Origin: Chloropicon primus
Lineage: Eukaryota > Chlorophyta > Chloropicophyceae > Chloropicales > Chloropicaceae
NCBI GenBank assembly: GCA_023205875.1
Contig: CP060769.1
Coordinates: 372,001-436,000 of the forward strand
Length of the DNA: 64,000 bases
Reading direction: 5' to 3'
The translations under genes and the position numbers were made by a program. Under the pieces are notes generated by a model, which was not told the origin of the DNA, did not search any database, and saw nothing but the letters and a program-made list of their open reading frames with translations. This document shows positions 1-64,000 of the stretch, piece by piece (the stretch's first letter is position 1; the number at the start of each line of letters is the position of its first letter).

Positions 1-419
1 GCGATCAGCTTCAAGATGCCTTGGGACCTCAACTCCTTCTTGAGATACTCCAACGAAGCCTGGTACGCTTCCAGGCAAAGGCCTCGCCTCTGATGTGGTT
101 TCCGTATCACCACACCCCACTCCGCCTCCCCGGACTTGTACTCGATCGTCCGAAACCCAGAAGTCCCGACCAACTCCCCCGTCTCCCGGTCGACCAGGTC
201 GAGAAACATGCTCCGCCCCTCTTGATACTCCAGGCGGTGGAAGTTCCTTCGCTTCTTCATGGCTTCGGGCTTCATGGGGCACAAGAATGGCAACCAAGGG
301 AGCATCGTGGACTCGTCGTTATACAATTCCAAGACTTGCTCGTCCCTAACCTCCTCCGGTGGCAGCATTACCAGCCGCGGGGTGTTCAAGGCAAACCCCT
401 CTTTCGTTGCCCCAGCCAT
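1..419 (-). CDS. GNAT-family N-acetyltransferase (3' end outside window)
   Basis: The gene starts with an ATG at 417-419 and runs off the left edge, so about 139 residues are visible. The order of features is that of RimJ/RimL-type acetyltransferases: an N-terminal strand (NTPRLVMLPP), a helix with LYND, a central strand with GELVGTSGFR, then EAEWGVVI and the acetyl-CoA loop of the QRRGLCLEAYQA kind (R/Q-x-x-G-x-G/A region). Such enzymes move acetyl from acetyl-CoA to an amine of a protein or small molecule; the substrate cannot be told from sequence. No intron is seen in the visible part. The 5' flank is a 170-bp tandem duplication. The family call is firm; the role is open. Confidence 0.75.
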   Translation of the reverse strand, partial: MAGATKEGFALNTPRLVMLPPEEVRDEQVLELYNDESTMLPWLPFLCPMKPEAMKKRRNFHRLEYQEGRSMFLDLVDRETGELVGTSGFRTIEYKSGEAEWGVVIRKPHQRRGLCLEAYQASLEYLKKELRSQGILKLI

Positions 420-859
420 ACTGCAAACGCTTCCCGGGACCCCGACCAGCGATTGGCACCAATGCCAACAAACCTTCGTTCCTTTTCGTAATCTCCACCA
501 AACGGACCGATGCCGGGGTCCACAGAAAGATACGAGTCTCCTTCGTCCAGCTATACCTCCTTAGTCCCCTTCCCTTCCCCCCTCCCTCCGCGATTCTCCC
601 TCCAAACTCCCTCCTCCGCCTCTTCTCCTCCACTTTCTCGTCCAGTCAAACCTTCGTTCCTTTTCGTAATCTCCACCAAATGGACCGATGCCGGGGTCCA
701 CAGAAAGATACGAGTCTCCTTCGTCCAGCTATACCTCCCTCGTCCCCTTCCCTTCCCCCCTACATCCGCAATTCTCCCTCCAAACTCCCTCCTCCGCCTC
801 TTCTCCTCCACTTTCTCACTCCCAGGGACAAGCGGAGAAGCAGAGCGTTACTCGATGCG
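420..859. repeat. Tandem duplication of a 170-bp CT-rich block upstream of the GNAT gene
   Basis: Bases 470-639 and 648-817 are nearly identical copies (period 178) and differ at only a handful of positions. The block is CT-rich on the plus strand and lies entirely between two divergent start codons (419 on minus, 860 on plus), so it probably forms the shared promoter and 5' UTR region. No gene is seen in 420-859. Long open frames across it are a by-product of low complexity. Confidence 0.85.
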
Positions 860-1208
860 ATGAGTCGCCGGAGTTTGAGCAGTGACCTTGAGGTGGAGGG
901 GTTCCTGGAGCGGGAGTTCTTGGAGAAGAGGATCGGACCACCGGTAGCGACGAGCGGCAGGACGCATGCTCATCCCTCGTTGGACAACCAGATCCGTTCT
1001 CCTGTGAGTTTGCGAAGCTGCTCTTTCGGAAAGGAAGCCAAGGAGGCTGTCCGAGCACTCTGTGACAGAAAGAATAAGGACAACATGACGGGAAGGAAAG
1101 GAACTACGGCTAGAAACGTCACGGCATGCGAAGAGAAAACACCCACAGAGGTAAAGAATCCACTTCTTTTGTCCAGTTTCCTTGAGATGCTCGGCATGTA
1201 CTGACCAG

Positions 1209-1243
<35 letters not shown>

Positions 1244-2141
1244 TGTGTGTCATGCTGGTCTGATAGCTCAACGTGAGTCCGTTGGTGAACTTGGGAAGCA
1301 GGTCGTATAGAACGGATCCAAAGCAGGTGATAAGGGCGCTTGCATCGAGGTCGGAGTGCACGGATGACGAGACCACGAGCCCGACGGGCAGCACCAGCGC
1401 GAGTCCCCGGACCACGGCGAGGAAGCACTTTGTCTTCAAAGGCAAAGGAGGGAAGAAGAAGGGGGAGAGGGGGAAGAAGAGGAAGAGCAACAGGAACAGC
1501 ATCGAAGTTGCCCTTTCCACCACGCCGAACAAAAAGCGACCAGCCGGCGAAAGCGAAGGGGAGGAGAACGACTGGGACCGCGCCGAGGAGATGCGAGGGG
1601 CACCTCCGCGAGGGGAGTCCTCGCTCCTGGGCGCGATGTTTTCGCTGGCAGCGCTGGCAGGAATGGTGGCGCTTGCTCTCAACCAGGACGCTGGCTTTCT
1701 GAAGCATCTCTCCAGCGCCAACCAAGTCTCCCCAACGCACTCGGCCTCAAACGACCTTTGCGCAGTATCCGATATTGATTGGGTGAGCATGAGAGGGCAC
1801 TTGGAGCCCGTGGCGTCTGCCCTCCTGGGGCAAGCCTACAACTTGTTCCAGGAGCTTCTGCTGCCGCAAACCATCTCGATGCTCCTTCTCTACGCTCTTT
1901 GGTAAGTGAACCACGGCAACCACAACCAAATAATCGGTAACGGCCAGAGCTTTGATTGACAACTCTTTCTCTTTCCTCCAGGAATCTGTGTTGCTTCAAG
2001 GTCCAGCAGGCTTCTAGCAGTGGAGGCTTGTCCCTCCTCACCCTCCTTGTCGACGTGCTGGTGTTTGCCCTGGTGATGTACGTGCTTTATGTCGCGTACG
2101 TCTTGATGCAGTTTGTGGAGACGGAGACGGTCGTCTCGTGA
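860..2141 (+). CDS. Unknown membrane protein, three exons
   Basis: Exons 860-1150, 1267-1901 and 1982-2141 join in frame (291+635+160 nt, 361 residues). The first intron ends at a weak acceptor after a CT/GT microsatellite; the second has gtaagt and a good pyrimidine tract. The protein starts MSRRSLSSDL. Its middle is basic and low in complexity, with K/G-rich stretches near residues 145-165. A hydrophobic segment lies near residue 215-233 (SLLGAMFSLAALAGMVALAL) and a strongly hydrophobic pair near the C-terminus (LLTLLVDVLVFALVMYVLYV). I recognise no domain. It is probably a tail-region membrane protein with a long soluble N-terminal part. The joins are supported only by frame and splice-site quality. 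Confidence 0.55.
1209..1250. repeat. (CT)n(GT)n microsatellite in intron 1
   Basis: A compound dinucleotide tract of CT then GT inside the first intron of the membrane-protein gene. The same CT-then-GT arrangement occurs in the first PCH2 intron (4439-4506). Confidence 0.95.
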
Positions 2142-2249
2142 GGGAAGTCGTGTCTATCACTCCCGTCCACCAGGGAGAAGACGACCAAGGGGTTGGGGGA
2201 GCGTTAACCGAACCAAGTGACAAGGTTTTTTTTTAAATACACACATCAG

Positions 2250-3185
2250 TTACAAATACGCGCGACACTGCTCCTCGAGGATGTCCCACAACCTGTCCTG
2301 ACTCTCCGGTGGCCGGGCAGCTTCCGGCGGGCTGCGAGGGAAGGGGTAAGAAAACCGATGCGAGGTCAGCGCACGGCCAGGTATTGGCATTCCAATCAAT
2401 CTATCAATCAATCAATCGATCGGTACCACTCACCTGTAGATCTTGTTATCGACGTAATACTTGCCCGAAGTCAGAGACTTGGATATCCCCGTTGGGGCTT
2501 GCTCCGTCGCTAGCTTGAAGGTGTTGTCCGCGGTGGAGAGCGGGACCCCGCGCATGGCCCAGCCCTGTCGAAGCATCCTCGTGTCTACCGTTCCCGGATC
2601 AAGCGTGTTCGTCTTCAAAGTCGGGTAGCCCATCCCTGGCAACTTCCTGTGCAACGAGAACGTAAACATGATATCCAGGAGCTTGCTCAGACTGTACGCC
2701 TTGTGATTGCTGTACGAGCCTCGCTCCAACTGCAAATCATCCCAAGGAACGCGTCCGGACGCGCTCAGGGACGCCGTGGTGATGATGTGCCCATTCTCCT
2801 TCATCCTCGGCAGCAGCAACCGCGTCAGAAGATACGGAGCCAAGACGTTCGTGGCATACGTCAGCTCAAACCCATCGTGAGACACCTGCCTCTCTTCCTG
2901 GGCGAAAACTCCAGCGTTGTTAATGAGAACATCCAATCCATCGACGCTTTCCTTCACTTGATCCGCCAACCCTTTCACCTGACTGAGGTCACTGAGGTCT
3001 CCAGTCACGAGAGAGAGGTTTTCCCTCCTCGCTCCCTTCACCCCCGCGCACTCCTCCAGCGCCTTGCTGCCTGACGAGGTGCTCCTGGCATGAAGGACCA
3101 CGTGGTGGTGACCCGTCTGGGCCAACCTCATGGCCGTGTGCAAGCCGATACCTTGCGTCGCCCCCGTCACCAGCACCGTCTTCAT
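2250..3185 (-). CDS. Short-chain dehydrogenase/reductase
   Basis: Exon 1 is 2434-3185 and exon 2 is 2250-2331 (752+82 nt, 277 residues). The splice CAG|GTGAGT...CTCGCAG|C keeps the frame and adds 27 residues ending in QCRAYL. The classical SDR pattern is complete: TGATQGIG near residue 7 for NAD(P), NNAG near residue 90, the catalytic serine in TTASLSAS, and YSLSK (Y-x3-K). Order and length match the WW-oxidoreductase/retinol-dehydrogenase/protochlorophyllide-reductase-like branch. The substrate is unknown. There is no signal peptide. The gene is divergent from PCH2, with about 500 bp between the start codons. A second, unrelated-looking SDR lies at 61,240. Confidence 0.85.
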
Positions 3186-3693
3186 CTCGCTGCTTCTCTC
3201 CCTGCTCTCTCTGTTTCGTCGAGCTCAAATCCTCACCACCGAGTCGTTTCTTTCGCGCGACGGCTCTTTCGAAAGAGAAAGAGAAGACGCTTGCTTCTGT
3301 CCTGTCCCCCGCCCCTCTCTTTCTCCGCCGCGCGCTCCCGTCCTCTTCGTTTCCTCTCTCTCTCGTGCCTCGATCGCCCTCGTGCTCGCCCGTTATGATA
3401 TGCAATTTTTTCCCACCAAAAATCGACAGAGAGCGAACGCAGCCCAGAGAAGGAAGGAAGGAAGGTGAGTCACTTCGCGAAGGCGTGGGAGACGAATACG
3501 GCGTCGAGTGAGTCGGAGGTTTGGACCGATCGAAGCATCTCTTCTCCAGCTTTCCAATGACCGGTCATTTGAAAGAAATGAACGCGTTCTTGAGGATGAA
3601 AAAGGACTGAAGAGGTTTCTTGCTCCTTGCTCTTGTCCGTGCCATGCCATGCCATGTGTTGCGTTGGGAAAGGGGAAGTTCACTTTCTCGGTG
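3186..3693. other. Divergent promoter region between SDR and PCH2
   Basis: No gene is seen. The region holds a copy of the recurrent motif (GGCTCTTTCGAAAGAG at 3261-3276, followed by AGAAGACGCTT) and an E2F-like stretch (TTTCCCACCAAAA near 3409). It lies between the start codons at 3185 (minus) and 3694 (plus). In-frame codons do extend upstream of 3694 to 3508, but the PCH2 homology begins at 3694. Confidence 0.5.
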
Positions 3694-4431
3694 ATGGAGA
3701 AGGTTCCGCTTCACGTGGAGGTTCGCTTGAAGCCAGAATCTCTCGGCTGCACCAAGTCGAGCCTCCATGAGCACGTGTCTTTGCTCTTGAAGAGTTTGCA
3801 GGAGATCAAGACTGGCGTAGTGAATTTTGGTTTGGCGAAAGATGATTACCTTGACGCTCACGTGGAGAGGATCTTCGTGTGTGAAAGGGAGAGGAGCGAC
3901 GGCGAGGAGGACGGCGACGAAGGATCGCGGCTTCCTCTTCTATTCTGGCAAGTGGACCTGGTGGTTCACGAGTACCAGTTGAGTCTGGATGAGCCTTGTG
4001 AGGAGGTGGATGGAGACGAGGACATCGCGAGCTTCACGGAGTATTATCTTCCATCGGTGCATTTCGAGGGGCTCTGGGAGTCTCTGATGTTCGAGGAGGG
4101 GGGAGGGGTCGGGGGTCTTGGGGTGAAGAGGCAGCTGATGAATTACAGCAGGAGCGCGCTGCTCTTCAGTGCTCTTGGTGTGGATCACAACGTGATCGCT
4201 TGGAACAGGCTGATCCTGCTTCACGGGCCGCCTGGGACCGGAAAGACGAGCTTGTGCAAGGCTCTGGCCCACAAGCTCTCCGTGAGGCACTTTTCTGCAA
4301 CTTTCGAGAAGACGTCTCCGGAGGAGCAGGGCGACTATCCCTCCGGCTTCCGGGGCGAAGTCAACTTCTCCAAGCTGATAGAGATCAACGCGCACTCCCT
4401 CTTCAGCAAGTGGTTCAGCGAGAGGTGGGTC

Positions 4432-4500
<69 letters not shown>

Positions 4501-5335
4501 TGTGTGCTTGTTCTTGCATTTAAGGGCGAAGACTGACCTGGCCATCGTTCCTCACCTTCTACCATCATCTCGTGCAGCGGGAAGCTGGTTTCCAAGCTGT
4601 TCCAGCAGATCAGGGACCTGGCGGAGCTCGCGCTGGATCTGGACTCGGGGGGACAAAAGAGCCTCGTCTTCGTCCTGATCGACGAGGTCGAGTCTCTGGC
4701 AGTGGCGAGGAAGCAGAGCATCGAGGGCGGAGAGCCGTCGGACGGGATTCGGGCTGTCAACGCCCTGCTCACTCAGCTCGACCAGCTCAGGCAGTACCCC
4801 AACGTCTACGTCATGGTGCGTTTTGCTCTTGTTTTTGCGCTCTTGCTCGATCTCGTAGCACGGATTCGAACTGACACCCAGGCCCTCTCTTTCGCTGCGT
4901 CGCCTCCAGTGCACTTCGAACGTCAGCGACGCCATCGACGAGGCCTTCCTGGACCGGGCCGATCTCAAGATTCACTTGGGGAACCCTAGCGTCAGCGCCC
5001 GGTACAGCATCCTGGGCCAGGGCCTGAACGAGATGCGCAGGGTGGGCCTGATCTCGGACGCGGGCGTCCGGGCCCTGGAGGAGGTTCCAAAGGAGGTTCG
5101 GGAGGAGTGGGGCAAGGGCTGCGATTCTGATGGAGGCTACACCGACGAGGAGCTGCTCTGGAAGGTCTGCGCGAGCCTCGAGGACGAGAGCGGGAGGCAG
5201 CTCAGGAAGCTCCCCTTCCTTTGCTTCTCCAAGTGCGTCCGGGGGACCTCCTGCAGGCTGCGGGACTTCCTCCGCTCCCTGCTGGGCATGGCAGCGACGA
5301 CGGCGAGTCCCCGCGGAGAGAGAATGCAGGAGTGA
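3694..5335 (+). CDS. PCH2: PCH2/TRIP13 AAA+ ATPase
   Basis: Exons 3694-4424, 4578-4815 and 4910-5335 (731+238+426 nt) give 464 residues, close to the roughly 430 usual for TRIP13. Walker A is GPPGTGKT at residues 178-185, followed by SLCKALA. The motif [13 protein letters not shown] is nearly the same as in animal TRIP13; Walker B is FVLIDEVES near residue 279, then [19 protein letters not shown] and [19 protein letters not shown] (sensor region). TRIP13 remodels HORMA-domain proteins such as Mad2 and the meiotic HORMADs, acting in meiotic prophase and the spindle checkpoint. A roughly 20-residue insert lies before the INAHS motif. Start 3694 ([10 protein letters not shown]) was chosen because the homologous N-terminal strand begins there; the frame is open further upstream without known homology. 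Confidence 0.92.
4439..4506. repeat. (CT)n(GT)n microsatellite in PCH2 intron 1
   Basis: About 22 CT units followed by about 11 GT units, placed just after the 5' splice site of intron 4425-4577. The tract doubles as the intron's pyrimidine-rich stretch. Confidence 0.95.
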
Positions 5336-5821
5336 GGGCGAGAGGCTTGCGGCGAGGGCGTGCAAAGACGACGAAGGACGACTCTTTTTCTTTTTTGTTT
5401 CTTTCTTCTAACGACTAATAAAGACGGTAGTCTCTTGGCGGGGGCCAGAGACCCTTCTTCAGTAGTGTGTGTACAGTAGCAGTGTAACCATCACCCGAGA
5501 ACCAGCGGAACTTCTTGAAAGGCTTTGGCCTAGGCAAGATCTCCTTCAAATGAATTCTGGTCTCGAGTCGTCCAGTCCCTCCACCTCTTCCCCTCCTCGT
5601 GTGAGGCTGGCCATGTCCATGACCAATTCCTACTCCTACTCCTACTCCTGCTAATGATGATGATGGTCCCACAATGGACCGTTACACCCCAGCACCGCCA
5701 TCCTCGACCCCCTTGGCCCTTCCCAACTGGAATTCAAGTTCGTTCGTTTCGTTTCCCTCCTCACTCATTTGATCCTCATCAGTGTGGTAGGGCAGCCACA
5801 CACCATCCTCATCCAACATCA
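5336..5821. other. Noncoding: PCH2 3' flank
   Basis: An AATAAA-like signal lies at 5417-5422, about 80 nt after the PCH2 stop. The rest is GC-rich sequence with short open frames on both strands, none with recognisable homology. No gene is called. Confidence 0.5.
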
Positions 5822-6783
5822 CCCATTATCCATCGACCTTGGCCTCCTCCTCCTCCTCCTCCTCCTCCTCCTCCTTTCCTCATCCATCATCATCCATCGA
5901 CCTTGGCCCCCTCTTCCTCCTCCTCTTCATCACCACCATCACCCATTATCCATCGACCTTGGCCTCCTCCTCCTCCTCCTCCTCCTCTTCATCACCACCA
6001 TCACCCATCGACCTTGGCCTCCTCCTCCTCATCATCATCATCATCACCACCATCACCCATCGACCTTGGCCTCCTCTTCCTCCGTCTTGGTTTCTCCTCC
6101 TCTTCATCACCACCATCACCCATCGACCTTGGCCTCCTCCTCCTCCTCGTTTCCTCATCCATCGACCTTGGCCTCCTCCTCCTCCTCCTCCTCTTCATCA
6201 CCACCATCACCCATCGACCTTGGCCTCCTCCTCCTCCTCCTCCTCTTCATCACCACCATCACCCATCGACCTTGGCCTCCTCCTCCTCCTCCTCCTCTTC
6301 ATCACCACCATCACCCATCGACCTTGGCCTCCTCCTCCTCCTCCTCGTTTCCTCATCCATCGACCTTGGCCTCCTCCTCCTCCTCCTCATCACCACCATC
6401 ACCCATCGACCTTGGCCTCCTCCTCCTCCTCCTCCTCTTCATCACCACCATCACCCATCGACCTTGGCCTCCTCCTCCTCCTCCTCGTTTCCTCATCCAT
6501 CGACCTTGGCCTCCTCCTCCTCCTCCTCTTCATCACCACCATCACCCATCGACCTTGGCCTCCTCCTCCTCCTCCTCCTCTTCATCACCACCATCACCCA
6601 TCGACCTTGGCCTCCTCCTCCTCCTCCTCGTTTCCTCATCCATCGACCTTGGCCTCCTCCTCCTCCTCCTCCTCTTCATCACCACCATCACCCATCGACC
6701 TTGGCCTCCTCCTCCTCCTCCTCTTCATCACCACCATCACCCATCGACCTTGGCCTCCTCTTCCTCCTCCTCATCATCCGGCT
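5822..6783. repeat. 1-kb minisatellite, about 19 units of 38-66 bp
   Basis: Each unit carries CATCGACCTTGGCCTCC, then a variable (CCT)n run, then either CTTCATCACCACCATCACC or GTTTCCTCATC. Two unit types of about 52 and 38 bp alternate irregularly. All three plus-strand frames stay open, but the frame changes at every unit because unit length is not a multiple of three, and the minus strand meets TGA repeatedly. It is therefore almost surely noncoding. It ends about 180 bp from the putative 3' end of the Fanzor element. Confidence 0.9.
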
Positions 6784-6963
6784 CTTCCTTCTCTTCTTGC
6801 TGCTCTCCTCGACATCAGATCAAAAACAGCACACAGAAAAGTCACGAAAGGACGGTAGGGAAATCACAGTCAATACTGGAAGCACAAAGGCAAGTTCTCC
6901 TTTCCACTGAAAGAGAGAAACACGGGAGAACCGGCCCCTACTTACCTGTTAGTTTTCTGCAAA

Positions 6964-7020
6964 GGTCGTTTCACCGAGTTTGTAAGTTTCTCGGCAGGGT
7001 AATTCGGCCCTACCACGACC
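6964..7020 (-). ncRNA. Candidate omegaRNA scaffold of the Fanzor
   Basis: It lies 79 nt downstream of the nuclease stop codon on the same strand. On the minus strand an outer stem GGTCGT / ACGACC (7020-7015 with 6969-6964) encloses a hairpin GGTAGGG...CCCTGCC (seven pairs including one G-T, loop of eight) and a second hairpin built on CGAG...CTCG with loop AAACTTACAAA. This three-way arrangement directly 3' of a TnpB/Fanzor gene is where omegaRNA is known to sit in this family. The guide would be the sequence just beyond, below 6964. Pairing was found by eye; no energy was calculated. Confidence 0.5.
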
Positions 7021-7098
7021 ATTCCACCGTACATGAACGAATACTTCCGCCCACGCACGGCAGCCCGTACTAACAAACGTATGTGCAACCCTGAGGAG

Positions 7099-9186
7099 TT
7101 ACACACTTTTTGGTTGACGCAAGTGCTTCAGGAGGACGTTGCGTGCCCCGTTCACATCCCGACCGCACTTGAAGCCACACTTCTGGCACTTGTACACCTC
7201 TGCTCCACCCAGGTTGTCCTTGATGTGTCCGCACCTGCCACAGGTCTTGGAGGTGTACTCCTCCGTCACGATCGCCAGCTCACTGCCGTGCAAGAGCACC
7301 TTGGAAGCCAAGAACGTTCTGAACGCATAGTGCCTCAACGTCAAGAGCGTGCGAGCCGTCTTCTTCCTGATCACTCGGCGTCTCCCGTTGTTGTTCTTCT
7401 TCGCCATGTCTTGGGACTTGAACTCCGGGAGGAGGATTGTGTCGAACCTCCTGCATAGATCGTTGGCTACCTTTTTGTGAAGCTCGTTCGTCAGACCTCG
7501 AAGTTTCTCCATGCAGGCGTATTGCTGTCTCTTCAAGTCGCGGCGGTCGAGGTAAGGGAGCTTCACCTTTGGGTCTTTGCGCTCGGAAATGATCTCATCA
7601 ATCCTCCAGCAGAGGTTGAACAGCCTCGCGAAGCCTCGCTCGCCCGTGGCATACTCCCCGACGCCTTCTTGCGGCGAGTACGACGTCTGAAAGGTCCTGA
7701 CTCCCGGATCCAGGGCGACAACCTTCCGCTTGTTCTCAGGCTTCAGGGGTGGCAGGCGATCCCATGGCGTCGCGATGGGAATGTGCATGTGGAACTGCCC
7801 AAGGCGATTTCTTGTGATCTTCACGGCACCCTCGATCTTGCCCCCGGGGATCTCCTCCGTCAAGTACAGGGGCCCGCCGGCCATCTTCTCCTTGAACACC
7901 TCCAGCTTGGTCCACTTGCGTCGTTTTTTGTGCTTCGTGTCATCCTTGTGCCTCGTTCTCGGTCTTTCGATCGTCTCCACGTTCTTTAAGTCTCTTGCAT
8001 TAATTTCAATGGTCCAAGAGCTCGGTTGCTGACGTTGACGATACTTGAGAACGAAGCGGTGCCCCTTCTCCTCGCCGCGCTCCTTCATCGCTTCCTGCTT
8101 CGCGGTGTTCGAATCCCATGCCTTGATGAGACTTCGCACGGCAGCTTGTCTGATGGCACAGGGGGTTTCCTTCAGCCAAGGATGCTTCTGATTTACAAAG
8201 GCCCCGCTAACGTAGTCCCGGTCCTTGGCCACTTCGGCGCGAAATCGTCTGCCTCCAATTTGGCTCTCGAGTCTCTTCTCTCTGGCCGCGAAAAGCTCTG
8301 CCTCCTGTTTTGTCCATGGCCGTGGAGAGCATTGGATTTCTTTCAGCTCTTTCTCCAGGCCCTCAAAGACCTCAGGGCCTCGAGGTTTGGCCGTCACAAA
8401 TCTGTCCAGCAGGACGGTCCAAACCAGCGGAAAACCCTCCTTCTTGACCGCCTCCAAACACTTGTTGTATGTGAAACGCGCAGCTCCCATCCAGTTGCAA
8501 AGTGTTCTCGCCTGCTCAGGGTTCAAGCGCATCCTAAGCTTCCTCGTCCGCATCACCGTTCGCTCCGACAATAGCTTGGAGGTCTTCAGTTTCTGCTCCC
8601 TCTTCCTTTTGGCGGGCGACTGCAATGTCTCGACGGATACCACAGAATCTTCTGGAAGGTTCAAGCACGACCTCCATCCCGTCTTCGGACACTTTACCTC
8701 TACAAGTTCTCTCTTGATCGATGAGAACCAGGTCTTCTTCACGCTGTCGTCCGCCAAGCCACCCGGCTGCTTCCCTGCTTTCTTCCCCCTCTTGTTCTTC
8801 TTCTTCTTACCCTTCTTCTTGTTCTTCTTCTTGCCCTTCTTGCGAGGCTTCTTGCGAGGCTTGCCTGACGAGCTCGAACTCTCACCCGCAGAGGCGTCCG
8901 CCTCCGGCGGACGCCCCTTCCGCTTCCCCCCCCGCTTCTTGCGAGGCGTGCTCGAACCCTCACCCGCAGAGGCGGGGTCGTCCGCGATAGGAAGCAGGCA
9001 CAACGCGTAGAGCCAGGCTAAACCCTGATTCCAGAACCGACGTAACGGCTCCGTCGTCGGAGACTCCTGCCCCGACTTCGAAGCGCCCTGAGCATGACTC
9101 TCGCCAGAGTGCGACCTCCTTGTGGAACTCGTCGAGCCACTCCCCTGCTTCTCCTTTTTCTTACGGCGCTTCCCTGATCGCGCCAT
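7099..9186 (-). CDS. Fanzor RNA-guided endonuclease (eukaryotic TnpB homologue), intact
   Basis: 695 residues in one open frame, ATG at 9184-9186. Residues 1-210 are basic and disordered, with K-rich runs (RKKPRKKGKKKNKKKGKKKK near 111-130) that look like nuclear localisation signals. The TnpB-type core then begins: RTRKLRMRLNPEQARTLCNW and GAARFTYNKCLEA near 213-246. The RuvC-like nuclease is complete: D493 in ALDPGVRTF, E588 in LLPEFKSQDM, D677 in CGRDVNGARN. The target-nucleic-acid-binding zinc finger is C649-x2-C652...C667-x2-C670, preceded by YTSKTCG. Proteins of this family cut DNA under guidance of an omegaRNA encoded at the 3' end of their own gene. Codon use looks like that of its neighbours. 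The retained glutamate in LLPEF is the canonical TnpB position; whether this is group 1 or 2 needs a tree. Confidence 0.93.
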   Translation of the reverse strand: MARSGKRRKKKEKQGSGSTSSTRRSHSGESHAQGASKSGQESPTTEPLRRFWNQGLAWLYALCLLPIADDPASAGEGSSTPRKKRGGKRKGRPPEADASAGESSSSSGKPRKKPRKKGKKKNKKKGKKKKNKRGKKAGKQPGGLADDSVKKTWFSSIKRELVEVKCPKTGWRSCLNLPEDSVVSVETLQSPAKRKREQKLKTSKLLSERTVMRTRKLRMRLNPEQARTLCNWMGAARFTYNKCLEAVKKEGFPLVWTVLLDRFVTAKPRGPEVFEGLEKELKEIQCSPRPWTKQEAELFAAREKRLESQIGGRRFRAEVAKDRDYVSGAFVNQKHPWLKETPCAIRQAAVRSLIKAWDSNTAKQEAMKERGEEKGHRFVLKYRQRQQPSSWTIEINARDLKNVETIERPRTRHKDDTKHKKRRKWTKLEVFKEKMAGGPLYLTEEIPGGKIEGAVKITRNRLGQFHMHIPIATPWDRLPPLKPENKRKVVALDPGVRTFQTSYSPQEGVGEYATGERGFARLFNLCWRIDEIISERKDPKVKLPYLDRRDLKRQQYACMEKLRGLTNELHKKVANDLCRRFDTILLPEFKSQDMAKKNNNGRRRVIRKKTARTLLTLRHYAFRTFLASKVLLHGSELAIVTEEYTSKTCGRCGHIKDNLGGAEVYKCQKCGFKCGRDVNGARNVLLKHLRQPKSV

Positions 9187-9697
9187 GACCGGTAGGGTTT
9201 CACTCGCTGCCCTCCTCGTAACTCCTCGTAACTATAGATTTGCCTTGTCCAGCAAGTGAGAACACGAAAAAAACGCTTAGTGGGTTGTCCTTTGGGTGTG
9301 ACCAAACTGGTATACACTGGAATCCCACCAACAGGGGAAAACCTCCAACAGATCGTCCTATCGTCCCATTGGGTGGCTTATCCAGATTTCAGGATAAGGA
9401 TGAATCGATCCTCGTGGTCGTCAGAGATTCACAACAACCAGAGAGAGATCTTCGAAACCCAAACCCAAAACAAACCCCAGCGACAACGAAAAGGTGAGGG
9501 CAAGGGCGACTGCGAACAAGGGAACGACATCGGCATCGGCATCCTTCCCCTCTCTCCCTTTCGAACGACACCGCTCTCCAACGAAATGGTGGAGAGGACG
9601 CCATTTTATCCATATATCATCATCATCAATAACAACACCATGGACCTGACTGACTCTCTCTTTCTTTCTCTCGATTGTGTTCTTTTCTTTTTTGCAG
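9187..9697. other. Head-to-head region between Fanzor and plastocyanin
   Basis: No gene is seen. A likely 5'-UTR intron of the plastocyanin gene runs from 9494 (AAAG|GTGAGG) to 9697 (TTTTTTGCAG), so its first exon is noncoding. The left part, near 9187-9400, may hold the upstream end of the Fanzor element, but no boundary is visible. Confidence 0.5.
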
Positions 9698-10138
9698 ATG
9701 ATGAAGAGCGCGATGATGAAGAGGAACGTTGCCACGACGATGAAGGCGAGCGGCAACGTGCCAAAGGCCACCTTTGTCAGGAAGGTTGCCCAGACGGCTG
9801 GCATTGCTGCCTCCACCCTTGCTCTGACCTTGAGCGCCAACGCTGCTGAGGTGAAGCTCGGAACCGATTCCGGTGGACTCCAGTTCGTTCCGTCTTCCGT
9901 GACCATCAAGAAGGGAGACTCCGTGACCTGGAAGAACAACGCCGGGTTCCCTCACAACGTCGTCTTCGACGAGGACGAGTGCCCATCCGGAGTCGACGTG
10001 GACAAGCTCTCGAACGAGGACTACTTGAACGCTCCAGGTGAGACCGTCACCAGGACCTTCAATGTCGCCGGGGAGTACAACTACTACTGCGAGCCACACC
10101 AGGGCGCTGGCATGGCCGGAAAGATCATCGTCCAGTAA
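9698..10138 (+). CDS. PETE: Plastocyanin precursor
   Basis: 146 residues; the coding sequence starts right after an acceptor (TTTTTTGCAG|ATG). The mature protein begins at AEVKLG (about residue 50) after a lumen-targeting stretch ending LTLSANA, leaving about 97 residues, the usual length. All copper ligands are present: H86 (GFPHN), C131, H134 and M139 in YYCEPHQGAGMAG. FDEDECPSG and SNEDYLNAPGE are of the green-plant and green-alga type. It carries electrons from cytochrome b6f to photosystem I in the thylakoid lumen. The first 30 residues are basic and Ser/Thr/Ala-rich, like a stromal transit peptide. I see no ER signal peptide before it, which argues for a primary plastid unless an upstream coding exon is missed. 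Confidence 0.93.
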   Translation: MMKSAMMKRNVATTMKASGNVPKATFVRKVAQTAGIAASTLALTLSANAAEVKLGTDSGGLQFVPSSVTIKKGDSVTWKNNAGFPHNVVFDEDECPSGVDVDKLSNEDYLNAPGETVTRTFNVAGEYNYYCEPHQGAGMAGKIIVQ

Positions 10139-10144
10139 GGAACG

Positions 10145-10176
<32 letters not shown>

Positions 10177-10333
10177 TTCGGAGGAGGTGGAACACACACA
10201 CACAGGGGCAAGAAGCGGGGGTCCACTCCCTTCCTTCCTTGTGGTTCTAAATCGAGTTTTTGTCGAACAAAGTTTAGGTTTTGAACGTTCTTGTTCTCCT
10301 CGTCCGCCGTGTTGCCCCCTCCCCTCCCCTCGC

Positions 10334-11764
10334 TCACTCCGACCCGAGCTGCGCGAGCTCGAGCAGGGCGAGGAGGGCCTGGGATCGAATGACCCGCATC
10401 TGCTGGACGACTTCCTTGGATGGCCTCCCCCCCGGTCCAGTGGACCCGTCGTCGAGCCTCTGGTTGTCCTCCATCTCACTTTCGTACAGCAAGGCAGCGA
10501 GGCACTCGAGGAGCTTGTGCGGCACCACGTTAATCGCCCCGCCCTCCGCTTGGCCTTGCATGCCTCCGGCCCTGCCGCCCTCGGGCTTGGCCTCCCCCGA
10601 GTCCGAAAAGTCAAAGTCGGCCTGGAGGACGTCGAACTCGGCGAAGGACTTGTTCAGAATCGCTTTGATCCTCTGCGCATCGCTCACCTTGAGGAGCTCC
10701 TTGATGAGCCCGAGCTCCCTCGAAGGCAGAGCGTGGGGGTAAACCTTGGCAATCGCGGTCTCCTCCGTCTCGAACGCTTGCGCAAAGTCCCTCACCTCCT
10801 CGCTCACGCAGCACACCCTGTAATACAAGAGCTTGTCGAACGCGTCCTGGGTCTCCATCTGGCGAAACATCTCCTGGCACGCCCCGAACACCTCCACCGG
10901 CTCGCAAGGGGGAACCTCAAGCTTGTCGACCCCGTCGCTCTCCTCGCCCTCGGCCCTCTCCCCGCTGCCCGCTCTCCCGTCATTCTTCCTCCCCGCCTCG
11001 TCCCTTGCCCTCCTCATGACCCTCTCCCTGTCCGCCTTTCCCACGACTTGGGTGAGGATGTCGACGCACTGTATGCCGCCGGGCAAGTCCATCCTCAGCA
11101 GCAAGATGATCTGCTCGTAGACGCAGTTCAGCAGCTCGACCACGTCCTCCCTGTCCTGGTCCTTGGCCGCTTGGATGTACCTGCGCAACAGGAGAGCGAA
11201 GCGAGAGGAGAGTATGGGGGTCAGAGACCGCGCCGCTGGACCGGCGAAAGCTGCTGGTGCAGGGCCAGGGGAAGCCCCAGCACCCCGCGCATTTCCCCTC
11301 AAGGCTGACAATGGCGAGGAATCCGCGCTCACTTACGCTAGAAGCGTGGCGAGGAAGACGTTATCGAGCTCATCCATGTAAACTCTGCATACTTTTCTAG
11401 CCACTTGAGCCATCGCCTCCGTGCTCCGCAGGTCACCATCTCCGGCGATGCCTTCCCTCTCGTCGTCCTCGATGATCAAAGCCGCCGTGTCAATGAAGTG
11501 CTCCCTGCTGACCTCGTCTATAATCGTCTGGAGCAGAGCACTCGCCCTGTTCACCTCCTTCACCCTTCTGGTTTCCTCCGACCTCGAGCCCTGATTCGAA
11601 GAGAAACCCAAACCTCTTGCCCTTCCCCTGGTGCGATGCCGGTGCCCATCAAGGTGGGGACTCCTCCGCTGGTGAGGATGGCTCCGGACTCCTCCCCTCC
11701 CCTCTCCTCTCCCTCGTGCTCCGCACAGGCAACCGCCTCGCCGCGCCACCTCCATCTTCCTCAT
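10334..11764 (-). CDS. Unknown protein, probably organelle-targeted
   Basis: Exon 1 ends at 11337 (GC|GTAAGT) and exon 2 is 10334-11180, after TTGCGCAG. They join in frame across LATLLA-YIQAAKDQD. With the ATG at 11762-11764 the protein has 424 residues; ATG 11753-11755 is another option and the N-terminus is uncertain. The first 60 residues are Arg/Gly/His-rich and could be a transit peptide. The conserved-looking part is helical (VARKVCRVYMDELDNVFL, EDVVELLNCVYEQIILLLRM, ELGLIKELLKVSDAQRIK) with a charged low-complexity spacer near residue 220. I cannot assign a family. The 3' end lies 195 bp from the convergent plastocyanin stop. Confidence 0.6.
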
Positions 11765-12078
11765 CCTTTGGCTGCCGGTCCACCTGGACCTCTGGAGCCT
11801 TGGACTTGGAGGAGGAGGGAGGAGGGAGCGCCTAATGGAAGGGGAAGGGATGGAGAGGAGCAAGGGGAAGAGCAAGCATTGGTTGTGGCATTGGTGGATG
11901 AATGCATTGTCCCTTGCTCTTTCCAAGGAGCCCTCACTTGAAAAGATTGAGGGGATGGAGAGGAGCAAGGGGAAGAGCAAGCATGGGTTGTGTGAGGAGG
12001 AATCCGAGGAGTCTGAGGGGCGCGATCGTTATCTCTGGATATAAAGGCTAAGGATACAAGACTTGAGTGATTAATTTA
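11765..12078. repeat. Intergenic duplicated segment with recurrent motif
   Basis: A 33-bp segment is exactly repeated at 11847-11879 and 11952-11984 (period 105). Between the copies lies an instance of the recurrent upstream element (CTTTCCAAGGAGCCCTCACT, from about 11920, followed by TGAAAAG). No gene is seen. Confidence 0.75.
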
Positions 12079-13431
12079 TCAAAAGTAGATGGGCTGCAGG
12101 TCACTCTGAGCAAACTTTGCGCCGCAAGCCGGGCACTTCCTATTCCTGGACTGGACGCTTGTCGAGATGCACTCCTTGCAAAACATGTGCAGGCACCGCT
12201 TGATGATCATCTTCTTCTCCCTCGTGTTGCAAATGGAGCAGAAGAGGAGCTTCTGGTAGTGCTTCATTTGGACTTCGCGGATGTCCTTCTTGCCCACAGA
12301 CTTTTTGGCCTTGTCCTCGCTCCCTCCGTGGACGCTGGTGTCTCCCTCCAGCTTCCTCTTCTTCTCGTTCGCCGAAGTTTCTTTCTGCACGTCCAGCTCG
12401 TTCTCCAGCTCGCTGATCTTCTGCTTCAGCTTCGATTCCACGGCCTCCAGCTCCCTCTGGACCTTCTCCTTTTCCTGCAAGCTCCTCGTGGTCTGCTGCC
12501 ACTTGAGCTCCATCATGTTGTACTTCTTTTCAACCTCTCTGAGCTCGGTCTCCTTCGTGTTGTACAGGGCCTTCTCGTCCCTGATCCTGCTTTCTTGGGT
12601 GACCATCTCCTTCCTGATGTTCGCGACGTCCTTCTCCTGCCTCAGCATCTGAGCCCTCAGTTTCACTTGGCACTCGCTCTGCTCCGTGAGCTGCTGCAGC
12701 AGCTTGCTGTTGTGGGCCTGTATGTCATCGAACGACTCGTTCAGTTCGTCGATCTCCTCGATGTAGGCGTCCACTTGGGAGCTCAGGCTCTCCAGCGCAG
12801 TCCTCAGTTTGCTGTCCTTCTTCTCCGCGTCTCCTGCCGACCCCCCAGAAGCCATGGACAGTTTCAACTCGTTCAGTTCCTTCTCTTTGGCGTTGTAGTC
12901 CGCGACGCGCTTCGAAAGGATCTCCAACTGCTTTGATAACGTCTCTCCCTGCTGCTTATAGTACACAATCTGGAGCTCCCTCTCATTCTCTGCATCCTTG
13001 TAAGCCTGGGAGAAGGACTGCACGCCCGCGCGGCCGATGACCAAGGGGAACCCACAACAGTTCACAGCAATCAGTTTCCTGGGAAACAAAAGATCAATCC
13101 TTTCCAAAGGGAGGAGATTCGATACGATACGATTCGATACGCTTCGATTCGGCTGGGTTTGGATCTGTCAACTTACGTGCTCTTTGGTCACTTCCGCTTG
13201 GAGCTTTTGGTAGTCCCCTTCCATCTGTTCCAACTGCTTCTTCAGGATCTCAATCTCCTGAAGCCTCGCGCTCTTGTAGTCGCCAGCCTGGTGCCCTCCA
13301 ACGTAATGCCCGACGCCTCTCGACCCATCCATCGTCTTGCTCATCGGCATCATCGCCGGTGCGTTGTACTGGTGCTCGTGCTGATGGAGGTGGTCCTCAT
13401 GAGATGGAGGAACCATCGGTCGGTAACTCAT
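12079..13431 (-). CDS. BRE1/RNF20-like RING E3 ubiquitin ligase, short form
   Basis: Exon 1 is 13177-13431 (CAC|GTAAGT) and exon 2 is 12079-13005 (CCCAG|GCT); together they code 393 residues. A Q/H-rich N-terminus leads into a long coiled coil (heptads over residues 55-320). A C-terminal RING follows: C-x2-C in FCSICNT, then CLHMFCKECI, then RKCPACGAKF, ending LQPIYF. The C-terminal RING, its spacing and the tail match BRE1, the E3 that monoubiquitinates histone H2B during transcription elongation. Typical BRE1 proteins are 700-1000 residues, so either upstream exons are missed or this is a compact form; the ATG at 13431 looks genuine. An alternative acceptor nearer exon 1 breaks the frame. 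Confidence 0.75.
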
Positions 13432-15144
13432 CTCGCTTGCTTTGCTTACTCCTCTGCCCTTACTCGCCCTTGGCTCTTCTGTGCTCGGTTCACGGATACC
13501 AGCAACGTGTCGCCTGTTGCAGTGAGCGAGAGTTGAACCTCCTTCCTCTCTGTTCCGTCGTCACACCGCGCCGCTCACACACAACACAAACACAAACACA
13601 CACAAGCTACTCACCACCTCTCTCTCCCTGTCTCTGGAGGAAGAGAAAAAGAAAAAGAGGAGGATTTTTTTGTGGAAAGCGGAGGCGACGAAAGCGTCGT
13701 GGTGGCAAGAGAGCGCGCCGGAGTCAATGGTCCCCGAAGGTGAGCACCAAGTCCCTCTCCTCTCCTCTCCTCTCCTTACTCTCTTCTCTTCGCCCCTTGA
13801 CGGCTTTTTGTGTTTTTTGAGTGGCGTCTGTCGATCGATCGAAGGAACAGGAGGAAGAGAGAGAGCATGCACAGGATGAATGGGCGTCACCATCATCATC
13901 ATCCGCCCCTCGTGTCTACCATCCAGCATCATGCTTGGTTGCTTGATTGCTTTCTTTGTCTCTCTCTCTCTCTCTCTTTCTTTCTTTGTCTCGTTTTCCT
14001 GGAGGAGGGGAGCCTTGCAGGCTGCAGGAACTTGGTGCCAACAAGCGTCGACGATCTCGCTCGAGGGGAGACAGAGAGGGACTCCGTGATGGTGGATGAT
14101 CTTGGTGGGGGAGCAGAACACGCTCTCTCCTTCTCTTTCTCTCTCTTCTCTCGCTTCTTGGTTACCATGGACCTTCATCTCAGATCAGAATGTCATGGGT
14201 GATGGACCGCCGTATGGGACAGAGAAAGGAAGGGAGGAAGAGACAAGGTCTTGATGGCGAAGAAGGGACTGCAAGACCCCGACGCTCCATTCCTCTCGAC
14301 CCTCCACCCTCACTGCAATGGACCACCTTCAGATCAGAATCAGAATCAGAATCAGAATGATCAGCAAAATGATTTGGATGATCACCCGTCCTCTCTCCAG
14401 ACAGGCAGAGAAGGGATTGGTGGTAACGGTGCAGGGGAGACCGCAAGGCCCCGACGCTCCATTCCTCTCGACCCTCCACCCTCACTGCGATGGACCACCT
14501 TCAGATCAGAATCAGAATCAGAATCAGAATGATCAGCAAAATGATTTGGATGATCACCCGTCCTCTCTCCAGACAGGCAGAGAAGGGATTGGTGGTAACG
14601 GTGCAGGGGAGACCGCAAGGCCCCGACGCTCCATTCCTCTCGACCCTCCGTCCCCTCCCTCCTCCTCTCCAACCATTCTCTCTCTCTCTCTCTCTCTCTC
14701 TCGGAAAGATCAGATCACGATCTTTGATTTTTTTCTCTGGACCGTCCAACTCACGCCGAGTCATTGTGTGGTGCAGAATCAATCCACAGGAGGAGACGCA
14801 GTGACTGTAAGTGAATCGCGGCCACGGGAGAGGAAGGGAACAAAGGGAGGGCGACAGGAACACAAACAGGTGAATCCGTCATCGCGAGACCTTTCCATCG
14901 AACCCAAACACGAAGAAAACCAACCACTGTGGACCATGCTCCATTGTTTTGGAAAGGATTTTGATCATGATCATCTTGATGTTGTTGGGCTGACAGCATC
15001 TCTCTCTCTGTCTCTCTCTGTGTCTCTCTGTCTCTCTGTCTGTCAGTCTGCTCCTTTGTTTTGGTCGTTACCCGTCATCGGTACCAGCGTCCTCCTCGCT
15101 TCCACCTTCATCTTGGAAGTCAAGTCTCATCGACGACCACACGG
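13432..15144. repeat. Long noncoding stretch with a 172-bp tandem repeat
   Basis: Two full copies and one partial copy of a 172-bp unit lie at about 14273-14650 (14273, 14445 and a partial from 14617). Each contains an (ATCAGA)n-like run and the words TGATCAGCAAAATGATTTGG. CT microsatellites occur near 13957, 14676 and 15001. Good 5' splice sites near 14803 (ACT|GTAAGT) and an acceptor near 15045 suggest 5'-UTR introns of the branching-enzyme gene. I see no convincing gene. Confidence 0.7.
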
Positions 15145-17835
15145 ATGCGTTGGGGCAGCGCCGTGATGGAAAGGGCGATGACACGGAGGGTCTCGGGTGC
15201 GAGGTTGACGAAGGTTCGTGCGAAGCCGTCGGCGGCGAGGTGTTTGCGCCATGCCTCCGCTGCTGGGTCTTTGGCGGCGCCGGTCACCACTCGACCTTCC
15301 TCTTCGTCGCCATCGTCATCCACTTCGTCAGGCTCCAGGGTCTCGAACAGGAGGCAGGGTGGTGCGGCGTGCAGGGCCAAGGCGGAGGAGCCCGAGATCG
15401 CGCCGCTGGAGATGCTGAAGAAGGAGAACGAGCTGCTGAGGAAGGCGATCGAGTCGGCGGATGACTCCGTGACGGAGCTCGAGGAGGAGCTCGACGCCGC
15501 GGGCGTTTCCTTCGAGCCGGCCTCCTCCGAGGAGAGCAGCAGCGGGGCCGAGGGGCCTGTGGCTGAGGCCGTGGGGAGCGCCTGGTCCCCGACCCAAGTC
15601 CAGCCTGAGGGCCACGCCATGGAGGAGAGCTACGGGAAGCCAGGGATTCCGGAGGGCGACGGCACGGAGTGCCTCAGGTTCGACCCAACGCTGTGGTCCC
15701 ACGCGGACCACATCAAGGAGAGGTACGGGCGGTACCGCAGCGTGAGGCACGCCATCGACGAGAACGAGGGCGGCCTCGAAGCCTTCTCCCAGGGTTACAA
15801 GCACTTCGGGTTCAACAGAGGAGAGCACGAGGGCGAGCAGGGGATCTGGTACAGGGAGTGGGCTCCGTCCGCAAAGGCTTTGGCCCTCGTCGGGGACTTC
15901 AATGATTGGGACCCGAAACCGGAGCACTGGGCGTTCAAAAACCCTTTTGGCGTGTGGGAGCTCTTCCTTCCCGACGACGACGAGGGAAAGAGCGCGATTG
16001 AGCACAGGTCGAGGGTGAAGTGCAGGCTGGAGGCGGAGAGCGGAGAGTGGTGCGAGCGGATCCCCGCTTGGATCAAGTGGGCGACCCAAGCTTGGGACGA
16101 GGTGCAATTCAACGGGTGTTACTGGGAGCCGGAAGGAAAGAGCGAGCCTGGCGTCTTCGAGGAGGACAAGAAGTACCAGTTCAAGTACAACAGGCCCAAG
16201 AAGCCGAGCAACTTGAGGATCTACGAGTGCCACGTGGGCATGTCCAGCCAGGAGCCGAAGGTCAATTCCTATCTTGAGTTCAAGGACGACATGCTGCCAA
16301 GGATCAGGGACTTGGGTTACAACGCCATCCAGATCATGGCCGTCCAGGAGCATGCCTACTACGGGAGTTTTGGCTACCACGTCACAAACTTTTTCGGCGT
16401 GTCCTCGAGGTCGGGAACCCCGGAGGAGCTCAAGGCGATGATCGACGAGGCGCACAGGCTGGGACTGTTTGTGCTGATCGACGTCGTCCACTCTCACGCG
16501 TCTAGCAACTCCAACGACGGGATCAACCTCTTTGACGGGTCCGATGGCCAGTACTTTCACTCCGGGGCCAAGGGGTACCACTGGATGTGGGACAGCAGGC
16601 TCTTCAACTACGGGAACTGGGAGGTTCTCAGGTTTCTGCTCTCCAACTGCAGGTGGTGGCTCGACGAGTACAAATTCGATGGCTTCAGGTTTGACGGGGT
16701 CACCAGCATGATGTACCATCACCACGGGCTTCAGATGGCGTTCACCGGGAACTACGACGAGTACTTCGGAATGCAGACTGACTTGGATTCGGTCGTTTAC
16801 CTCATGCTCGCGAATGACATGATCCACAGCATCTTCCCCAACGCGGTGACGATCGGCGAGGATGTCTCTGGCATGCCGACTTTCTGCAGGCCCGTGCAGG
16901 AGGGAGGCGTGGGTTTTGACTACAGGCTGCAGATGGCGATCGCTGACAAGTGGATCGATATCTTGGAGACTTCGGGAGGGGACGAGAACTGGTCCATGGG
17001 AGACATTTGCCACACCCTGACGAACAGGAGGTACGGGGAAGCCTGCATCGGTTATGCCGAGTCCCACGACCAGGCCCTGGTCGGCGACAAGACCATCGCT
17101 TTTTGGCTCATGGACGCCGAGATGTATTACGGAATGGAAGCGGACTCCAGCAACGACGTCGTCAGCAGGGGCATTGCCCTGCACAAGATGATCAGGACCA
17201 TCACGTCAGCCCTTGGCGGCGAGGGGTACCTGAATTTCATGGGCAACGAGTTTGGCCACCCGGAGTGGATCGACTTTCCGAGGGATGACACGTACGACAC
17301 CTCCACGGGAGAGTTCATTCCAGGCAACGGGGGATCCCACGACAAGTGCAGGAGAAGGTGGGATCTCGCGGATGCCGAGTCCCTCAAGTACAAGTACATG
17401 AACTCTTACGACAGGGCCCTGATGCATTTGGACAAAGCGTTCGGATTTGTCAACGCTCCTCACACCTACATCTCCCGCAAGGACGAGATGGACAAGCTGG
17501 TCGTGTTCGAGAAGGGGGATCTGGTTTTCGTTCTCAACTTCCATCCTTGCAACTCGTACACCGATTACAGGGTGGGGTGCTTCAAGCCCGGGACCTACAA
17601 GATCGCCCTGAGCTCTGACGAGGGCGTCTTTGGCGGCTGGAGTAACGCCAGCAAGTGGAACAACGCCGAGTTCCACACCCAAGACGGCGACTATGACAAC
17701 AGGCCTTGCAGCATGCAAATCTACGCTCCGAGCAGAACCGCTGTGGTCTACGCTCCGGCGGACTGGTGCGACAGCGAGAACGAGAGCGTCCCAGGTTTGG
17801 GGGTGAAGGGCGTGGGTCCGTACTATTCCTACTAG
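15145..17835 (+). CDS. 1,4-alpha-glucan (starch) branching enzyme
   Basis: 896 residues in one exon. Residues 1-75 are Arg/Ser/Ala-rich like a transit peptide. Residues 85-115 form a short coiled coil ([16 protein letters not shown]). A CBM48-type domain follows ([20 protein letters not shown]) and then the GH13 barrel. The catalytic set is complete: nucleophile D517 in [17 protein letters not shown], acid/base E572 in [12 protein letters not shown], and D642 in [14 protein letters not shown]. The sequence follows plant SBE class II almost without gaps, to RTAVVYAPA near the end. It makes alpha-1,6 branches in starch. TGTAA lies 68 nt after the stop. No hydrophobic signal peptide is visible. 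Start 15145 is the first in-frame ATG. Confidence 0.95.
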
Positions 17836-18312
17836 TGGGATGATCCATCCACTTCTCTTACTATTATCCCGTTGGTGCATCGGGTGCGATTCTTATCTTT
17901 CATGTAAACAAACAAACACAAGCTTCGATACAATAAAAAACCAAAAAGATCATCCTCGATCGTGGGCGTCGCCCCCTCCCCCTTCATCCTCATCCTAAAC
18001 GCATGCTTTCCACAAGTGAGGGCTCTTTGGAAAGATCAGGAGGAAGAGAAACAGGCAATCCATCCAATCCATTCATCCACGTGGCCCTTGCCCTCGTCAT
18101 GTCTCTCTCCATGTCTCCCTCCGGCTATCCAACCCACACCCCGGGCTAGCGGATTTTGATTTTGAGGGAAAAAGCTTCAGCTTCAGTTCCCGTTGGAGGG
18201 CAAGAGTGCAAGAGGAGAGCGAGCGAGCGCGCGCCGAGCGACAGAGCCAAGGTGTCGACGGCAAGGACGAGGCGCACAGGAGCAAGAGGACGGTCAAGAC
18301 CTCATTCTAATC
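17836..18312. other. Noncoding: branching-enzyme 3' end and SAP-gene promoter
   Basis: It contains TGTAA at 17903-17907 and a copy of the recurrent element, in reverse orientation, at about 18008-18040 (CAAGTGAGGGCTCTTTGGAA followed by AGATC). No gene is seen. Confidence 0.55.
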
Positions 18313-18596
18313 ATGAGCCTTCACCTTACTCCCGTGGGTACTGGGAGGGAGACACCAAACTATCCACAAAGCGCTGGCGGCTATCCAACCCACACCCCTC
18401 ATGCCAACGCCATGGCTCCGTCCTCTTTCGTGACGCCGACGTTGACAGGTTTGCAGAGGACTGGGAGGAGGGGAAGCGTGTGGGAACGATTCACGAGGGA
18501 AGGGGCGCTCGAATCCGCTAGCGTCTCGAGGTCGGAGGCAGCCGAGCTCAACAATAGGGCAAAGTAAGTCCAGCGAGCAGTGCAGAAGTACAACAC

Positions 18597-18637
<41 letters not shown>

Positions 18638-20224
18638 GGAAGGGAACGAGGTCTCCGTGTGTTCCTTTTTGCCATTCGCTTGGAGTCATTCGCTTGTCGG
18701 ATGCTCCTCAATCAAGCCAACCCATTCCATCGAAAGCGAACGAGGAGGAGGAGGAGGAGAGATGGATAGATCTCATTTCTCCTTGTCTCTCTTCGCGGAT
18801 GGATGAATGGATGGATGGATGGATGGATGGATGGGCAAGTGCAAGCTTCTCGTTGTGCTTGAGGGGAGCAATGTTCTGACCGAGTGCCTCCTTGTTTGAT
18901 TTGGTTTTTGTTTTTGTTTGGCAATGATGGGTGCAGGTGGCTCGAGCAGCGGCTGGCGGACAGCGAGGAGCAGCTTAGGGAAGCAGTGGAGGAGATAGTG
19001 GAGATGCGAAAAAGGGAAAGGATGCTGGACGAAGCGATCAGTGAGGCTGAGGAGGCCAGCAGGACCGAGAGAGCCAAGCTTCAGATCGCGGCCAGGGACG
19101 CTCAGATCAAAAGCGAGATTCTCGAGAAGGAGAAGAACATGCTGATAGACAAGCTCCAGGGCGAAAAGTACGGGGCGACCGAGCTGGTGCAAGAGAGCAA
19201 CAAGCTTGGAGAAGAGAACGAAAAGCTATGCGAGGAGAACAAAAAGCTATGCGAGGAGAACGAAAAGCTATGCGAGGAGAACTCCAAGTTCACGGAGAGG
19301 GAGAACTCCCTGGAGGCTTCCTTGAAGGCAAAGGAAAATGAGCTGTTGAAAGAGAAAAGCCTCAACGTCGAGCTGGAGAAGAAGTGCAACATGCTAGAAG
19401 GGCAGCTGAGCGCCAGCTTTAGAGAATACAAGTTTGACGTGCAGAATCTCAAGGCCAAGGAAAAGGAGCTGAAGAGCATCAAGGCCAAGCTGCAATCGTA
19501 TGAGGAAGCGATTGAGCTGAAGGAGGCCGATATTGATGCAAGGGAGAAGTTCTGCGATACGGTTCTGCAAGAGAACCAAGGGCTGAGGAAGGATAAAGAG
19601 CTTCTGCAGAAGAAGATTCAGGCCGCGGAGGCGACGACCAAGGCCGCCGCTGCCCCTCCTGCGAAGAAGAAGCCGAAGGCAAAGGATCCTGTCGCCGCAG
19701 ACTCAACGGCGCCGGAGACCACTGAGAAGGAGGGGGACGATAGTCCTGCGTACACCAGAGAGGCAATCATGAGGATGACCGTCTCAGATTTGAAGAAGGC
19801 GCTCAGTTCAGCCGGTCTTGAAGTCCCAAGCAAAGGTCGCAAGGCTGAGCTCCAGGAGCTTGCGTTGGGGAGCCTGCTCTCCAAGGGTGAGGAGGAGCCG
19901 GGCACGGCGGACGCTGGTGCTGACGAGCCCGAGAGCGCACCCAAGGAATCCGAGTCGTCTTCTCTTACGGAAGCGAAAATTTCAGGAATGAAAGTCGCCG
20001 AGCTGAGGAAAGAGCTCGCGGCATTGGGTCTGGACGCCTCTGGCATCAAGAGCGTCCTCCAAAAGAGGCTGAAGAGCGCGATCAGCCAGGACAAGGGCAA
20101 GGCCAAGGCCGCGAGTGGCAAGGGGAAGAGGAAGTCCCCTCCGTCCCCTCAAGCCTCCCCTTCGAAGAAGAGCCGGAGGACCACGAGGAGAGGAAAGGGA
20201 TACATTCTGGATCGGCTGAATTGA
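18313..20224 (+). CDS. Coiled-coil protein with two SAP domains
   Basis: Exons 18313-18563 and 18937-20224 (251+1288 nt) join as NNRAK-WLEQRLADS and give 512 residues. Residues 1-80 are Thr/Pro/Ser-rich. A coiled coil covers about residues 85-310 and includes a run of LCEEN repeats (three tandem copies). Two SAP-like helix-helix motifs follow: MTVSDLKKALSSAGLEVPSK and MKVAELRKELAALGLDASGI. The C-terminus is basic (KGKRKSPPS, SKKSRRTTRRGKG). SAP domains bind AT-rich or scaffold-attachment DNA, so a nuclear chromatin or matrix role is likely, but I know no named orthologue. The intron carries a (GA)n run near 18600 and a (GGAT)n run near 18797-18835. TGTAA lies 71 nt after the stop. Confidence 0.75.
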
Positions 20225-20333
20225 TGAAGAGATCAGGAGAGTCAGAGTCCACAGTCCACACACACACACACACACACACACAAAATAGCTTTTTTGTAAC
20301 ATGTTTTTGTCCTGTTTCGTCAAAATTTCGTCA

Positions 20334-21392
20334 TCATCTCCTTGTGGTGTAGCTTTTTGCGAGCTCCACCAGGTGCTCGACCCTCGCCCAGTCCTGCGCG
20401 ACCCTCGCTTCCTTCTCCTGCATGATCTGATTCCTGCGTCCAAGGGTCGAGTCGATGTCCCCGTCCAAGCGCTGGGAGTTCCTCAGTCCGCTGCTCCCCT
20501 CGTCACCCGCCGACCCGAATGACTTCCACCACTGGCTCTGCATGTTCCTCCGGCTTCTGTCCGCCTGCCTGGCGGTCTCAAAGCAAAGCTCGTGCTCCTT
20601 CCTGGCCCTCTCCAGCCTCTTCCCCGTGGGGAGAGGGGGAAGGGAGGAGTAATCGATCTGGGCGCTCGTCGCCACGTCGTCGAGGGTTCTGCTCGTGGCT
20701 TGGGTCTGCACGAGCTGGTTCGACAGCAATGCTGTCTTCTTGGACAGCCTGCTTTTCGCCCGCTGCAAGGCTGCGAACCTCCCCAAGGACTCGTGGCACT
20801 CCTGCATGAGGCGCTTGGAGTTCTCCTCCTGGCCCTTCTCGTACACCTTGTCGTACACTGATGCCCTCTCCGCCATTGCCCTGATCTCATCCAGGAGCTC
20901 CCTCCTCCTGTCCTGAGGCAGAAGGGACCAGTACTGCGTGCAGTTCGTCTGGCTCAGCTGCACGGGGGCGTGAACCTGGAAGTCTGACTCCCAGTCGGAC
21001 GAGGACGCCGACGCGGACGAGGACACCGCCGCCCTCTCCACCAAGCTTGGTCCGTCGTGAGAGGGCTCGCCTGTCCTCCTCCTCCTCCTCCTCCAGGCTT
21101 GCTGGATCACCGTCGCCGCGTGGGCCCTCTTCACCTTCTTGTAGTTCTCGAACAGGTCAGAGTCCAAGTTCTTCAGGTACTTGGCCTCCACCTCCGCCCT
21201 CCGTATCCTCCTCTGCCTCCTGGCGTTCTCCAACGCCCTCTTCGCCGCTCCGTACTCCTTCCTCAGCCTGAACCTCCTCTGAATCACCACGGCGGCCCTC
21301 GCCCTCCGAGCGTTACGCTTCTGCGTCCAAAACATCCGAAACGCAGACTGAACCTTTACAGCTGCTTGGGTCCTCTCCTCCAACCGGTTCAT
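20334..21392 (-). CDS. IQ-motif protein
   Basis: 352 residues from the ATG at 21390-21392 (MNRLEERTQ). The frame is open upstream but low in complexity and without homology. Three IQ-type motifs lie in the first 105 residues: VKVQSAFRMFWTQKR, VVIQRRFRLRKEYG and TVIQQAWRRRRRR. These are calmodulin or EF-hand binding sites. The rest is helical (LLPQDRRRELLDEIRAMAER, LGRFAALQRAKSRLSKK) and contains no motor or kinase domain. The gene converges with the SAP-domain gene, with stops 109 bp apart across a CA repeat. Confidence 0.7.
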   Translation of the reverse strand: MNRLEERTQAAVKVQSAFRMFWTQKRNARRARAAVVIQRRFRLRKEYGAAKRALENARRQRRIRRAEVEAKYLKNLDSDLFENYKKVKRAHAATVIQQAWRRRRRRTGEPSHDGPSLVERAAVSSSASASSSDWESDFQVHAPVQLSQTNCTQYWSLLPQDRRRELLDEIRAMAERASVYDKVYEKGQEENSKRLMQECHESLGRFAALQRAKSRLSKKTALLSNQLVQTQATSRTLDDVATSAQIDYSSLPPLPTGKRLERARKEHELCFETARQADRSRRNMQSQWWKSFGSAGDEGSSGLRNSQRLDGDIDSTLGRRNQIMQEKEARVAQDWARVEHLVELAKSYTTRR

Positions 21393-21786
21393 GGTGGACA
21401 AGAGAGGAGAGAGAGGAGAGAGAGAACGTGTCCCGCTGCTGCTGCCGCCGCTGCTGCTGCTGCTGTTGATGGTGGTGGTGGTAGTCACCGAAAGCCTCGA
21501 TGGTGCTGCCGTGCCGTCCTCCGCTTTGGCCTCTCCTCTGTCCCCCTCTGCCTTGTGTTGTGACACTTTGGAACAAGTTGCTTTTGCTTTCCCAAAGGTC
21601 CTTGGAAGGAAAGAACCTTTCCGTCCAAGTGAGTAACCAATCGAAAGAGGAAGAGAAGACGCTTCGCCTTGCGTTGCCCCTTTCACGAAAGCAGTGACCT
21701 GCCGCTGGTGATGATGAGATGATCCTTGCCGCTTGCCTCGGTCAGACCTCCATCGTATTGTGCCCAATCCTGACTATTTGAAATTT

Positions 21787-21787
<1 letters not shown>

Positions 21788-21853
<66 letters not shown>
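21788..21853. repeat. (GA)n microsatellite
   Basis: About 33 uninterrupted GA units. Confidence 0.97.
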
Positions 21854-21857
<4 letters not shown>

Positions 21858-22126
21858 GATGATGAGATGATGATGGAGGAGGGGAGGAGGGAGGGGGATG
21901 ACTGGCAGGACTGGGATTCTGTCTGCTTGAGGGAGAGGGTGTCATCGGTCGGTGGTGCTTCCCTTGCTTGCAGGGTCCGATGCATAGAGTGCAGGAGGAG
22001 AGAGAGAGAGAGGGAGGAGAGGCTGGGAGTGGGTGATGGTGATTCACCGTTGGCGCTTGGCGTTCCACCTCCATCCGTGACAGAAAAAGAACGAACGAAA
22101 GAAGCAGAGACATAAGGAAGACAACA

Positions 22127-22130
<4 letters not shown>

Positions 22131-22183
<53 letters not shown>
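22131..22183. repeat. (GA)n microsatellite
   Basis: About 26 uninterrupted GA units, followed by GGGA-rich sequence. Confidence 0.97.
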
Positions 22184-22189
<6 letters not shown>

Positions 22190-22326
22190 AGAGGGAGAGG
22201 GAGAGAGGTTGCGGCAATGGCAATGCAGACCTGCTGGTGGTGGTGATGCTTGCTGGCAAGACGAAGAGAAGAAGCGCTCGCTTCCTCGGCCTCGAGCAGG
22301 GAAAATTAACGTAATAAGGCGAAACT

Positions 22327-22353
22327 AGGGTTAGGGTTTTTTTTCCCGCCAAA
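22327..22353. promoter_or_regulatory. Telo-box and E2F site upstream of RBR
   Basis: AGGGTTAGGGTTT (22327-22339, a telo-box AAACCCTAA on the other strand) is followed by TTTCCCGCCAAA at 22342-22353. The latter reads as an E2F/DP consensus on both strands. It lies about 540 bp before the RBR start codon. Telo-boxes next to E2F sites are known from plant S-phase promoters. The word match is exact; function is inferred. Confidence 0.6.
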
Positions 22354-22894
22354 AATGGAAAAAAAAGATTCCTGGAAAATTCCAACATGGGATTTCTACT
22401 CTGTTAACTGCCATTCTTTCAGAGGGGGACGAAGACTCGCGAGGCGACGGAGTTGACCCTTTTGGAAGGTAAGTGAGGTCCCACTGGGTTGATTAAGGGA
22501 CCCGGAAGCGGAACAGATCGGACCGCCTTGTCGCGAGCTTTCGAACGGTGTCTCGGTCGAGGCATGAGACCCACGGGTGAGGATTCTAGGGACTGAAAAG
22601 AAAAAGCTTCTTTCTTGTTTCAATCCCATTCCTCCCATTCAAGGTTTTTTGTGTCCCGTCGTTGGGAGGTGAGTGAGCCGTTTCGGTAACGGGCGAAGCG
22701 GAGCGTTACAAGCGGAACCATCTTCTCTGGATCTTTCCAACGACCTCTCCATCTCGTTCTTGGTTTTCGGAGTCCACAAACTAAAACGGTCGCAAACTCA
22801 TCCTCATCCTCCTCATCCTCAATCCTCATCAAGGAGCAACGAGAGAGAGAGAGAGAGAGAGAGAGCTGGCGTGCGTCGTGGTTGGGCCGAACCG

Positions 22895-25876
22895 ATGATG
22901 GAGGACGGCGGCCTGATGAGGCGTGTGGTCTTGGAGGACCTCGGCCTGCCGGAGACGAACGCCGCGGTCCTCGGTGCGGAGAGGCTGAAGGAGACGTGCC
23001 TCCCCGCGTTGCTCAAGGCCACGGAGGGCGCGGGGGTGAAGGTGGAGAACACGGAGGCGCAGAGGAAGTCGCTAAAGACGTGGATGGCGTGCTTTTTGTA
23101 CATCGCGAAGAGGGTGAGAGTGGGGGGGGAGAAGGGGACGGAGCTGAAGCAGGCGGCGGACGTGGAGAGGAGCTTCACGATAACGCAGCTGCTTCGGGCG
23201 TGCGACGTGTCTTTCGTGGAGTTCGCGAGGGAACTGAGGCACATCATGGCGAGGGCGAAGCCCACGATACTGGCGGAGTGCGCGAGCGCGGGGGACGAGA
23301 ACGAGAGCGAGAACAAGGGAAACCCGGTGGAGATCGCGCTGGAGATGTCCGAGCTTTCCATGGACTTTTGCCACCTCTCGGCCCTCTTCAGCAAGTACAA
23401 GGACAAGTTCCAGGTCCTGTTCACGTCAGAGTCGGAGGCGGCGGCTCCCACGAACTTGTCCCCGGCCAAGGCGACGCCGGGGAACCAGCAGGACGCCGGG
23501 GGGCCAGCGAGCGACTGGGAGAGCGACCCTTGGTTCAAGTTCGGCTGGCTGACCTTCGTGACCTGCAAGGAGGCCCTCCTGCCCAAGTTCCCGGACCTCG
23601 TGAGCTGCGCGTCCCTGCTCGTCTGCGTGATGAACTTCCTCCTGGCGCACGTCCCCCCCAGCAGGATGAGGAAGACCCTGAACGACGCCATCGCGTACCC
23701 GGTGCGGACCGCGACCGGGGCAACCTACACCCTGGGCTGCGTCGCTTTCCTCCTGCACGCGCCCCTCGCGGACGCCCAGAAGATGATGCCGAGGGTGGAC
23801 GACCTCCTGCACGAGCTCCTTTCGAAGGACCCCGTCATCGAGAGGTACGAGGCCATGGTGGATGCCGTGATCATGACGGGCTGCGGCAACTACAAGGGCC
23901 TGCTCGCGGTGGGGGCCGAGGACAGGCAGCTGGAGATCCTGGACAAGGCTTACGACCAAGCGTACCGCCTCGGGGGGGAGCTGGACGCGAGGGACTTCGC
24001 CTCCAGCGCCAAGAACAAGGCCATGGGAAACTCCAGCAAGATGACGCCGAGGTTGAACAAGCGCGGACCGCTCAACACGGCGGGGGGGAGGGGCATCATC
24101 AAGCAAAAGGAGAACCGGAACTGGTCTTACCCCTCCCCTTTCAGGAGGCAGGTCGCCGGGGTCCCCCAGAGCCCGGCCCTGTTTCCGAACCAGGTGACGC
24201 CCTCCACGCCCATTTCGGAGGCCCTCGCGGCCAGCCAGTGGCTCAGGAAGGCGGTCGAGAAGCACATGGAAAGGGACTCCCACTCCGACTCGGACTTGAG
24301 CAGAATCTTCGTGATGTGCAGCGAAAAGTCCTGCAAGGACATCAAGGAGAAGATAGAAAAGTACGTGCAGGATCTGGCGGACAAGATCCTTCCCGCGGTC
24401 GGGTCTCCCCTGGGAAAGAGGAAGGCGAGCAGCACCAACTCGTTCACCTCGGAGGCCGAGAAGAGGAAGAAGGAGGGGATTGCGCTCTACTTTCACATCT
24501 TGGAAGCCATGCTGGTGGCGGAGGAGAAGAGGGCAGGCGGGGACGTGCTCCTCTCCCTGCTCCTCAACAAGGACCTCCACGTTTCCCTCGTGGCCTTTGC
24601 CTTCGAGGTCCTGTCGGACTGCTACAAAATGACTGCATTGAGCTTCCCCACCGTGCTCAACAGGCTCAGCATCTCCGCGTTTGACCTGTGCAAGGTCATC
24701 GAGCCCCTTGTCAGGGCGGAGGTCAACTTGAACCTGCCCAAGGAGGTGAAGAAGCACCTGTACGCCATCGAGGAGACTGGGCTGGAGTCCCTCTCCTGGA
24801 AAAAGGGAAGCCCCTTTTACAAGGAGATGGTCGCTTGCAGGAACAACAACAAGGAGATGGAGGAGGGAGGGAGCTCCGCCTTCCAGAAGGTTCAACCCCT
24901 GCCCAAGGCCTTTGGAAGGCCAGGGGCCATGGACGCGTCCAACTCGCAGGGCAAGCCCTCCTCGTCCTCGGAGAAGACCCTGGGGGAGTTCCTGAGGAAG
25001 GTGCAGAAGCTCGCGACCTTCCGGATGATCGATCTGTGCAACCGACTCGAGAGGGGCCTCAAGTTCAGGAAGGAGGGAGGGGGCCTGGTGGATGCCGGCC
25101 TCATCTTGGGGCAGGCGGTGAGCATCATCGAGTTTGTGATCTACGAGCAGACTCGGCTGATGTACAACCGGCACATCGACCAGATCGTGCTGTGCACGCT
25201 GTACGGGGTGGCGAAGGTGAACTCGTGCATAGTCACTTTTCGGGAGATTGTCCACCACTACAGCAAACAGACCCAGTGCAAGCAGGAGGTTTACAGGGCC
25301 GTTGTCCTGAAGCAGACGTACCCAGACTTGCAGATCGAGGAGACGGGGGACATCATACAGTTCTACAACCGGTGCTTTGTTCCCGTGGTGCAAAACGAGC
25401 TTTTGAACATCGTGTCGAACAGCAAGAGGGAGAGGGAGCCCGAGACCCCATCCCGGAAGCAGGGGGCGACGAGCCCGCCCAGGGGGGAGGACAAGAAGGC
25501 AGCGCTGCGGCAGAGAACGACGAATGGCAAGGGCCAGGCCGGGGGGGAATCGCCCAGAACTCCCGCGAGGATCCACCACAATACGAAGATGAGCAGCCCC
25601 TTGCGGGTTCGGACCTTGCCTGACAGCGCGAGGCAGGAGTACTTGCTGGCGTCCCCGTCCAGCCACTCCCTCTTCACCTTCATCGGCACGCCGCTCGACC
25701 AGAACGAGACGCCGACGAAGCGGTGGGAGGAGATCAACAACAAGCTCAACAGCAGCAGCATGCCGGGGTCTCCTCCGAAGGCCGCGGCGGCAGCCACCGC
25801 CGCCGACGCCGCCGAGAGCAGCCAGCAGCTGGAGACGCAAGTGAGCGGGACGCAGAACAAGCGGGTGCGAGTCTGA
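22895..25876 (+). CDS. RBR: Retinoblastoma-related protein
   Basis: 993 residues, no intron, ATG at 22895. The N-terminal domain (about residues 1-180) carries KTWMACFLYIAKRV and ITQLLRACDVSFVEFARELR; a second block near 210-330 follows. The pocket is present: A box starting near TPSTPISEALAASQWLRKAV (about 430) and B box from about 697 (EFLRKVQKLATFRMIDLCNR). The latter has the signature HIDQIVLCTLYGVAKV and ends near CFVPVVQNELLNI. The C-terminal tail has several S/T-P sites (TPSR, SPRTPAR, SSPLRV, TPTKRW), fitting CDK phosphorylation. RBR binds E2F/DP and blocks S-phase genes until phosphorylated by cyclin-CDK. The upstream E2F site suggests feedback. Confidence 0.93.
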   Translation: MMEDGGLMRRVVLEDLGLPETNAAVLGAERLKETCLPALLKATEGAGVKVENTEAQRKSLKTWMACFLYIAKRVRVGGEKGTELKQAADVERSFTITQLLRACDVSFVEFARELRHIMARAKPTILAECASAGDENESENKGNPVEIALEMSELSMDFCHLSALFSKYKDKFQVLFTSESEAAAPTNLSPAKATPGNQQDAGGPASDWESDPWFKFGWLTFVTCKEALLPKFPDLVSCASLLVCVMNFLLAHVPPSRMRKTLNDAIAYPVRTATGATYTLGCVAFLLHAPLADAQKMMPRVDDLLHELLSKDPVIERYEAMVDAVIMTGCGNYKGLLAVGAEDRQLEILDKAYDQAYRLGGELDARDFASSAKNKAMGNSSKMTPRLNKRGPLNTAGGRGIIKQKENRNWSYPSPFRRQVAGVPQSPALFPNQVTPSTPISEALAASQWLRKAVEKHMERDSHSDSDLSRIFVMCSEKSCKDIKEKIEKYVQDLADKILPAVGSPLGKRKASSTNSFTSEAEKRKKEGIALYFHILEAMLVAEEKRAGGDVLLSLLLNKDLHVSLVAFAFEVLSDCYKMTALSFPTVLNRLSISAFDLCKVIEPLVRAEVNLNLPKEVKKHLYAIEETGLESLSWKKGSPFYKEMVACRNNNKEMEEGGSSAFQKVQPLPKAFGRPGAMDASNSQGKPSSSSEKTLGEFLRKVQKLATFRMIDLCNRLERGLKFRKEGGGLVDAGLILGQAVSIIEFVIYEQTRLMYNRHIDQIVLCTLYGVAKVNSCIVTFREIVHHYSKQTQCKQEVYRAVVLKQTYPDLQIEETGDIIQFYNRCFVPVVQNELLNIVSNSKREREPETPSRKQGATSPPRGEDKKAALRQRTTNGKGQAGGESPRTPARIHHNTKMSSPLRVRTLPDSARQEYLLASPSSHSLFTFIGTPLDQNETPTKRWEEINNKLNSSSMPGSPPKAAAAATAADAAESSQQLETQVSGTQNKRVRV

Positions 25877-26048
25877 GTCCGAGAGAGAGTTGGGTGGTTG
25901 TCTGTCCACCGAAGTTATTATAATCGGACGTGTGTGAACCAGGGGGAGAGAAGAGCTGCTGCTACCATTTTACTGTTGCACAATACATTAACATAGATCA
26001 AAAACCATTTTACATTACTCAAAAACTAGTACTCAAGAAGAGCGACGA

Positions 26049-26558
26049 CTACTGGGGTCCGTCAAGAAGCTTCCTGCCCAGCAGATTCTCGAAATGGGCC
26101 TTGGGCACGTGCTCGTGCCAGGTCTTGGTGGCCGCTCCGGCGACGAGGTCCACACTCGTCTTCTCCACGCCAGTCCCCAAGGCATGGGTGACCTTCCCGG
26201 TAAGGTCGGCGAGGTTGTTGCTGATGCCGAGGTCGAAAAACTTCTGCAGCTTCCTCCTGTCGTTGTTGCTGTCCGCATACCCCTGGAAAATACCACTGCT
26301 GAACGTGTCCGGGCTGATGGGGTCTCCAAGGGCGTGATCGATGCCCTTCCCGGCCACTGCCGCCACGCCAAGCCCAGCGTTCTTCGCGGAGGTCGTGAGA
26401 ACGGCTCCGATGCCACCACCGTTCCCGGTGTTCCCTGGACTTCTGGACTTGATGTCCCTGTAGTCCGCGTGGCCTGGAGGGAAGGAGATGCCCTGACCCA
26501 GCGCTGGCGCCATCAACAGGGCCAACACGAGTGCACTCACGTTCAATCTCATCATCAT
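26049..26558 (-). CDS. Small secreted protein, unknown
   Basis: 169 residues from the first of three tandem ATGs (26556-26558). A clear signal peptide, LNVSALVLALLMAPALG, precedes QGISFPPG. The mature part is Gly/Ala-rich with LTTSAKNAGLGVAAVAGKGI and VDLVAGAATKTWHEHVPKAH. It has no cysteines, so it is unlike most secreted cysteine-rich proteins. No family is recognised. The alanine/glycine helices could be membrane-active or repeat-derived; this is a guess. Confidence 0.6.
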   Translation of the reverse strand: MMMRLNVSALVLALLMAPALGQGISFPPGHADYRDIKSRSPGNTGNGGGIGAVLTTSAKNAGLGVAAVAGKGIDHALGDPISPDTFSSGIFQGYADSNNDRRKLQKFFDLGISNNLADLTGKVTHALGTGVEKTSVDLVAGAATKTWHEHVPKAHFENLLGRKLLDGPQ

Positions 26559-27161
26559 TTCGGGTCCTTTGCTTGCGATTCTCTCTTGTTGTGAAGGTGG
26601 GAATAAAATATAATGGAACTGTGTAACTCGTTCTTCGTCCTTGGGCGACAAGCTTTGGCTTCCAACTGAACTCTGCCGTTACCGACCACGCGCTTCGCCA
26701 ACGTCCGCTCCCTGATCACGAATCAAACTATGCGTGATCACAAATTTTGCCGCTGCCGTGATTACCAAAATGTTTTTCATCCTTTCGAACTTTTGAAAGG
26801 AGAGGGAGGACTTGAGGACGAGGACGAGGACGAGGACGCCAAGGGAAGGGGAAAGCGACCGCACCAGACGAGGATACATCTCACGGGCTTTCGTTTGATA
26901 CCTTGGTCGAAGGATTTGGTGGACGAGAGGTTGGGAAAAACTGCGGTGTTAGGGGGGAGGGAAGTCCAGAGCGAGGGAGCGAAGGAGGTGAGTGTTTCCC
27001 TTCCCTCGACGGCGTGGTGGTCTACCACGGCGTCAGAGCGCCGATCATGAGAACCTTCATCTCAACCTCTTTCGTTTGACCACTCGATCGAGGGAATCGA
27101 CGTCGTGACGAGCATTCGAGAGACTGAAACATCATCAACAACATCATCATCGTCAAGGCCC
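26559..27161 (+). promoter_or_regulatory. EngB upstream region with a repeated 195-bp block
   Basis: No gene is seen. Bases about 26794-26990 match, at roughly 85% by eye and in inverted orientation, the block at 50228-50440 in front of the DDX51-like helicase. At its core (26881-26914) is TCACGGGCTTTCGTTTGATA followed by CCTTGGTCGAAGGAT, the clearest form of the recurrent element. GAG|GTGAGT near 26987 could start a 5'-UTR intron. A further copy of the element (CTCTTTCGTTTGACCACTCG) lies near 27062. Confidence 0.6.
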
Positions 27162-28502
27162 ATGGCGGGGCTCTGGACGGCGCTGGTGGAGGGCACCAGG
27201 TGCGCGAAGGCTCCGTTGGCGTGTCCCCTGGGACGAGGCCAGGGCCTGGCACGGGGGTGTGACCGACTTCGAGGCCTCCGTCGTTTTGCTTTGGTGACGC
27301 ACGCCAGGAGGAGGGAGAGGGAGAAGGTGCCTCCGGAGAGCTTGTTCTCGTCACCGTCACCGCAACAAGGTTGTCCTCCTCATCATCATCCTCGTCACAA
27401 TGCCGCTTCTGGTGCTTCTGGTGCGAGGTCGGTGGCTTCCGTTCCCTCGGACGCGGTGGAGGAGAGCAAGGAGGACGTGAGGGATGCGGGGCGGAGCCGG
27501 TACGACAAGATATCTCGCAGGAGGAGCGAGCACCTGAGGAAGTTTAGGGTAGACACGTACGACTTGCTTGAGCACAAGGGCGGGAGGAATGGGGAGGGGA
27601 AGCCCAAGGGGGTCAGCAACAGGGCTCTGTTTCGCCAGACGCCCGTCGATGCGAACGTGATGGAGAAGATAAAGACTCTCAAGCTCTGCGAAGAAAACCG
27701 GGCGGCGCAGAGGGTCGCCAAGGGCAAGGTGCGGGCATTCAAGAAGGAGGTGAGCCCCAACCACAAGGTCCCCGTCCAGATGCGGTTTTACCCCTTCTTC
27801 GGGGCGTTGGACCCGGAAATCAACAAATTCCTGGGGATCCCGAAGAGGGACAAGCTTCGGCTGGTCACGACGTGCGGCACCGTGAAGCAGGTCGAGGAGG
27901 CCACGGAGGCCAGCCTGATCGCCACGCCCATCGAGGTGGCCTTTGCCGGGAGGTCCAACGTGGGGAAGAGCAGCCTCATCAACGCGCTTAGCCTGGCCAC
28001 TTGCGCCAGGAGCGCGAACGTTCCTGGGTACACCCAGTCCCTTCACTTCTACGCCCTCAGGAAAGACCTCTCCCTCGTGGACATGCCGGGGTACGGTTAC
28101 GCGTCAGCGGGGTACGACCAGGTCGACGACTGGAACGACTTGGTGGACTCGTATTTGGTCTCCAGGGGGAAGAAGAGGCTCCGGAGGGTTTACGTGGTCA
28201 TCGACTCGAGGCATGGGATCAAGCAGAACGACAGGGAGTTTTTGCACATGCTAAGTAAAGCAAAGGTGAAGTTTCAAGTCGTGATGAACAAGACGGATGC
28301 CTGCAAGCCATCCGACCTGGCCAAGCGGTGGTGGCACGTCAACGAGGAGATCAAGAGGCTCCCGAACGCGGTGCACCGGATTCACATGTGCAGCAGCAGG
28401 ACGGGGGCAGGGGTCCAGGAGATCACAAAGGAGCTCTACCACCTCACGAGCCACATCATCGGCACCACGTCGTCCGTGCAGCAGCAGCAGCAGCAGCAGT
28501 AG
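27162..28502 (+). CDS. engB: EngB/YihA-type ribosome-assembly GTPase, organellar
   Basis: 446 residues with the GTPase in the C-terminal half: G1 GRSNVGKSSL (about 263-272), G2 region NVPGYTQSLHFY, G3 DMPGYGYA, G4 NKTD, and G5 near MCSSRTGAG. EngB helps mature the large ribosomal subunit in bacteria and organelles. The N-terminal 245 residues are longer than usual. The first 60 are Arg/Ala/Leu-rich (probable plastid or mitochondrial transit) and the rest is basic and helical. The tail ends in seven glutamines coded by a CAG run. Start 27162 is the first in-frame ATG. Confidence 0.9.
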   Translation: MAGLWTALVEGTRCAKAPLACPLGRGQGLARGCDRLRGLRRFALVTHARRREREKVPPESLFSSPSPQQGCPPHHHPRHNAASGASGARSVASVPSDAVEESKEDVRDAGRSRYDKISRRRSEHLRKFRVDTYDLLEHKGGRNGEGKPKGVSNRALFRQTPVDANVMEKIKTLKLCEENRAAQRVAKGKVRAFKKEVSPNHKVPVQMRFYPFFGALDPEINKFLGIPKRDKLRLVTTCGTVKQVEEATEASLIATPIEVAFAGRSNVGKSSLINALSLATCARSANVPGYTQSLHFYALRKDLSLVDMPGYGYASAGYDQVDDWNDLVDSYLVSRGKKRLRRVYVVIDSRHGIKQNDREFLHMLSKAKVKFQVVMNKTDACKPSDLAKRWWHVNEEIKRLPNAVHRIHMCSSRTGAGVQEITKELYHLTSHIIGTTSSVQQQQQQQ

Positions 28503-28902
28503 CAGGAGAGCCACAGGGGGAGAGAAGGAACCAAACAACCCTTCTTCATTGCATTATTCTTATTCTTATGCATACATCATCACATCATCATCATCATTGT
28601 ATCCCTCCAGCTCCAGACTCTCCTCCTTCTCATCTCCATATTACATCGGACTGGGAAGCGACGAGAGTCGAGTCGAGTGGTCTCCATCCTCTCGCCCGGC
28701 CGGCCGCTGGCAAAAACAAGAACACCACGCGATCGCGATGACGGAGAGGAAGGGCGGAAACGCTTAACGGACGTGCGGGCGTTACGACTTCGCATCCGCA
28801 TCCCTCCATATTACATCAGAAAAAAAAAAACCGTGATCACCAGATCACGGAGTGTCTGAAGGGAGAAGACTGAGACGACGCGCACCGTTCAAAAGAGCGG
28901 AA
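28503..28902. other. Noncoding with a perfect palindrome
   Basis: CCGTGATC-ACCA-GATCACGG at 28831-28850 is a perfect inverted repeat with 8-bp arms, preceded by a run of A. It lies 52 bp before the next start codon. A short direct repeat (CTCCATATTACATC and a variant) occurs near 28635 and 28805. No gene is seen. Confidence 0.6.
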
Positions 28903-29613
28903 ATGAGGCTTGCGACGATGACGAGGACGATGTTGGCCCTAAACCTCCTCCTCCTCCTCCTCTTGGGGGTCGAGGCCGCTTACTACGAGGAGGACCCGAG
29001 AGCGACGCAATGCAGGCAGAGCATCATTGATATGAAGAGTGTTCCAGGCCCCGGCACAGCTTATGCCTTCCCCTCGGAATGCGGCATCGTCCTTCCCTTT
29101 GCCAACCTGTACAACGGGAGAGAGGTCCTCCTCGGCGAGTTCATCGCAAGTTCATGCGGAGAGTGCGCCTCGGCATGCGTGGCCCACAGAAGTGGACGCG
29201 AGTTCTCGATCGGTACGTCTGATCCGTCCCAGCAGGGCAGCTTGGATGCCATCATGGCAGCACGGAACGGAGAGTCTCCATGCACGGACTGGGTTTGGTG
29301 TGACCCTTGGGAGGTCTCTTACCCGGGGGACAACTGCGATGGTGTCACCAACGAGACTGATCCATTCACCGGAAAGTGCGTCGGTCGTTGGCGGGACGGC
29401 AACCTCGAGCCCTTTGCCGGTTATGGCATGGACCTGCTTCTGGAGGGGAGCACTCGGGGTTGTCAGCTCAAGAGTGGGAAGACGATTCCCGCGGGAACTT
29501 GCGCCTTGAAGAGCATCGATTCGGACAAGTGGAAGGACCACGTTTGGAACGCGAGTGAGGACCCGAAGACGGCGCCACTGATGAGCGGTCTGTGTGATTG
29601 GACTCTGGCGTAA
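28903..29613 (+). CDS. Secreted cysteine-rich protein, unknown
   Basis: 236 residues. The signal peptide is MLALNLLLLLLLGVEA within the first 30 residues, then YYEEDPRATQCRQS. About 13 cysteines in the mature part (ASSCGECASACVAH, SPCTDWVWCDPW, NCDGVTNETDP, GKCVGRW, RGCQLKSG, GTCALKS, GLCDW) suggest a disulfide-bonded extracellular or lumenal domain. NET and NAS are possible N-glycosylation sites. No family is recognised. The reading frame ends with a plain stop and no donor site. Confidence 0.7.
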   Translation: MRLATMTRTMLALNLLLLLLLGVEAAYYEEDPRATQCRQSIIDMKSVPGPGTAYAFPSECGIVLPFANLYNGREVLLGEFIASSCGECASACVAHRSGREFSIGTSDPSQQGSLDAIMAARNGESPCTDWVWCDPWEVSYPGDNCDGVTNETDPFTGKCVGRWRDGNLEPFAGYGMDLLLEGSTRGCQLKSGKTIPAGTCALKSIDSDKWKDHVWNASEDPKTAPLMSGLCDWTLA

Positions 29614-29753
29614 GCTCTTACACGGGGCTGCAGGGAGGTCTACTACCAGCTCAAGAGCCGCATCGTTGTCGCACACCACGGTAAAGCGAAACACTGCTTT
29701 CTTTGTTTGTATTCAATCATGGATAACATAGTTCCCTCTCCAAGCGTCCGGCT

Positions 29754-30230
29754 TTAGTCCAGCTTCTCCGCGGCTCCGTGCTCCTCGCCAATCGAAGTGA
29801 AGAGCGAAGGGAGCATCTTCTGAATGGAGAATGCGGGATTCAGGGAAGGGATCACTCCGACAACGGAGAAGCCCGAGTCCTTGGTGAGCTCTACCGGCAC
29901 GTCCGGGTCGACCTTGTAGACGGTGGTGTCCTGCTTGCACAGATAGAGCCCAACCGGATTCTCTGCAGCATCGGAGAGGAAGGTGAACTTGCTTGAGTTC
30001 TTGTAAGCCTCGCGGACGAATGCAGCCCATCCCTTGTAGAACGGCTTCTTGTTTCCTCCAGCCACTCCACGACAGAGCTCAGAGCGTCCCCCGTTGGTCT
30101 TGAGCTTGAACTTCGGCACTGGCTTGCTGGGAAGGAAAGCAGCAAGGGCTCCCTCCACCGGGGTCTCACTCCAATGAATGAAGAAGGCTCCTCCACTCGC
30201 CTCAGTGAATGTCAAGTACGCACTTGCCAT
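29754..30230 (-). CDS. Conserved-looking unknown protein
   Basis: 158 residues from the ATG at 30228-30230, after a GA-rich 5' UTR. It is compact and mixed alpha/beta by eye: ASAYLTFTEASGGAFFIHW, KPFYKGWAAFVREAYKNSSK, FTFLSDAAENPVGLYLCK, DSGFSVVGVIPSLNP. No signal or transit peptide is seen, so it is probably cytosolic. A sense-oriented copy of the recurrent element lies 108-136 bp upstream. No family assignment. Confidence 0.65.
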   Translation of the reverse strand: MASAYLTFTEASGGAFFIHWSETPVEGALAAFLPSKPVPKFKLKTNGGRSELCRGVAGGNKKPFYKGWAAFVREAYKNSSKFTFLSDAAENPVGLYLCKQDTTVYKVDPDVPVELTKDSGFSVVGVIPSLNPAFSIQKMLPSLFTSIGEEHGAAEKLD

Positions 30231-30337
30231 CGTCTCTCTCTCCCTCTCCCTCTCTCTCTCTCTCAACTGCAGCTGCAAACCCAAACCCAAAGATGTCAGT
30301 GTTTTGTCGATTTCATCCTCACCTTGGCGCCGATTGG

Positions 30338-30366
30338 TTCAAGTGAGGGCTCCTTCGAAAGATCGC
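30338..30366 (-). promoter_or_regulatory. Recurrent upstream element before the 158-residue gene
   Basis: On the minus strand it reads GATCTTTCGAAGGAGCCCTC followed by ACTTGAACC, matching the forms found near 40,798 and 56,701. Confidence 0.5.
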
Positions 30367-30540
30367 GATAGGATGCATTTGAATCTTTCTAGTTCAGTCC
30401 CATCCCTCCTCCCTTCCGTCTTCCACCTCACGACTCATCACTCACCTCTTCCTCTCTTTTGGCCCCACCCCTTTGACCTCTTGTCCATGGGTTCAGCGGA
30501 CTCGTCGGAGGAGACAGAGAGAGAGGGAGAGAGAGGGAGA

Positions 30541-30731
30541 GAGCGCCATCGCCGAGGAGGAGGGGAGAGGAGGGAGAAGGAGAGGCAAGATCGGGAATAT
30601 TCATCTTCTCAGCTTTCGTTTGATACCTCACTTGAGGGGATTGGCGTGTCGGAAGCGAGTGCCATCGCCGAGGAGGAGGGGAGAGGAGGGAGAAGGAGAG
30701 GCAAGAGGAGGAATAATCATCTTCTCAGCTT
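30541..30731 (+). repeat. 126-bp block (copy A) plus partial tandem copy before the FAD monooxygenase
   Basis: 30541-30666 is identical at 124 of 126 positions to 34456-34581 in front of the alpha/beta hydrolase gene. A second, partial copy follows at about 30658-30731. The block carries CTTTCGTTTGATACCTCACT (from 30613) followed by TGAGG. It lies 97 bp before the monooxygenase ATG. In-frame ATGs inside this region (for example 30487) fall in repeat sequence and were not used as start. Confidence 0.85.
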
Positions 30732-30762
30732 CGCGGAGGGCAAAAGCCTGAGCAGCGCATCG

Positions 30763-32058
30763 ATGAGCTTCAGGCGGGGGTTGAAGCGGGGGTTGAGTGG
30801 TGGAGCCGTAAAGCGAAGCCTGGACCCGAGGTTGCAGCAGAGACCGAGAGCGACGGCCTCGAGCGCCGGGTGTGGAGCCGGAGCCGCAGAGGTCATCATC
30901 GCGGGGGGTGGGCCTGCAGGCTTGTTTTCGTCTTTCCTTCTGGCGAGAGCGGGGATCAAGAGCACTGTTTTGGAGAAAGCAGAACGCACAGAGGACTACT
31001 CCTCTCGCTCTTATACAATCGTGCTGAACGAGCGAGGAAAAGGCGCCCTACTTTCGGGAAGTCCGCTCTTCTCGAAGCTGCTCGAAGCTGGATCCGAGCG
31101 ACGCTTCGTTTACATGATCGACGGCAGAACGGGGTCAGAAAGCAAAATACCCAAGAACCCTCCCGGCGTTGGCTTCACGAGACCGCAATTGGTGCGCCTT
31201 CTTGAAGCCGAGGTGGAAGGGGAGCCGCTGGTTAAGCTTTCGCGAGGGTCAGGCGTTACCGCAGTGACAGAGTCCGCCGACACTGGCTTCCTGCGAGTCC
31301 ATCTCGACGATGGCAGCGAATTAAAGGCGACCCACGTCATCGGCTGCGATGGGAAGTGGAGCAAGGTCCGCCAGTCTCTTCCATCCTTCCGAGGTGCGGC
31401 TGAGATCACCTCGGTTCCTTCCTTTGGCGTCCATGCCACCACCGATGCTCCCAAAGGATGGAGCAGAGACGGAACCCACGTCATCAAGGGCTCATCCGAC
31501 TTGTTCTACGTCATTGCCTCGCTCCTTCCAGGAGACAGGAGGAGCCTCACCATCGTGTGCAAAGAAAAGATTGCGCAGACGCATCCTTGGTTGAGACCTG
31601 CCGAGGTGGATGGCCCAGCTGCAGAGAATTGGGAGGGAGACTGCGCCGAGCCGGAATTCAAGCTGCTCGAGCGCCTGGAAGGCCTGCTGAGGGATGAATT
31701 GCCGGCCTTTGACATTGGTGCCGGGCTGCGAGGGGGCCACATCAACCGCCGGGCTTCGTGGCTCAGGTGGAAGGGTGAGGAGGTCACTTTCTCTTCAGAG
31801 GGGGGCAGAGTGGCTCTGATCGGGGACGCCGCTCATGCAATGACGGCATCCGTGGGCGAGGGCTGCAACTGTGCGTTGGAGAGCGCCGCGAGGCTGGCGG
31901 AGGCGGTCGTCGCGGAGATGAAAGCAGAGGCCAGTGAGACCTGCTCCGCAAGTGCGATGAGCAAAGCCTTTGTGTCCTACGGTCTGGCAAGGCCTGGAGA
32001 GGTGGTACCTGTCCAAGAGATGTCTGCGACGAGGAATGGCTGGAAGAAGGAGATCTAG
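30763..32058 (+). CDS. FAD-dependent monooxygenase (kynurenine 3-monooxygenase-like)
   Basis: 431 residues. After a basic leader of about 45 residues comes the FAD-binding Rossmann motif VIIAGGGPAGLFSSFLLARA, then KSTVLEKAE. The middle strand HVIGCDGKWSKVRQ is the DG motif. The second FAD motif is ALIGDAAHAMTASVGEGCNC, followed by ALESAARLAEAV. This order is that of class A aromatic hydroxylases, and the GEGCN stretch resembles kynurenine 3-monooxygenase. The substrate is not certain. There is no C-terminal membrane anchor. The leader may be mitochondrial or plastidial. Confidence 0.8.
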   Translation: MSFRRGLKRGLSGGAVKRSLDPRLQQRPRATASSAGCGAGAAEVIIAGGGPAGLFSSFLLARAGIKSTVLEKAERTEDYSSRSYTIVLNERGKGALLSGSPLFSKLLEAGSERRFVYMIDGRTGSESKIPKNPPGVGFTRPQLVRLLEAEVEGEPLVKLSRGSGVTAVTESADTGFLRVHLDDGSELKATHVIGCDGKWSKVRQSLPSFRGAAEITSVPSFGVHATTDAPKGWSRDGTHVIKGSSDLFYVIASLLPGDRRSLTIVCKEKIAQTHPWLRPAEVDGPAAENWEGDCAEPEFKLLERLEGLLRDELPAFDIGAGLRGGHINRRASWLRWKGEEVTFSSEGGRVALIGDAAHAMTASVGEGCNCALESAARLAEAVVAEMKAEASETCSASAMSKAFVSYGLARPGEVVPVQEMSATRNGWKKEI

Positions 32059-32183
32059 AACGACCCAGGAGAGAATTGCCAGAGGAGGGAGTTGGGCAAG
32101 GTAAAGGCGCGAAAAAACTTACATCTTGGGAACAAAAAAACTTCCTTTACCTTCTCTTGTGATTGTCATTGAGCAAGCGCTTC

Positions 32184-34175
32184 TCAGTTGCTCCCAGGCT
32201 CATCTGCGGTGCCTTCTGGCTCCTCCGCCTCCGCCTTGGACTCCGGCTGGTTTGGCTAAAGAAAAGATGGAATTAGAGAGAGTCAGTAACTGTGAAGAGC
32301 GAAGCCAAAAAGAAAAACTTACTGTGATGGGCATATCGGCACGGATCACGTAGTAGTCAGATCCCCAGGGCACGTAGTCCTTCATGCGCTTGCTCAGGCC
32401 AATGTGCCAGGCGGGCGTCACCTAGGAAGAAAAAGAGGGAAGGGAGTTAATCAGCACCACCGAAATTTAGAGAGAAGAAGGGTGGTTCCACTGCTTACCA
32501 GGTTGCTCACGGGGACTTCCTGGAGGATGGCTGCTTGAGCGTTCGCTGTCGCGTTCACGCGCGCTCCGTGGTCCTCGACTGTAGAGAGCTCATCCAAAAT
32601 CTCCTGCACGGTGGTTGAGTTGAAGCACCCCATGTTCTTGCCTCCGTCGCCGCGGAAGAAGGCGTTAAGGAACCAGCCAGGATCCCCCGCTGGCAGAGTG
32701 TGCTGCGCCCACATCAACACTGGTGAGAGAAAAAAGGGAGGGAAGGGTCAGCCAAGCAACCTTGTCAGAGAACAGAGTGCGCACTTACTGTCAAAGTCAC
32801 CCTCGTCGATGATTTCCTGCGTCTCGGACCAATCGTCCCCAGTAAGAACTTTTTCCACTGTGATACCAAGGCCTTCGAGTGTATCTTGAATCACGGGCTG
32901 CATGATGACCAGCCCAGGCCTGTGAGGGTAAGCCACGAGCTTGACCTTGAGTTCCTCGCCTTGGGCATTTGTGCGCTTGCCGCTTGGCGAGACCTTCCAC
33001 CCGGCCTCGTCCAGGAGCTCCTCAGCACCGGTCTTGTCTTCGTCCGCACCCAGCCCAAGGGACTCAGAGAAATAGGGTGTTCCCTGGGGGAACAAGCTGC
33101 GGGTTCCCTTGCCTCCCTGAAGAGCCTGAGACAGCGCGTTGCGGGAGATTGCCTAGAAAGAGAGAGAGAGGGAAGAGGTTGGTCAGCGTGGCTGAAATTT
33201 AGGGAGAAGAAGGGTAGTGAATCTTCACCTTGTCGATGGCCTCCCTCACGCGCACGTCTGCCATATTGTTCTTGCAAAGGTTGTAAAAGACCATGTAGTG
33301 ATAGCCGACTTCAAAGGACTTGATTCCGACGTCGTCCTTCTTCCTCAAATCCGCCAGCGTATCCACGGGAAGATGAAATGCCACGTCGACTTGCCCCAGC
33401 TCCAATGCGGCGGCCAATGCATCTCCGTCCTGAAACTTCTTCAAGGTGATTTCTTGGCGCTCGTCCGCTCCGGGGTAGTGCACGTTGGGAACCAAATCGA
33501 TGTGGTCGTCCTCCACGAAGTTCTAGCCGAAATAAAACCCAACCCAAAGAAAGAAATGCGCGAGACCAAGTCAGTTTCAGTCAAGCAGGCAAAACCACCC
33601 CCTCCCGCTGCTGCACACTGTGAACTCACCTCCACGGCGTACGGCCCAGTGAAGACAAAGGTGGGCTCGAAGCCCGTGTCGTCCACGTAGTATATCGGGA
33701 AGGCCCACTCCGCGAGAACAGAGTCCATGATGTGGGTGGGCTGAGTGGACTCGATCCGGACGGTGAGGTCATCGATCGCTTCGGCTTTGAGGTCGGAACC
33801 CAACGAGGACTGCGCCGAGGGATTGAGGGTGTTCATCTCCGTCAAGGCTTTGGCCACGAGGTCGGCGGTGACGGGAGTCCCGTCCGAGAACTTGTACCCG
33901 TCCTTGAGCATCACGTCCCACACCTGATCAGATACTTTTTGGACAGACGAGGCGACCTGAGGGACGATCTCGCCCATTTCGTCCACTGTGAACAACTTCT
34001 CCGCGATTCCGTGGGACACGAGCGACCACGCAGTTGAATCAAGTGTCGCGTTCGTCGATCCCGCCATGAAGGTCTTTCCGACGACTATGGCGTCGTCCTT
34101 GGCAGCCTGGGAGGATCCAGTCAGGATCGACAAGCAAAGGAGAAGGACGATCGCGTGTGCCCTCCAAGTCATCAT
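32184..34175 (-). CDS. Bacterial-type ABC-transporter solute-binding protein (SBP_bac_5, peptide/nickel family)
   Basis: Six exons: 33630-34175, 33229-33522, 32789-33152, 32499-32719, 32323-32421 and 32184-32255 (1596 nt, 531 residues). A signal peptide (AIVVLLLCLSILTGSSQA-like, residues 7-24) precedes AKDDAIVVGKTF. The DppA/OppA/NikA fold is recognisable: YKFSDGTPVTADLVAKAL, NLCKNNMADVRVREAIDKAI, ELLDEAGWKVS, LKVKLVAYPHRPG, FDMLMWAQHTLPAGDP. In bacteria such proteins deliver peptides or metal chelates to a permease; no permease gene lies nearby. Introns of 67-107 nt all keep frame. Introns 2 and 4 are alike (see findings). TGTAA follows the stop by 60 nt. Likely transfer from bacteria, then intron gain; the location would be secretory or vacuolar. 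Confidence 0.85.
32422..32498 (-). repeat. Intron 4 of the solute-binding gene, introner-like
   Basis: 77 nt. It shares with intron 2 of the same gene (33153-33228, 76 nt) the word CCCTTCTTCTCYCTAAATTTC, a GCTGA branch region and a similar pyrimidine tract, over nearly the whole length. Confidence 0.6.
33153..33228 (-). repeat. Intron 2 of the solute-binding gene, introner-like
   Basis: 76 nt; the partner of intron 4 (32422-32498). The shared core corresponds to about 33194-33216 here and 32461-32483 there. Confidence 0.6.
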
Positions 34176-34417
34176 GATGGATCGTGAGAGAGAGAGAGAG
34201 AAAGAAAAAGAGAAAGAAAGAGAAAGAGAAAGTGGTTCTCGGATTGTTGCGGTGCTAGGGCGTCAGCGTCCGTTCGAAAAGTGATGCGGATTGCGCTAGA
34301 TGTGTTCGCCTCCTGCCTTGCCGAAGACCTCGCGTTACGATGACGATGATGATGTAACGCACGAGGTGAATGCGTGTAAAAAACGGAACACTCAAAAAAC
34401 GAAAGCGAGGAGCGAGA

Positions 34418-34450
<33 letters not shown>

Positions 34451-34604
34451 GAAGGGAGCGCCATCGCCGAGTAGGAGGGGAGAGGAGGGAGAAGGAGAGG
34501 CAAGATCGGGAATACTCATCTTCTCAGCTTTCGTTTGATACCTCACTTGAGGGGATTGGCGTGTCGGAAGCGAGTGCCATCAAGGAAACAGCAGGGCTTG
34601 AGTG
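34176..34604 (+). repeat. 126-bp block (copy B) before the alpha/beta hydrolase
   Basis: 34456-34581 is copy B of the block at 30541-30666 (two differences) and ends 24 bp before the hydrolase ATG. The recurrent element lies at 34524-34554. Upstream, 34184-34232 and 34418-34450 are GA-rich. No other gene is seen between the two divergent start codons. Confidence 0.85.
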
Positions 34605-35549
34605 ATGACTCGAAGGAGAGTATTTCTGGCGGCAGAGAGGGGTGCTCGCCTCGCGTGCGAGTCCTTACCGAGTACCTCTAGTGCTGCACAGGAAGCGAGC
34701 TATTGGTTCTTCACTCACGGGATCCTGGGCTCGGCGAGGAACTGGAAAAGTTTTGCCAAAAAGTTTGCAGAGAGAGCAGAGGCCAAGCTCCACAAGCCGG
34801 TGGTGTGCAAGCTCATCGACATTCGGTGCCATGGTGCCAGCTCGGCAAGCACGGCAATGGATGGACCGCACAACATGGCCAACGCTGCGAGGGACTTCGT
34901 TTGGACCATTGACGCGGAGCTCGGAGGGAAAGGCCGCGTCGACGGTTTGGTGGGGCACTCTCTGGGCGGGAAGGTCGTCCTTCGGTACCTGCAAGAGCTG
35001 AAAGGGATGGAGCAAGGCAAGGAAGCCGTGGATTCAGTCTCTCGGCTTGTTCCTCGATCCACTTGGATCCTGGACTCCTTGCCAACTACAGCGAGAGGCG
35101 GCCTCGTGGGGGACACGGAGGCTATCATCGCCCAAGTCGCCCAAGTGGACCTGTCGGGCTTCGCCAAGCAGTCTGAAGTGTTGAAGCACCTTGAGGCCAA
35201 GGGTATTGCGACGCCTATTGCGATGTGGCTCTGCTCGAGCTTGGTCAAGGAGGGCGAAGCGCTGGATTGGAAATTCGACATCGCTGGCTGCAGAGAACTG
35301 TTTCAGTCGTTCAAGGAGGAAGACCTCATGCCGGTCGTGAGGGATCCTCCGAGGGGGACGTCGTTGCACTTTGTCAAAGCCGAAAGGAGCTCCAGGCTCG
35401 AAAGGGAGGTCGGGGAGGAGCTCCGGGCGCTGTGCGAGAATTCTGTGCACCCTCTCAAGCTGCACGTGTTGGAGAACGCGGGTCACTGGCTTCACGTCGA
35501 CAATCCAAAGGGGCTGCTGGACATGATGGCAGGAAGCCTGAAACCTTAG
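34605..35549 (+). CDS. Alpha/beta hydrolase, ABHD11-like
   Basis: 314 residues from ATG 34605. A short leader (MTRRRVFLAAERGARLACES) suggests organelle import. The core has the oxyanion loop FFTHGILGSARNWKSFA, the strand KLIDIRCHGASS, the nucleophile elbow GHSLGGKVVLRYL and the C-terminal histidine in ENAGHWLHVDNPKGL. HGILGSARNW and the overall length match the ABHD11/YbfF esterase group. ABHD11 is mitochondrial in animals. The substrate here is unknown. Confidence 0.85.
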   Translation: MTRRRVFLAAERGARLACESLPSTSSAAQEASYWFFTHGILGSARNWKSFAKKFAERAEAKLHKPVVCKLIDIRCHGASSASTAMDGPHNMANAARDFVWTIDAELGGKGRVDGLVGHSLGGKVVLRYLQELKGMEQGKEAVDSVSRLVPRSTWILDSLPTTARGGLVGDTEAIIAQVAQVDLSGFAKQSEVLKHLEAKGIATPIAMWLCSSLVKEGEALDWKFDIAGCRELFQSFKEEDLMPVVRDPPRGTSLHFVKAERSSRLEREVGEELRALCENSVHPLKLHVLENAGHWLHVDNPKGLLDMMAGSLKP

Positions 35550-35612
35550 TGGCGACCCGTCTGATTCACAAAGCTACATTACTGCTGTACAAGATAGATT
35601 ATGCCGTTCAGT

Positions 35613-36623
35613 TCACACGCCATCGAAGCCGTCGAAAGACGCGTAGCCTTCGCTCTCAAGCTCCAAGGCGAGCTCAGCACCTCCGGTCTTGATGCATCGC
35701 CCGTCCTTCATGATGTGCACGTAGTCGGGCTTGATGTAGTTCAAGAGGCGCTGGTAGTGCGTGATCAGGATGACCGACATGTCCTTCTTCTTTCTCCTCA
35801 GCTTGTTCAAGGCGTCCGCGACGTTCTTCAACGCGTCGATGTCCAATCCAGAGTCGACCTCATCCATGATTGCGAGGTCAGAGTCCATGACCGCCAGCTG
35901 CAGCACCTCGTTCCTCTTCCTCTCTCCACCGCTGAAGCCTTCGTTGACGTTCCTGCTGAGGAACTTTGGGTCGATGTCCAGCTCCTGGAGGATCGGAGTC
36001 ACGTGGCCGTAGAACTCCAGCGGGTCGAGCTCAGTCTCCCCGAGGGCCGCCCTCCTAGCGTTGCACGCGAGCCTCAGGAAGTCCGTGTTGTTCACCCCAG
36101 GAACCTCGACGGGGTACTGGAAGCTAAGGAAGAGGCCGGCGTGGGACCTCTCCTCCGGCTCCAGCTCGAGCAGGTTCCCTCCCTTGTACGTCACGCTTCC
36201 GCCATCGACCTTGTAATCCGGGTGCCCGACCAACACCTTGCTCAAGGTCGACTTCCCGCAGCCGTTCTGCCCCATAATCGCATGAACCTCCCCTCTGTTT
36301 ATCCGCAGGTTCAAGCCCTTGAGTATGCTCTTGTCATCGATGGACGCCTCCAATCCCGACACTTCCAGCACACATCCATTCGCACCACCTGCTTCCTCCG
36401 TTGTCGCCGCCACGCGACACTTCCTCCGCCTCCTCCTCTCCGAGCAGCGGGAGCAACAACTCCCACATCCTCCTCCTCCTGCTTCCTGCATCGGAGCTGT
36501 CACACCTTTCCTCATGCCAAACGCAGGGATGCCGATGCCGATGCCCCTCCTCGTCGAGGTCCCCACTGTCGCTCTCGGTGTCCTCGCCATCGACGGACGC
36601 ATCCCTCTCGCCGTGCTCGCCAT
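35613..36623 (-). CDS. sufC: SufC, Fe-S cluster assembly ABC ATPase, plastid-type
   Basis: 336 residues. About 75 residues of basic, Ser/Cys/Gly-rich leader precede the ATPase starting at CVLEVSGLEA. Walker A is GQNGCGKST (about 118-126), the signature FSGGERKRNEVLQL and Walker B LAIMDEVDSGLDIDAL; LSFQYPVEVPGV and HYQRLLNYIKPDYVHIM are typical SufC stretches. With SufB and SufD it forms the scaffold for Fe-S clusters in plastids. A nuclear sufC is usual for the green lineage, whereas red-type plastids generally keep it in the plastid genome. No hydrophobic signal peptide; the first in-frame ATG is at 36623. Confidence 0.93.
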   Translation of the reverse strand: MASTARGMRPSMARTPRATVGTSTRRGIGIGIPAFGMRKGVTAPMQEAGGGGCGSCCSRCSERRRRRKCRVAATTEEAGGANGCVLEVSGLEASIDDKSILKGLNLRINRGEVHAIMGQNGCGKSTLSKVLVGHPDYKVDGGSVTYKGGNLLELEPEERSHAGLFLSFQYPVEVPGVNNTDFLRLACNARRAALGETELDPLEFYGHVTPILQELDIDPKFLSRNVNEGFSGGERKRNEVLQLAVMDSDLAIMDEVDSGLDIDALKNVADALNKLRRKKKDMSVILITHYQRLLNYIKPDYVHIMKDGRCIKTGGAELALELESEGYASFDGFDGV

Positions 36624-37238
36624 CCTCAACGCCAAACCGAGGAAAGGATCGGGAAAGGGAATGAGAATAAGAATGAAAATCCACAAGCTTCACAAGCTTC
36701 GCTATTCTTTCTCCGCGGAGGAAGAAGTGAGGACAAGGTGAAGGGCGAAGGGAGGATTCCTTTGCGTTGTGGTTGTGCCGCTGGTTCCTCGTGTCGTGGT
36801 GTGCGGTGCCTCCGTTGCCGTGGCCCTCGCTCCGCTCGCCTCGCTTTTGCTCTCGCCGCCTTGAGTTTATGGATAGGGGTTACTTCCAAAGCGAAAGGAG
36901 GAGGATGGAGATGATGATTCCAAGGAGGTCTCACTCACTTGAGGAGGAAGGGAGTGATGGATGGATGGATAGGATTGCACTGTCCCCTTCTTCTTCCTCC
37001 TCCTCCTCCTTATTATTATTCCAAGGAGGTCTCACTCACTTGAGGAGGAAGGGAGTGATGGATGGATGGATAGGATTGCACTGTCCCCTTCTTCTTCCTC
37101 CTCCTCCTCCTTATTATTATTCCAAGGAGGTCTCACTCACTTGAGGAGGAGTGGTGGTAATGGTGGTGCGAAGTGACAGGTGGTTATAACACACCACCAC
37201 ACCAATCAATCAATCTATATGCTATGCTATGCTGTTCT
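36624..37238. repeat. 102-bp tandem repeat upstream of sufC
   Basis: Copies start at 36919, 37021 and 37122 (the last partial, to about 37154). Each unit begins CCAAGGAGGTCTCACTCACT followed by TGAGGAGG, again the CACTTGA half of the recurrent element, and contains a (GGAT)n run and a (CTT/CCT)n run. It lies between the sufC start and the WD40 3' end. No gene is seen. Confidence 0.9.
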
Positions 37239-38447
37239 TTAGATACACTTGAGGCACATGGGTTTCGTCCTGACGTACCAGGGGGTGCCGAAAAAACCCG
37301 TTTGACCTCCGGCAGCGAGGAAGAGGGCCTCCTCGCTGTTGCCAGGTAGCAGGACGAAGTCCACTGAGTGGAAGGGGTAGCCCTTCTTCTCGAACAGGCC
37401 CTTGGGCTCAGGCGACCTCGATGGTCCCGTCTCCATCATGGCCTTCGTGTCCCACAACTTGACGGAGGAGTCGCTCGAGCACGTCAGGAGCATGGTCCCC
37501 ACCGCAAGGCAGTCAAAGATGGTCCCTCGGTGGGCCCTCCACGAGTACCTGGACACGATCTGGCCCTTCTCCTTGCTCTCCAGGATGTCTATGACGTGAG
37601 CGGTGCCGTCACCGCAGCAGATGACGAGCTCCTTTTGCTTCTCCCCGAACCTCATCCAGCCCAAGCAGCTCACCGGCACGTTCAGCGGGCCGATCATTTG
37701 CTCCCACGTCTCCGCGCTCGAGAACTTCAAAATCCTGACCGTGCCGTCACTGCAAGCCGCCACGATCCTGTTCCCGTCCACCGCGATGTCAAAAACATCC
37801 ACGAGCTTGTTTGGGTTCCTGGGGCCACCGTATGCGGTCCCGCGCAAGTCCAAAGTCTTCGTCAGAAGCACCTGGGACCCCGTGCCTCCCCCATCGCCCT
37901 CCGCCCCCCGCAGCACCTCGTCCAGCCCCCAGAACAGGATCTGATTCCCGCTGCAAGTGACCAGGACGTCCGATTCGCCCTCGCAGCCTATGACGCTCCC
38001 CGTCTTGAATATCGCCTTGTACACGTGGTCCTTGTGCACGAGCCTGCCAGCCACTCGAGGCGGAGCGTCGTCGAGGGCGTCGGCGTCCACCGACCAAAGC
38101 ACCACTGTGTTGTCCGCCCCGCAGCTTGCCAGGGTCTTCCCATCATCCGACCACGACACCGAGAGGCACTCCTCGTCGTGGGCCTTGAGCACGTGCAGGA
38201 GCTTGATCTTCCGATCCAGGCCCTCGCTCCTCCACAGGCGGACCGTCTTGTCCTCCGAGCCAGTCGCGATGAGTACGAAGCTGCTTGCTCCTTCCTCATC
38301 CCTCTTCCTCTTCCCCTCGAACACTCTGCTGCATCTGCAGGAGAAGATCCGTTCGTTGTGCCCGAGAACTTGCTGTGTCGAGGCCACTTCGCTCAGCAGG
38401 CCCTCCACCGCGCCACTCGCCCGTCCTCTCCACTCCTCCTTCACCAT
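37239..38447 (-). CDS. WD40-repeat protein
   Basis: 402 residues from ATG 38447. At least six WD repeats are visible, with ends such as LIATGSEDKTVRLW, LASCGADNTVVLW, LVTCSGNQILFW, VAACSDGTVRIL, VICCGDGTAHVI and LTCSSDSSVKLWD. They should form a propeller used as a protein-interaction platform. Insertions near residues 50 and 200 are charged and Gly-rich. No signature lets me name the complex it belongs to. Confidence 0.8.
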   Translation of the reverse strand: MVKEEWRGRASGAVEGLLSEVASTQQVLGHNERIFSCRCSRVFEGKRKRDEEGASSFVLIATGSEDKTVRLWRSEGLDRKIKLLHVLKAHDEECLSVSWSDDGKTLASCGADNTVVLWSVDADALDDAPPRVAGRLVHKDHVYKAIFKTGSVIGCEGESDVLVTCSGNQILFWGLDEVLRGAEGDGGGTGSQVLLTKTLDLRGTAYGGPRNPNKLVDVFDIAVDGNRIVAACSDGTVRILKFSSAETWEQMIGPLNVPVSCLGWMRFGEKQKELVICCGDGTAHVIDILESKEKGQIVSRYSWRAHRGTIFDCLAVGTMLLTCSSDSSVKLWDTKAMMETGPSRSPEPKGLFEKKGYPFHSVDFVLLPGNSEEALFLAAGGQTGFFGTPWYVRTKPMCLKCI

Positions 38448-39017
38448 TCCCAACTCCCAACTCGACTCAACTCAATCAAACCAAGCGTTCCTCGTCGCAA
38501 TCCTCACCGATTGGCTCAAACAAAGTACCAAACGAAAGATCGCGAGGAGAAGATTCCCGTGACGATGTCCTCCACCACCGTCTCTGTCCTCCTCGTCCAC
38601 GACACCCCCTTCAATCAGCAAAGTCTCGACACAGGTTTCCCGTCATCAAGATGGATGCCAGCGCCAACCTCTCCGACGACTCCGTGCGTCGACTCGTTCG
38701 AGTGAGCACTCTTTCGAAAGATCGTGACGAGAGGCTTCGCGTGGTATTCCTTCCGAACTCCTCCAGCTCGCTCCTCGGACCCAGCTTCCTCGAAACTGAC
38801 GAGGCTTTCCAGTTTTGGCGGGAATGAATGATGATGAGAGATGCTGTCAGACGAAAGAGAAAGTTTTGACGTTCTGCTGCTATGGACGATGAGGGACTCT
38901 ACGCTGCGAGGCGGAGACCAGCATGAACTGGGCCTCGATGACGCCGACGGAAGTTTTCTTTTGCTCTTTTCTTTTCAACAAGCATCAAGCCTTCGCCCCT
39001 TTCAAGAATTATTGTTA
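38448..39017. promoter_or_regulatory. WD40 upstream region with recurrent elements and an E2F-like site
   Basis: At 38511-38545, minus strand, lies CTTTCGTTTGGTACTTTG, about 70-95 bp before the WD40 ATG. At 38700-38730, minus strand, lies CGATCTTTCGAAAGAGTGCT followed by CACTCGAAC. TTTTGGCGGGAA at 38813-38824 matches the E2F consensus. A 58-codon open frame at 38651 was not accepted as a gene. Confidence 0.5.
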
Positions 39018-40064
39018 TTATTGATGGAGGGGATCGTAGAGGGGCATCCAGTTTTGCTTGAACCAGGCCAGGGTGTCCTTCCAACCGTCCTCGAAGGACA
39101 AGACAGGGGCGTACTTCAAGTCCCTCTCCGCGGCTGAGATGTCGAACCACCTGTGAATCATGAGCATCCGGACGGCAAAGGGGTTGAGCTTGAACTTCCT
39201 CCCCAGCAAGTATCCCGCGAACGCCACCAGGTGAGCGATGGGAGTGATGAGCCAGCCGGGGACCGCCATCCTCGAGTACAAGGAGTTGTACCCCAGGGTG
39301 ACGAAGGCGTTGTCCAAGACTTTCCAAAGGTACTGGGGCTCCTTGTCGGTGACGATGTAGAACTTGCCCAGGGCGGGGCTTCCGGGGTACAGGGCCTCCT
39401 CGCCCAGAATCAAGCCGTGGCAGTAATTGTCGACGTGCGTCATGCTGATCTTGTTCTTGCCCCCGCCAATGATCCGGAGCTTCTTCCTCGCGACGAGGAA
39501 GTTGTGCAGGAACAGCATGTCTCTCGGGCCGTACACCTGGTGGGGCGCGATCGCCACCGTCAGCAGGTCCTCCCCGTCGCAAGCCGCGGACATCGCCCTC
39601 TCCCCCATCGCCTTGGTCTCCGCGTACGCGTGCGTATACTTCTTGGGAAAGTCGAGGTCCTCCACTCCCTTCCCCACGACGTCATTCCCATCAAACCGCG
39701 TGCTCGGACTGCTGCTCATGACGATCTTGTGAATGCCCAGCTCCTTGCAAGCGTTGATCACGTTCAGAGTTCCCTTGTAATTCACCTCGTAGTACTTTTT
39801 GTAATCGTGGTACGGGCCGACAAGCGCAGCGATGTGCCAGACGCAATCGCAGCCCTCGAAAGCGCTCACGAGCATGGGGTACTTTGTCAGATCCCCTTGT
39901 ACATAAACTATTTCGCAGCCTTTGATCTTCTTCTTCGCATCTTTCGGCTTGGGAGCGATGTCGAACGAGACCACGACCTTGGCTCCTCTCTCCGCAAGCA
40001 TCTCCACCAGCCTCCTGCCCACCAGGCCCGAACCTCCCGTCACTGCGCACCTCGCCGGAACCAT
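39018..40064 (-). CDS. 3-beta-hydroxysteroid dehydrogenase/NSDHL-like NAD-dependent epimerase family
   Basis: 348 residues. The NAD site AVTGGSGLVGRRLVEML is at residue 7. The family stretch DCVWHIAALVGPY, the proton relay KYTHAYAETKAMGE (Y-x3-K) and PHQVYGPRD are all present. The hydrophobic segment near residues 275-300 (GWLITPIAHLVAFAGYLLG) is the membrane anchor seen in 3-beta-HSD/sterol C4-decarboxylase enzymes. A sterol 4-alpha-carboxylate decarboxylase or related function is most likely, in ER membranes. The frame is open upstream but has no ATG. Confidence 0.85.
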   Translation of the reverse strand: MVPARCAVTGGSGLVGRRLVEMLAERGAKVVVSFDIAPKPKDAKKKIKGCEIVYVQGDLTKYPMLVSAFEGCDCVWHIAALVGPYHDYKKYYEVNYKGTLNVINACKELGIHKIVMSSSPSTRFDGNDVVGKGVEDLDFPKKYTHAYAETKAMGERAMSAACDGEDLLTVAIAPHQVYGPRDMLFLHNFLVARKKLRIIGGGKNKISMTHVDNYCHGLILGEEALYPGSPALGKFYIVTDKEPQYLWKVLDNAFVTLGYNSLYSRMAVPGWLITPIAHLVAFAGYLLGRKFKLNPFAVRMLMIHRWFDISAAERDLKYAPVLSFEDGWKDTLAWFKQNWMPLYDPLHQ

Positions 40065-41177
40065 CTTGGGATGACGTTGTTGTTGTTGTTGATGACAATG
40101 ATGACGTTGATGATGATGATGATGATGTTTGATCTCACTCCACTTTGTGTCCTTCCGGGGATGCCGCACACGAATCGAAAGATCGAAAGGTCTTCTTTCT
40201 CCTGGTACGATCTCTCGGCCTTCCCCTTCGCTCGTCCTCGTTCACGCCCTCGTCCACGTCCCTCGGTCTCGGTCTCTCTCTCGTGCAAGATCGATCTCTC
40301 GTCGGTTTCTTTCGTCAAATCTTCCTCAGGCCGTCTCTTCTGTCGAGCGACACGTCAATCGAAAGATCTGGAGGTGAAGATTCCGAAAGAGACCCTCTCC
40401 TGTTCTCTTGCTCGCGCCCTCGCTTCCCCTTCCCCTCTCTTTCCCTCCCTCTCTCTCTCTCTCTGTCGCTCCCCTCCACAGGTGCATTCATCCCATGGAC
40501 AACTCGAGCTGCTGCACCTTTGAAACTTTTGGACAAGGATTGAGGTGAGGCATCGACGATAGGAGGGCAGAGGATTGGAGTGGCGGTGGACAGAGCAACA
40601 TCAATCGATTTCGTATCACTTGGGCTTTCTTTTAAGCCCTCGCTTGAAAGTTTTGGTCCACTGGTGAGGACGGGACTGACGCTTGAAAGTTTAGACACCC
40701 CAGGAGAACCAAAGGTGAGAGGTGTTGATGCTTTGTGACGGTGGGAGAGGCTTCTGGGGCAGCAATGTCGAGGACGAATTGGAGAAAAAGTGTCTTCTGA
40801 TCTTTCAAAGAGTCCTCACTTGAAAGAGGTGGTTCACTGGTGAAGATTTGAGGAAGAATCTTCCTCAGAAAGCAACCAACAATACTTCTTGCCTGCTGCT
40901 TGTTGTGTTCGAGTGACTGGTGTGGACTGCTTTTGTCAAGCAAGGACCTTGGGATCGAAAATTGTCTGACTCGTCCCTTGCTGCTCTTCATGTGCCTCCC
41001 TCTCTCTCTTTCTCTCTCTCACTCGGTTGCTCACTCAGCATCAGTTGTGGTGGTGGCATCAGTGGATAGCAACACAGTGATGAGGTGAGGACTCGCGTGA
41101 CTTGACCTTGGGTTGGAGCAGAAAAGAGAGTTGTTGGGTTTGCTTTGAAGAGCTGCACGGAGCGTCAAATTGTCAGG
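40065..41177. promoter_or_regulatory. Divergent region with five or more copies of the recurrent element
   Basis: Minus-sense copies near 40168-40192 and 40346-40372 (ATCGAAAGATC forms) face the 3-beta-HSD-like gene. Plus-sense copies at 40623-40670 and 40798-40845 face the R-SNARE; both continue into CTTGAAAG and CACTGGTGA. A further CTTGAAAG lies near 40682. No gene is seen. Confidence 0.55.
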
Positions 41178-41938
41178 ATGCTGGTTTATGCAATGATAGC
41201 TCACAGGATGACAACTCTCGTCGAGTACCTGAGTCACGGGTACGACGATGCCAAGTCTGCGGCGATGCACCTCCAGGGAAGGGCGACGTACGCCAAGCAG
41301 GCGGAGGGAATATTCATGTCCGAAAGGAAAGGGCCCTTCATCTGCGAGTGCATGATAGGCGGGTCTTACATCTTCATCGTCGTGGGCACGACGAGCACCA
41401 AGGAGCAGGAAATTCGGGATTGTCTCTTGGATATCAGGTACGTTCTCGTTGTCGTCCTCGATGGGTGATGATCCTCTAACCCACAGGGTTGTCGATGTTG
41501 CTTCCTCTTCCTCGGCCACACTCCTCCAGGTCGACCGTCAGCGATGTGCTGTACCAAGTGAAGAAGCCCGTGGCCAACATGCTGAGCACGAGGCTGACCC
41601 CGATCCTCCAGGAGAAGGTGGAGCAGTACAACGTGACTCGGGAAGTGGCGACGGACCAAGGGATCGTGAAGATCAAAAACGAGCTGGCCGAAGTGAACGA
41701 TATCATGAGGAGCAACATCCACAAGGTTCTCGATCGGGGGGAGAAGCTGGAGGAGCTCGAGGAAAGCACCACGGACCTCGTGGCGAGCTCAGCCATGTTC
41801 CAGATGAAAGCGAGGAAGCTGAGGCGTCAAATGTTTTGGGAAAAGTGGTGCAAGTATCTCGTCATGTTCGTTGTCCTTGCCGTCGTGGGCCTCTTCATTT
41901 ACCTCATGATCGCCCTGAAAGAGCGCAACAGCAGTTGA
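41178..41938 (+). CDS. Longin R-SNARE (VAMP7-like)
   Basis: Exons 41178-41437 and 41530-41938 (260+409 nt) join as DIR-STVSDVLYQV and give 222 residues. Residues 1-110 form a longin-like domain (LVYAMIAHRMTTLVEYLS, GPFICECMIGGSYIFIVVGT). The SNARE motif (about 140-195) reads NELAEVNDIMRSNIHKVLDR with the zero-layer arginine, then GEKLEELEESTTDLVASSAM. A C-terminal anchor (YLVMFVVLAVVGLFIYLMIAL) ends the protein. It sits on vesicles and drives fusion with Q-SNAREs in post-Golgi or endosomal traffic. Confidence 0.9.
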
Positions 41939-42726
41939 TGAATGGCGACGACGTACGTATAGAGCGCGGGACAGTTTTGCTTTTCCTTGGAGCATTGGGC
42001 CCCGTCCGGAGGAGGAGGAGGACTTTCTCGATGAAGGATGAAGAGACCACACGCAGGGAGGACGCTCTGGGCAGCAGCAGTGATGATGCCTGCCTGTTTG
42101 TTTCTTTGTTTGTTTACGTGTGGGGAGAGGAAGGCTGAGTCTGGGAGCAATCCCAATCCTGTTGTTGATTGTTGCTGCACATAGACATAGTCCCAGCATC
42201 AGCATAAGCATAAGCGTCACCAAGTAACGGACGAGCGGAGCGATGAAAATCCAGTTTCCAAGTGTGACGGAAGGAGGGCTACAGAGAGGAGGAGGGCGAA
42301 CAGAGAAGTGCCGAGGCATCATGCAAGGTGCAAGGTGGGGACTAGTGGAAGGTGGAAGAGCTCTTCCATGTGTGTGGAATCCCAGGCCACCTTTGGAAAC
42401 ACCCACAAGCCATGCCTCCCTCCAAACCAACGACAAAAGTTTGTTGCATAGGCATAGCATCACTACACACTAATTTAACCCTTGGGACGCCCCATAATGG
42501 GGCCCAAGAAAAAGAGTAGAATATCTTCAAACCCTCTCAGCTCAGCGACGTTACCTACGATGTTGGTCGACCTCGCTCGTGATTAAGGGAACACGACGCA
42601 AAGGTAACGCCTTGCGGTGGAGGGTAAAGCGATGGGGAGGGCAAAGCCGAAGGAGCCAAAGCTCTACGCCGGAGCGCTTTCCAATCCTATTTCATCCACC
42701 GATTGGGCGAACAGAACTCGACCACG
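41939..42726. other. Noncoding stretch
   Basis: R-SNARE 3' flank and upstream region of the YHYH gene. Short open frames only; a small palindrome-like GCCCCATAATGGGGC at 42490-42504 is the one regular structure I see. Confidence 0.45.
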
Positions 42727-44629
42727 ATGACGTCTGCGAGCAAGGTCATCTGTGCCTCCCTTGCCGTGCTGGTTGTCCTCTCGGCAACAAGCGTTGATGC
42801 TCAGTGCGGGCCGAACAAGGACAAAGCATACCGTATGTTAGCTGTGTTTCCCGCTTTGCCTCTTGCAGGTGGACGGATGCCTTCCCTCCACAGGGTTGAG
42901 AAACGAAAGCCACGAAAGATCCAAGATCCCTGACTCTTCCGTTTTTCCAATTCTTTTCTTCTTCACCTCTCCTTGTGTTTGCTCACCCTCTGCTTCTCTT
43001 CCTCCGCGCAGCACCTGGTAAGTTGTCAAGAGATAGGACACACAAGAGATAAGATTCCTCCTCAAACTAAACACAAACTCCTCTTTCCACCTCTCTCTCT
43101 CTCTCTCTCTCATTCATTCTGATGCTATGCTTGCTGGTGCTGGTGCTGGTGGTGCTGGTGATGCAGGTGCCACGGAGTGTCCGGCACCCGAAGGAGGTGG
43201 ACCCGGAGCACCCGAAGGAGGTGGACCCGGAGCACCCGGTGGAGGTGGTATCCCTGGAGGAGTCTCTGCCTCGGGGACCACCACTTCCAGCGAGTGCCAG
43301 CTTGCTGATGACTCCACCTGCATGACCGATGGCAGCTCCAACGAGATGTACAAGACTTTGTCGTACGACCAGACCACTGGAAAGTTCACTGGGTCCTTTG
43401 TCACCAATCAATGTGCGGACCATCCTTACGGAGACGTCGGCGTCGAGGGCGCGGAGATCAAGACGCACAGGTCTTCCTGTACCAAGCAGATCGTGCCAGA
43501 CCCAAGCTTTGAGGATGGGCCAAACGCTGCTCCTCTTCTCGGAACCTTGGGTTACAGTTACTCCGGTGGTGTGGTGATCTACGGGCCCTTCGAGGCCGGC
43601 TTCACCAAGGGCCAAGTCTGCGCGGACGGTGATTGCGAAGCTGGTGTGGACGTTCCCACGTGCTTTGCTGAACTCAATTACGAGTGCGATGGTAACGTCG
43701 ATCCAACCAAGGGTCTCGACGTCTGCGGTGGCCACGCCATGCCGTACCATTACCATCAGGATCTCAAGTGCAACTACAACGCTTCCACGTACAACTATGG
43801 CCACGCCCCTCTCGTCGGTATCGCCCTCGATGGGTACGGCATTTACGGTGAATACGAGGACTCTTACGGTGTCACCGCTAGACTGGATGCGTGCAATGGT
43901 CACTATGGCTTCGTGCCTGGAGACTTCGCTGAGAACCCTACTGCGGGCTCGCATTGTACTTATCACTACCATACCTCAGAGCTTGCTCCTTACACTCTCG
44001 GTTGCTTTGGTCCAGTGAACTCCCTCGAGGAGTGCATGAAGCTCTATCCTGACACGTGCGGAGATGGAACGATCAAGGTCATTACCAACGAGACGGGAGC
44101 TGACGGCATGGACTATGACTTGTTTTGCCCATGCTTCCAGCACTACCCGGGACCATCCACTTGCGATGACATTACCGAGTACCCAGTCGACGGCAATGGC
44201 ACCGTGCCGATCGAGTATCCTGATGACAGCAACACGACGGGGGGTAGCAACACGACAGGGGGCTATCCTTACTATCCAATTGATTACCCAGATGACACGA
44301 AAGACCCTGAGGACATGATGAAGCTTGAAGACGTCGAGAGCATCGCCAAGACCTTCAGGGTGTTGTTGAAGGGAAAGAAGTGCAACGGTTGTGGCACCGA
44401 GTCGGATTCTCATCCTTCACATGACCATCCAGGGTTTGCGCCGCCAATGCCACCACCACCTTCCCCGGTGGCTCCACCACCATATCCACCACCACCTTCC
44501 CCGGTGGCTCCACCACCATATCCACCACCACCTTCCCCGGTGGCTCCACCACCATATCCACCACCACCTTCCCCGGTGGCTCCACCACCATATCCACCAC
44601 CACCTTCCCCGGTGGCTCCACCACCGTAA
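42727..44629 (+). CDS. Secreted YHYH-domain protein with proline-rich tail
   Basis: Exons 42727-42832 and 43167-44629 join C|GT (522 residues). A possible 6-nt micro-exon at 43012-43017 also keeps frame (524 residues). The signal peptide SLAVLVVLSATSVDA ends before QCGPNK. A short EGGGPGAP repeat and then the YHYH domain follow: GGHAMPYHYHQDLKC, GHAPLVGIALDGYGIYG, SHCTYHYHTSELAPYTLGCF. NNTT-type glycosylation sites are present. The tail is five 12-residue units PPPPSPVAPPPY, like hydroxyproline-rich wall proteins. Probably extracellular or cell-wall; the biochemical role of YHYH proteins is unknown. TGTAA lies 64 nt after the stop. Confidence 0.85.
44450..44626 (+). repeat. 36-bp coding tandem repeat in the YHYH gene
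   Basis: Five near-identical 36-bp units encoding PPPPSPVAPPPY, the last one short. Confidence 0.95.
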
Positions 44630-45276
44630 GGTCTTGGCCGGTGCAGAACATCACGAAACGCACGCGCGCGACAAGCACAAAGCGCCTGATTTTGTAAGAT
44701 GATGTTTTTTGTTTTTGCTAAAGCAATTCACGACCTCGTCTTGGATTCGTCCATCCATCCTCCTCTTGCCCCCGCGACTCTTTTCAAGCGAGACTTCCTC
44801 GGAAAAGAGAAAGAGGAGGAGGAGACAATGCATCATCCAAGTATTCACTCCTCTTCTCCTCCTCCATCCTCTTGCCCCCACCATTCTTTTCAAGGGAGAC
44901 TTCCTTGGAAAAGAGAAAGAGGAAGAGGAAGAGGAGGAAGGTGCAGTGCATTCCCTTCACGATCCCTCCATCTCCTCTCCTCTCCTCTCCTCTCCTCCTC
45001 TCCCTCTCTTGCTCTGGTGAGAGAAGTGACGCGGCCTCTCCTGTGGACTCGAGATGAATCGTAGTGGAGATGGATCCAAGCTGTAACTGCCTCCAAGATG
45101 ATTCCTGGTTCAGATACGCGACACAACCTCGACGCCTTGGCATTCGGCACCACGGCCTTGGATCAAAGATTGCCATCTTGGTGGCGTGGCAACAACCAAG
45201 ACTCTCGAGCTTGCCTGTTGCTCGACACAAAACTTGACTATCAACCATCAACATTAACATCATCATCTTCATCATC
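44630..45276. repeat. Noncoding with a duplicated segment upstream of the first DA2-like gene
   Basis: Segments 44756-44818 and 44863-44924 are similar copies (period about 107) containing CTCTTTTCAAGCGAGACTTC and CTTTTCAAGGGAGACTTCCT. Both carry a further variant of the recurrent element. CT-rich sequence follows. No gene is seen. Confidence 0.7.
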
Positions 45277-46458
45277 ATGTGTGGCATGTCCTTTTGCCGC
45301 TCGAAGAAAGCGACCATCGTGGAAGATCCAAGCCTGAGGCCTAAAGGTAAGCAGGATTGAGTTTGGTTCCACGGAGACATCGATGTATCTCCTCGTGCTG
45401 GTGGTGGAGCTTGTTCACTAATCGAATCGAATCAAACTGAATTGAATCGAATGGTGTGGTGTGGTGTGGTGTTCCCAGGTACCTTCAACGTGAGTGATGA
45501 CGTCTTTGCCAAGGCGAAGGAGTTGGTTCTCAATGGAACCATCGCCCCTTTCGAGGATGGGATCGATTCCGATGAAAGCTCGGACTTGGAGAATTGTCCC
45601 ATCTGCTGCTTGAGTTATCCTGCCCTGAACAGAACCAAGTGCTGCAGCAAAGATATCTGCTCTCATTGCTTCTTCTGCGTCAAGACTTCGAGGTACGAGA
45701 GAGAAGACGTGCCTAGCACGAAGCCAAAGAAGCTCAGGCACTTGCTGCTCGCCAATTGCCCGTTCTGCAAGTGCAAACCCTTTGAGATCTGCTTCACTGG
45801 CGCCAAGTCCATCGAAGAGAAGCAGAGGGAGAGGGAGGAAGCCTTGAGGGTGGAAGAGGCCTTGTGCAGAAAGAGGGAGGAGGACGAGCAGGCCAGTCGC
45901 AGTGGGACCGAGCACCAAGGGAGGGAGGGTTCGGTCCATGATTCGTCTTCGGAATCCACCAGCGGGCCTCCGTCGCCCGGAAATGATCACCCCGAGGCAG
46001 CGTCGCGGGCGCTCATAGGCAAGCACAAACCTGACGGCCATCACCTCAACTTTAATTGGGAAGACTCTCAGATTGTCATCAGAAACAAGCTGTGCTGGAC
46101 GTGCCTGAAGACTGACTGCTTGGTGAGGACGTGTCCGCTGCGTCCTGGTCCTAGGGATGAATCACTTTCGACGACGGAGCCTCGGGGGCCTCCACTTGCC
46201 GGCTTGGAAGGCGATTTCAGCCTCGCTCCTGGTCAAGAGGGGGAAGGTGGCACGCAGAGAGTCGCAATAGATCGCCTCCTGCTTAATCAAGCGATTTTGT
46301 CGTCGATGAATAGAAACCAGCAGGAGAACACGACGAGGACCTCGCCGGAAACGAGAGATCAGCAGAGTCGCACGAGCAGCGGCTCGCAACACACTCCGCC
46401 CATCGGTGGCTTCGATCTCATGAACCCCTTTGTGAGGACCGTGAACCTCGCTCAGTAG
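45277..46458 (+). CDS. DA2/GW2/SIP5-like RING E3 ubiquitin ligase, paralogue 1
   Basis: Exons 45277-45346 and 45479-46458 join as RPKG-TFNVSDD (349 residues). The family core follows plant DA2: LVLNGTIAPFEDGIDSDE, ENCPICCLSYPALNRTKCCS, KDICSHCFF, LANCPFCKCKPFEI, then KSIEEKQREREEALRVEEAL. A second Cys-rich patch (LCWTCLKTDCLVRTCPL) near residue 240 is not in the paralogue. LLLNQAILSS near residue 300 looks like a ubiquitin-interacting motif. The N-terminus MCGMSFCRSKK lacks the Gly2 of the paralogue but has two cysteines that could be palmitoylated (guess). TGTAA lies 34 nt after the stop. Confidence 0.85.
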
Positions 46459-47166
46459 AACCTAACGTCCATTCAATCGGGCACAAGACATTGTAAACCA
46501 CCTACTCCTCTAGCCTTGTATCCGATGCTTGCTCGCCGCCGTGGTAGTCCCCGCAAAGGTGCGTGCAGATGAACTCCATTCTTCTGCGAATAACCCCAAC
46601 CGATCGAGCTAGATTTAGGGACAAGCAACAAAAGACAAAGCGAGCATGAATCCCTCCTTCCTCCTTCCTCCTCCTCAGCACCACCATCATCCCCTTCCCT
46701 CGATCATCACCACCTCTCTCATTCCCTCTGTGTGTGTGTGTTGTCCTTTGATGAAACCTCCGCAGCATCCCCAATGAATGAAACACAGGGAGAAGCAGAG
46801 ACAGAGACAGAGACAGAGACAGAGACAGAGGAGGACAATGCAAGCTCCCCGCATGATCCTCCTCCACCCATCACCACCATCCCCTTCCCTCAATCATCAC
46901 CACCCTCTGGTCTGATCCCATGAGCCAGCGGCCTTGAATGGAGAGATGAAAAAAAAACAAATTAGGGGACAGAAGGGAGGGACCCAAAGTGAAGCATCGC
47001 TGAGGGAGCGAACCACGAAAGAGGCAACGAGGACAACCGAGAGCAACGAGGGCAAGGACTCAACACCATCCCCTTCCTCTCTCTCTCTCTGTCTCTCTCT
47101 CTCTGTCTCTCTCTCTGTCTCTCTGTCTCTTGACGAGAGAGAGAAGCGTTTGACAAGGGAGAGAAG
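46459..47166. other. Noncoding between the DA2-like paralogues
   Basis: It holds an (ACAGAG)n hexamer run at about 46796-46830 and a CT-rich tract near 47080-47130. Two stretches ending CATCACCACC (46700 and 46875 region) are a short duplication. No gene is seen. Confidence 0.5.
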
Positions 47167-48770
47167 ATGGGTGCGAAACTGTCGAGGTCGTCCTCGTCCA
47201 GTGCTGATGAGAAATACTTGAAGCCGGCAGGTACGTCACTCCTTTCCCTCTCTCCCTCTCTCCCACTCCATCTCTTTCTCTTGTTATTCTAACGCTGGCT
47301 GCTGTCCTCCTGCTTGCTTGGTTTTGGTTTTGCTTCTGTTATCACTTTATCAATATATAATATCATCCCCAATCATCAACCATGATGTGTTGTGTTATGT
47401 TGTGTTGGGAAGGCCGGTCGATGCTGAAGGACTCCGAGGTGAAGAAGCTGAAGAAGAAGGTGTTGACGGGGAAGCTGGCGCCGTTCTATCCAGGCATCGA
47501 TGGGGACGAAGTAGGAGTCTCGTCGTCGTCGGACTCGGAGGAGTGTCCCATATGCTTCCTGAGTTACCCTGCACTGAACAGGAGCAAGTGCTGTGGCAAG
47601 GGCATCTGCAGTGAGTGCTTTGTGCAGCTCAAGGTCTCGAACAAGCGTCCATCGAGCTCGAGCTCGAAGAGGCTTGAGCAAGCGCAGTGCCCGTTCTGCA
47701 AGGAGGACAAGTACGAGGTGGCGTACCACGGGAAGAAGTCTTGGGAAGAGAAGTCCGCGGAGCTGGAGGAGGAGAGGAAGGTGGAGGAAGCGAAGCAGAG
47801 GTGGCTTGAGAGCGAAAGGGAGAGGGACATGGAGATTGCTAGGAAGAGGAGCTTGGAGAGCAGCTCGGTGGCCCCGTCCCCGCAACCATCGCCCCTTCGG
47901 ACCGAGGGGCAGGCCACTCCAAGCCAACGACAAGGCGACACAGTCGCTGAGAATTCTTTCGAAATCGGGAGCCCACGAGGCGGGGCACCGAGCTCAGGGG
48001 AAGGGAGCCCCGCGTCGAGCACAGGCAGCCGCCGGGATGATGTGCAGGAGCGGCAACCGCAGCAGTTGCAGAGAAGGGAAAACAGCTACAGTTCCCAATC
48101 ACAATTGTACGCGGACTACATTCCCGCCCAATTCCAGGAGCTCAACGGGGTTCTTGGCAACCTCCCAGACTTGGACATCGACGAGCTGATGCTGAATCAG
48201 GCCATACTGGAATCGCTTGTTCAGGAAGCCGGGGAGCGCACAGTTGTGACGAATGTCGACGACGCTGCTGCTGCGGGTGCCAGAGCTCAAGGGGAGGAGG
48301 ATCAAATTGGGGAGGAAAGAGAGGCCTTGGAAGAGAGGGACGACGGCGGAGAAGCATCCGTGACTGACGCGAGCGATGAGCTCGACTCCGGGGTTGGATT
48401 GAGAGAAGAGGATTCCATAGTACCGCCGGAGGACGTGGGTGAGACGATGGACGAATCCAGCTCTTCCGAGTCTTACGAAGCCAGCGGGTCCGGGGAGATT
48501 GAAGCCTTGGGGGATGTTGAGCTCGTCGCTGAGATCGATCTCGAAGAGAGCATGGAGGCTCAGAACCGGATCATGGTCAACCAGGCGATCTTGCAGTCCC
48601 TGCGGGATCAAGAGGACTCTGAATCGAAGCCCTCAGCTGAACAAGAAGCTTCTGAGAATCCAGGCGACTGCGAGGGGCCAAGCGGCGCGGCAAATCCAGC
48701 ATCATCTGATGAGCAGGTCATGATGAACCTGCTCTCTGCGATGGACCTTCACAGCTCCCAGTCAATTTAA
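47167..48770 (+). CDS. DA2/GW2/SIP5-like RING E3 ubiquitin ligase, paralogue 2
   Basis: Exons 47167-47230 and 47413-48770 join as LKPAG-RSMLKD (473 residues). The intron sits at the same place and phase as in paralogue 1. The start MGAKLSRSSSSS, followed by EKYLKP, matches plant DA2 and gives a good N-myristoylation site. The RING-like core is EECPICFLSYPALNRSKCCG, KGICSECFVQLK and AQCPFCKEDKYEVAYHGKKS, followed by a charged helix. Two motifs resemble UIMs: DELMLNQAILESLVQE (about 270) and NRIMVNQAILQSLRDQ (about 425). The tail is acidic. DA2 in plants limits organ growth by ubiquitinating DA1; in an alga the target is unknown. Confidence 0.88.
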
Positions 48771-48819
48771 TTTCCACAAGTGTACAACAAACCTGTCTTC
48801 GATAATATACAATTTCTAT

Positions 48820-50232
48820 CTAACTTAATTCCCTCAAGCTCATGACTTGCATTTTTCCCCAACGCTTGTCTCCCACTTTCTTGATCAAGCGCTTGAAGTG
48901 GACCACGTCCTCCTTTTGCAGAATCGTGACCGCCATCCCTCGCTCTCCCACCCTCGCCGTCCTTCCCACCCTGTGCACATAATTCTTCGTGCTCGAGGGC
49001 ATGTCGTAATTGATGACCAGCTTCACATCCGGGAGGTCTATTCCCCGCGACAAGGCATCGGACGCCACCAGCAAGTCTATTTCGCCCTTCTTGAACTTTT
49101 CCAGAGCTTCAAACCTTTCGTTTGGACTTCTCTTGCTGTTGTAAGCCTCGCACCTCCAGTCCCCGGACCCTTTCTTTCTGATTAGCGTGGTTATGAGGTG
49201 GCTCGCTTCCGTCGAATTCGTGAAACAGATCGCTCGTTGCTTGTCTATCTTGTTCAGCAGATCCAAAAAGGCGAAGGGCTTCTTTTCCTTGGAGCAAATC
49301 ACTCGAAAGTCTTCCAGCTGCTCTGGGAGTTCGTACTTGGACCCGGGCTGCCCGTCCTCCGGCGCATCGAAAGCGCTGATGGTCCTCACAAAGGTCTCCC
49401 TGATCTTCGCCATCTTGTTGGAGCTGCCCCCGATGGTCGCACTCACGGAAAGCCTCACCAGCCTCGATTCGAGGCAGTTGTATTGCGGCGAAAGGAAAAG
49501 GTTCTCCCGATCCGCCCGGTTTCTGTTGCCACCGCCACCAAAGCTGCCGCCGAACATACCCTCCACCTCCGCCTCCTTCTCCCTCGTTTTGCATTCCTCG
49601 TATTGCTGCAAGAGAAAAGGGATGCAATCGTTGTAGGACTGCTGCAGAAGCCTGTCCATCTCGTCGAGAACGAGGAACTTGAGGCCCGACAAGTGCAGGC
49701 TCTTCCTCTCCAGGTGGGACTTGAGACGCCCTGGAGTCGCCACCAAGACCGACACACCGCCCCCAGACCTTGTCCCACGCAGGCCATTCGGAGCAAGAAC
49801 GAGCTCCGCGCCGTGAATCCTTTCCCTTTTCGAAAGAAACTGCTCGCTCTCCTCGTCGAGGGACGCCAAGCCGCAACACAACCCAACGGAGACCGGTGAA
49901 CTTTCCCCTTCTCGGCAACCTTCCACGAGTGATGTGAACACGGAGTGCACCTGCATCGCGAGATCACGCGTGGGAAGTATCGTGATGCATTGCAATTGGC
50001 TCTCCTCCTGGCATCTCAAGCATTCCTGGACAATGGGCAAGGCGTAAGCCAAAGTCTTGCCACTCCCGGTGGGTGAACAGATCCTCATGTCGAAGTGACG
50101 CCGTTCTCCACCGGCTAATGCTCGCAAAGCCTTCTCCTGGATGGGAAGTAACCTCTCGATTCCGAGCCTCTCCAACGCTCTCACGAGCTCCGGCCTCAGG
50201 CCGACCTCCCCTAGACCAGCACCACTCGCCAT
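48820..50232 (-). CDS. DEAD-box RNA helicase, DDX51/Dbp6-like
   Basis: 470 residues. Motifs in order: Q region LLPIQEKALRAL, I SPTGSGKT, Ia PTRDLAMQV, Ib ATPGRLKSHL, II LDEMDRLLQQ (DEMD where DEAD is usual), III SATI, IV AICFTNS, V VASDALSRGIDLPDV, VI YVHRVGRTARVG. Motif Ia PTRDLA and FRVICSKEKKPFAFLDLL are typical of the DDX51/Dbp6 group that works in 60S ribosome assembly in the nucleolus. The N-terminus is short (no long acidic tail). The ATG lies inside the repeated 195-bp block shared with EngB. The 3' end is 49 bp from the second DA2-like gene. Confidence 0.85.
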   Translation of the reverse strand: MASGAGLGEVGLRPELVRALERLGIERLLPIQEKALRALAGGERRHFDMRICSPTGSGKTLAYALPIVQECLRCQEESQLQCITILPTRDLAMQVHSVFTSLVEGCREGESSPVSVGLCCGLASLDEESEQFLSKRERIHGAELVLAPNGLRGTRSGGGVSVLVATPGRLKSHLERKSLHLSGLKFLVLDEMDRLLQQSYNDCIPFLLQQYEECKTREKEAEVEGMFGGSFGGGGNRNRADRENLFLSPQYNCLESRLVRLSVSATIGGSSNKMAKIRETFVRTISAFDAPEDGQPGSKYELPEQLEDFRVICSKEKKPFAFLDLLNKIDKQRAICFTNSTEASHLITTLIRKKGSGDWRCEAYNSKRSPNERFEALEKFKKGEIDLLVASDALSRGIDLPDVKLVINYDMPSSTKNYVHRVGRTARVGERGMAVTILQKEDVVHFKRLIKKVGDKRWGKMQVMSLRELS

Positions 50233-50440
50233 GCTCCTCCGTGCTCGCTCTGGACCTCACCCCTTCCACCGCAGTTTTTCCCAACCACTCGGCCACTAAA
50301 TCCTTCGACCAAGGTATCAAACGAAAGCCCGTGAGATGTAGCCTCGACTGGTGCGGTCTTCTTCCCCTTAACTCCACGTCCTCGTCCTCGTCCTCCGCCC
50401 TCAAGTCCTCCCTCTCCCTCCCTCCTCCCTTTCAGATTTT
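50228..50440 (-). repeat. 195-bp upstream block shared with EngB
   Basis: On the minus strand this block aligns with 26794-26990. The shared words include GACTTGAGG, GACCGCACCAG, ACATCTCACGGGCTTTCGTT and GGTTGGGAAAAACTGCGGTG. The recurrent element is at 50300-50334. The helicase start codon is at its 3' edge. Confidence 0.8.
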
Positions 50441-50474
50441 TTCGATGAAGCGACTTTTTCATTGAAGCAGGAGG

Positions 50475-50810
50475 GAAGGGCGTTACATGGACGCATCGAT
50501 CGTGGAGTGGAACTTTGACTCGCGCTTGACGACGGCAAGGACACGGGAACCGTCAGGAGAGGACGCGGAACGAAAGCGTGTCTCACGAGCTTTCATTTGG
50601 TACCTTGGTTGACCCTGTTGACACTTGAGAACTCGAGAAACGCGCGGAGGGAAGGGCGATTAGGTTGAAGGGCGTTACCTGGACGCATCGTGGAGTGGAC
50701 TCGTGCTTGACGACGGCAAGGACACGGGAACCGTCAGGAGAGGACGCGGAACGAAAGCGTGTCTCACGATCTTTCATTTGGTACCCTGGTTGACCCTGTT
50801 GACGCTTGAT
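50475..50810 (+). repeat. Direct repeat of about 142 bp upstream of the 182-residue gene
   Basis: 50475-50615 and 50667-50808 (period about 192) are nearly identical over their last 100 bp, including GACGACGGCAAGGACACGGG. Each ends in a recurrent element: ATTTGGTACCTTGGTTGACC and ATTTGGTACCCTGGTTGACC. The second copy ends 8 bp before the ATG. Confidence 0.88.
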
Positions 50811-50816
50811 CAGTGC

Positions 50817-51365
50817 ATGATGGGACAGGAGGTTGCGGTATGGGAGAGTTACTTTGGGATTGGGAGGCCCAAGAGGAAGAGGAAAGAGCCAGTGAGGCTT
50901 ACGGACGAAGCGGAGTGGAAGAGGACGATGGAAGCCCCCCAGCACGCTACGGAGAATAGGCCAAGGAAGAGGGGCGGCGGTGCCAGTGATTCTGACCAGA
51001 GCTCAGGCTCGGGACAGGGCAAGGAGAAGAAGGAGGTGGAGTTTGTGCCGCTGTCGCCGAGTCCCTGCAACGGCGACGAGAGCACCGCCGCGGTCGTCGA
51101 AAAAACCGTGGATGAAGTGTATGAAGTGTTCCAGAAGATCAGAGGGACGGAGGAGTACCAGAACATCGAACCCGTCGTGAGGGAGGCCACGGAGAAGGCC
51201 GTTTCCAACTGCGCCACCCTCGCCGAGGCCAGGCAAGTTTGGCAGGAAGAACTCTCTGACATCGCATTCAAGGTGACCCTGCTGCTGACCGCCTGCAACG
51301 GTATTTTTAAGGAGGCGGGGGCTCCCTCGTTGCAACAGAGGTGGCTGGCAAGAACTAACAAGTAA
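50817..51365 (+). CDS. Unknown small protein with nuclear-type basic patch
   Basis: 182 residues from tandem ATGs at 50817 and 50820. RPKRKRKEPVRL near residue 18 looks like a nuclear localisation signal. Residues 40-80 are disordered and Ser/Gly-rich. The C-terminal half is helical (VEKTVDEVYEVFQKIRGTEE, PVVREATEKAVSNCATLAEA, QVWQEELSDIAFKVTLLLTA). No family recognised; a role in a transcription or chromatin complex is only a guess. It converges with the uridine kinase-CYTH gene, with only 24 bp between the stops. Confidence 0.65.
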   Translation: MMGQEVAVWESYFGIGRPKRKRKEPVRLTDEAEWKRTMEAPQHATENRPRKRGGGASDSDQSSGSGQGKEKKEVEFVPLSPSPCNGDESTAAVVEKTVDEVYEVFQKIRGTEEYQNIEPVVREATEKAVSNCATLAEARQVWQEELSDIAFKVTLLLTACNGIFKEAGAPSLQQRWLARTNK

Positions 51366-51389
51366 GCCTACTAGAACACATAACACGCG

Positions 51390-53495
51390 TTAATTTCTTT
51401 TCAAGAAGGCCAAGGCCAGGCATGTCAAGCAAGTCGTCACACACACACCCATCAGCATCTTGTTGGTCTGGTGCTGCGAGACGAGCAAGTCCTTGACGAG
51501 GTGCTCCAGCACCGCCGGGTCCGTTTCTTCCCTCTGAAGGTTCATCCCGCTCGCAATCCGCTTAAACTCATTGCTTGCGGTAGAATTCGTTTGGTACTCT
51601 TCCTCCGAGTCGTACATCGCCGGGTTGTGCCCCGCACCCTTTGTGGGAGACTGCCCCTGCGACACGAGGTCCTCCAGATCGTCCAAGCCAGGGATCATGA
51701 GGGGGATGTCTCCCCTCAGCATGTCCTCCGTCTTGTCACGCAGCTGCTGCGTCATGTTCTCCAGCTGAACTTGTTCGATGTAAGGGTAAGGTATGTAACT
51801 GCCAACAGGGCCGAGTTCCAACTTCTTTGCCAAGTCAAGGACCTCGAACCTCCCTTTGCCTTGGATCTGCACAAAGTTCCTGCCGAGACCTTCAACCGCG
51901 TCAAGCTTGATCTGGAACTCGTCGTTGCCCATCTTCACCGTGTGCCTTTGCATGATGAGGTAGATCGAGTAGCCCAGGGCAAGGAGTCCGCCCAAAATTC
52001 TCACGCTGACCTCGAAGCTGATTCCAGGGGAGATGATGAAGTCTCCTTCCTTGACCCACTCCTCGAACATGAGCTTGTACTTGCCGTTCTTGTTTCTCAT
52101 CCTCAGCCACGAGTTGCAAGTCTCCGGGTCTTCGCTCGGGGGCAGCAAGTAGATGTCATGGAACTCGCTCTCCTCCCTGTTCACGCAGACCTCGGGGCAC
52201 AATTCTCTCAACCTTTCCTCGGAGATCTGCTTCGAGGACTTGAGCGTGTAGATCGGGTTCTGAAACCCAGAGAAAGGGTTGAACTCGTTGTAGATCCTCA
52301 AGTGAGCCGTCTTGAGGTCCGGCTCGATGAAGGCCTTGTACATGGGGTACACCGTCTCCGATATCTGCTGAATGATCTCAGCGGGCTCCTGCCCGCTCCT
52401 GCTGATGTCACGAAGCACTCTCTTGACCAAGTCGAAGTGAACTCCGCCAGTGATAGAGACTCGGAGATCCATCCGATCCCTGAGCCTCGAAGTCAAGGCA
52501 TAGATGCCCTCGACCAGAACGATTCTGCTCTTCGGGGCGTCCACGGTCCTGTACCCGGTCCTCGTGCTCGTCTTGAAATCGTAGATCGGGGCCTTCACGC
52601 TCTTTCCGCTGCGGAGGCCCTCGATGTTCCTCAGCAGCAGCTCGTAGTCGGTCAGCCTCGGGTCGTCAAAGTTCCCGTCCACCAAGCGGCTCGCGTCGTT
52701 GTACATATCCATAGGAAGCACCGCGCAACCCGGAATCAGGGATTGAACCTTGCTGCTGAACACGGTCTTTCCAGCACCACTCGGTCCAGCAAGCCCCACA
52801 ATGATTGGCCTGTTGGCGTCCGTCTTCTTCACCAACAGCTGCAGTGCCCTGACGAAGAGGAAGAACCCTTTGTCGAAACTCAGCTCGTCCTTGATCGGCT
52901 CAATCGTCACCCCTGACTTTGTTCGGACCAACCTCAATTGGTTCTTCAGCAATCGGCTCTCAGACTTCTCTTGCTTCTTCATCATCGAGTTCTGGTGTCC
53001 CACGTAAGGACTCGCTTCCGCATGCGGTCCAGGACTCGGACTCCTGAACGTCGCTTCGTTCATCGCATTCTCGAACCCGTTCGAGGGTTTCGTCCCAGAT
53101 CCCATCAACTCCGTCTCGTTCATCCCCTCATCCCGTGAAGACGATTCCTTCATCTTCATTGTCCTCGCCGTCCTCCTCGTCGTCGTCGTCGTCAAGCTTG
53201 GATCCTCCTCCTCCTCCGCGTGGTTCTTCTTCTTCTTCACCAACCCAACGCTCGGTGATGATGGTGATACCATTGCGTTGTTGGTGATTGTCGTGGTCGT
53301 GCTCCCTCCGTCGTCGTCCTCGTCGTTGTCGTTTTGCCTCCTGTGTGTGCCATCTGGCTCAAGGGCGGCGGTGGTGGCAGGGAACAAGGCTTTCTTTGCC
53401 CGCGGTGCTTTGGCCGTGGACGCCGGCGGAGGAAAGGCGTCTGGCATCGGGGCCTCCTTCCTGCTGCTGGAGAGGACGAGGGTTTCGTTATTCAT
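51390..53495 (-). CDS. Uridine kinase-like/CYTH (TTM1/2-type) fusion protein with C-terminal anchor
   Basis: 701 residues, no intron. Residues 1-200 are disordered. The kinase-like domain has Walker A GPSGAGKT at 237-244, then LPMDMYNDAS, FDDPRLTDYELLLRNI, APIYDFKTSTRTGYR and VLVEGIYALTSRLR. A CYTH-type domain follows (RMRNKNGKYKLMFEEW, GDFIISPGISFEVSVRILGG, QIKLDAVEGLGRNFVQIQGK). The C-terminal segment MLMGVCVTTCLTCLALAFL is a tail anchor. This is the architecture of Arabidopsis TTM1 and TTM2, pyrophosphatases at the outer mitochondrial membrane. The start MNNETLVLSS (53495) was chosen; the frame upstream reads poly-Leu from a (GGA)n repeat. Confidence 0.88.
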   Translation of the reverse strand: MNNETLVLSSSRKEAPMPDAFPPPASTAKAPRAKKALFPATTAALEPDGTHRRQNDNDEDDDGGSTTTTITNNAMVSPSSPSVGLVKKKKNHAEEEEDPSLTTTTTRRTARTMKMKESSSRDEGMNETELMGSGTKPSNGFENAMNEATFRSPSPGPHAEASPYVGHQNSMMKKQEKSESRLLKNQLRLVRTKSGVTIEPIKDELSFDKGFFLFVRALQLLVKKTDANRPIIVGLAGPSGAGKTVFSSKVQSLIPGCAVLPMDMYNDASRLVDGNFDDPRLTDYELLLRNIEGLRSGKSVKAPIYDFKTSTRTGYRTVDAPKSRIVLVEGIYALTSRLRDRMDLRVSITGGVHFDLVKRVLRDISRSGQEPAEIIQQISETVYPMYKAFIEPDLKTAHLRIYNEFNPFSGFQNPIYTLKSSKQISEERLRELCPEVCVNREESEFHDIYLLPPSEDPETCNSWLRMRNKNGKYKLMFEEWVKEGDFIISPGISFEVSVRILGGLLALGYSIYLIMQRHTVKMGNDEFQIKLDAVEGLGRNFVQIQGKGRFEVLDLAKKLELGPVGSYIPYPYIEQVQLENMTQQLRDKTEDMLRGDIPLMIPGLDDLEDLVSQGQSPTKGAGHNPAMYDSEEEYQTNSTASNEFKRIASGMNLQREETDPAVLEHLVKDLLVSQHQTNKMLMGVCVTTCLTCLALAFLKRN

Positions 53496-53926
53496 ACGCA
53501 ACGCATAGAAGAGACAAGAGACAAGGCGCACCAGGAGGAGGAGGAGGAGGAGGAGGAGGAGGAGGAGGGGGGGTGATGGATGATGAAGAGGATGGTATGA
53601 GGAGGCCAAGAAGGTCGATGGAGGACTGCATTGCATTGTGCCTTCGGGAGGGTCACATTGCTTGGCGACAGAGGATTGGGTGGTTGGGTGATTGATGGGG
53701 ATGACGAAACTCTCTCTGAGAGGAGGAGGGGGGGGAGCTTCGCACCATCCTCCTCCCCCCGGTTTTCCCGATGCGTTGCTACACCCAGGGATCTCTTGGA
53801 TTGGCATCAGCTGCGTTGGTTTGCCAGAGAAGGGAGGAGATGGTGATGATGTTGGAGATGATGATGTTGGTCACCGCAGGACAATAAGGTCGATCCGCTT
53901 GTGCGTACATATACATATATACACAT
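53496..53926. other. Noncoding with a (GGA)n tract
   Basis: A GGA trinucleotide tract at about 53529-53569 lies just upstream of the TTM-like start. The remainder is the 3' flank of the gene ending at 53927. No gene is seen. Confidence 0.55.
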
Positions 53927-54416
53927 TTACATGGCATGTCTGAGAACGGACTGGCAGATGGCGAGCTGGGAGAGCGCAAACTTGCTGAATTGGTAAGCGC
54001 TTCCCACCGTTCTGCCGTCCTTGTCAGATTTCACGCCAGTGGAAGCATCCCTGACTTTGCCCACGACGGCCTGGAACGCCTCCAAGAGCTCCCCCTTCCC
54101 TTTGGCAGTGGCTCTGTCGATCGACAAAAAACACAGGCACCCGTGGTCAGATCACAGAAAAGAAGAGAGAGAGAGAGAGACGATGGCAAGTCGAAACGGG
54201 CACTCACCCTCTGTCCTCGATCAGTCGAAGCTTTGCATGAAAGGTGTGGGAGATCAGGAGCGTCGCATTGTCGATCAGTTCCAGCGAAGCGATCGCGTTC
54301 TTGGCGTGGACCTTGATATACTCCAGGACCTCGTCCTCCTCCACACTGCGAAAAACAAAAACAAAATTCAGCCAACAAATCACACGACCAAAGCAAGAGA
54401 CGCGTCAGTCTAAGTG

Positions 54417-54454
<38 letters not shown>

Positions 54455-55985
54455 GCAATTCAGCCCTGGTGGAGCCCACGTACCTGTAAGACATCGTCAT
54501 GGTGTCTTTCATTTTCACGGCCTCCTTGAGGGTGACCAGATTGTCAGGAATGTTTGCCTGCTTGCCAACGTATTGCACGAACAGTTCGCCGATAAACTGG
54601 AGTTTGTGCTTTGGGCTCTCAAAGGCCTGCAGGAGAACGTTCCTGTCCCAACTCGTTTGCATGATCTGCCGGTTGAAGAACAAATCGATCACCCAGTTGT
54701 CGAGGAGCTTTCTGTCGTTGCTGAACGTGCCATAGTGGCTGTGGTCGAGGCACAGTTCCGTCTCCGAGAACAGCGTGCAAAGGATGTTAAATATCCTGCC
54801 TGCCACCTCGAAAATCTCCCTGCTGAGCTCTGGGGCCGGCGAGCTCTCTCTGTCCCCTTTCAGGAACCGGGCAGCCATAAGCCTCAGCTGAACGACTTTT
54901 TGGACAAAGCTTCTCAAGCTCATTTTGTTGTTGCCTCCATCCACCGTCTTGTGCGTCAGGCTGATCAGGGAGTGTACGACGGAGCTCGTCAGGGTGAACA
55001 TCACGTGTTTGAGCTCGCAACCAGTCTTCTCAAGCGCTTGTGCCCTCGGGAGGGAGTGGTAGTACGCGCATATTCTGGCTCTGTCCTCCAAATCATTCCC
55101 AAGAATTTCGGTGAGGTGCTTGAGGGAAAGGACAACTCCGGCACTCGTTCCAGAGTCCTCCGATTCGGAGACATCGCCGACCTCGTACCTCTCGTACATC
55201 GCCAAAAGCTCTTCCACCTTTCCGCTGTACATGTGCCAAGCGGTGTCCCTGCTCCTTCTGCCGATGCCGCCCCTCGGCGTTTTCCCTCCGCCTTCCCCGC
55301 CGTCCATGCCAGGCATGGCCTCATCGCTTTCGACGCACCTGTCCATCGACAGAGGGGTCCACGCGTCCACGTCAACGATGACCTGGAGGGAGTCCCCTTC
55401 CGCTCGAACGACTTTTGTTGGGGGGCGAGCCGCGTGCAGCCTCCTCAGACACAAGTACGCCTCGTGCGACAGGAGGGCGTCGTGATTCGGGTGGTTTTCT
55501 ACCATTGTCAGTACTTTCTCCACCGCGTCGTGTGGGATGCGAACGGGCCTTGTCGAGCACTGCTTGGACAGGATCTCAATAAACCGGAGGCCATCCCTTT
55601 CGTGCATCGTACCCTTCGGCCTCCCCGGGACCCCGCCTTCCTCTTCCTCCACACCGTGGTGTCCCCGCCCCCGAGGCCTCTTGGCTCTTTGGGCCCGCTT
55701 CATCCCATCCATCACCGCCGAGTAATCCGTCCAGTAACCGTCCAAAACGCTCGCAAGCGTCGGTTCCAACGGACGCGCCCCGCTCGCGGTGTGCACCATG
55801 AGCTGGTGGTCCCCTCCTTCGCCTCCGCCGCCTTTTTCCGAGCCCAAGGCCTTCCTCGTTCCGATCCTGATGGGACTCCTCGACACCTTTCGTGGACTCT
55901 CCTGCTGGACTCGACTCACTTCACCCTCTCGCCGCCGAAACAGGCCCAACAAGGTGGACTGCCTCTCCTCCTTCCCCCCAGTCAT
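53927..55985 (-). CDS. Unknown helical protein, three exons
   Basis: Exons 54484-55985, 54208-54345 and 53927-54113 (1502+138+187 nt) join in frame to 608 residues. The first 150 residues are basic and Gly-rich. From about residue 150 on the protein is made of amphipathic helices (LRFIEILSKQCSTRPVRIPH, DALLSHEAYLCLRRLHAARP, RIFNILCTLFSETELCLDHS, IDLFFNRQIMQTSWDRNVLL, DEVLEYIKVHAKNAIASLEL), like an armadillo- or RIH-type repeat protein. I cannot name a family. It may be a scaffold or a channel-associated domain; low certainty. The splice joins are strong (ACAG|GTACGT, GAGG|GTGAGT). Confidence 0.65.
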
Positions 55986-57254
55986 GGAGGATGAGGTCGA
56001 AGGACCTTTCGAGATCTTTTGCCAAAGTCAATTCCAAGCGACGGCTCGACCTAGGACGCCGTCATCCACTTCCGAACCAACCGAAACCTTTGTCCACACA
56101 CACACACACACATCTCTCCTCCTTGGATGATGATGATGATGATGAGATGATGTTGTAAGTAGCAAGTGTGGTCCGTCACTTGGAACTTCTTCGAGTTCGA
56201 CAACGAAACGATCGATCGAAAGGTCAAGAGAAAGAAGACGCTTCGATCGATCCCTTCCTTTTTCCGCTGTTCGCGCTGCGTTCGCTCGTTCTCTCCCTCC
56301 TCTGTGCTCTCTGCTCTGATCGATCGATCGGTGTCGATGCCTTCTCTCCCTCGTTCTGACGATCGGGTGGCGCCAGCTTGGTCAAGATCGGTACCAATCG
56401 AAAGCTCGCGACACGAAGCACCCCTTGGTCGCGCCCTCCTCCTCCCTCTCCGCTCCGATCGCGCCGCGTCCGCTCGTTCTCTCCCTCCTCTCTGCTCTCT
56501 GCTCCGATCGATCGCGATCGCTCGGCTTTTGATTTTTTTTCTTTCTCTCGTCGATTGCGGCGTTGTATTATAGGTTTGTTATTCTCCGCACGACGGGTTC
56601 CGCCGGTGGCGTGGAGAGAGGAAGGTTCGGGAGCGATCGCGAGGGTGACAGGAGGAGAAGAGGCGAGACAAGAGGGCGCAGAACGAAGGAGCGTCTCACG
56701 GGCTTTCGAAAGAGCCCTCACTCGAAGGATTTGGCCACGAGTGGACCACCTTGAGGTCCTCGTGAAGGGTCGGCGAGGACCGGGTCTCCGCTTGAGCAAG
56801 TGGAGAGGTTCTCGTGGGGGAGAGGGCGCGAAAGCGACGAGTGGATTGAGTGAGAGTGGTGACAAACGAAGAGGCGTCTCGAGGTCTTTCGTTCGACTCC
56901 TCGTTTGCTCCATTTGAGAACTGAGGGACCACCGAAGGGTCTCGAGAAGGTGGAGAGGCCGAGGTGGAGGACCATACTCGGCTCGAGGGGGGCGAGGAGC
57001 TACGAGGGGGAGAGCTTTCCTTCTTCGTCGTGGGCTGCTTGAGCTGCCCGTGTTCGCCGTCGCTTTAGGGTGAGGGCTTGAAGGAACCGGTCAGTCGGTG
57101 CCGTCGGTGCCCGGAAGTGAACTGAGAGAGACCTGGCCTCCTCTATATGCTCTAGAGAGGGTGGCAGTGGATCTGCAGAGCGGAGGAGAAGGCCGTGACA
57201 AAGTTTGAGGGGCCTCGAGCCGCGAGATCGTCGCTCAGCATCACGGTCGAGGCG
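55986..57254. promoter_or_regulatory. Long divergent region upstream of the N-CoR-like gene
   Basis: No gene is seen. Copies of the recurrent element: ACGAAACGATCGATCGAAAG near 56205, CCAATCGAAAGCTCG near 56394, CTTTCGAAAGAGCCCTCACT (from 56703) and CTTTCGTTCGACTCC (from 56886). A segment with CGCTCGTTCTCTCCCTCCTC occurs twice (56281 and 56472 regions), an imperfect 190-bp duplication. GATCGATCG runs are common. Confidence 0.55.
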
Positions 57255-60200
57255 ATGGACTACCGTGATAGGGACCGCGACCGGGACAGGGACCGGGACC
57301 GGGACAGGGACAGGGAGAGAGATGGTGGACACCCCTCTTACCGTGACAGGGAGAGGGAACGGGACCGTGATTGGGATAGGGACCGGGACCGCGACCGGGA
57401 CCGCGACCGGGACTCCAAGCTGCTTCCTAGGAGAGACAGCTGGCGCGAGAGCGTGGAGAAGAGGAGGAGCGTGAGGGACCGCGACCGCGACCGTGATTGG
57501 GACCGGGACAGGGCCAGAGATAGAGACAGGGACGGGTATCGCGACCGCGACCGCGACCGAGATAGCTACAGAGATCGGGAGCGCGACCGCGACCGCGACC
57601 GAGATAGCTACAGGGACCGTGACAGAGACAGGGAGGACACTCACCACAGGACTTCGTCTTCGTACAGGAGCAAGTGGGATATGAGGGAGAAGAGAAGAAG
57701 TGTTTCTCGGGACTTTGACCGGGACTCCCAGAGGGACAGCCATGAAGTTTCACGGTTTGGTCGCACCCAGAGTTTACCCATCGGCGCGGGTGCCCTTGGG
57801 GGCAGCATGAAGATGGGCATGCGGGAGGATCAAGCCAAAAGGGACGACCTGTACACCTCGATATTGCCAAGGGAAAGGGAAGGGTCGACTCCGGTCACGG
57901 CTGCTTCGACTCCGAGGGTTGGGCTGCAGGATTCCCAAGGCGCAGACGGAAGCACAGGTCCAAGTGCTTTTGCGAGGAGTACCACCTTCCCTGGACCTGG
58001 GAGCTCTGTATCCATCCCTCACTTGGCGCTTGACTCGCTCAGAGCCAGTGTGGGCGAGTCCCTGCCGAGGTCCGCGAGTGGGAGGAAGAGGCTTGGTTGG
58101 GGCCAGGGTCTGGCACGGCTCAGTAGTACGCCCAGCTCCATTGCCAAAACACCCGCATCCCTTTTGTCCAGCGACCTTAAGAAGGAAGGTACCGCGCATG
58201 ACAGAGCGGACTTGTCCATGGGCAAGTCCAGCGTCTCTTCCAGGGAGGCGCATGCCGATGGCTCGGCGCAGCACTTCAGCAGGGCGGAGTTGCACCAAGA
58301 GGCAACCACGCCAATGAGCATGGATCTTGACATCTCGAATCAGGCGGAGAGCATCAAGGTGAAACTGGAACAGCAGTTTGACGCCCAGCAGAGGGCTCAG
58401 ATTGATAGGGCCCAAATCGATGCGCAAAAGATTCAAGCGGAGATCAAAGAGAAGCAGGACCAGCAGAAGAAGATTCTGAGCGAGTTGGACGACGTGGATT
58501 TGAACATCAGCAACCTGGAGACCGAATTGAACGAAACGAGGCGGGAGTGCAGCAAACTTGAGGCAGAGGAGAGCCAGATCGAGAAGCAGATCAAGGTGAA
58601 GTCAAGAGTCATATCTTCCTTGGAAACTAAACTGAGGAAGCATCTGGACAAGCAGCAAGAGCAAGCGAAGAAGGAGAAGCTAAAGCAAGCCAAGCCAAAG
58701 AAGGTTGTGATCAAGAGGGAGCAACCTTTTGTGGGCATGCCCTACGACAGGAAAGAGCTCGTCACTTCATTCTGCGAGGAGAACAAGGCAAGGGCGTTGC
58801 AGTCAGATATCAAACTCATGAAGTGCATGCCTCAGGACCTGAAAATCAAGTGCTACAACAGCAAGCAGTACCAGCTAAGTGACGAGGAAGAGGAGGAGTA
58901 TTCTGAGGAGGAGGAAGCCATGGAAATTGAGAATGGTGCCTTGACTACGGCGTACAACGAGCTGGATCACCACCGGAATGACATTCATTTTGATGAGGGG
59001 ATCCAAGAGATGATGGAAAGAAACAAGAAAGCGCATGCAAAATGTGCGGAGGCCATCACCAACCACCTCACTCGCAAGAGAAAAGCTCTTTTGGAAGCTC
59101 ATTTTGACCTTGGGCTGGAATACCTGAAGCATCGCGAAAAGTGGCTACAGGAGTTGAGGCTCAAGAAGATGAACAAGGCCCATCTCGCGAATGGGGACCA
59201 TGGGTCTAGAGACGGGAAGAGTGCTCACGGTGCTGCTCTGTCCAGGACTTCTGCTTTGGAGTCAAGGGTGTCGCACCGCGATTCCCCTCGAGACCGTGGA
59301 AACAACAAGGTGCTTGCAGGCTTCGTTAGGTCAGAGTACGAAGAGATGCGCATCATTCATCGCCTCCAAGCCGCCGAGAAGATGAAGACGTTGACCCGTG
59401 TTCCAAACATGATCTTGCTGGACAGCGAGGAGCGTCGCTGGAGAAGGTTTGATACTAAGAACGGTCTCATCACGAGTGAGGAGGCAGAGAATGAGATGGA
59501 AGAAGAGAAGATCAGGAATATTTGGACTCCGCGAGAGAGGAGAATTTTCCTCGAAAAGTATCAGCAGTTCCCAAAGGATTTCACAAAGATCGCTTCCTTC
59601 CTCGAGCACAGAAGCACGGCGGATTGCTTGGTGTTTTACTACAAGAACCAAAAGAGCGAAGAGTTTGCCGCCATCAGACGGAAACACCAAATGAAGAAGA
59701 GGAGGCTGTACACCGAGGCCAAGAAGATGGCAATCACGATGGATAACAGAGAGAAGGCAAAGGAGAAGGGCCGCGAGAAGGAGAAGGGATTGATCAGCAA
59801 GGAGGAGAAGTTCAGCAAAGACAAAGAGAAGTCAAAGTCGAAAGCCAAAGCGAAAGTGAAAGTGAAAGGCGGAAACAGCAAACAGCAAGGGCAGCAAGGG
59901 GCTACCGGCAAGGGCGGCAAACAGCAAGGCCAGCAATCAACCGGGAAGGCGAACAAGCAGCAAGGGCAGCAAGGTGCGGGCAGCAAAACTGCGAAGCAGC
60001 CACAAGTTCAGCAGCGACAGCAAGGCCAGCAGCAGGGCCAGCAGCAGCAACCCCTGCAGCCTGGTGCAGCCACGGCGACTGAGAACTTGGCCGTTTTGCA
60101 GCAGCATATGCAGCTTTTCCTTGCCAACCCCATGATCATGGCAGCAATGCAGCAGCAGCAGCAGATACAGCCGCAGGCCTCTGACCCAAATCAGACGACC

Positions 60201-60866
60201 CAGAACCAAATGGCTCAGTCCGTCCAAATGGCTTTCCAGCAGCAGCTGTTTGCTCTCGGGTTGCAACAAATGCAGATGGGTCTTATGGGCTACCAACAGC
60301 AGCAGCAGCAGATGCAGCAGCCTCCTGCTCAAGTTGCTGCAGCTGGAGGGTCCCATGTGGAAGTGCAGAAGCGACAGATATCCTACTGGACTCAGGAGGA
60401 GAAGGACACTTTCATGTCCACCTTCAGGCAGCACGGCCGCGACTGGAAGTTGCTCTCAGAGCGTATTCCTGGGAAGACAGTGAACCAAATCAAGACTTTC
60501 TACCAGAACTACAAGCAGAAGCTGGGCCTCGACCAGATCGAGCTTCCAGAGGGTGCGATAGGCCCCAGAAAGAGGAACAAGAAGCAGCCTCAAGGCAAGC
60601 CACCTCAAACCCCAGCGGGATCGGCGGTGCCCAAAACAGAGCCAGCTCAGGGATCGGAAGCAGAAGCCCCTGGGATTCCAGAGAAAGTGGAAGCCGCGAC
60701 GGAGAACCTTCCTCCTGCAGAGAAAGCCCCTGAGGCCCCTGAAAAGGAGACCGCCACTCCTATGGTCACGGACAACAACGAGGCGAAGCCAACCACCCCA
60801 AGCACCACGTCCACGGATGTGAAAGTGACGGTGAATCAAGGCGAAGGAGAGCATAAGGGCACTTGA
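57255..60866 (+). CDS. N-CoR/SMRT-like corepressor with two SANT domains
   Basis: 1203 residues in one exon from ATG 57255. Residues 1-140 are almost pure RD/RE dipeptides with DSYRDR units. A coiled coil follows at about 350-480. The DAD-like stretch FVRSEYEEMRIIHRLQAAEK and VPNMILLDSEERRWRRFDTK precedes SANT1 (about 753-800: IWTPRERRIFLEKYQQFPKD, FTKIASFLEHRSTADCLVFY). A long Q-rich and K-rich linker leads to SANT2 (about 1039-1090: SYWTQEEKDTFMSTFRQHGR, LLSERIPGKTVNQIKTFYQN). This order is that of N-CoR, which activates class I histone deacetylases; PWR is the plant relative. Nuclear. Confidence 0.85.
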   Translation: MDYRDRDRDRDRDRDRDRDRERDGGHPSYRDRERERDRDWDRDRDRDRDRDRDSKLLPRRDSWRESVEKRRSVRDRDRDRDWDRDRARDRDRDGYRDRDRDRDSYRDRERDRDRDRDSYRDRDRDREDTHHRTSSSYRSKWDMREKRRSVSRDFDRDSQRDSHEVSRFGRTQSLPIGAGALGGSMKMGMREDQAKRDDLYTSILPREREGSTPVTAASTPRVGLQDSQGADGSTGPSAFARSTTFPGPGSSVSIPHLALDSLRASVGESLPRSASGRKRLGWGQGLARLSSTPSSIAKTPASLLSSDLKKEGTAHDRADLSMGKSSVSSREAHADGSAQHFSRAELHQEATTPMSMDLDISNQAESIKVKLEQQFDAQQRAQIDRAQIDAQKIQAEIKEKQDQQKKILSELDDVDLNISNLETELNETRRECSKLEAEESQIEKQIKVKSRVISSLETKLRKHLDKQQEQAKKEKLKQAKPKKVVIKREQPFVGMPYDRKELVTSFCEENKARALQSDIKLMKCMPQDLKIKCYNSKQYQLSDEEEEEYSEEEEAMEIENGALTTAYNELDHHRNDIHFDEGIQEMMERNKKAHAKCAEAITNHLTRKRKALLEAHFDLGLEYLKHREKWLQELRLKKMNKAHLANGDHGSRDGKSAHGAALSRTSALESRVSHRDSPRDRGNNKVLAGFVRSEYEEMRIIHRLQAAEKMKTLTRVPNMILLDSEERRWRRFDTKNGLITSEEAENEMEEEKIRNIWTPRERRIFLEKYQQFPKDFTKIASFLEHRSTADCLVFYYKNQKSEEFAAIRRKHQMKKRRLYTEAKKMAITMDNREKAKEKGREKEKGLISKEEKFSKDKEKSKSKAKAKVKVKGGNSKQQGQQGATGKGGKQQGQQSTGKANKQQGQQGAGSKTAKQPQVQQRQQGQQQGQQQQPLQPGAATATENLAVLQQHMQLFLANPMIMAAMQQQQQIQPQASDPNQTTQNQMAQSVQMAFQQQLFALGLQQMQMGLMGYQQQQQQMQQPPAQVAAAGGSHVEVQKRQISYWTQEEKDTFMSTFRQHGRDWKLLSERIPGKTVNQIKTFYQNYKQKLGLDQIELPEGAIGPRKRNKKQPQGKPPQTPAGSAVPKTEPAQGSEAEAPGIPEKVEAATENLPPAEKAPEAPEKETATPMVTDNNEAKPTTPSTTSTDVKVTVNQGEGEHKGT

Positions 60867-61171
60867 GGAGGCCTTAATTGTACGATAACCAGAGTCTCCG
60901 TTTAACACTTCCCCTTGACTCCACCATCTTTTTGGTAGTAAATTATTTTCCCATCCACAGGTCCTCCAGCTCGCCCGACCTCCCGAGAAGAAAAGAGAAG
61001 CGAGGCGAGAGGAAGTCAAGTCGACGGCGGAGGAGCGTCGAGACAGGAGGAAGGGTCGGGGTATAAGGAACGCGTCAGAAGCTTCTCTCTCTCGTCTTCC
61101 GAGAGACCCCTCGCTCGAGAGAAACAACGCGGTGGCGAAGATTTGAGAGAGAGATCCAGAGATCCAGAGAT

Positions 61172-61212
<41 letters not shown>

Positions 61213-61239
61213 CCATCGCAGAGCACAGGGAGGAGCACC
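60867..61239. other. Noncoding: upstream of the second SDR
   Basis: A GA-rich run with GATCCAGA repeats (61145-61212). CTTCCGAGAGACCCCTCGCT near 61098 is a weak variant of the recurrent element. No gene is seen. Confidence 0.5.
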
Positions 61240-62316
61240 ATGAGTCGGTGGGCGAAAGATTTCGCTGGCGTTACGTACGACGTCCTTTTCCAACGGTGGA
61301 TCTGCCGCAAGGTTCCTGCCATGCGAAACATAGGAGACGAAGACATCGTTGGACTGAACGTGGTGGTGACGGGTTGCACCAGTGGAATCGGAAAGGCAGC
61401 TGCCTACGAGTTTGCCAGGAGGGACTGCAACTTGTTTCTCGCATGCAGGAACTCGTCCAAGGGGGAGAAGCTGAGGGGGGAGCTCCTTGAGATGTGTCGG
61501 AAGGAAGGCGGATCCAAGAAGAGGAACAACAACATAAGGATTATGATACTGGACCTGTCCAGCTTGGACTCTGTGGTGTGTTTTGCCAAGGAGTTCAACA
61601 GTATGAAGGTGCCCCTGGACGTGTTGGTGAACAATGCAGGAGTGTTTGCCATGGGTGCGCCAAGGACGATGTGTCTCGGGAAATACGAGCTCCACCTGTT
61701 GACAAACTTTTTGTCGAATGGTTTGCTGACACTTCTTTTGCTCCCGAGTCTGCTAAGGGCAGCGGGCTCGAAGGGCGGCAAGTCCAAGGTGATTATGGTG
61801 AACTCAAAGCTGCACCAGATGTGCACGGGGTTCAAGTTCGGCGATCCAAATTTCGACAAGGGCTACCATTCCAAGAAGGCTTACTCGCAGAGCAAGCTCG
61901 CGCAGTTCTTGTTCACGAACGCCCTTCGAACAAAGCTGCAGAGTATCGAGGGCGCCAAGGGTTCAGCGGCGTCGAGGGTTCAGCTGATGACCCTCCACCC
62001 AGGGAACGTCACCACTGACGTCGTTCGGACGCTTCCAAACATCGTGCAGAAAGCTTATAACACCATCATGCCGCTGTTTCTCCTGAGCCCGGAGGAGGGG
62101 GCGAGGTCCACGCTCTTTGCGGCGACGGCGTCGACGGCGAACGACGATTCCAAGGAAGTTTTCAATTACTTCAACTCGAACTGCGAGCCCACGATGCCGA
62201 GCGTGGAAGCGAGGGATCCAGCGGAGGCTCAGAAGGTCTGGGAGTGGACCCTCGGCGAAGTCGATCCTTACCTGTCCAAGGAGGCCAAGGAGTTGGTGCT
62301 TGCGATGAATGTGTGA
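61240..62316 (+). CDS. Short-chain dehydrogenase, RDH/DHRSX-like
   Basis: 358 residues, no intron. A 40-residue N-terminal extension precedes VVVTGCTSGIGKAAAYEF (NAD(P) site at 44-51), then LDLSSLDSVVCFAKEF, DVLVNNAGVFAMG and KAYSQSKLAQFLF (Y-x3-K). The usual catalytic serine falls in IMVNSKLHQM. LHPGNVTTDVVR is typical of the retinol-dehydrogenase-like branch. The substrate is unknown. The sequence differs enough from the SDR at 2,250 that the two are not a recent duplication. Confidence 0.85.
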   Translation: MSRWAKDFAGVTYDVLFQRWICRKVPAMRNIGDEDIVGLNVVVTGCTSGIGKAAAYEFARRDCNLFLACRNSSKGEKLRGELLEMCRKEGGSKKRNNNIRIMILDLSSLDSVVCFAKEFNSMKVPLDVLVNNAGVFAMGAPRTMCLGKYELHLLTNFLSNGLLTLLLLPSLLRAAGSKGGKSKVIMVNSKLHQMCTGFKFGDPNFDKGYHSKKAYSQSKLAQFLFTNALRTKLQSIEGAKGSAASRVQLMTLHPGNVTTDVVRTLPNIVQKAYNTIMPLFLLSPEEGARSTLFAATASTANDDSKEVFNYFNSNCEPTMPSVEARDPAEAQKVWEWTLGEVDPYLSKEAKELVLAMNV

Positions 62317-62535
62317 TTCATTTGTTACAAAAAGATATGTTATTTTGGAAAAAGGATACTTTTGTTAGGGGTGGGGGGGGGGCCGAACGAAAATCAAACC
62401 AAACCAAACTAAACCAAACCGAACGTTCGCTGCTTCCTCCTTGCTTCCAATCCCGATTCCTTTCCGTTCCCATAATACAATATTACCGTCCACTGTACAA
62501 TATAACTTCGTTCTATTTCATCGTATCCTGTTCCA

Positions 62536-63510
62536 TCACAATCGATTGGATTGCTGCGTCGTCAGCATATCCTCTATTGTGGGGTCCTCTGAAATATTGT
62601 TCAAACCCGATGGAGTATCCGTCAAGCTATCCGAATCACTCGTGCCGTCCGCCACTCTCTTGTTGAAGGAGTTCCTGCCATCGTTGAAGGAGTTCCTGCC
62701 GTCGTTGAAGGAGTTCCTGCCGTCGTTGAAGGAGTTCCTGCCGTCCGAGTTGAAGGAGCCCCTCGGGGAGTTATTTGCTGTGCTCACGGGCGTGACAAGA
62801 TCCTGCTCCTCTTCCTTCTCATCGAGGCTGCCACTCCTGCCATCTGCAAAAATGTTTCCCAACCCAGGCGAGTCCCTTGGCATGGAGATCGACGAGGACC
62901 TTCGGCCCTTCCGAAGGTTCTTGAAAAAATCAACAATGCTGCTTCGCCTCCGCCTGCTCCTGATGGTGGCTTCGCTCGGCCCTGAAGGAGTCTTGCCAGC
63001 GTCCTGAGAAGCCCGCCGGATCTTCCTCTGAACCTTCTGGCTCTGTTCCTGCTCACCCTTCTCAAACCTCGCCAGCTTCCTGCGGACTTCCATCTCCTTC
63101 CTCAGGTTGTACTGGAAGGTCTCCTTGCGCTTCTCCTTGATCTCCTGCTTGGACTGAGACCGCTTCTCGGCCCTCTTGGTCAACTCCATCGCCTTCTGAG
63201 AAGGCTTGTGGGCCGACAGGAACGACTGGGACTTCTTCCAAGCCTTGCCGTCCTTGATCGGCCTCAGCGAAGGCTGCAGCTTTGACTCCTTCTTCTTGTT
63301 CTTCATGTTGTTGATCGCTTTCAGGGTTTCCAGCTCTTGCTTCAAGCGGAGCTTCTCCTCTATCAGGCACTTTCTGCAGTAGATGGGGTCACCCCTCTTC
63401 ACGTACCACATCTTGGCCTCCTCGATACTCAACTGGTTCTGCGTCTTGTCCGCGCTCTTCTCGCACACGGAGCAGACTATGATGGCAGAATCACCTAAGC
63501 AGCAAAGCAT
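62536..63510 (-). CDS. Unknown Zn-ribbon-like protein with NSFNDGR repeats
   Basis: 324 residues from ATG 63510; TTCTTCCAG just upstream could be an acceptor, so an extra 5' exon is possible. The N-terminus holds two CxxC pairs (VCSVCEKSAD and IYCRKCLIEE) that could bind one zinc. A long basic helix follows (residues 50-190, K/E/R-rich). RSRRRRSSIV and RKGRRSSSIS look like basophilic-kinase sites. Four tandem NSFNDGR heptads lie near residue 270. No family recognised. Confidence 0.65.
   Translation of the reverse strand: MLCCLGDSAIIVCSVCEKSADKTQNQLSIEEAKMWYVKRGDPIYCRKCLIEEKLRLKQELETLKAINNMKNKKKESKLQPSLRPIKDGKAWKKSQSFLSAHKPSQKAMELTKRAEKRSQSKQEIKEKRKETFQYNLRKEMEVRRKLARFEKGEQEQSQKVQRKIRRASQDAGKTPSGPSEATIRSRRRRSSIVDFFKNLRKGRRSSSISMPRDSPGLGNIFADGRSGSLDEKEEEQDLVTPVSTANNSPRGSFNSDGRNSFNDGRNSFNDGRNSFNDGRNSFNKRVADGTSDSDSLTDTPSGLNNISEDPTIEDMLTTQQSNRL
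62662..62745 (-). repeat. 21-bp tandem repeat (four units) in coding sequence
   Basis: Four copies of a 21-bp unit encoding NSFNDGR, identical except for one base. Confidence 0.95.
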
Positions 63511-63651
63511 CTTGGCAGGTCTCGGCTGGAAGAACCTCTCAACAGCAGCCACCGAATTCCTTTGGTGAACTTAAAAAAAATCTTTTGCTCGTTCCCTCTC
63601 CTTGAGGACCTTGTCTTGAAGCAAGTTATGTAAGAGAGTGACACGAGGGAC

Positions 63652-64000
63652 TCAATCAACTGCCTGTGACATGCTCATGCTCCACGGTTGGCATGCGAAA
63701 AACAAAATGTTGTTGTGGGTCTTGTTCCTGTTCCCAATGCAGCGAGCCAAGGTGTGTATCTCAAAGCCAAAGAGAACAGGAAGGGACCCTGTGATGCAAA
63801 ATTCTTGCAAGCCTCGCGGAGTGGTGAACCCTTTGACCCCTTTGCTCTCCGCTTGGGCCACCCAACTACTCAAGGGGCCAAAATACTTGGCCTTGGCTCC
63901 AACGACTTTGCTCTTATGAACCTCCTGGACGATACCGGTCACCAAATGAGACAAGCGAGGGGTCCACCGAAAGCTTGGAAGCAGACGGTTCGTCTTGCGT
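63652..64000 (-). CDS. Unknown protein, C-terminal part (5' end outside window)
   Basis: At least 115 residues, open from the right edge to the stop at 63652. It begins RKTNRLLPSFRWTPRLSHLV and includes KAKYFGPLSSWVAQAESKGV, FTTPRGLQEFCITGSLPVLF, GFEIHTLARCIGNRNK and a short hydrophobic stretch ILFFACQPW. The composition is unlike random frame reading. No start codon lies in the window and no family is recognised. Confidence 0.5.
   Translation of the reverse strand, partial: RKTNRLLPSFRWTPRLSHLVTGIVQEVHKSKVVGAKAKYFGPLSSWVAQAESKGVKGFTTPRGLQEFCITGSLPVLFGFEIHTLARCIGNRNKTHNNILFFACQPWSMSMSQAVD

Follow-up and report, generated by a model that had tools for sequence, protein, structure and literature searches.

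The window analyzed here, a 64,000-nucleotide stretch of the Chloropicon primus genome, contains a gene that the initial annotation described as an intact Fanzor nuclease that may be either immobile and kept for host use or mobilized in trans. The locus raises the question of which of these it is and, if the gene is mobile, how its nuclease would obtain a guide RNA.

We found that the 695-residue frame is uninterrupted, as first described; its strand, which had been left unstated, is minus (Table 1). The protein matched the Pfam domains Cas12f1-like_TNB (4e-18) and HTH_OrfB_IS605 (4e-7) and the NCBIfam model guided_TnpB at 3.1e-25, yet at 89.2 of 100 bits it lies under the cut-off of that model. 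Among solved structures, mimivirus Fanzor2 (the TnpB-like protein L79, PDB 9b0l) was the best match both by sequence (1.3e-19 in the PDB search) and by fold (5.5e-16, the top Foldseek match of an AlphaFold2 model), with about 19% identity in the fold alignment. The match of the same model to Fanzor1 (SpuFz1, PDB 8gkh), likewise an RNA-guided eukaryotic TnpB relative and one found in varied transposons, was much weaker (rank 50, 2.5e-5). This model has modest confidence (mean pLDDT, 58, with 278 of 695 residues reaching 70), so we did not read the active-site geometry from it.

In a 32-row alignment of relatives, D493, P494, G495, E642, R676, and D677 are invariant. D493-P494-G495 is the DPG motif in RuvC-I that belongs to the Fanzor fingerprint of Yoon et al. 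(NAR 2023, PMC10711439), and C649, C652, C667, and C670 make up the C4 zinc finger between RuvC-II and RuvC-III. The fingerprint also has a glutamate at an alternative position, located six residues before the zinc finger; by our reading this is E642, with E643 present too. E642 is Glu in all 32 rows, aligns with a Glu of mimivirus L79, and corresponds to the Ealt position of Yoon et al. (PMC10711439). In column 588, by comparison, only the window protein has E, and the other rows have T (25), K (3), S (2), or A (1). Of the RuvC residues first assigned, D493, E588, and D677, the two aspartates are thus borne out; because E642 is conserved in every row and lies at the Ealt position, E588 is very probably not the middle catalytic residue, and the earlier choice of it was very probably wrong. 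The zinc finger and the Lys-rich N terminus that had been pointed out are both there. The latter (residues ~46 to 118) differs in length among genomic copies by repeat number, which gives proteins of 695 to 724 amino acids, and the window copy encodes the shortest of the 19 with intact frames. The Pfam, PDB, and Foldseek matches, together with the DPG motif and E642 in 32 of 32 rows, uphold the original identification as a Fanzor. By motif and fold, the window protein is probably a Fanzor2, a predicted RNA-guided nuclease.

Table 1. Features of the Fanzor element copy in the window (positions are those of the window)
Feature	Position	Strand	Basis or detail
Fanzor element copy	6811..9350	-	5' end TGTTGGAGG at 9350; 3' cut at GATGTC (6811); 20-copy comparison
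Fanzor2 coding sequence, 695 codons + stop	7099..9186	-	ORF, Pfam, PDB match, 32-row alignment
Candidate guide-RNA scaffold, 153 nt, stop codon to splice donor	6946..7098	-	Conservation, fold, older relatives
GUUAGU, first strand of long-range (pseudoknot-like) helix	7069..7074	-	Scaffold alignment
ACUAAC, second strand, scaffold 3' end	6948..6953	-	Scaffold alignment
Splice-donor-like GTAAGT directly after CAG	6940..6945	-	Copies compared
AG of internal acceptor-like site CTCTCTTTCAG	6907..6908	-	Sequence, copies compared
AG-free, T-rich 3' stretch, shortened here (79 nt in complete copies)	6811..6875	-	Sequence
Next AG past cut end of window copy	6808..6809	-	Sequence

We searched the genome (17,584,162 bases in 20 contigs) with the Fanzor protein and obtained 86 matching stretches. 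Twenty full-length copies were taken from the top of the match list, a sample that favors intact ones. All of these except L022 have an intact frame (695 to 724 codons); further copies outside the 20 carry stops or frame shifts. The 5' end is exactly the one given in Table 1 in 16 of the 20 copies, is altered or shortened in L022, L030, and L035, and is a different one in L019. The complete 3' end, ...TGAACAYCATAACA, is found in 11 copies and is cut or altered in the other nine, including the window copy. Complete copies begin and end with TGTT...AACA, a 4-bp inverted repeat only. Across the genome, 28 places match the 23-nt 5' end, 27 of them exactly and three of them being short derivatives, and 27 places match the 20-nt 3' end with at most three mismatches (18 exact), one of which, C1:1706092 with three mismatches, may be chance. 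The search for further copies that had been proposed for this locus returned about 30 in the genome that share the scaffold described below.

Exact 5-bp target duplications flank 17 of the 21 copies with both ends, versus 5 of 420 mismatched pairs, and 16 of 19 when the two short derivatives in that set are removed. The copies with no exact duplication are L018, L040 (a derivative), C11:24530, and C15:398523, the last being ambiguous in register. The 19 coding sequences are 97.3 to 99.3% alike, with mean pS and pN values of 0.0251 and 0.0156; the ratio, which is 0.62 for the whole sequence and 0.54 for the core, is weak evidence of purifying selection on the protein. Of 11 frames that span insertion sites, 9 are under the random median of 504 codons, but L032 lies inside a frame of 1183 codons. 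Judged from these copies, the window gene almost certainly belongs to a mobile Fanzor2 carried by a recently amplified DNA transposon. An immobile gene maintained for host use would agree with the intact frame, with the weak purifying selection across copies, and with the cut 3' end of the window copy; against it stand the ~30 copies, most of the complete ones having target duplications, and we consider it highly improbable. The suggestion of immobility may hold for the window copy alone because its 3' end is cut. That copy lacks the final 14 nt (TGAACACCATAACA), through which complete copies run on to AACA, and it has no matching target duplication; its frame is intact, but the element is not. 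Mobilization in trans is possible.

Four short derivatives, L038 to L041 (C1:1611 kb, C4:429 kb, C2:1220 kb, and C5:348 kb), consist of element ends without the gene or the scaffold. They retain the first ~70 to 117 nt and segments from the last ~115 nt. A 5-bp duplication (AGTGG) is present at L038, and L040 has none. Since these derivatives keep the 3' part without the scaffold, that part also has a different role.

Between its ends, the element has no long frame other than the Fanzor on that strand, and the enzyme that inserts the family is not encoded by it. The ORF lists of the 64-kb window likewise show no transposase beside the frame, as the initial annotation had said. Among the transposase searches of the genome, two had a working control: rve integrase (PF00665; control detected in 6 of 14) and MULE (PF10551) gave no match. 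The hAT search (PF05699) was uninformative, its control being detected nowhere. We rejected an LTR-type origin, which the TG...CA ends and 5-bp duplications had brought up, because the retroviral-type integrase rve was unmatched in the genome. Paired Fanzor fragments on C16 proved to be part of a 1769-bp duplication with no LTR layout. Nor is the family an IS607 element, as there is no serine-recombinase gene between its ends and target duplications are present. The serine recombinase that had been proposed as a search target does occur in the genome, with PF00239 at four places, but in a different family. Those four places, L069 to L072 (C2:316 kb, C3:1405 kb, C9:638 kb, and C16:69 kb), encode a 986-amino-acid protein whose Resolvase domain matches in two stretches (4.2e-10); the copies are ~98 to 99% alike over some 3.1 to 3.3 kb and are another mobile family. 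A Fanzor cut is expected well downstream of the TAM, and on this reasoning we set aside Fanzor cleavage as the source of the 5-bp duplication.

Yoon et al. reported that C. primus Fanzor2s are carried by cut-and-paste transposons that show both degenerate inverted repeats and target duplications, and they named such cases Fanzor2* (PMC10711439). The family described here has target duplications and inverted repeats and is a non-IS607 transposon, the combination that defines Fanzor2*, and it is very probably that same family. The initial annotation could name no Fanzor from a genome with this gene set; because the C. primus Fanzor2s were reported in 2023, the earlier finding is not new. What we consider new here is a near-invariant folded stretch of 153 nt, a donor at its end, and the proposed spliced guide. 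In the main-text passages considered here, Yoon et al. describe no splice donor, older GG-ending relatives, or CAG motif for Fanzor2* (PMC10711439). A literature search of titles and abstract openings, outside subscription journals and bioRxiv-only preprints, found no description of a spliced Fanzor guide.

The conserved folded stretch would be the guide-RNA scaffold. Between the stop codon and ...GCAGAAAACTAACAG, 1 of 153 sites is variable in the 11 complete copies (mean pairwise difference, 0.0036), compared to 4 of 90 beyond the internal acceptor (0.0182); this difference is not significant alone (Fisher P = 0.064). We discarded a downstream value of 13 of 68 because it was inflated by copies with cut 3' ends. 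Among all 20 copies, 2 of 152 scaffold sites vary, plus a 5-nt indel, and by a rough comparison the scaffold is less variable than the coding sequence, in which 19 copies show 127 variants over 2043 nt (P = 0.011). The fold of positions 6945 to 7101 has a z score of -3.44, and 2 of 200 shuffles were as good. In 10 aligned scaffolds, all 111 counted cells are paired in the 5' hairpin and the GUUAGU/ACUAAC helix; most of the hairpin is missing from L043, and part of the helix from L181. Two sequences have G-C in place of A-U at one hairpin pair. Since at least as many changed pairs arise in 194 of 500 shuffles, the covariation of the scaffold is weak. There is effectively no sequence similarity to the scaffolds of relatives, with a single blastn match at an E value of 3.6.

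The 3' boundary of the scaffold can be placed by comparison with relatives. In eight older relatives in the same genome (L177 to L183 and L037, the last being two identical copies), similarity stops right after ACTAAC-GG, with the variants ACTAGC-GG in L178 and ACTAAC-AGG in L182, and differing DNA follows. Their match to the Fanzor protein is confined to its final part, starting at residue 589 or beyond. All are 3' pieces whose starts vary but whose scaffold end is intact, and they may be truncated insertions or retained guide RNAs. A rearranged piece, L184, reads ACTAAC-GG and then GTAAGTAGTGG, which places it between the two states. The genome seems to hold both of these, namely, old fragments with the scaffold right against the flank and a young family that has a donor at the same base. 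A solo scaffold without a gene, L043 (C3:455267-455417), is 91% alike and is followed by GTATGAAG and unrelated DNA; it is possibly a stand-alone guide RNA.

Cyanobacterial IS607 elements with pro-Fanzor TnpBs, which share the DPG motif and Ealt with the algal protein, also have a scaffold end made of a pseudoknot strand plus NG, as in the algal family. By copy comparison, their right ends are ...TATCAG in Arthrospira, Oscillatoria, Prochloron, and Laspinema, with the copy match extending 1 to 4 nt further in a few rows; the right end is ...CTATCGG in a phage group and lies near ...TATCTG and ...CATCCG in two others. The five nucleotides before the final two have a hairpin-loop partner in 52 of 55 distinct upstream sequences, versus 4.8% of random 5-mers; these 55 sequences are related, and loci with ends off the pattern were excluded. 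This pairing of the terminal strand agrees with Yoon et al., according to whom a pseudoknot is necessary in ISXfa1 (PMC10711439). By position, the algal scaffold probably ends after ACUAAC-AG, and the guide should begin there. Unlike the algal family, the cyanobacterial elements end at the scaffold, with host DNA directly next to it. They also differ in having a serine-recombinase signature nearby, found by regular expression in 38 of 56 loci, whereas the algal element has no such gene.

Directly at the proposed boundary lies a sequence that resembles a splice donor. AAACTAACAGGTAAG is present without mismatch at 30 copies genome-wide, and the solo scaffold L043 has GTATG. GTAAGT was found in 27 of the 27 copies read, so that the amplified family has CAG/GTAAGT at the last base of the scaffold. 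A segment of variable length follows on the 3' side, then CTTTCAG in most copies, and then the T-rich stretch without AG to the element end (shuffle P = 0.048, which is marginal). Counted from the element end, the next AG lies between -1 and +4 at 18 of 23 complete 3' ends (P = 1.2e-4). The same holds for 9 of 12 cut ends (P = 0.012), among which L019 and L041 have one end in common. The expected share is 38.5%, and this interval was picked after the data were seen. The target duplication usually supplies that AG. In the empty site, CAG stands immediately before the predicted guide start at 16 of 17 duplication sites, the evaluation covering all except C11:4203, whereas C precedes the first AG after random flank positions in 28.4% of cases (669 of 2354). 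The whole element as a host-gene intron was also considered and was set aside, since its left end has no good donor.

Taken together, these data lead us to a reading in which an amplified Fanzor2 transposon has its scaffold after the stop codon and its guide joined by splicing; we give it a probability of about 0.42. According to this model, the ancestral IS607-like element would have ended at the scaffold, and the adjoining host DNA would have been the guide. Capture of this IS607-type Fanzor2 by a TGTT...AACA transposon would have put ~130 to 180 nt of added 3' sequence between the scaffold and host DNA in the amplified family, and the donor would later have restored contact with the flank. 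Splicing from the donor to the next AG past the element would then join the scaffold to the flank as one scaffold-guide RNA; in the window copy, the predicted guide would begin at 6807. In the empty allele, the target of such a guide would immediately follow CAG, which is the predicted TAM. The Fanzor would cleave that allele, and repair would copy the element back. A spliced guide RNA is thus our tentative proposal. That the host spliceosome attaches the guide, with the donor at the last base of the scaffold, an acceptor AG from host DNA, and the empty-site CAG as the target motif, is conceivable, if quite uncertain. Several observations count against it. At the eight sites with the same register, the filled site is AAG, a weaker acceptor. 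The short derivatives keep the 3' part while lacking the scaffold. The internal CTTTCAG, which in most copies is nearer the donor, might serve as the acceptor in its place.

Use of that internal acceptor would produce the same guide (UGGAAAGG...) for every copy or leave an RNA that ends in the intron-like segment, the guide being fixed in either case. The presence of CTTTCAG near the donor in most of the fetched copies speaks for it. We judge it improbable: the distance from donor to acceptor is only 24 to 34 nt in L015, L033, L036, and the C11 and C15 copies, a short intron, and a fixed guide would match the element itself. An unspliced guide RNA of the kind that Yoon et al. predict for Fanzor2* would run from the scaffold through the 3' end and the duplication, as extra scaffold, into the flank, and the donor would go unused. 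The terminal inverted repeat and target duplication are predicted to lie in the scaffold of Fanzor1s and apparently likewise count as scaffold in Fanzor2*s (PMC10711439), and the 3' end is common to nearly all complete copies here. It is nevertheless unlikely, given that the conserved fold and pseudoknot strand stop ~130 to 180 nt short of host DNA, that the older relatives end at the scaffold boundary, and that the intervening segment varies in both length and sequence.

A serious rival concerns the CAG, which could be a target preference of the transposase only, with the donor-like sequence due to chance or to mRNA splicing and a guide as in other Fanzors. Such a preference explains equally well the eight of the 16 sites that share one register, where the C is often within the left flank, and it fits the occurrence of CAG in 14 of 17 site cores. 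The remaining sites do not keep this register: the AG is at distance 0 from the element end at eight sites, at 2 for three sites, at 3 for two, and at -1, 7, and 15 for one site each. The motif is also strand specific (CTG is found in 1 of 17 cores), which is unusual for an enzyme that treats both ends alike. Moreover, cut 3' ends without duplications also abut an AG, in the 9 of 12 cases given above. On balance, we find a transposase preference alone doubtful as the explanation.

The nuclease-core tree places the algal Fanzor, on a long branch, as the sister of the cyanobacterial pro-Fanzors (support, 93/85). A broad tree, which carries a long-branch warning, disagrees with this and places it across the drawn root among viral-contig rows. 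In the core tree, mimivirus Fanzor2 falls with the outgroup of IS607 TnpBs, and it groups with the algal protein in neither tree; both trees were built without a curated Fanzor1 row. A pattern scan of genome contigs gave 138 confirmed loci, the best 80 of which are all cyanobacterial by title, a result biased by patterns taken from a two-row alignment that included a cyanobacterial row. For viruses, a first scan of viral contigs confirmed no close relatives; a second scan with an alignment found 15 loci, and both of those inspected for neighboring genes (L081 and L083) look phage-like by reading.

How Fanzors spread from IS607 into many eukaryotic transposons without losing their guides is a question raised by Yoon et al. 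(PMC10711439). A spliced guide, if true, would account for an IS607-type Fanzor2 that keeps a locus-specific guide after being captured by a transposon whose 3' end is foreign, and splicing would be a way of making guide RNAs. IStrons, which combine a group I intron with an insertion sequence (PMC4227781), are similar in that a transposon unites mobility with RNA splicing. They differ in that their self-splicing intron removes the element from host RNA, whereas in the algal proposal spliceosomal splicing would build the guide. The copies would also be natural guide-target pairs with a predicted TAM, in which the scaffold end ...GCAGAAAACUAACAG would join the host flank. C. primus can be cultured, so the idea is testable by ordinary RNA sequencing.

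The genome contains a second, distant TnpB/Fanzor family of ~680 to 690 codons (L065 to L068, at C5:154 kb, C5:821 kb, C2:358 kb, and C13:73 kb), which has a DPG motif and a TNB domain (6.4e-7) and looks like Fanzor1. Its four places look like two insertions, each duplicated with its flanks. In the window, a minisatellite with units of ~50 bp (CATCGACCTTGGCCTCCTCC...) occupies positions 5791 to 6793 and starts ~18 bp past the cut 3' end of the Fanzor element. By reading of their translations, the frame at 15061 to 17835 suggests a starch-branching enzyme and that at 9677 to 10138 suggests a plastocyanin.
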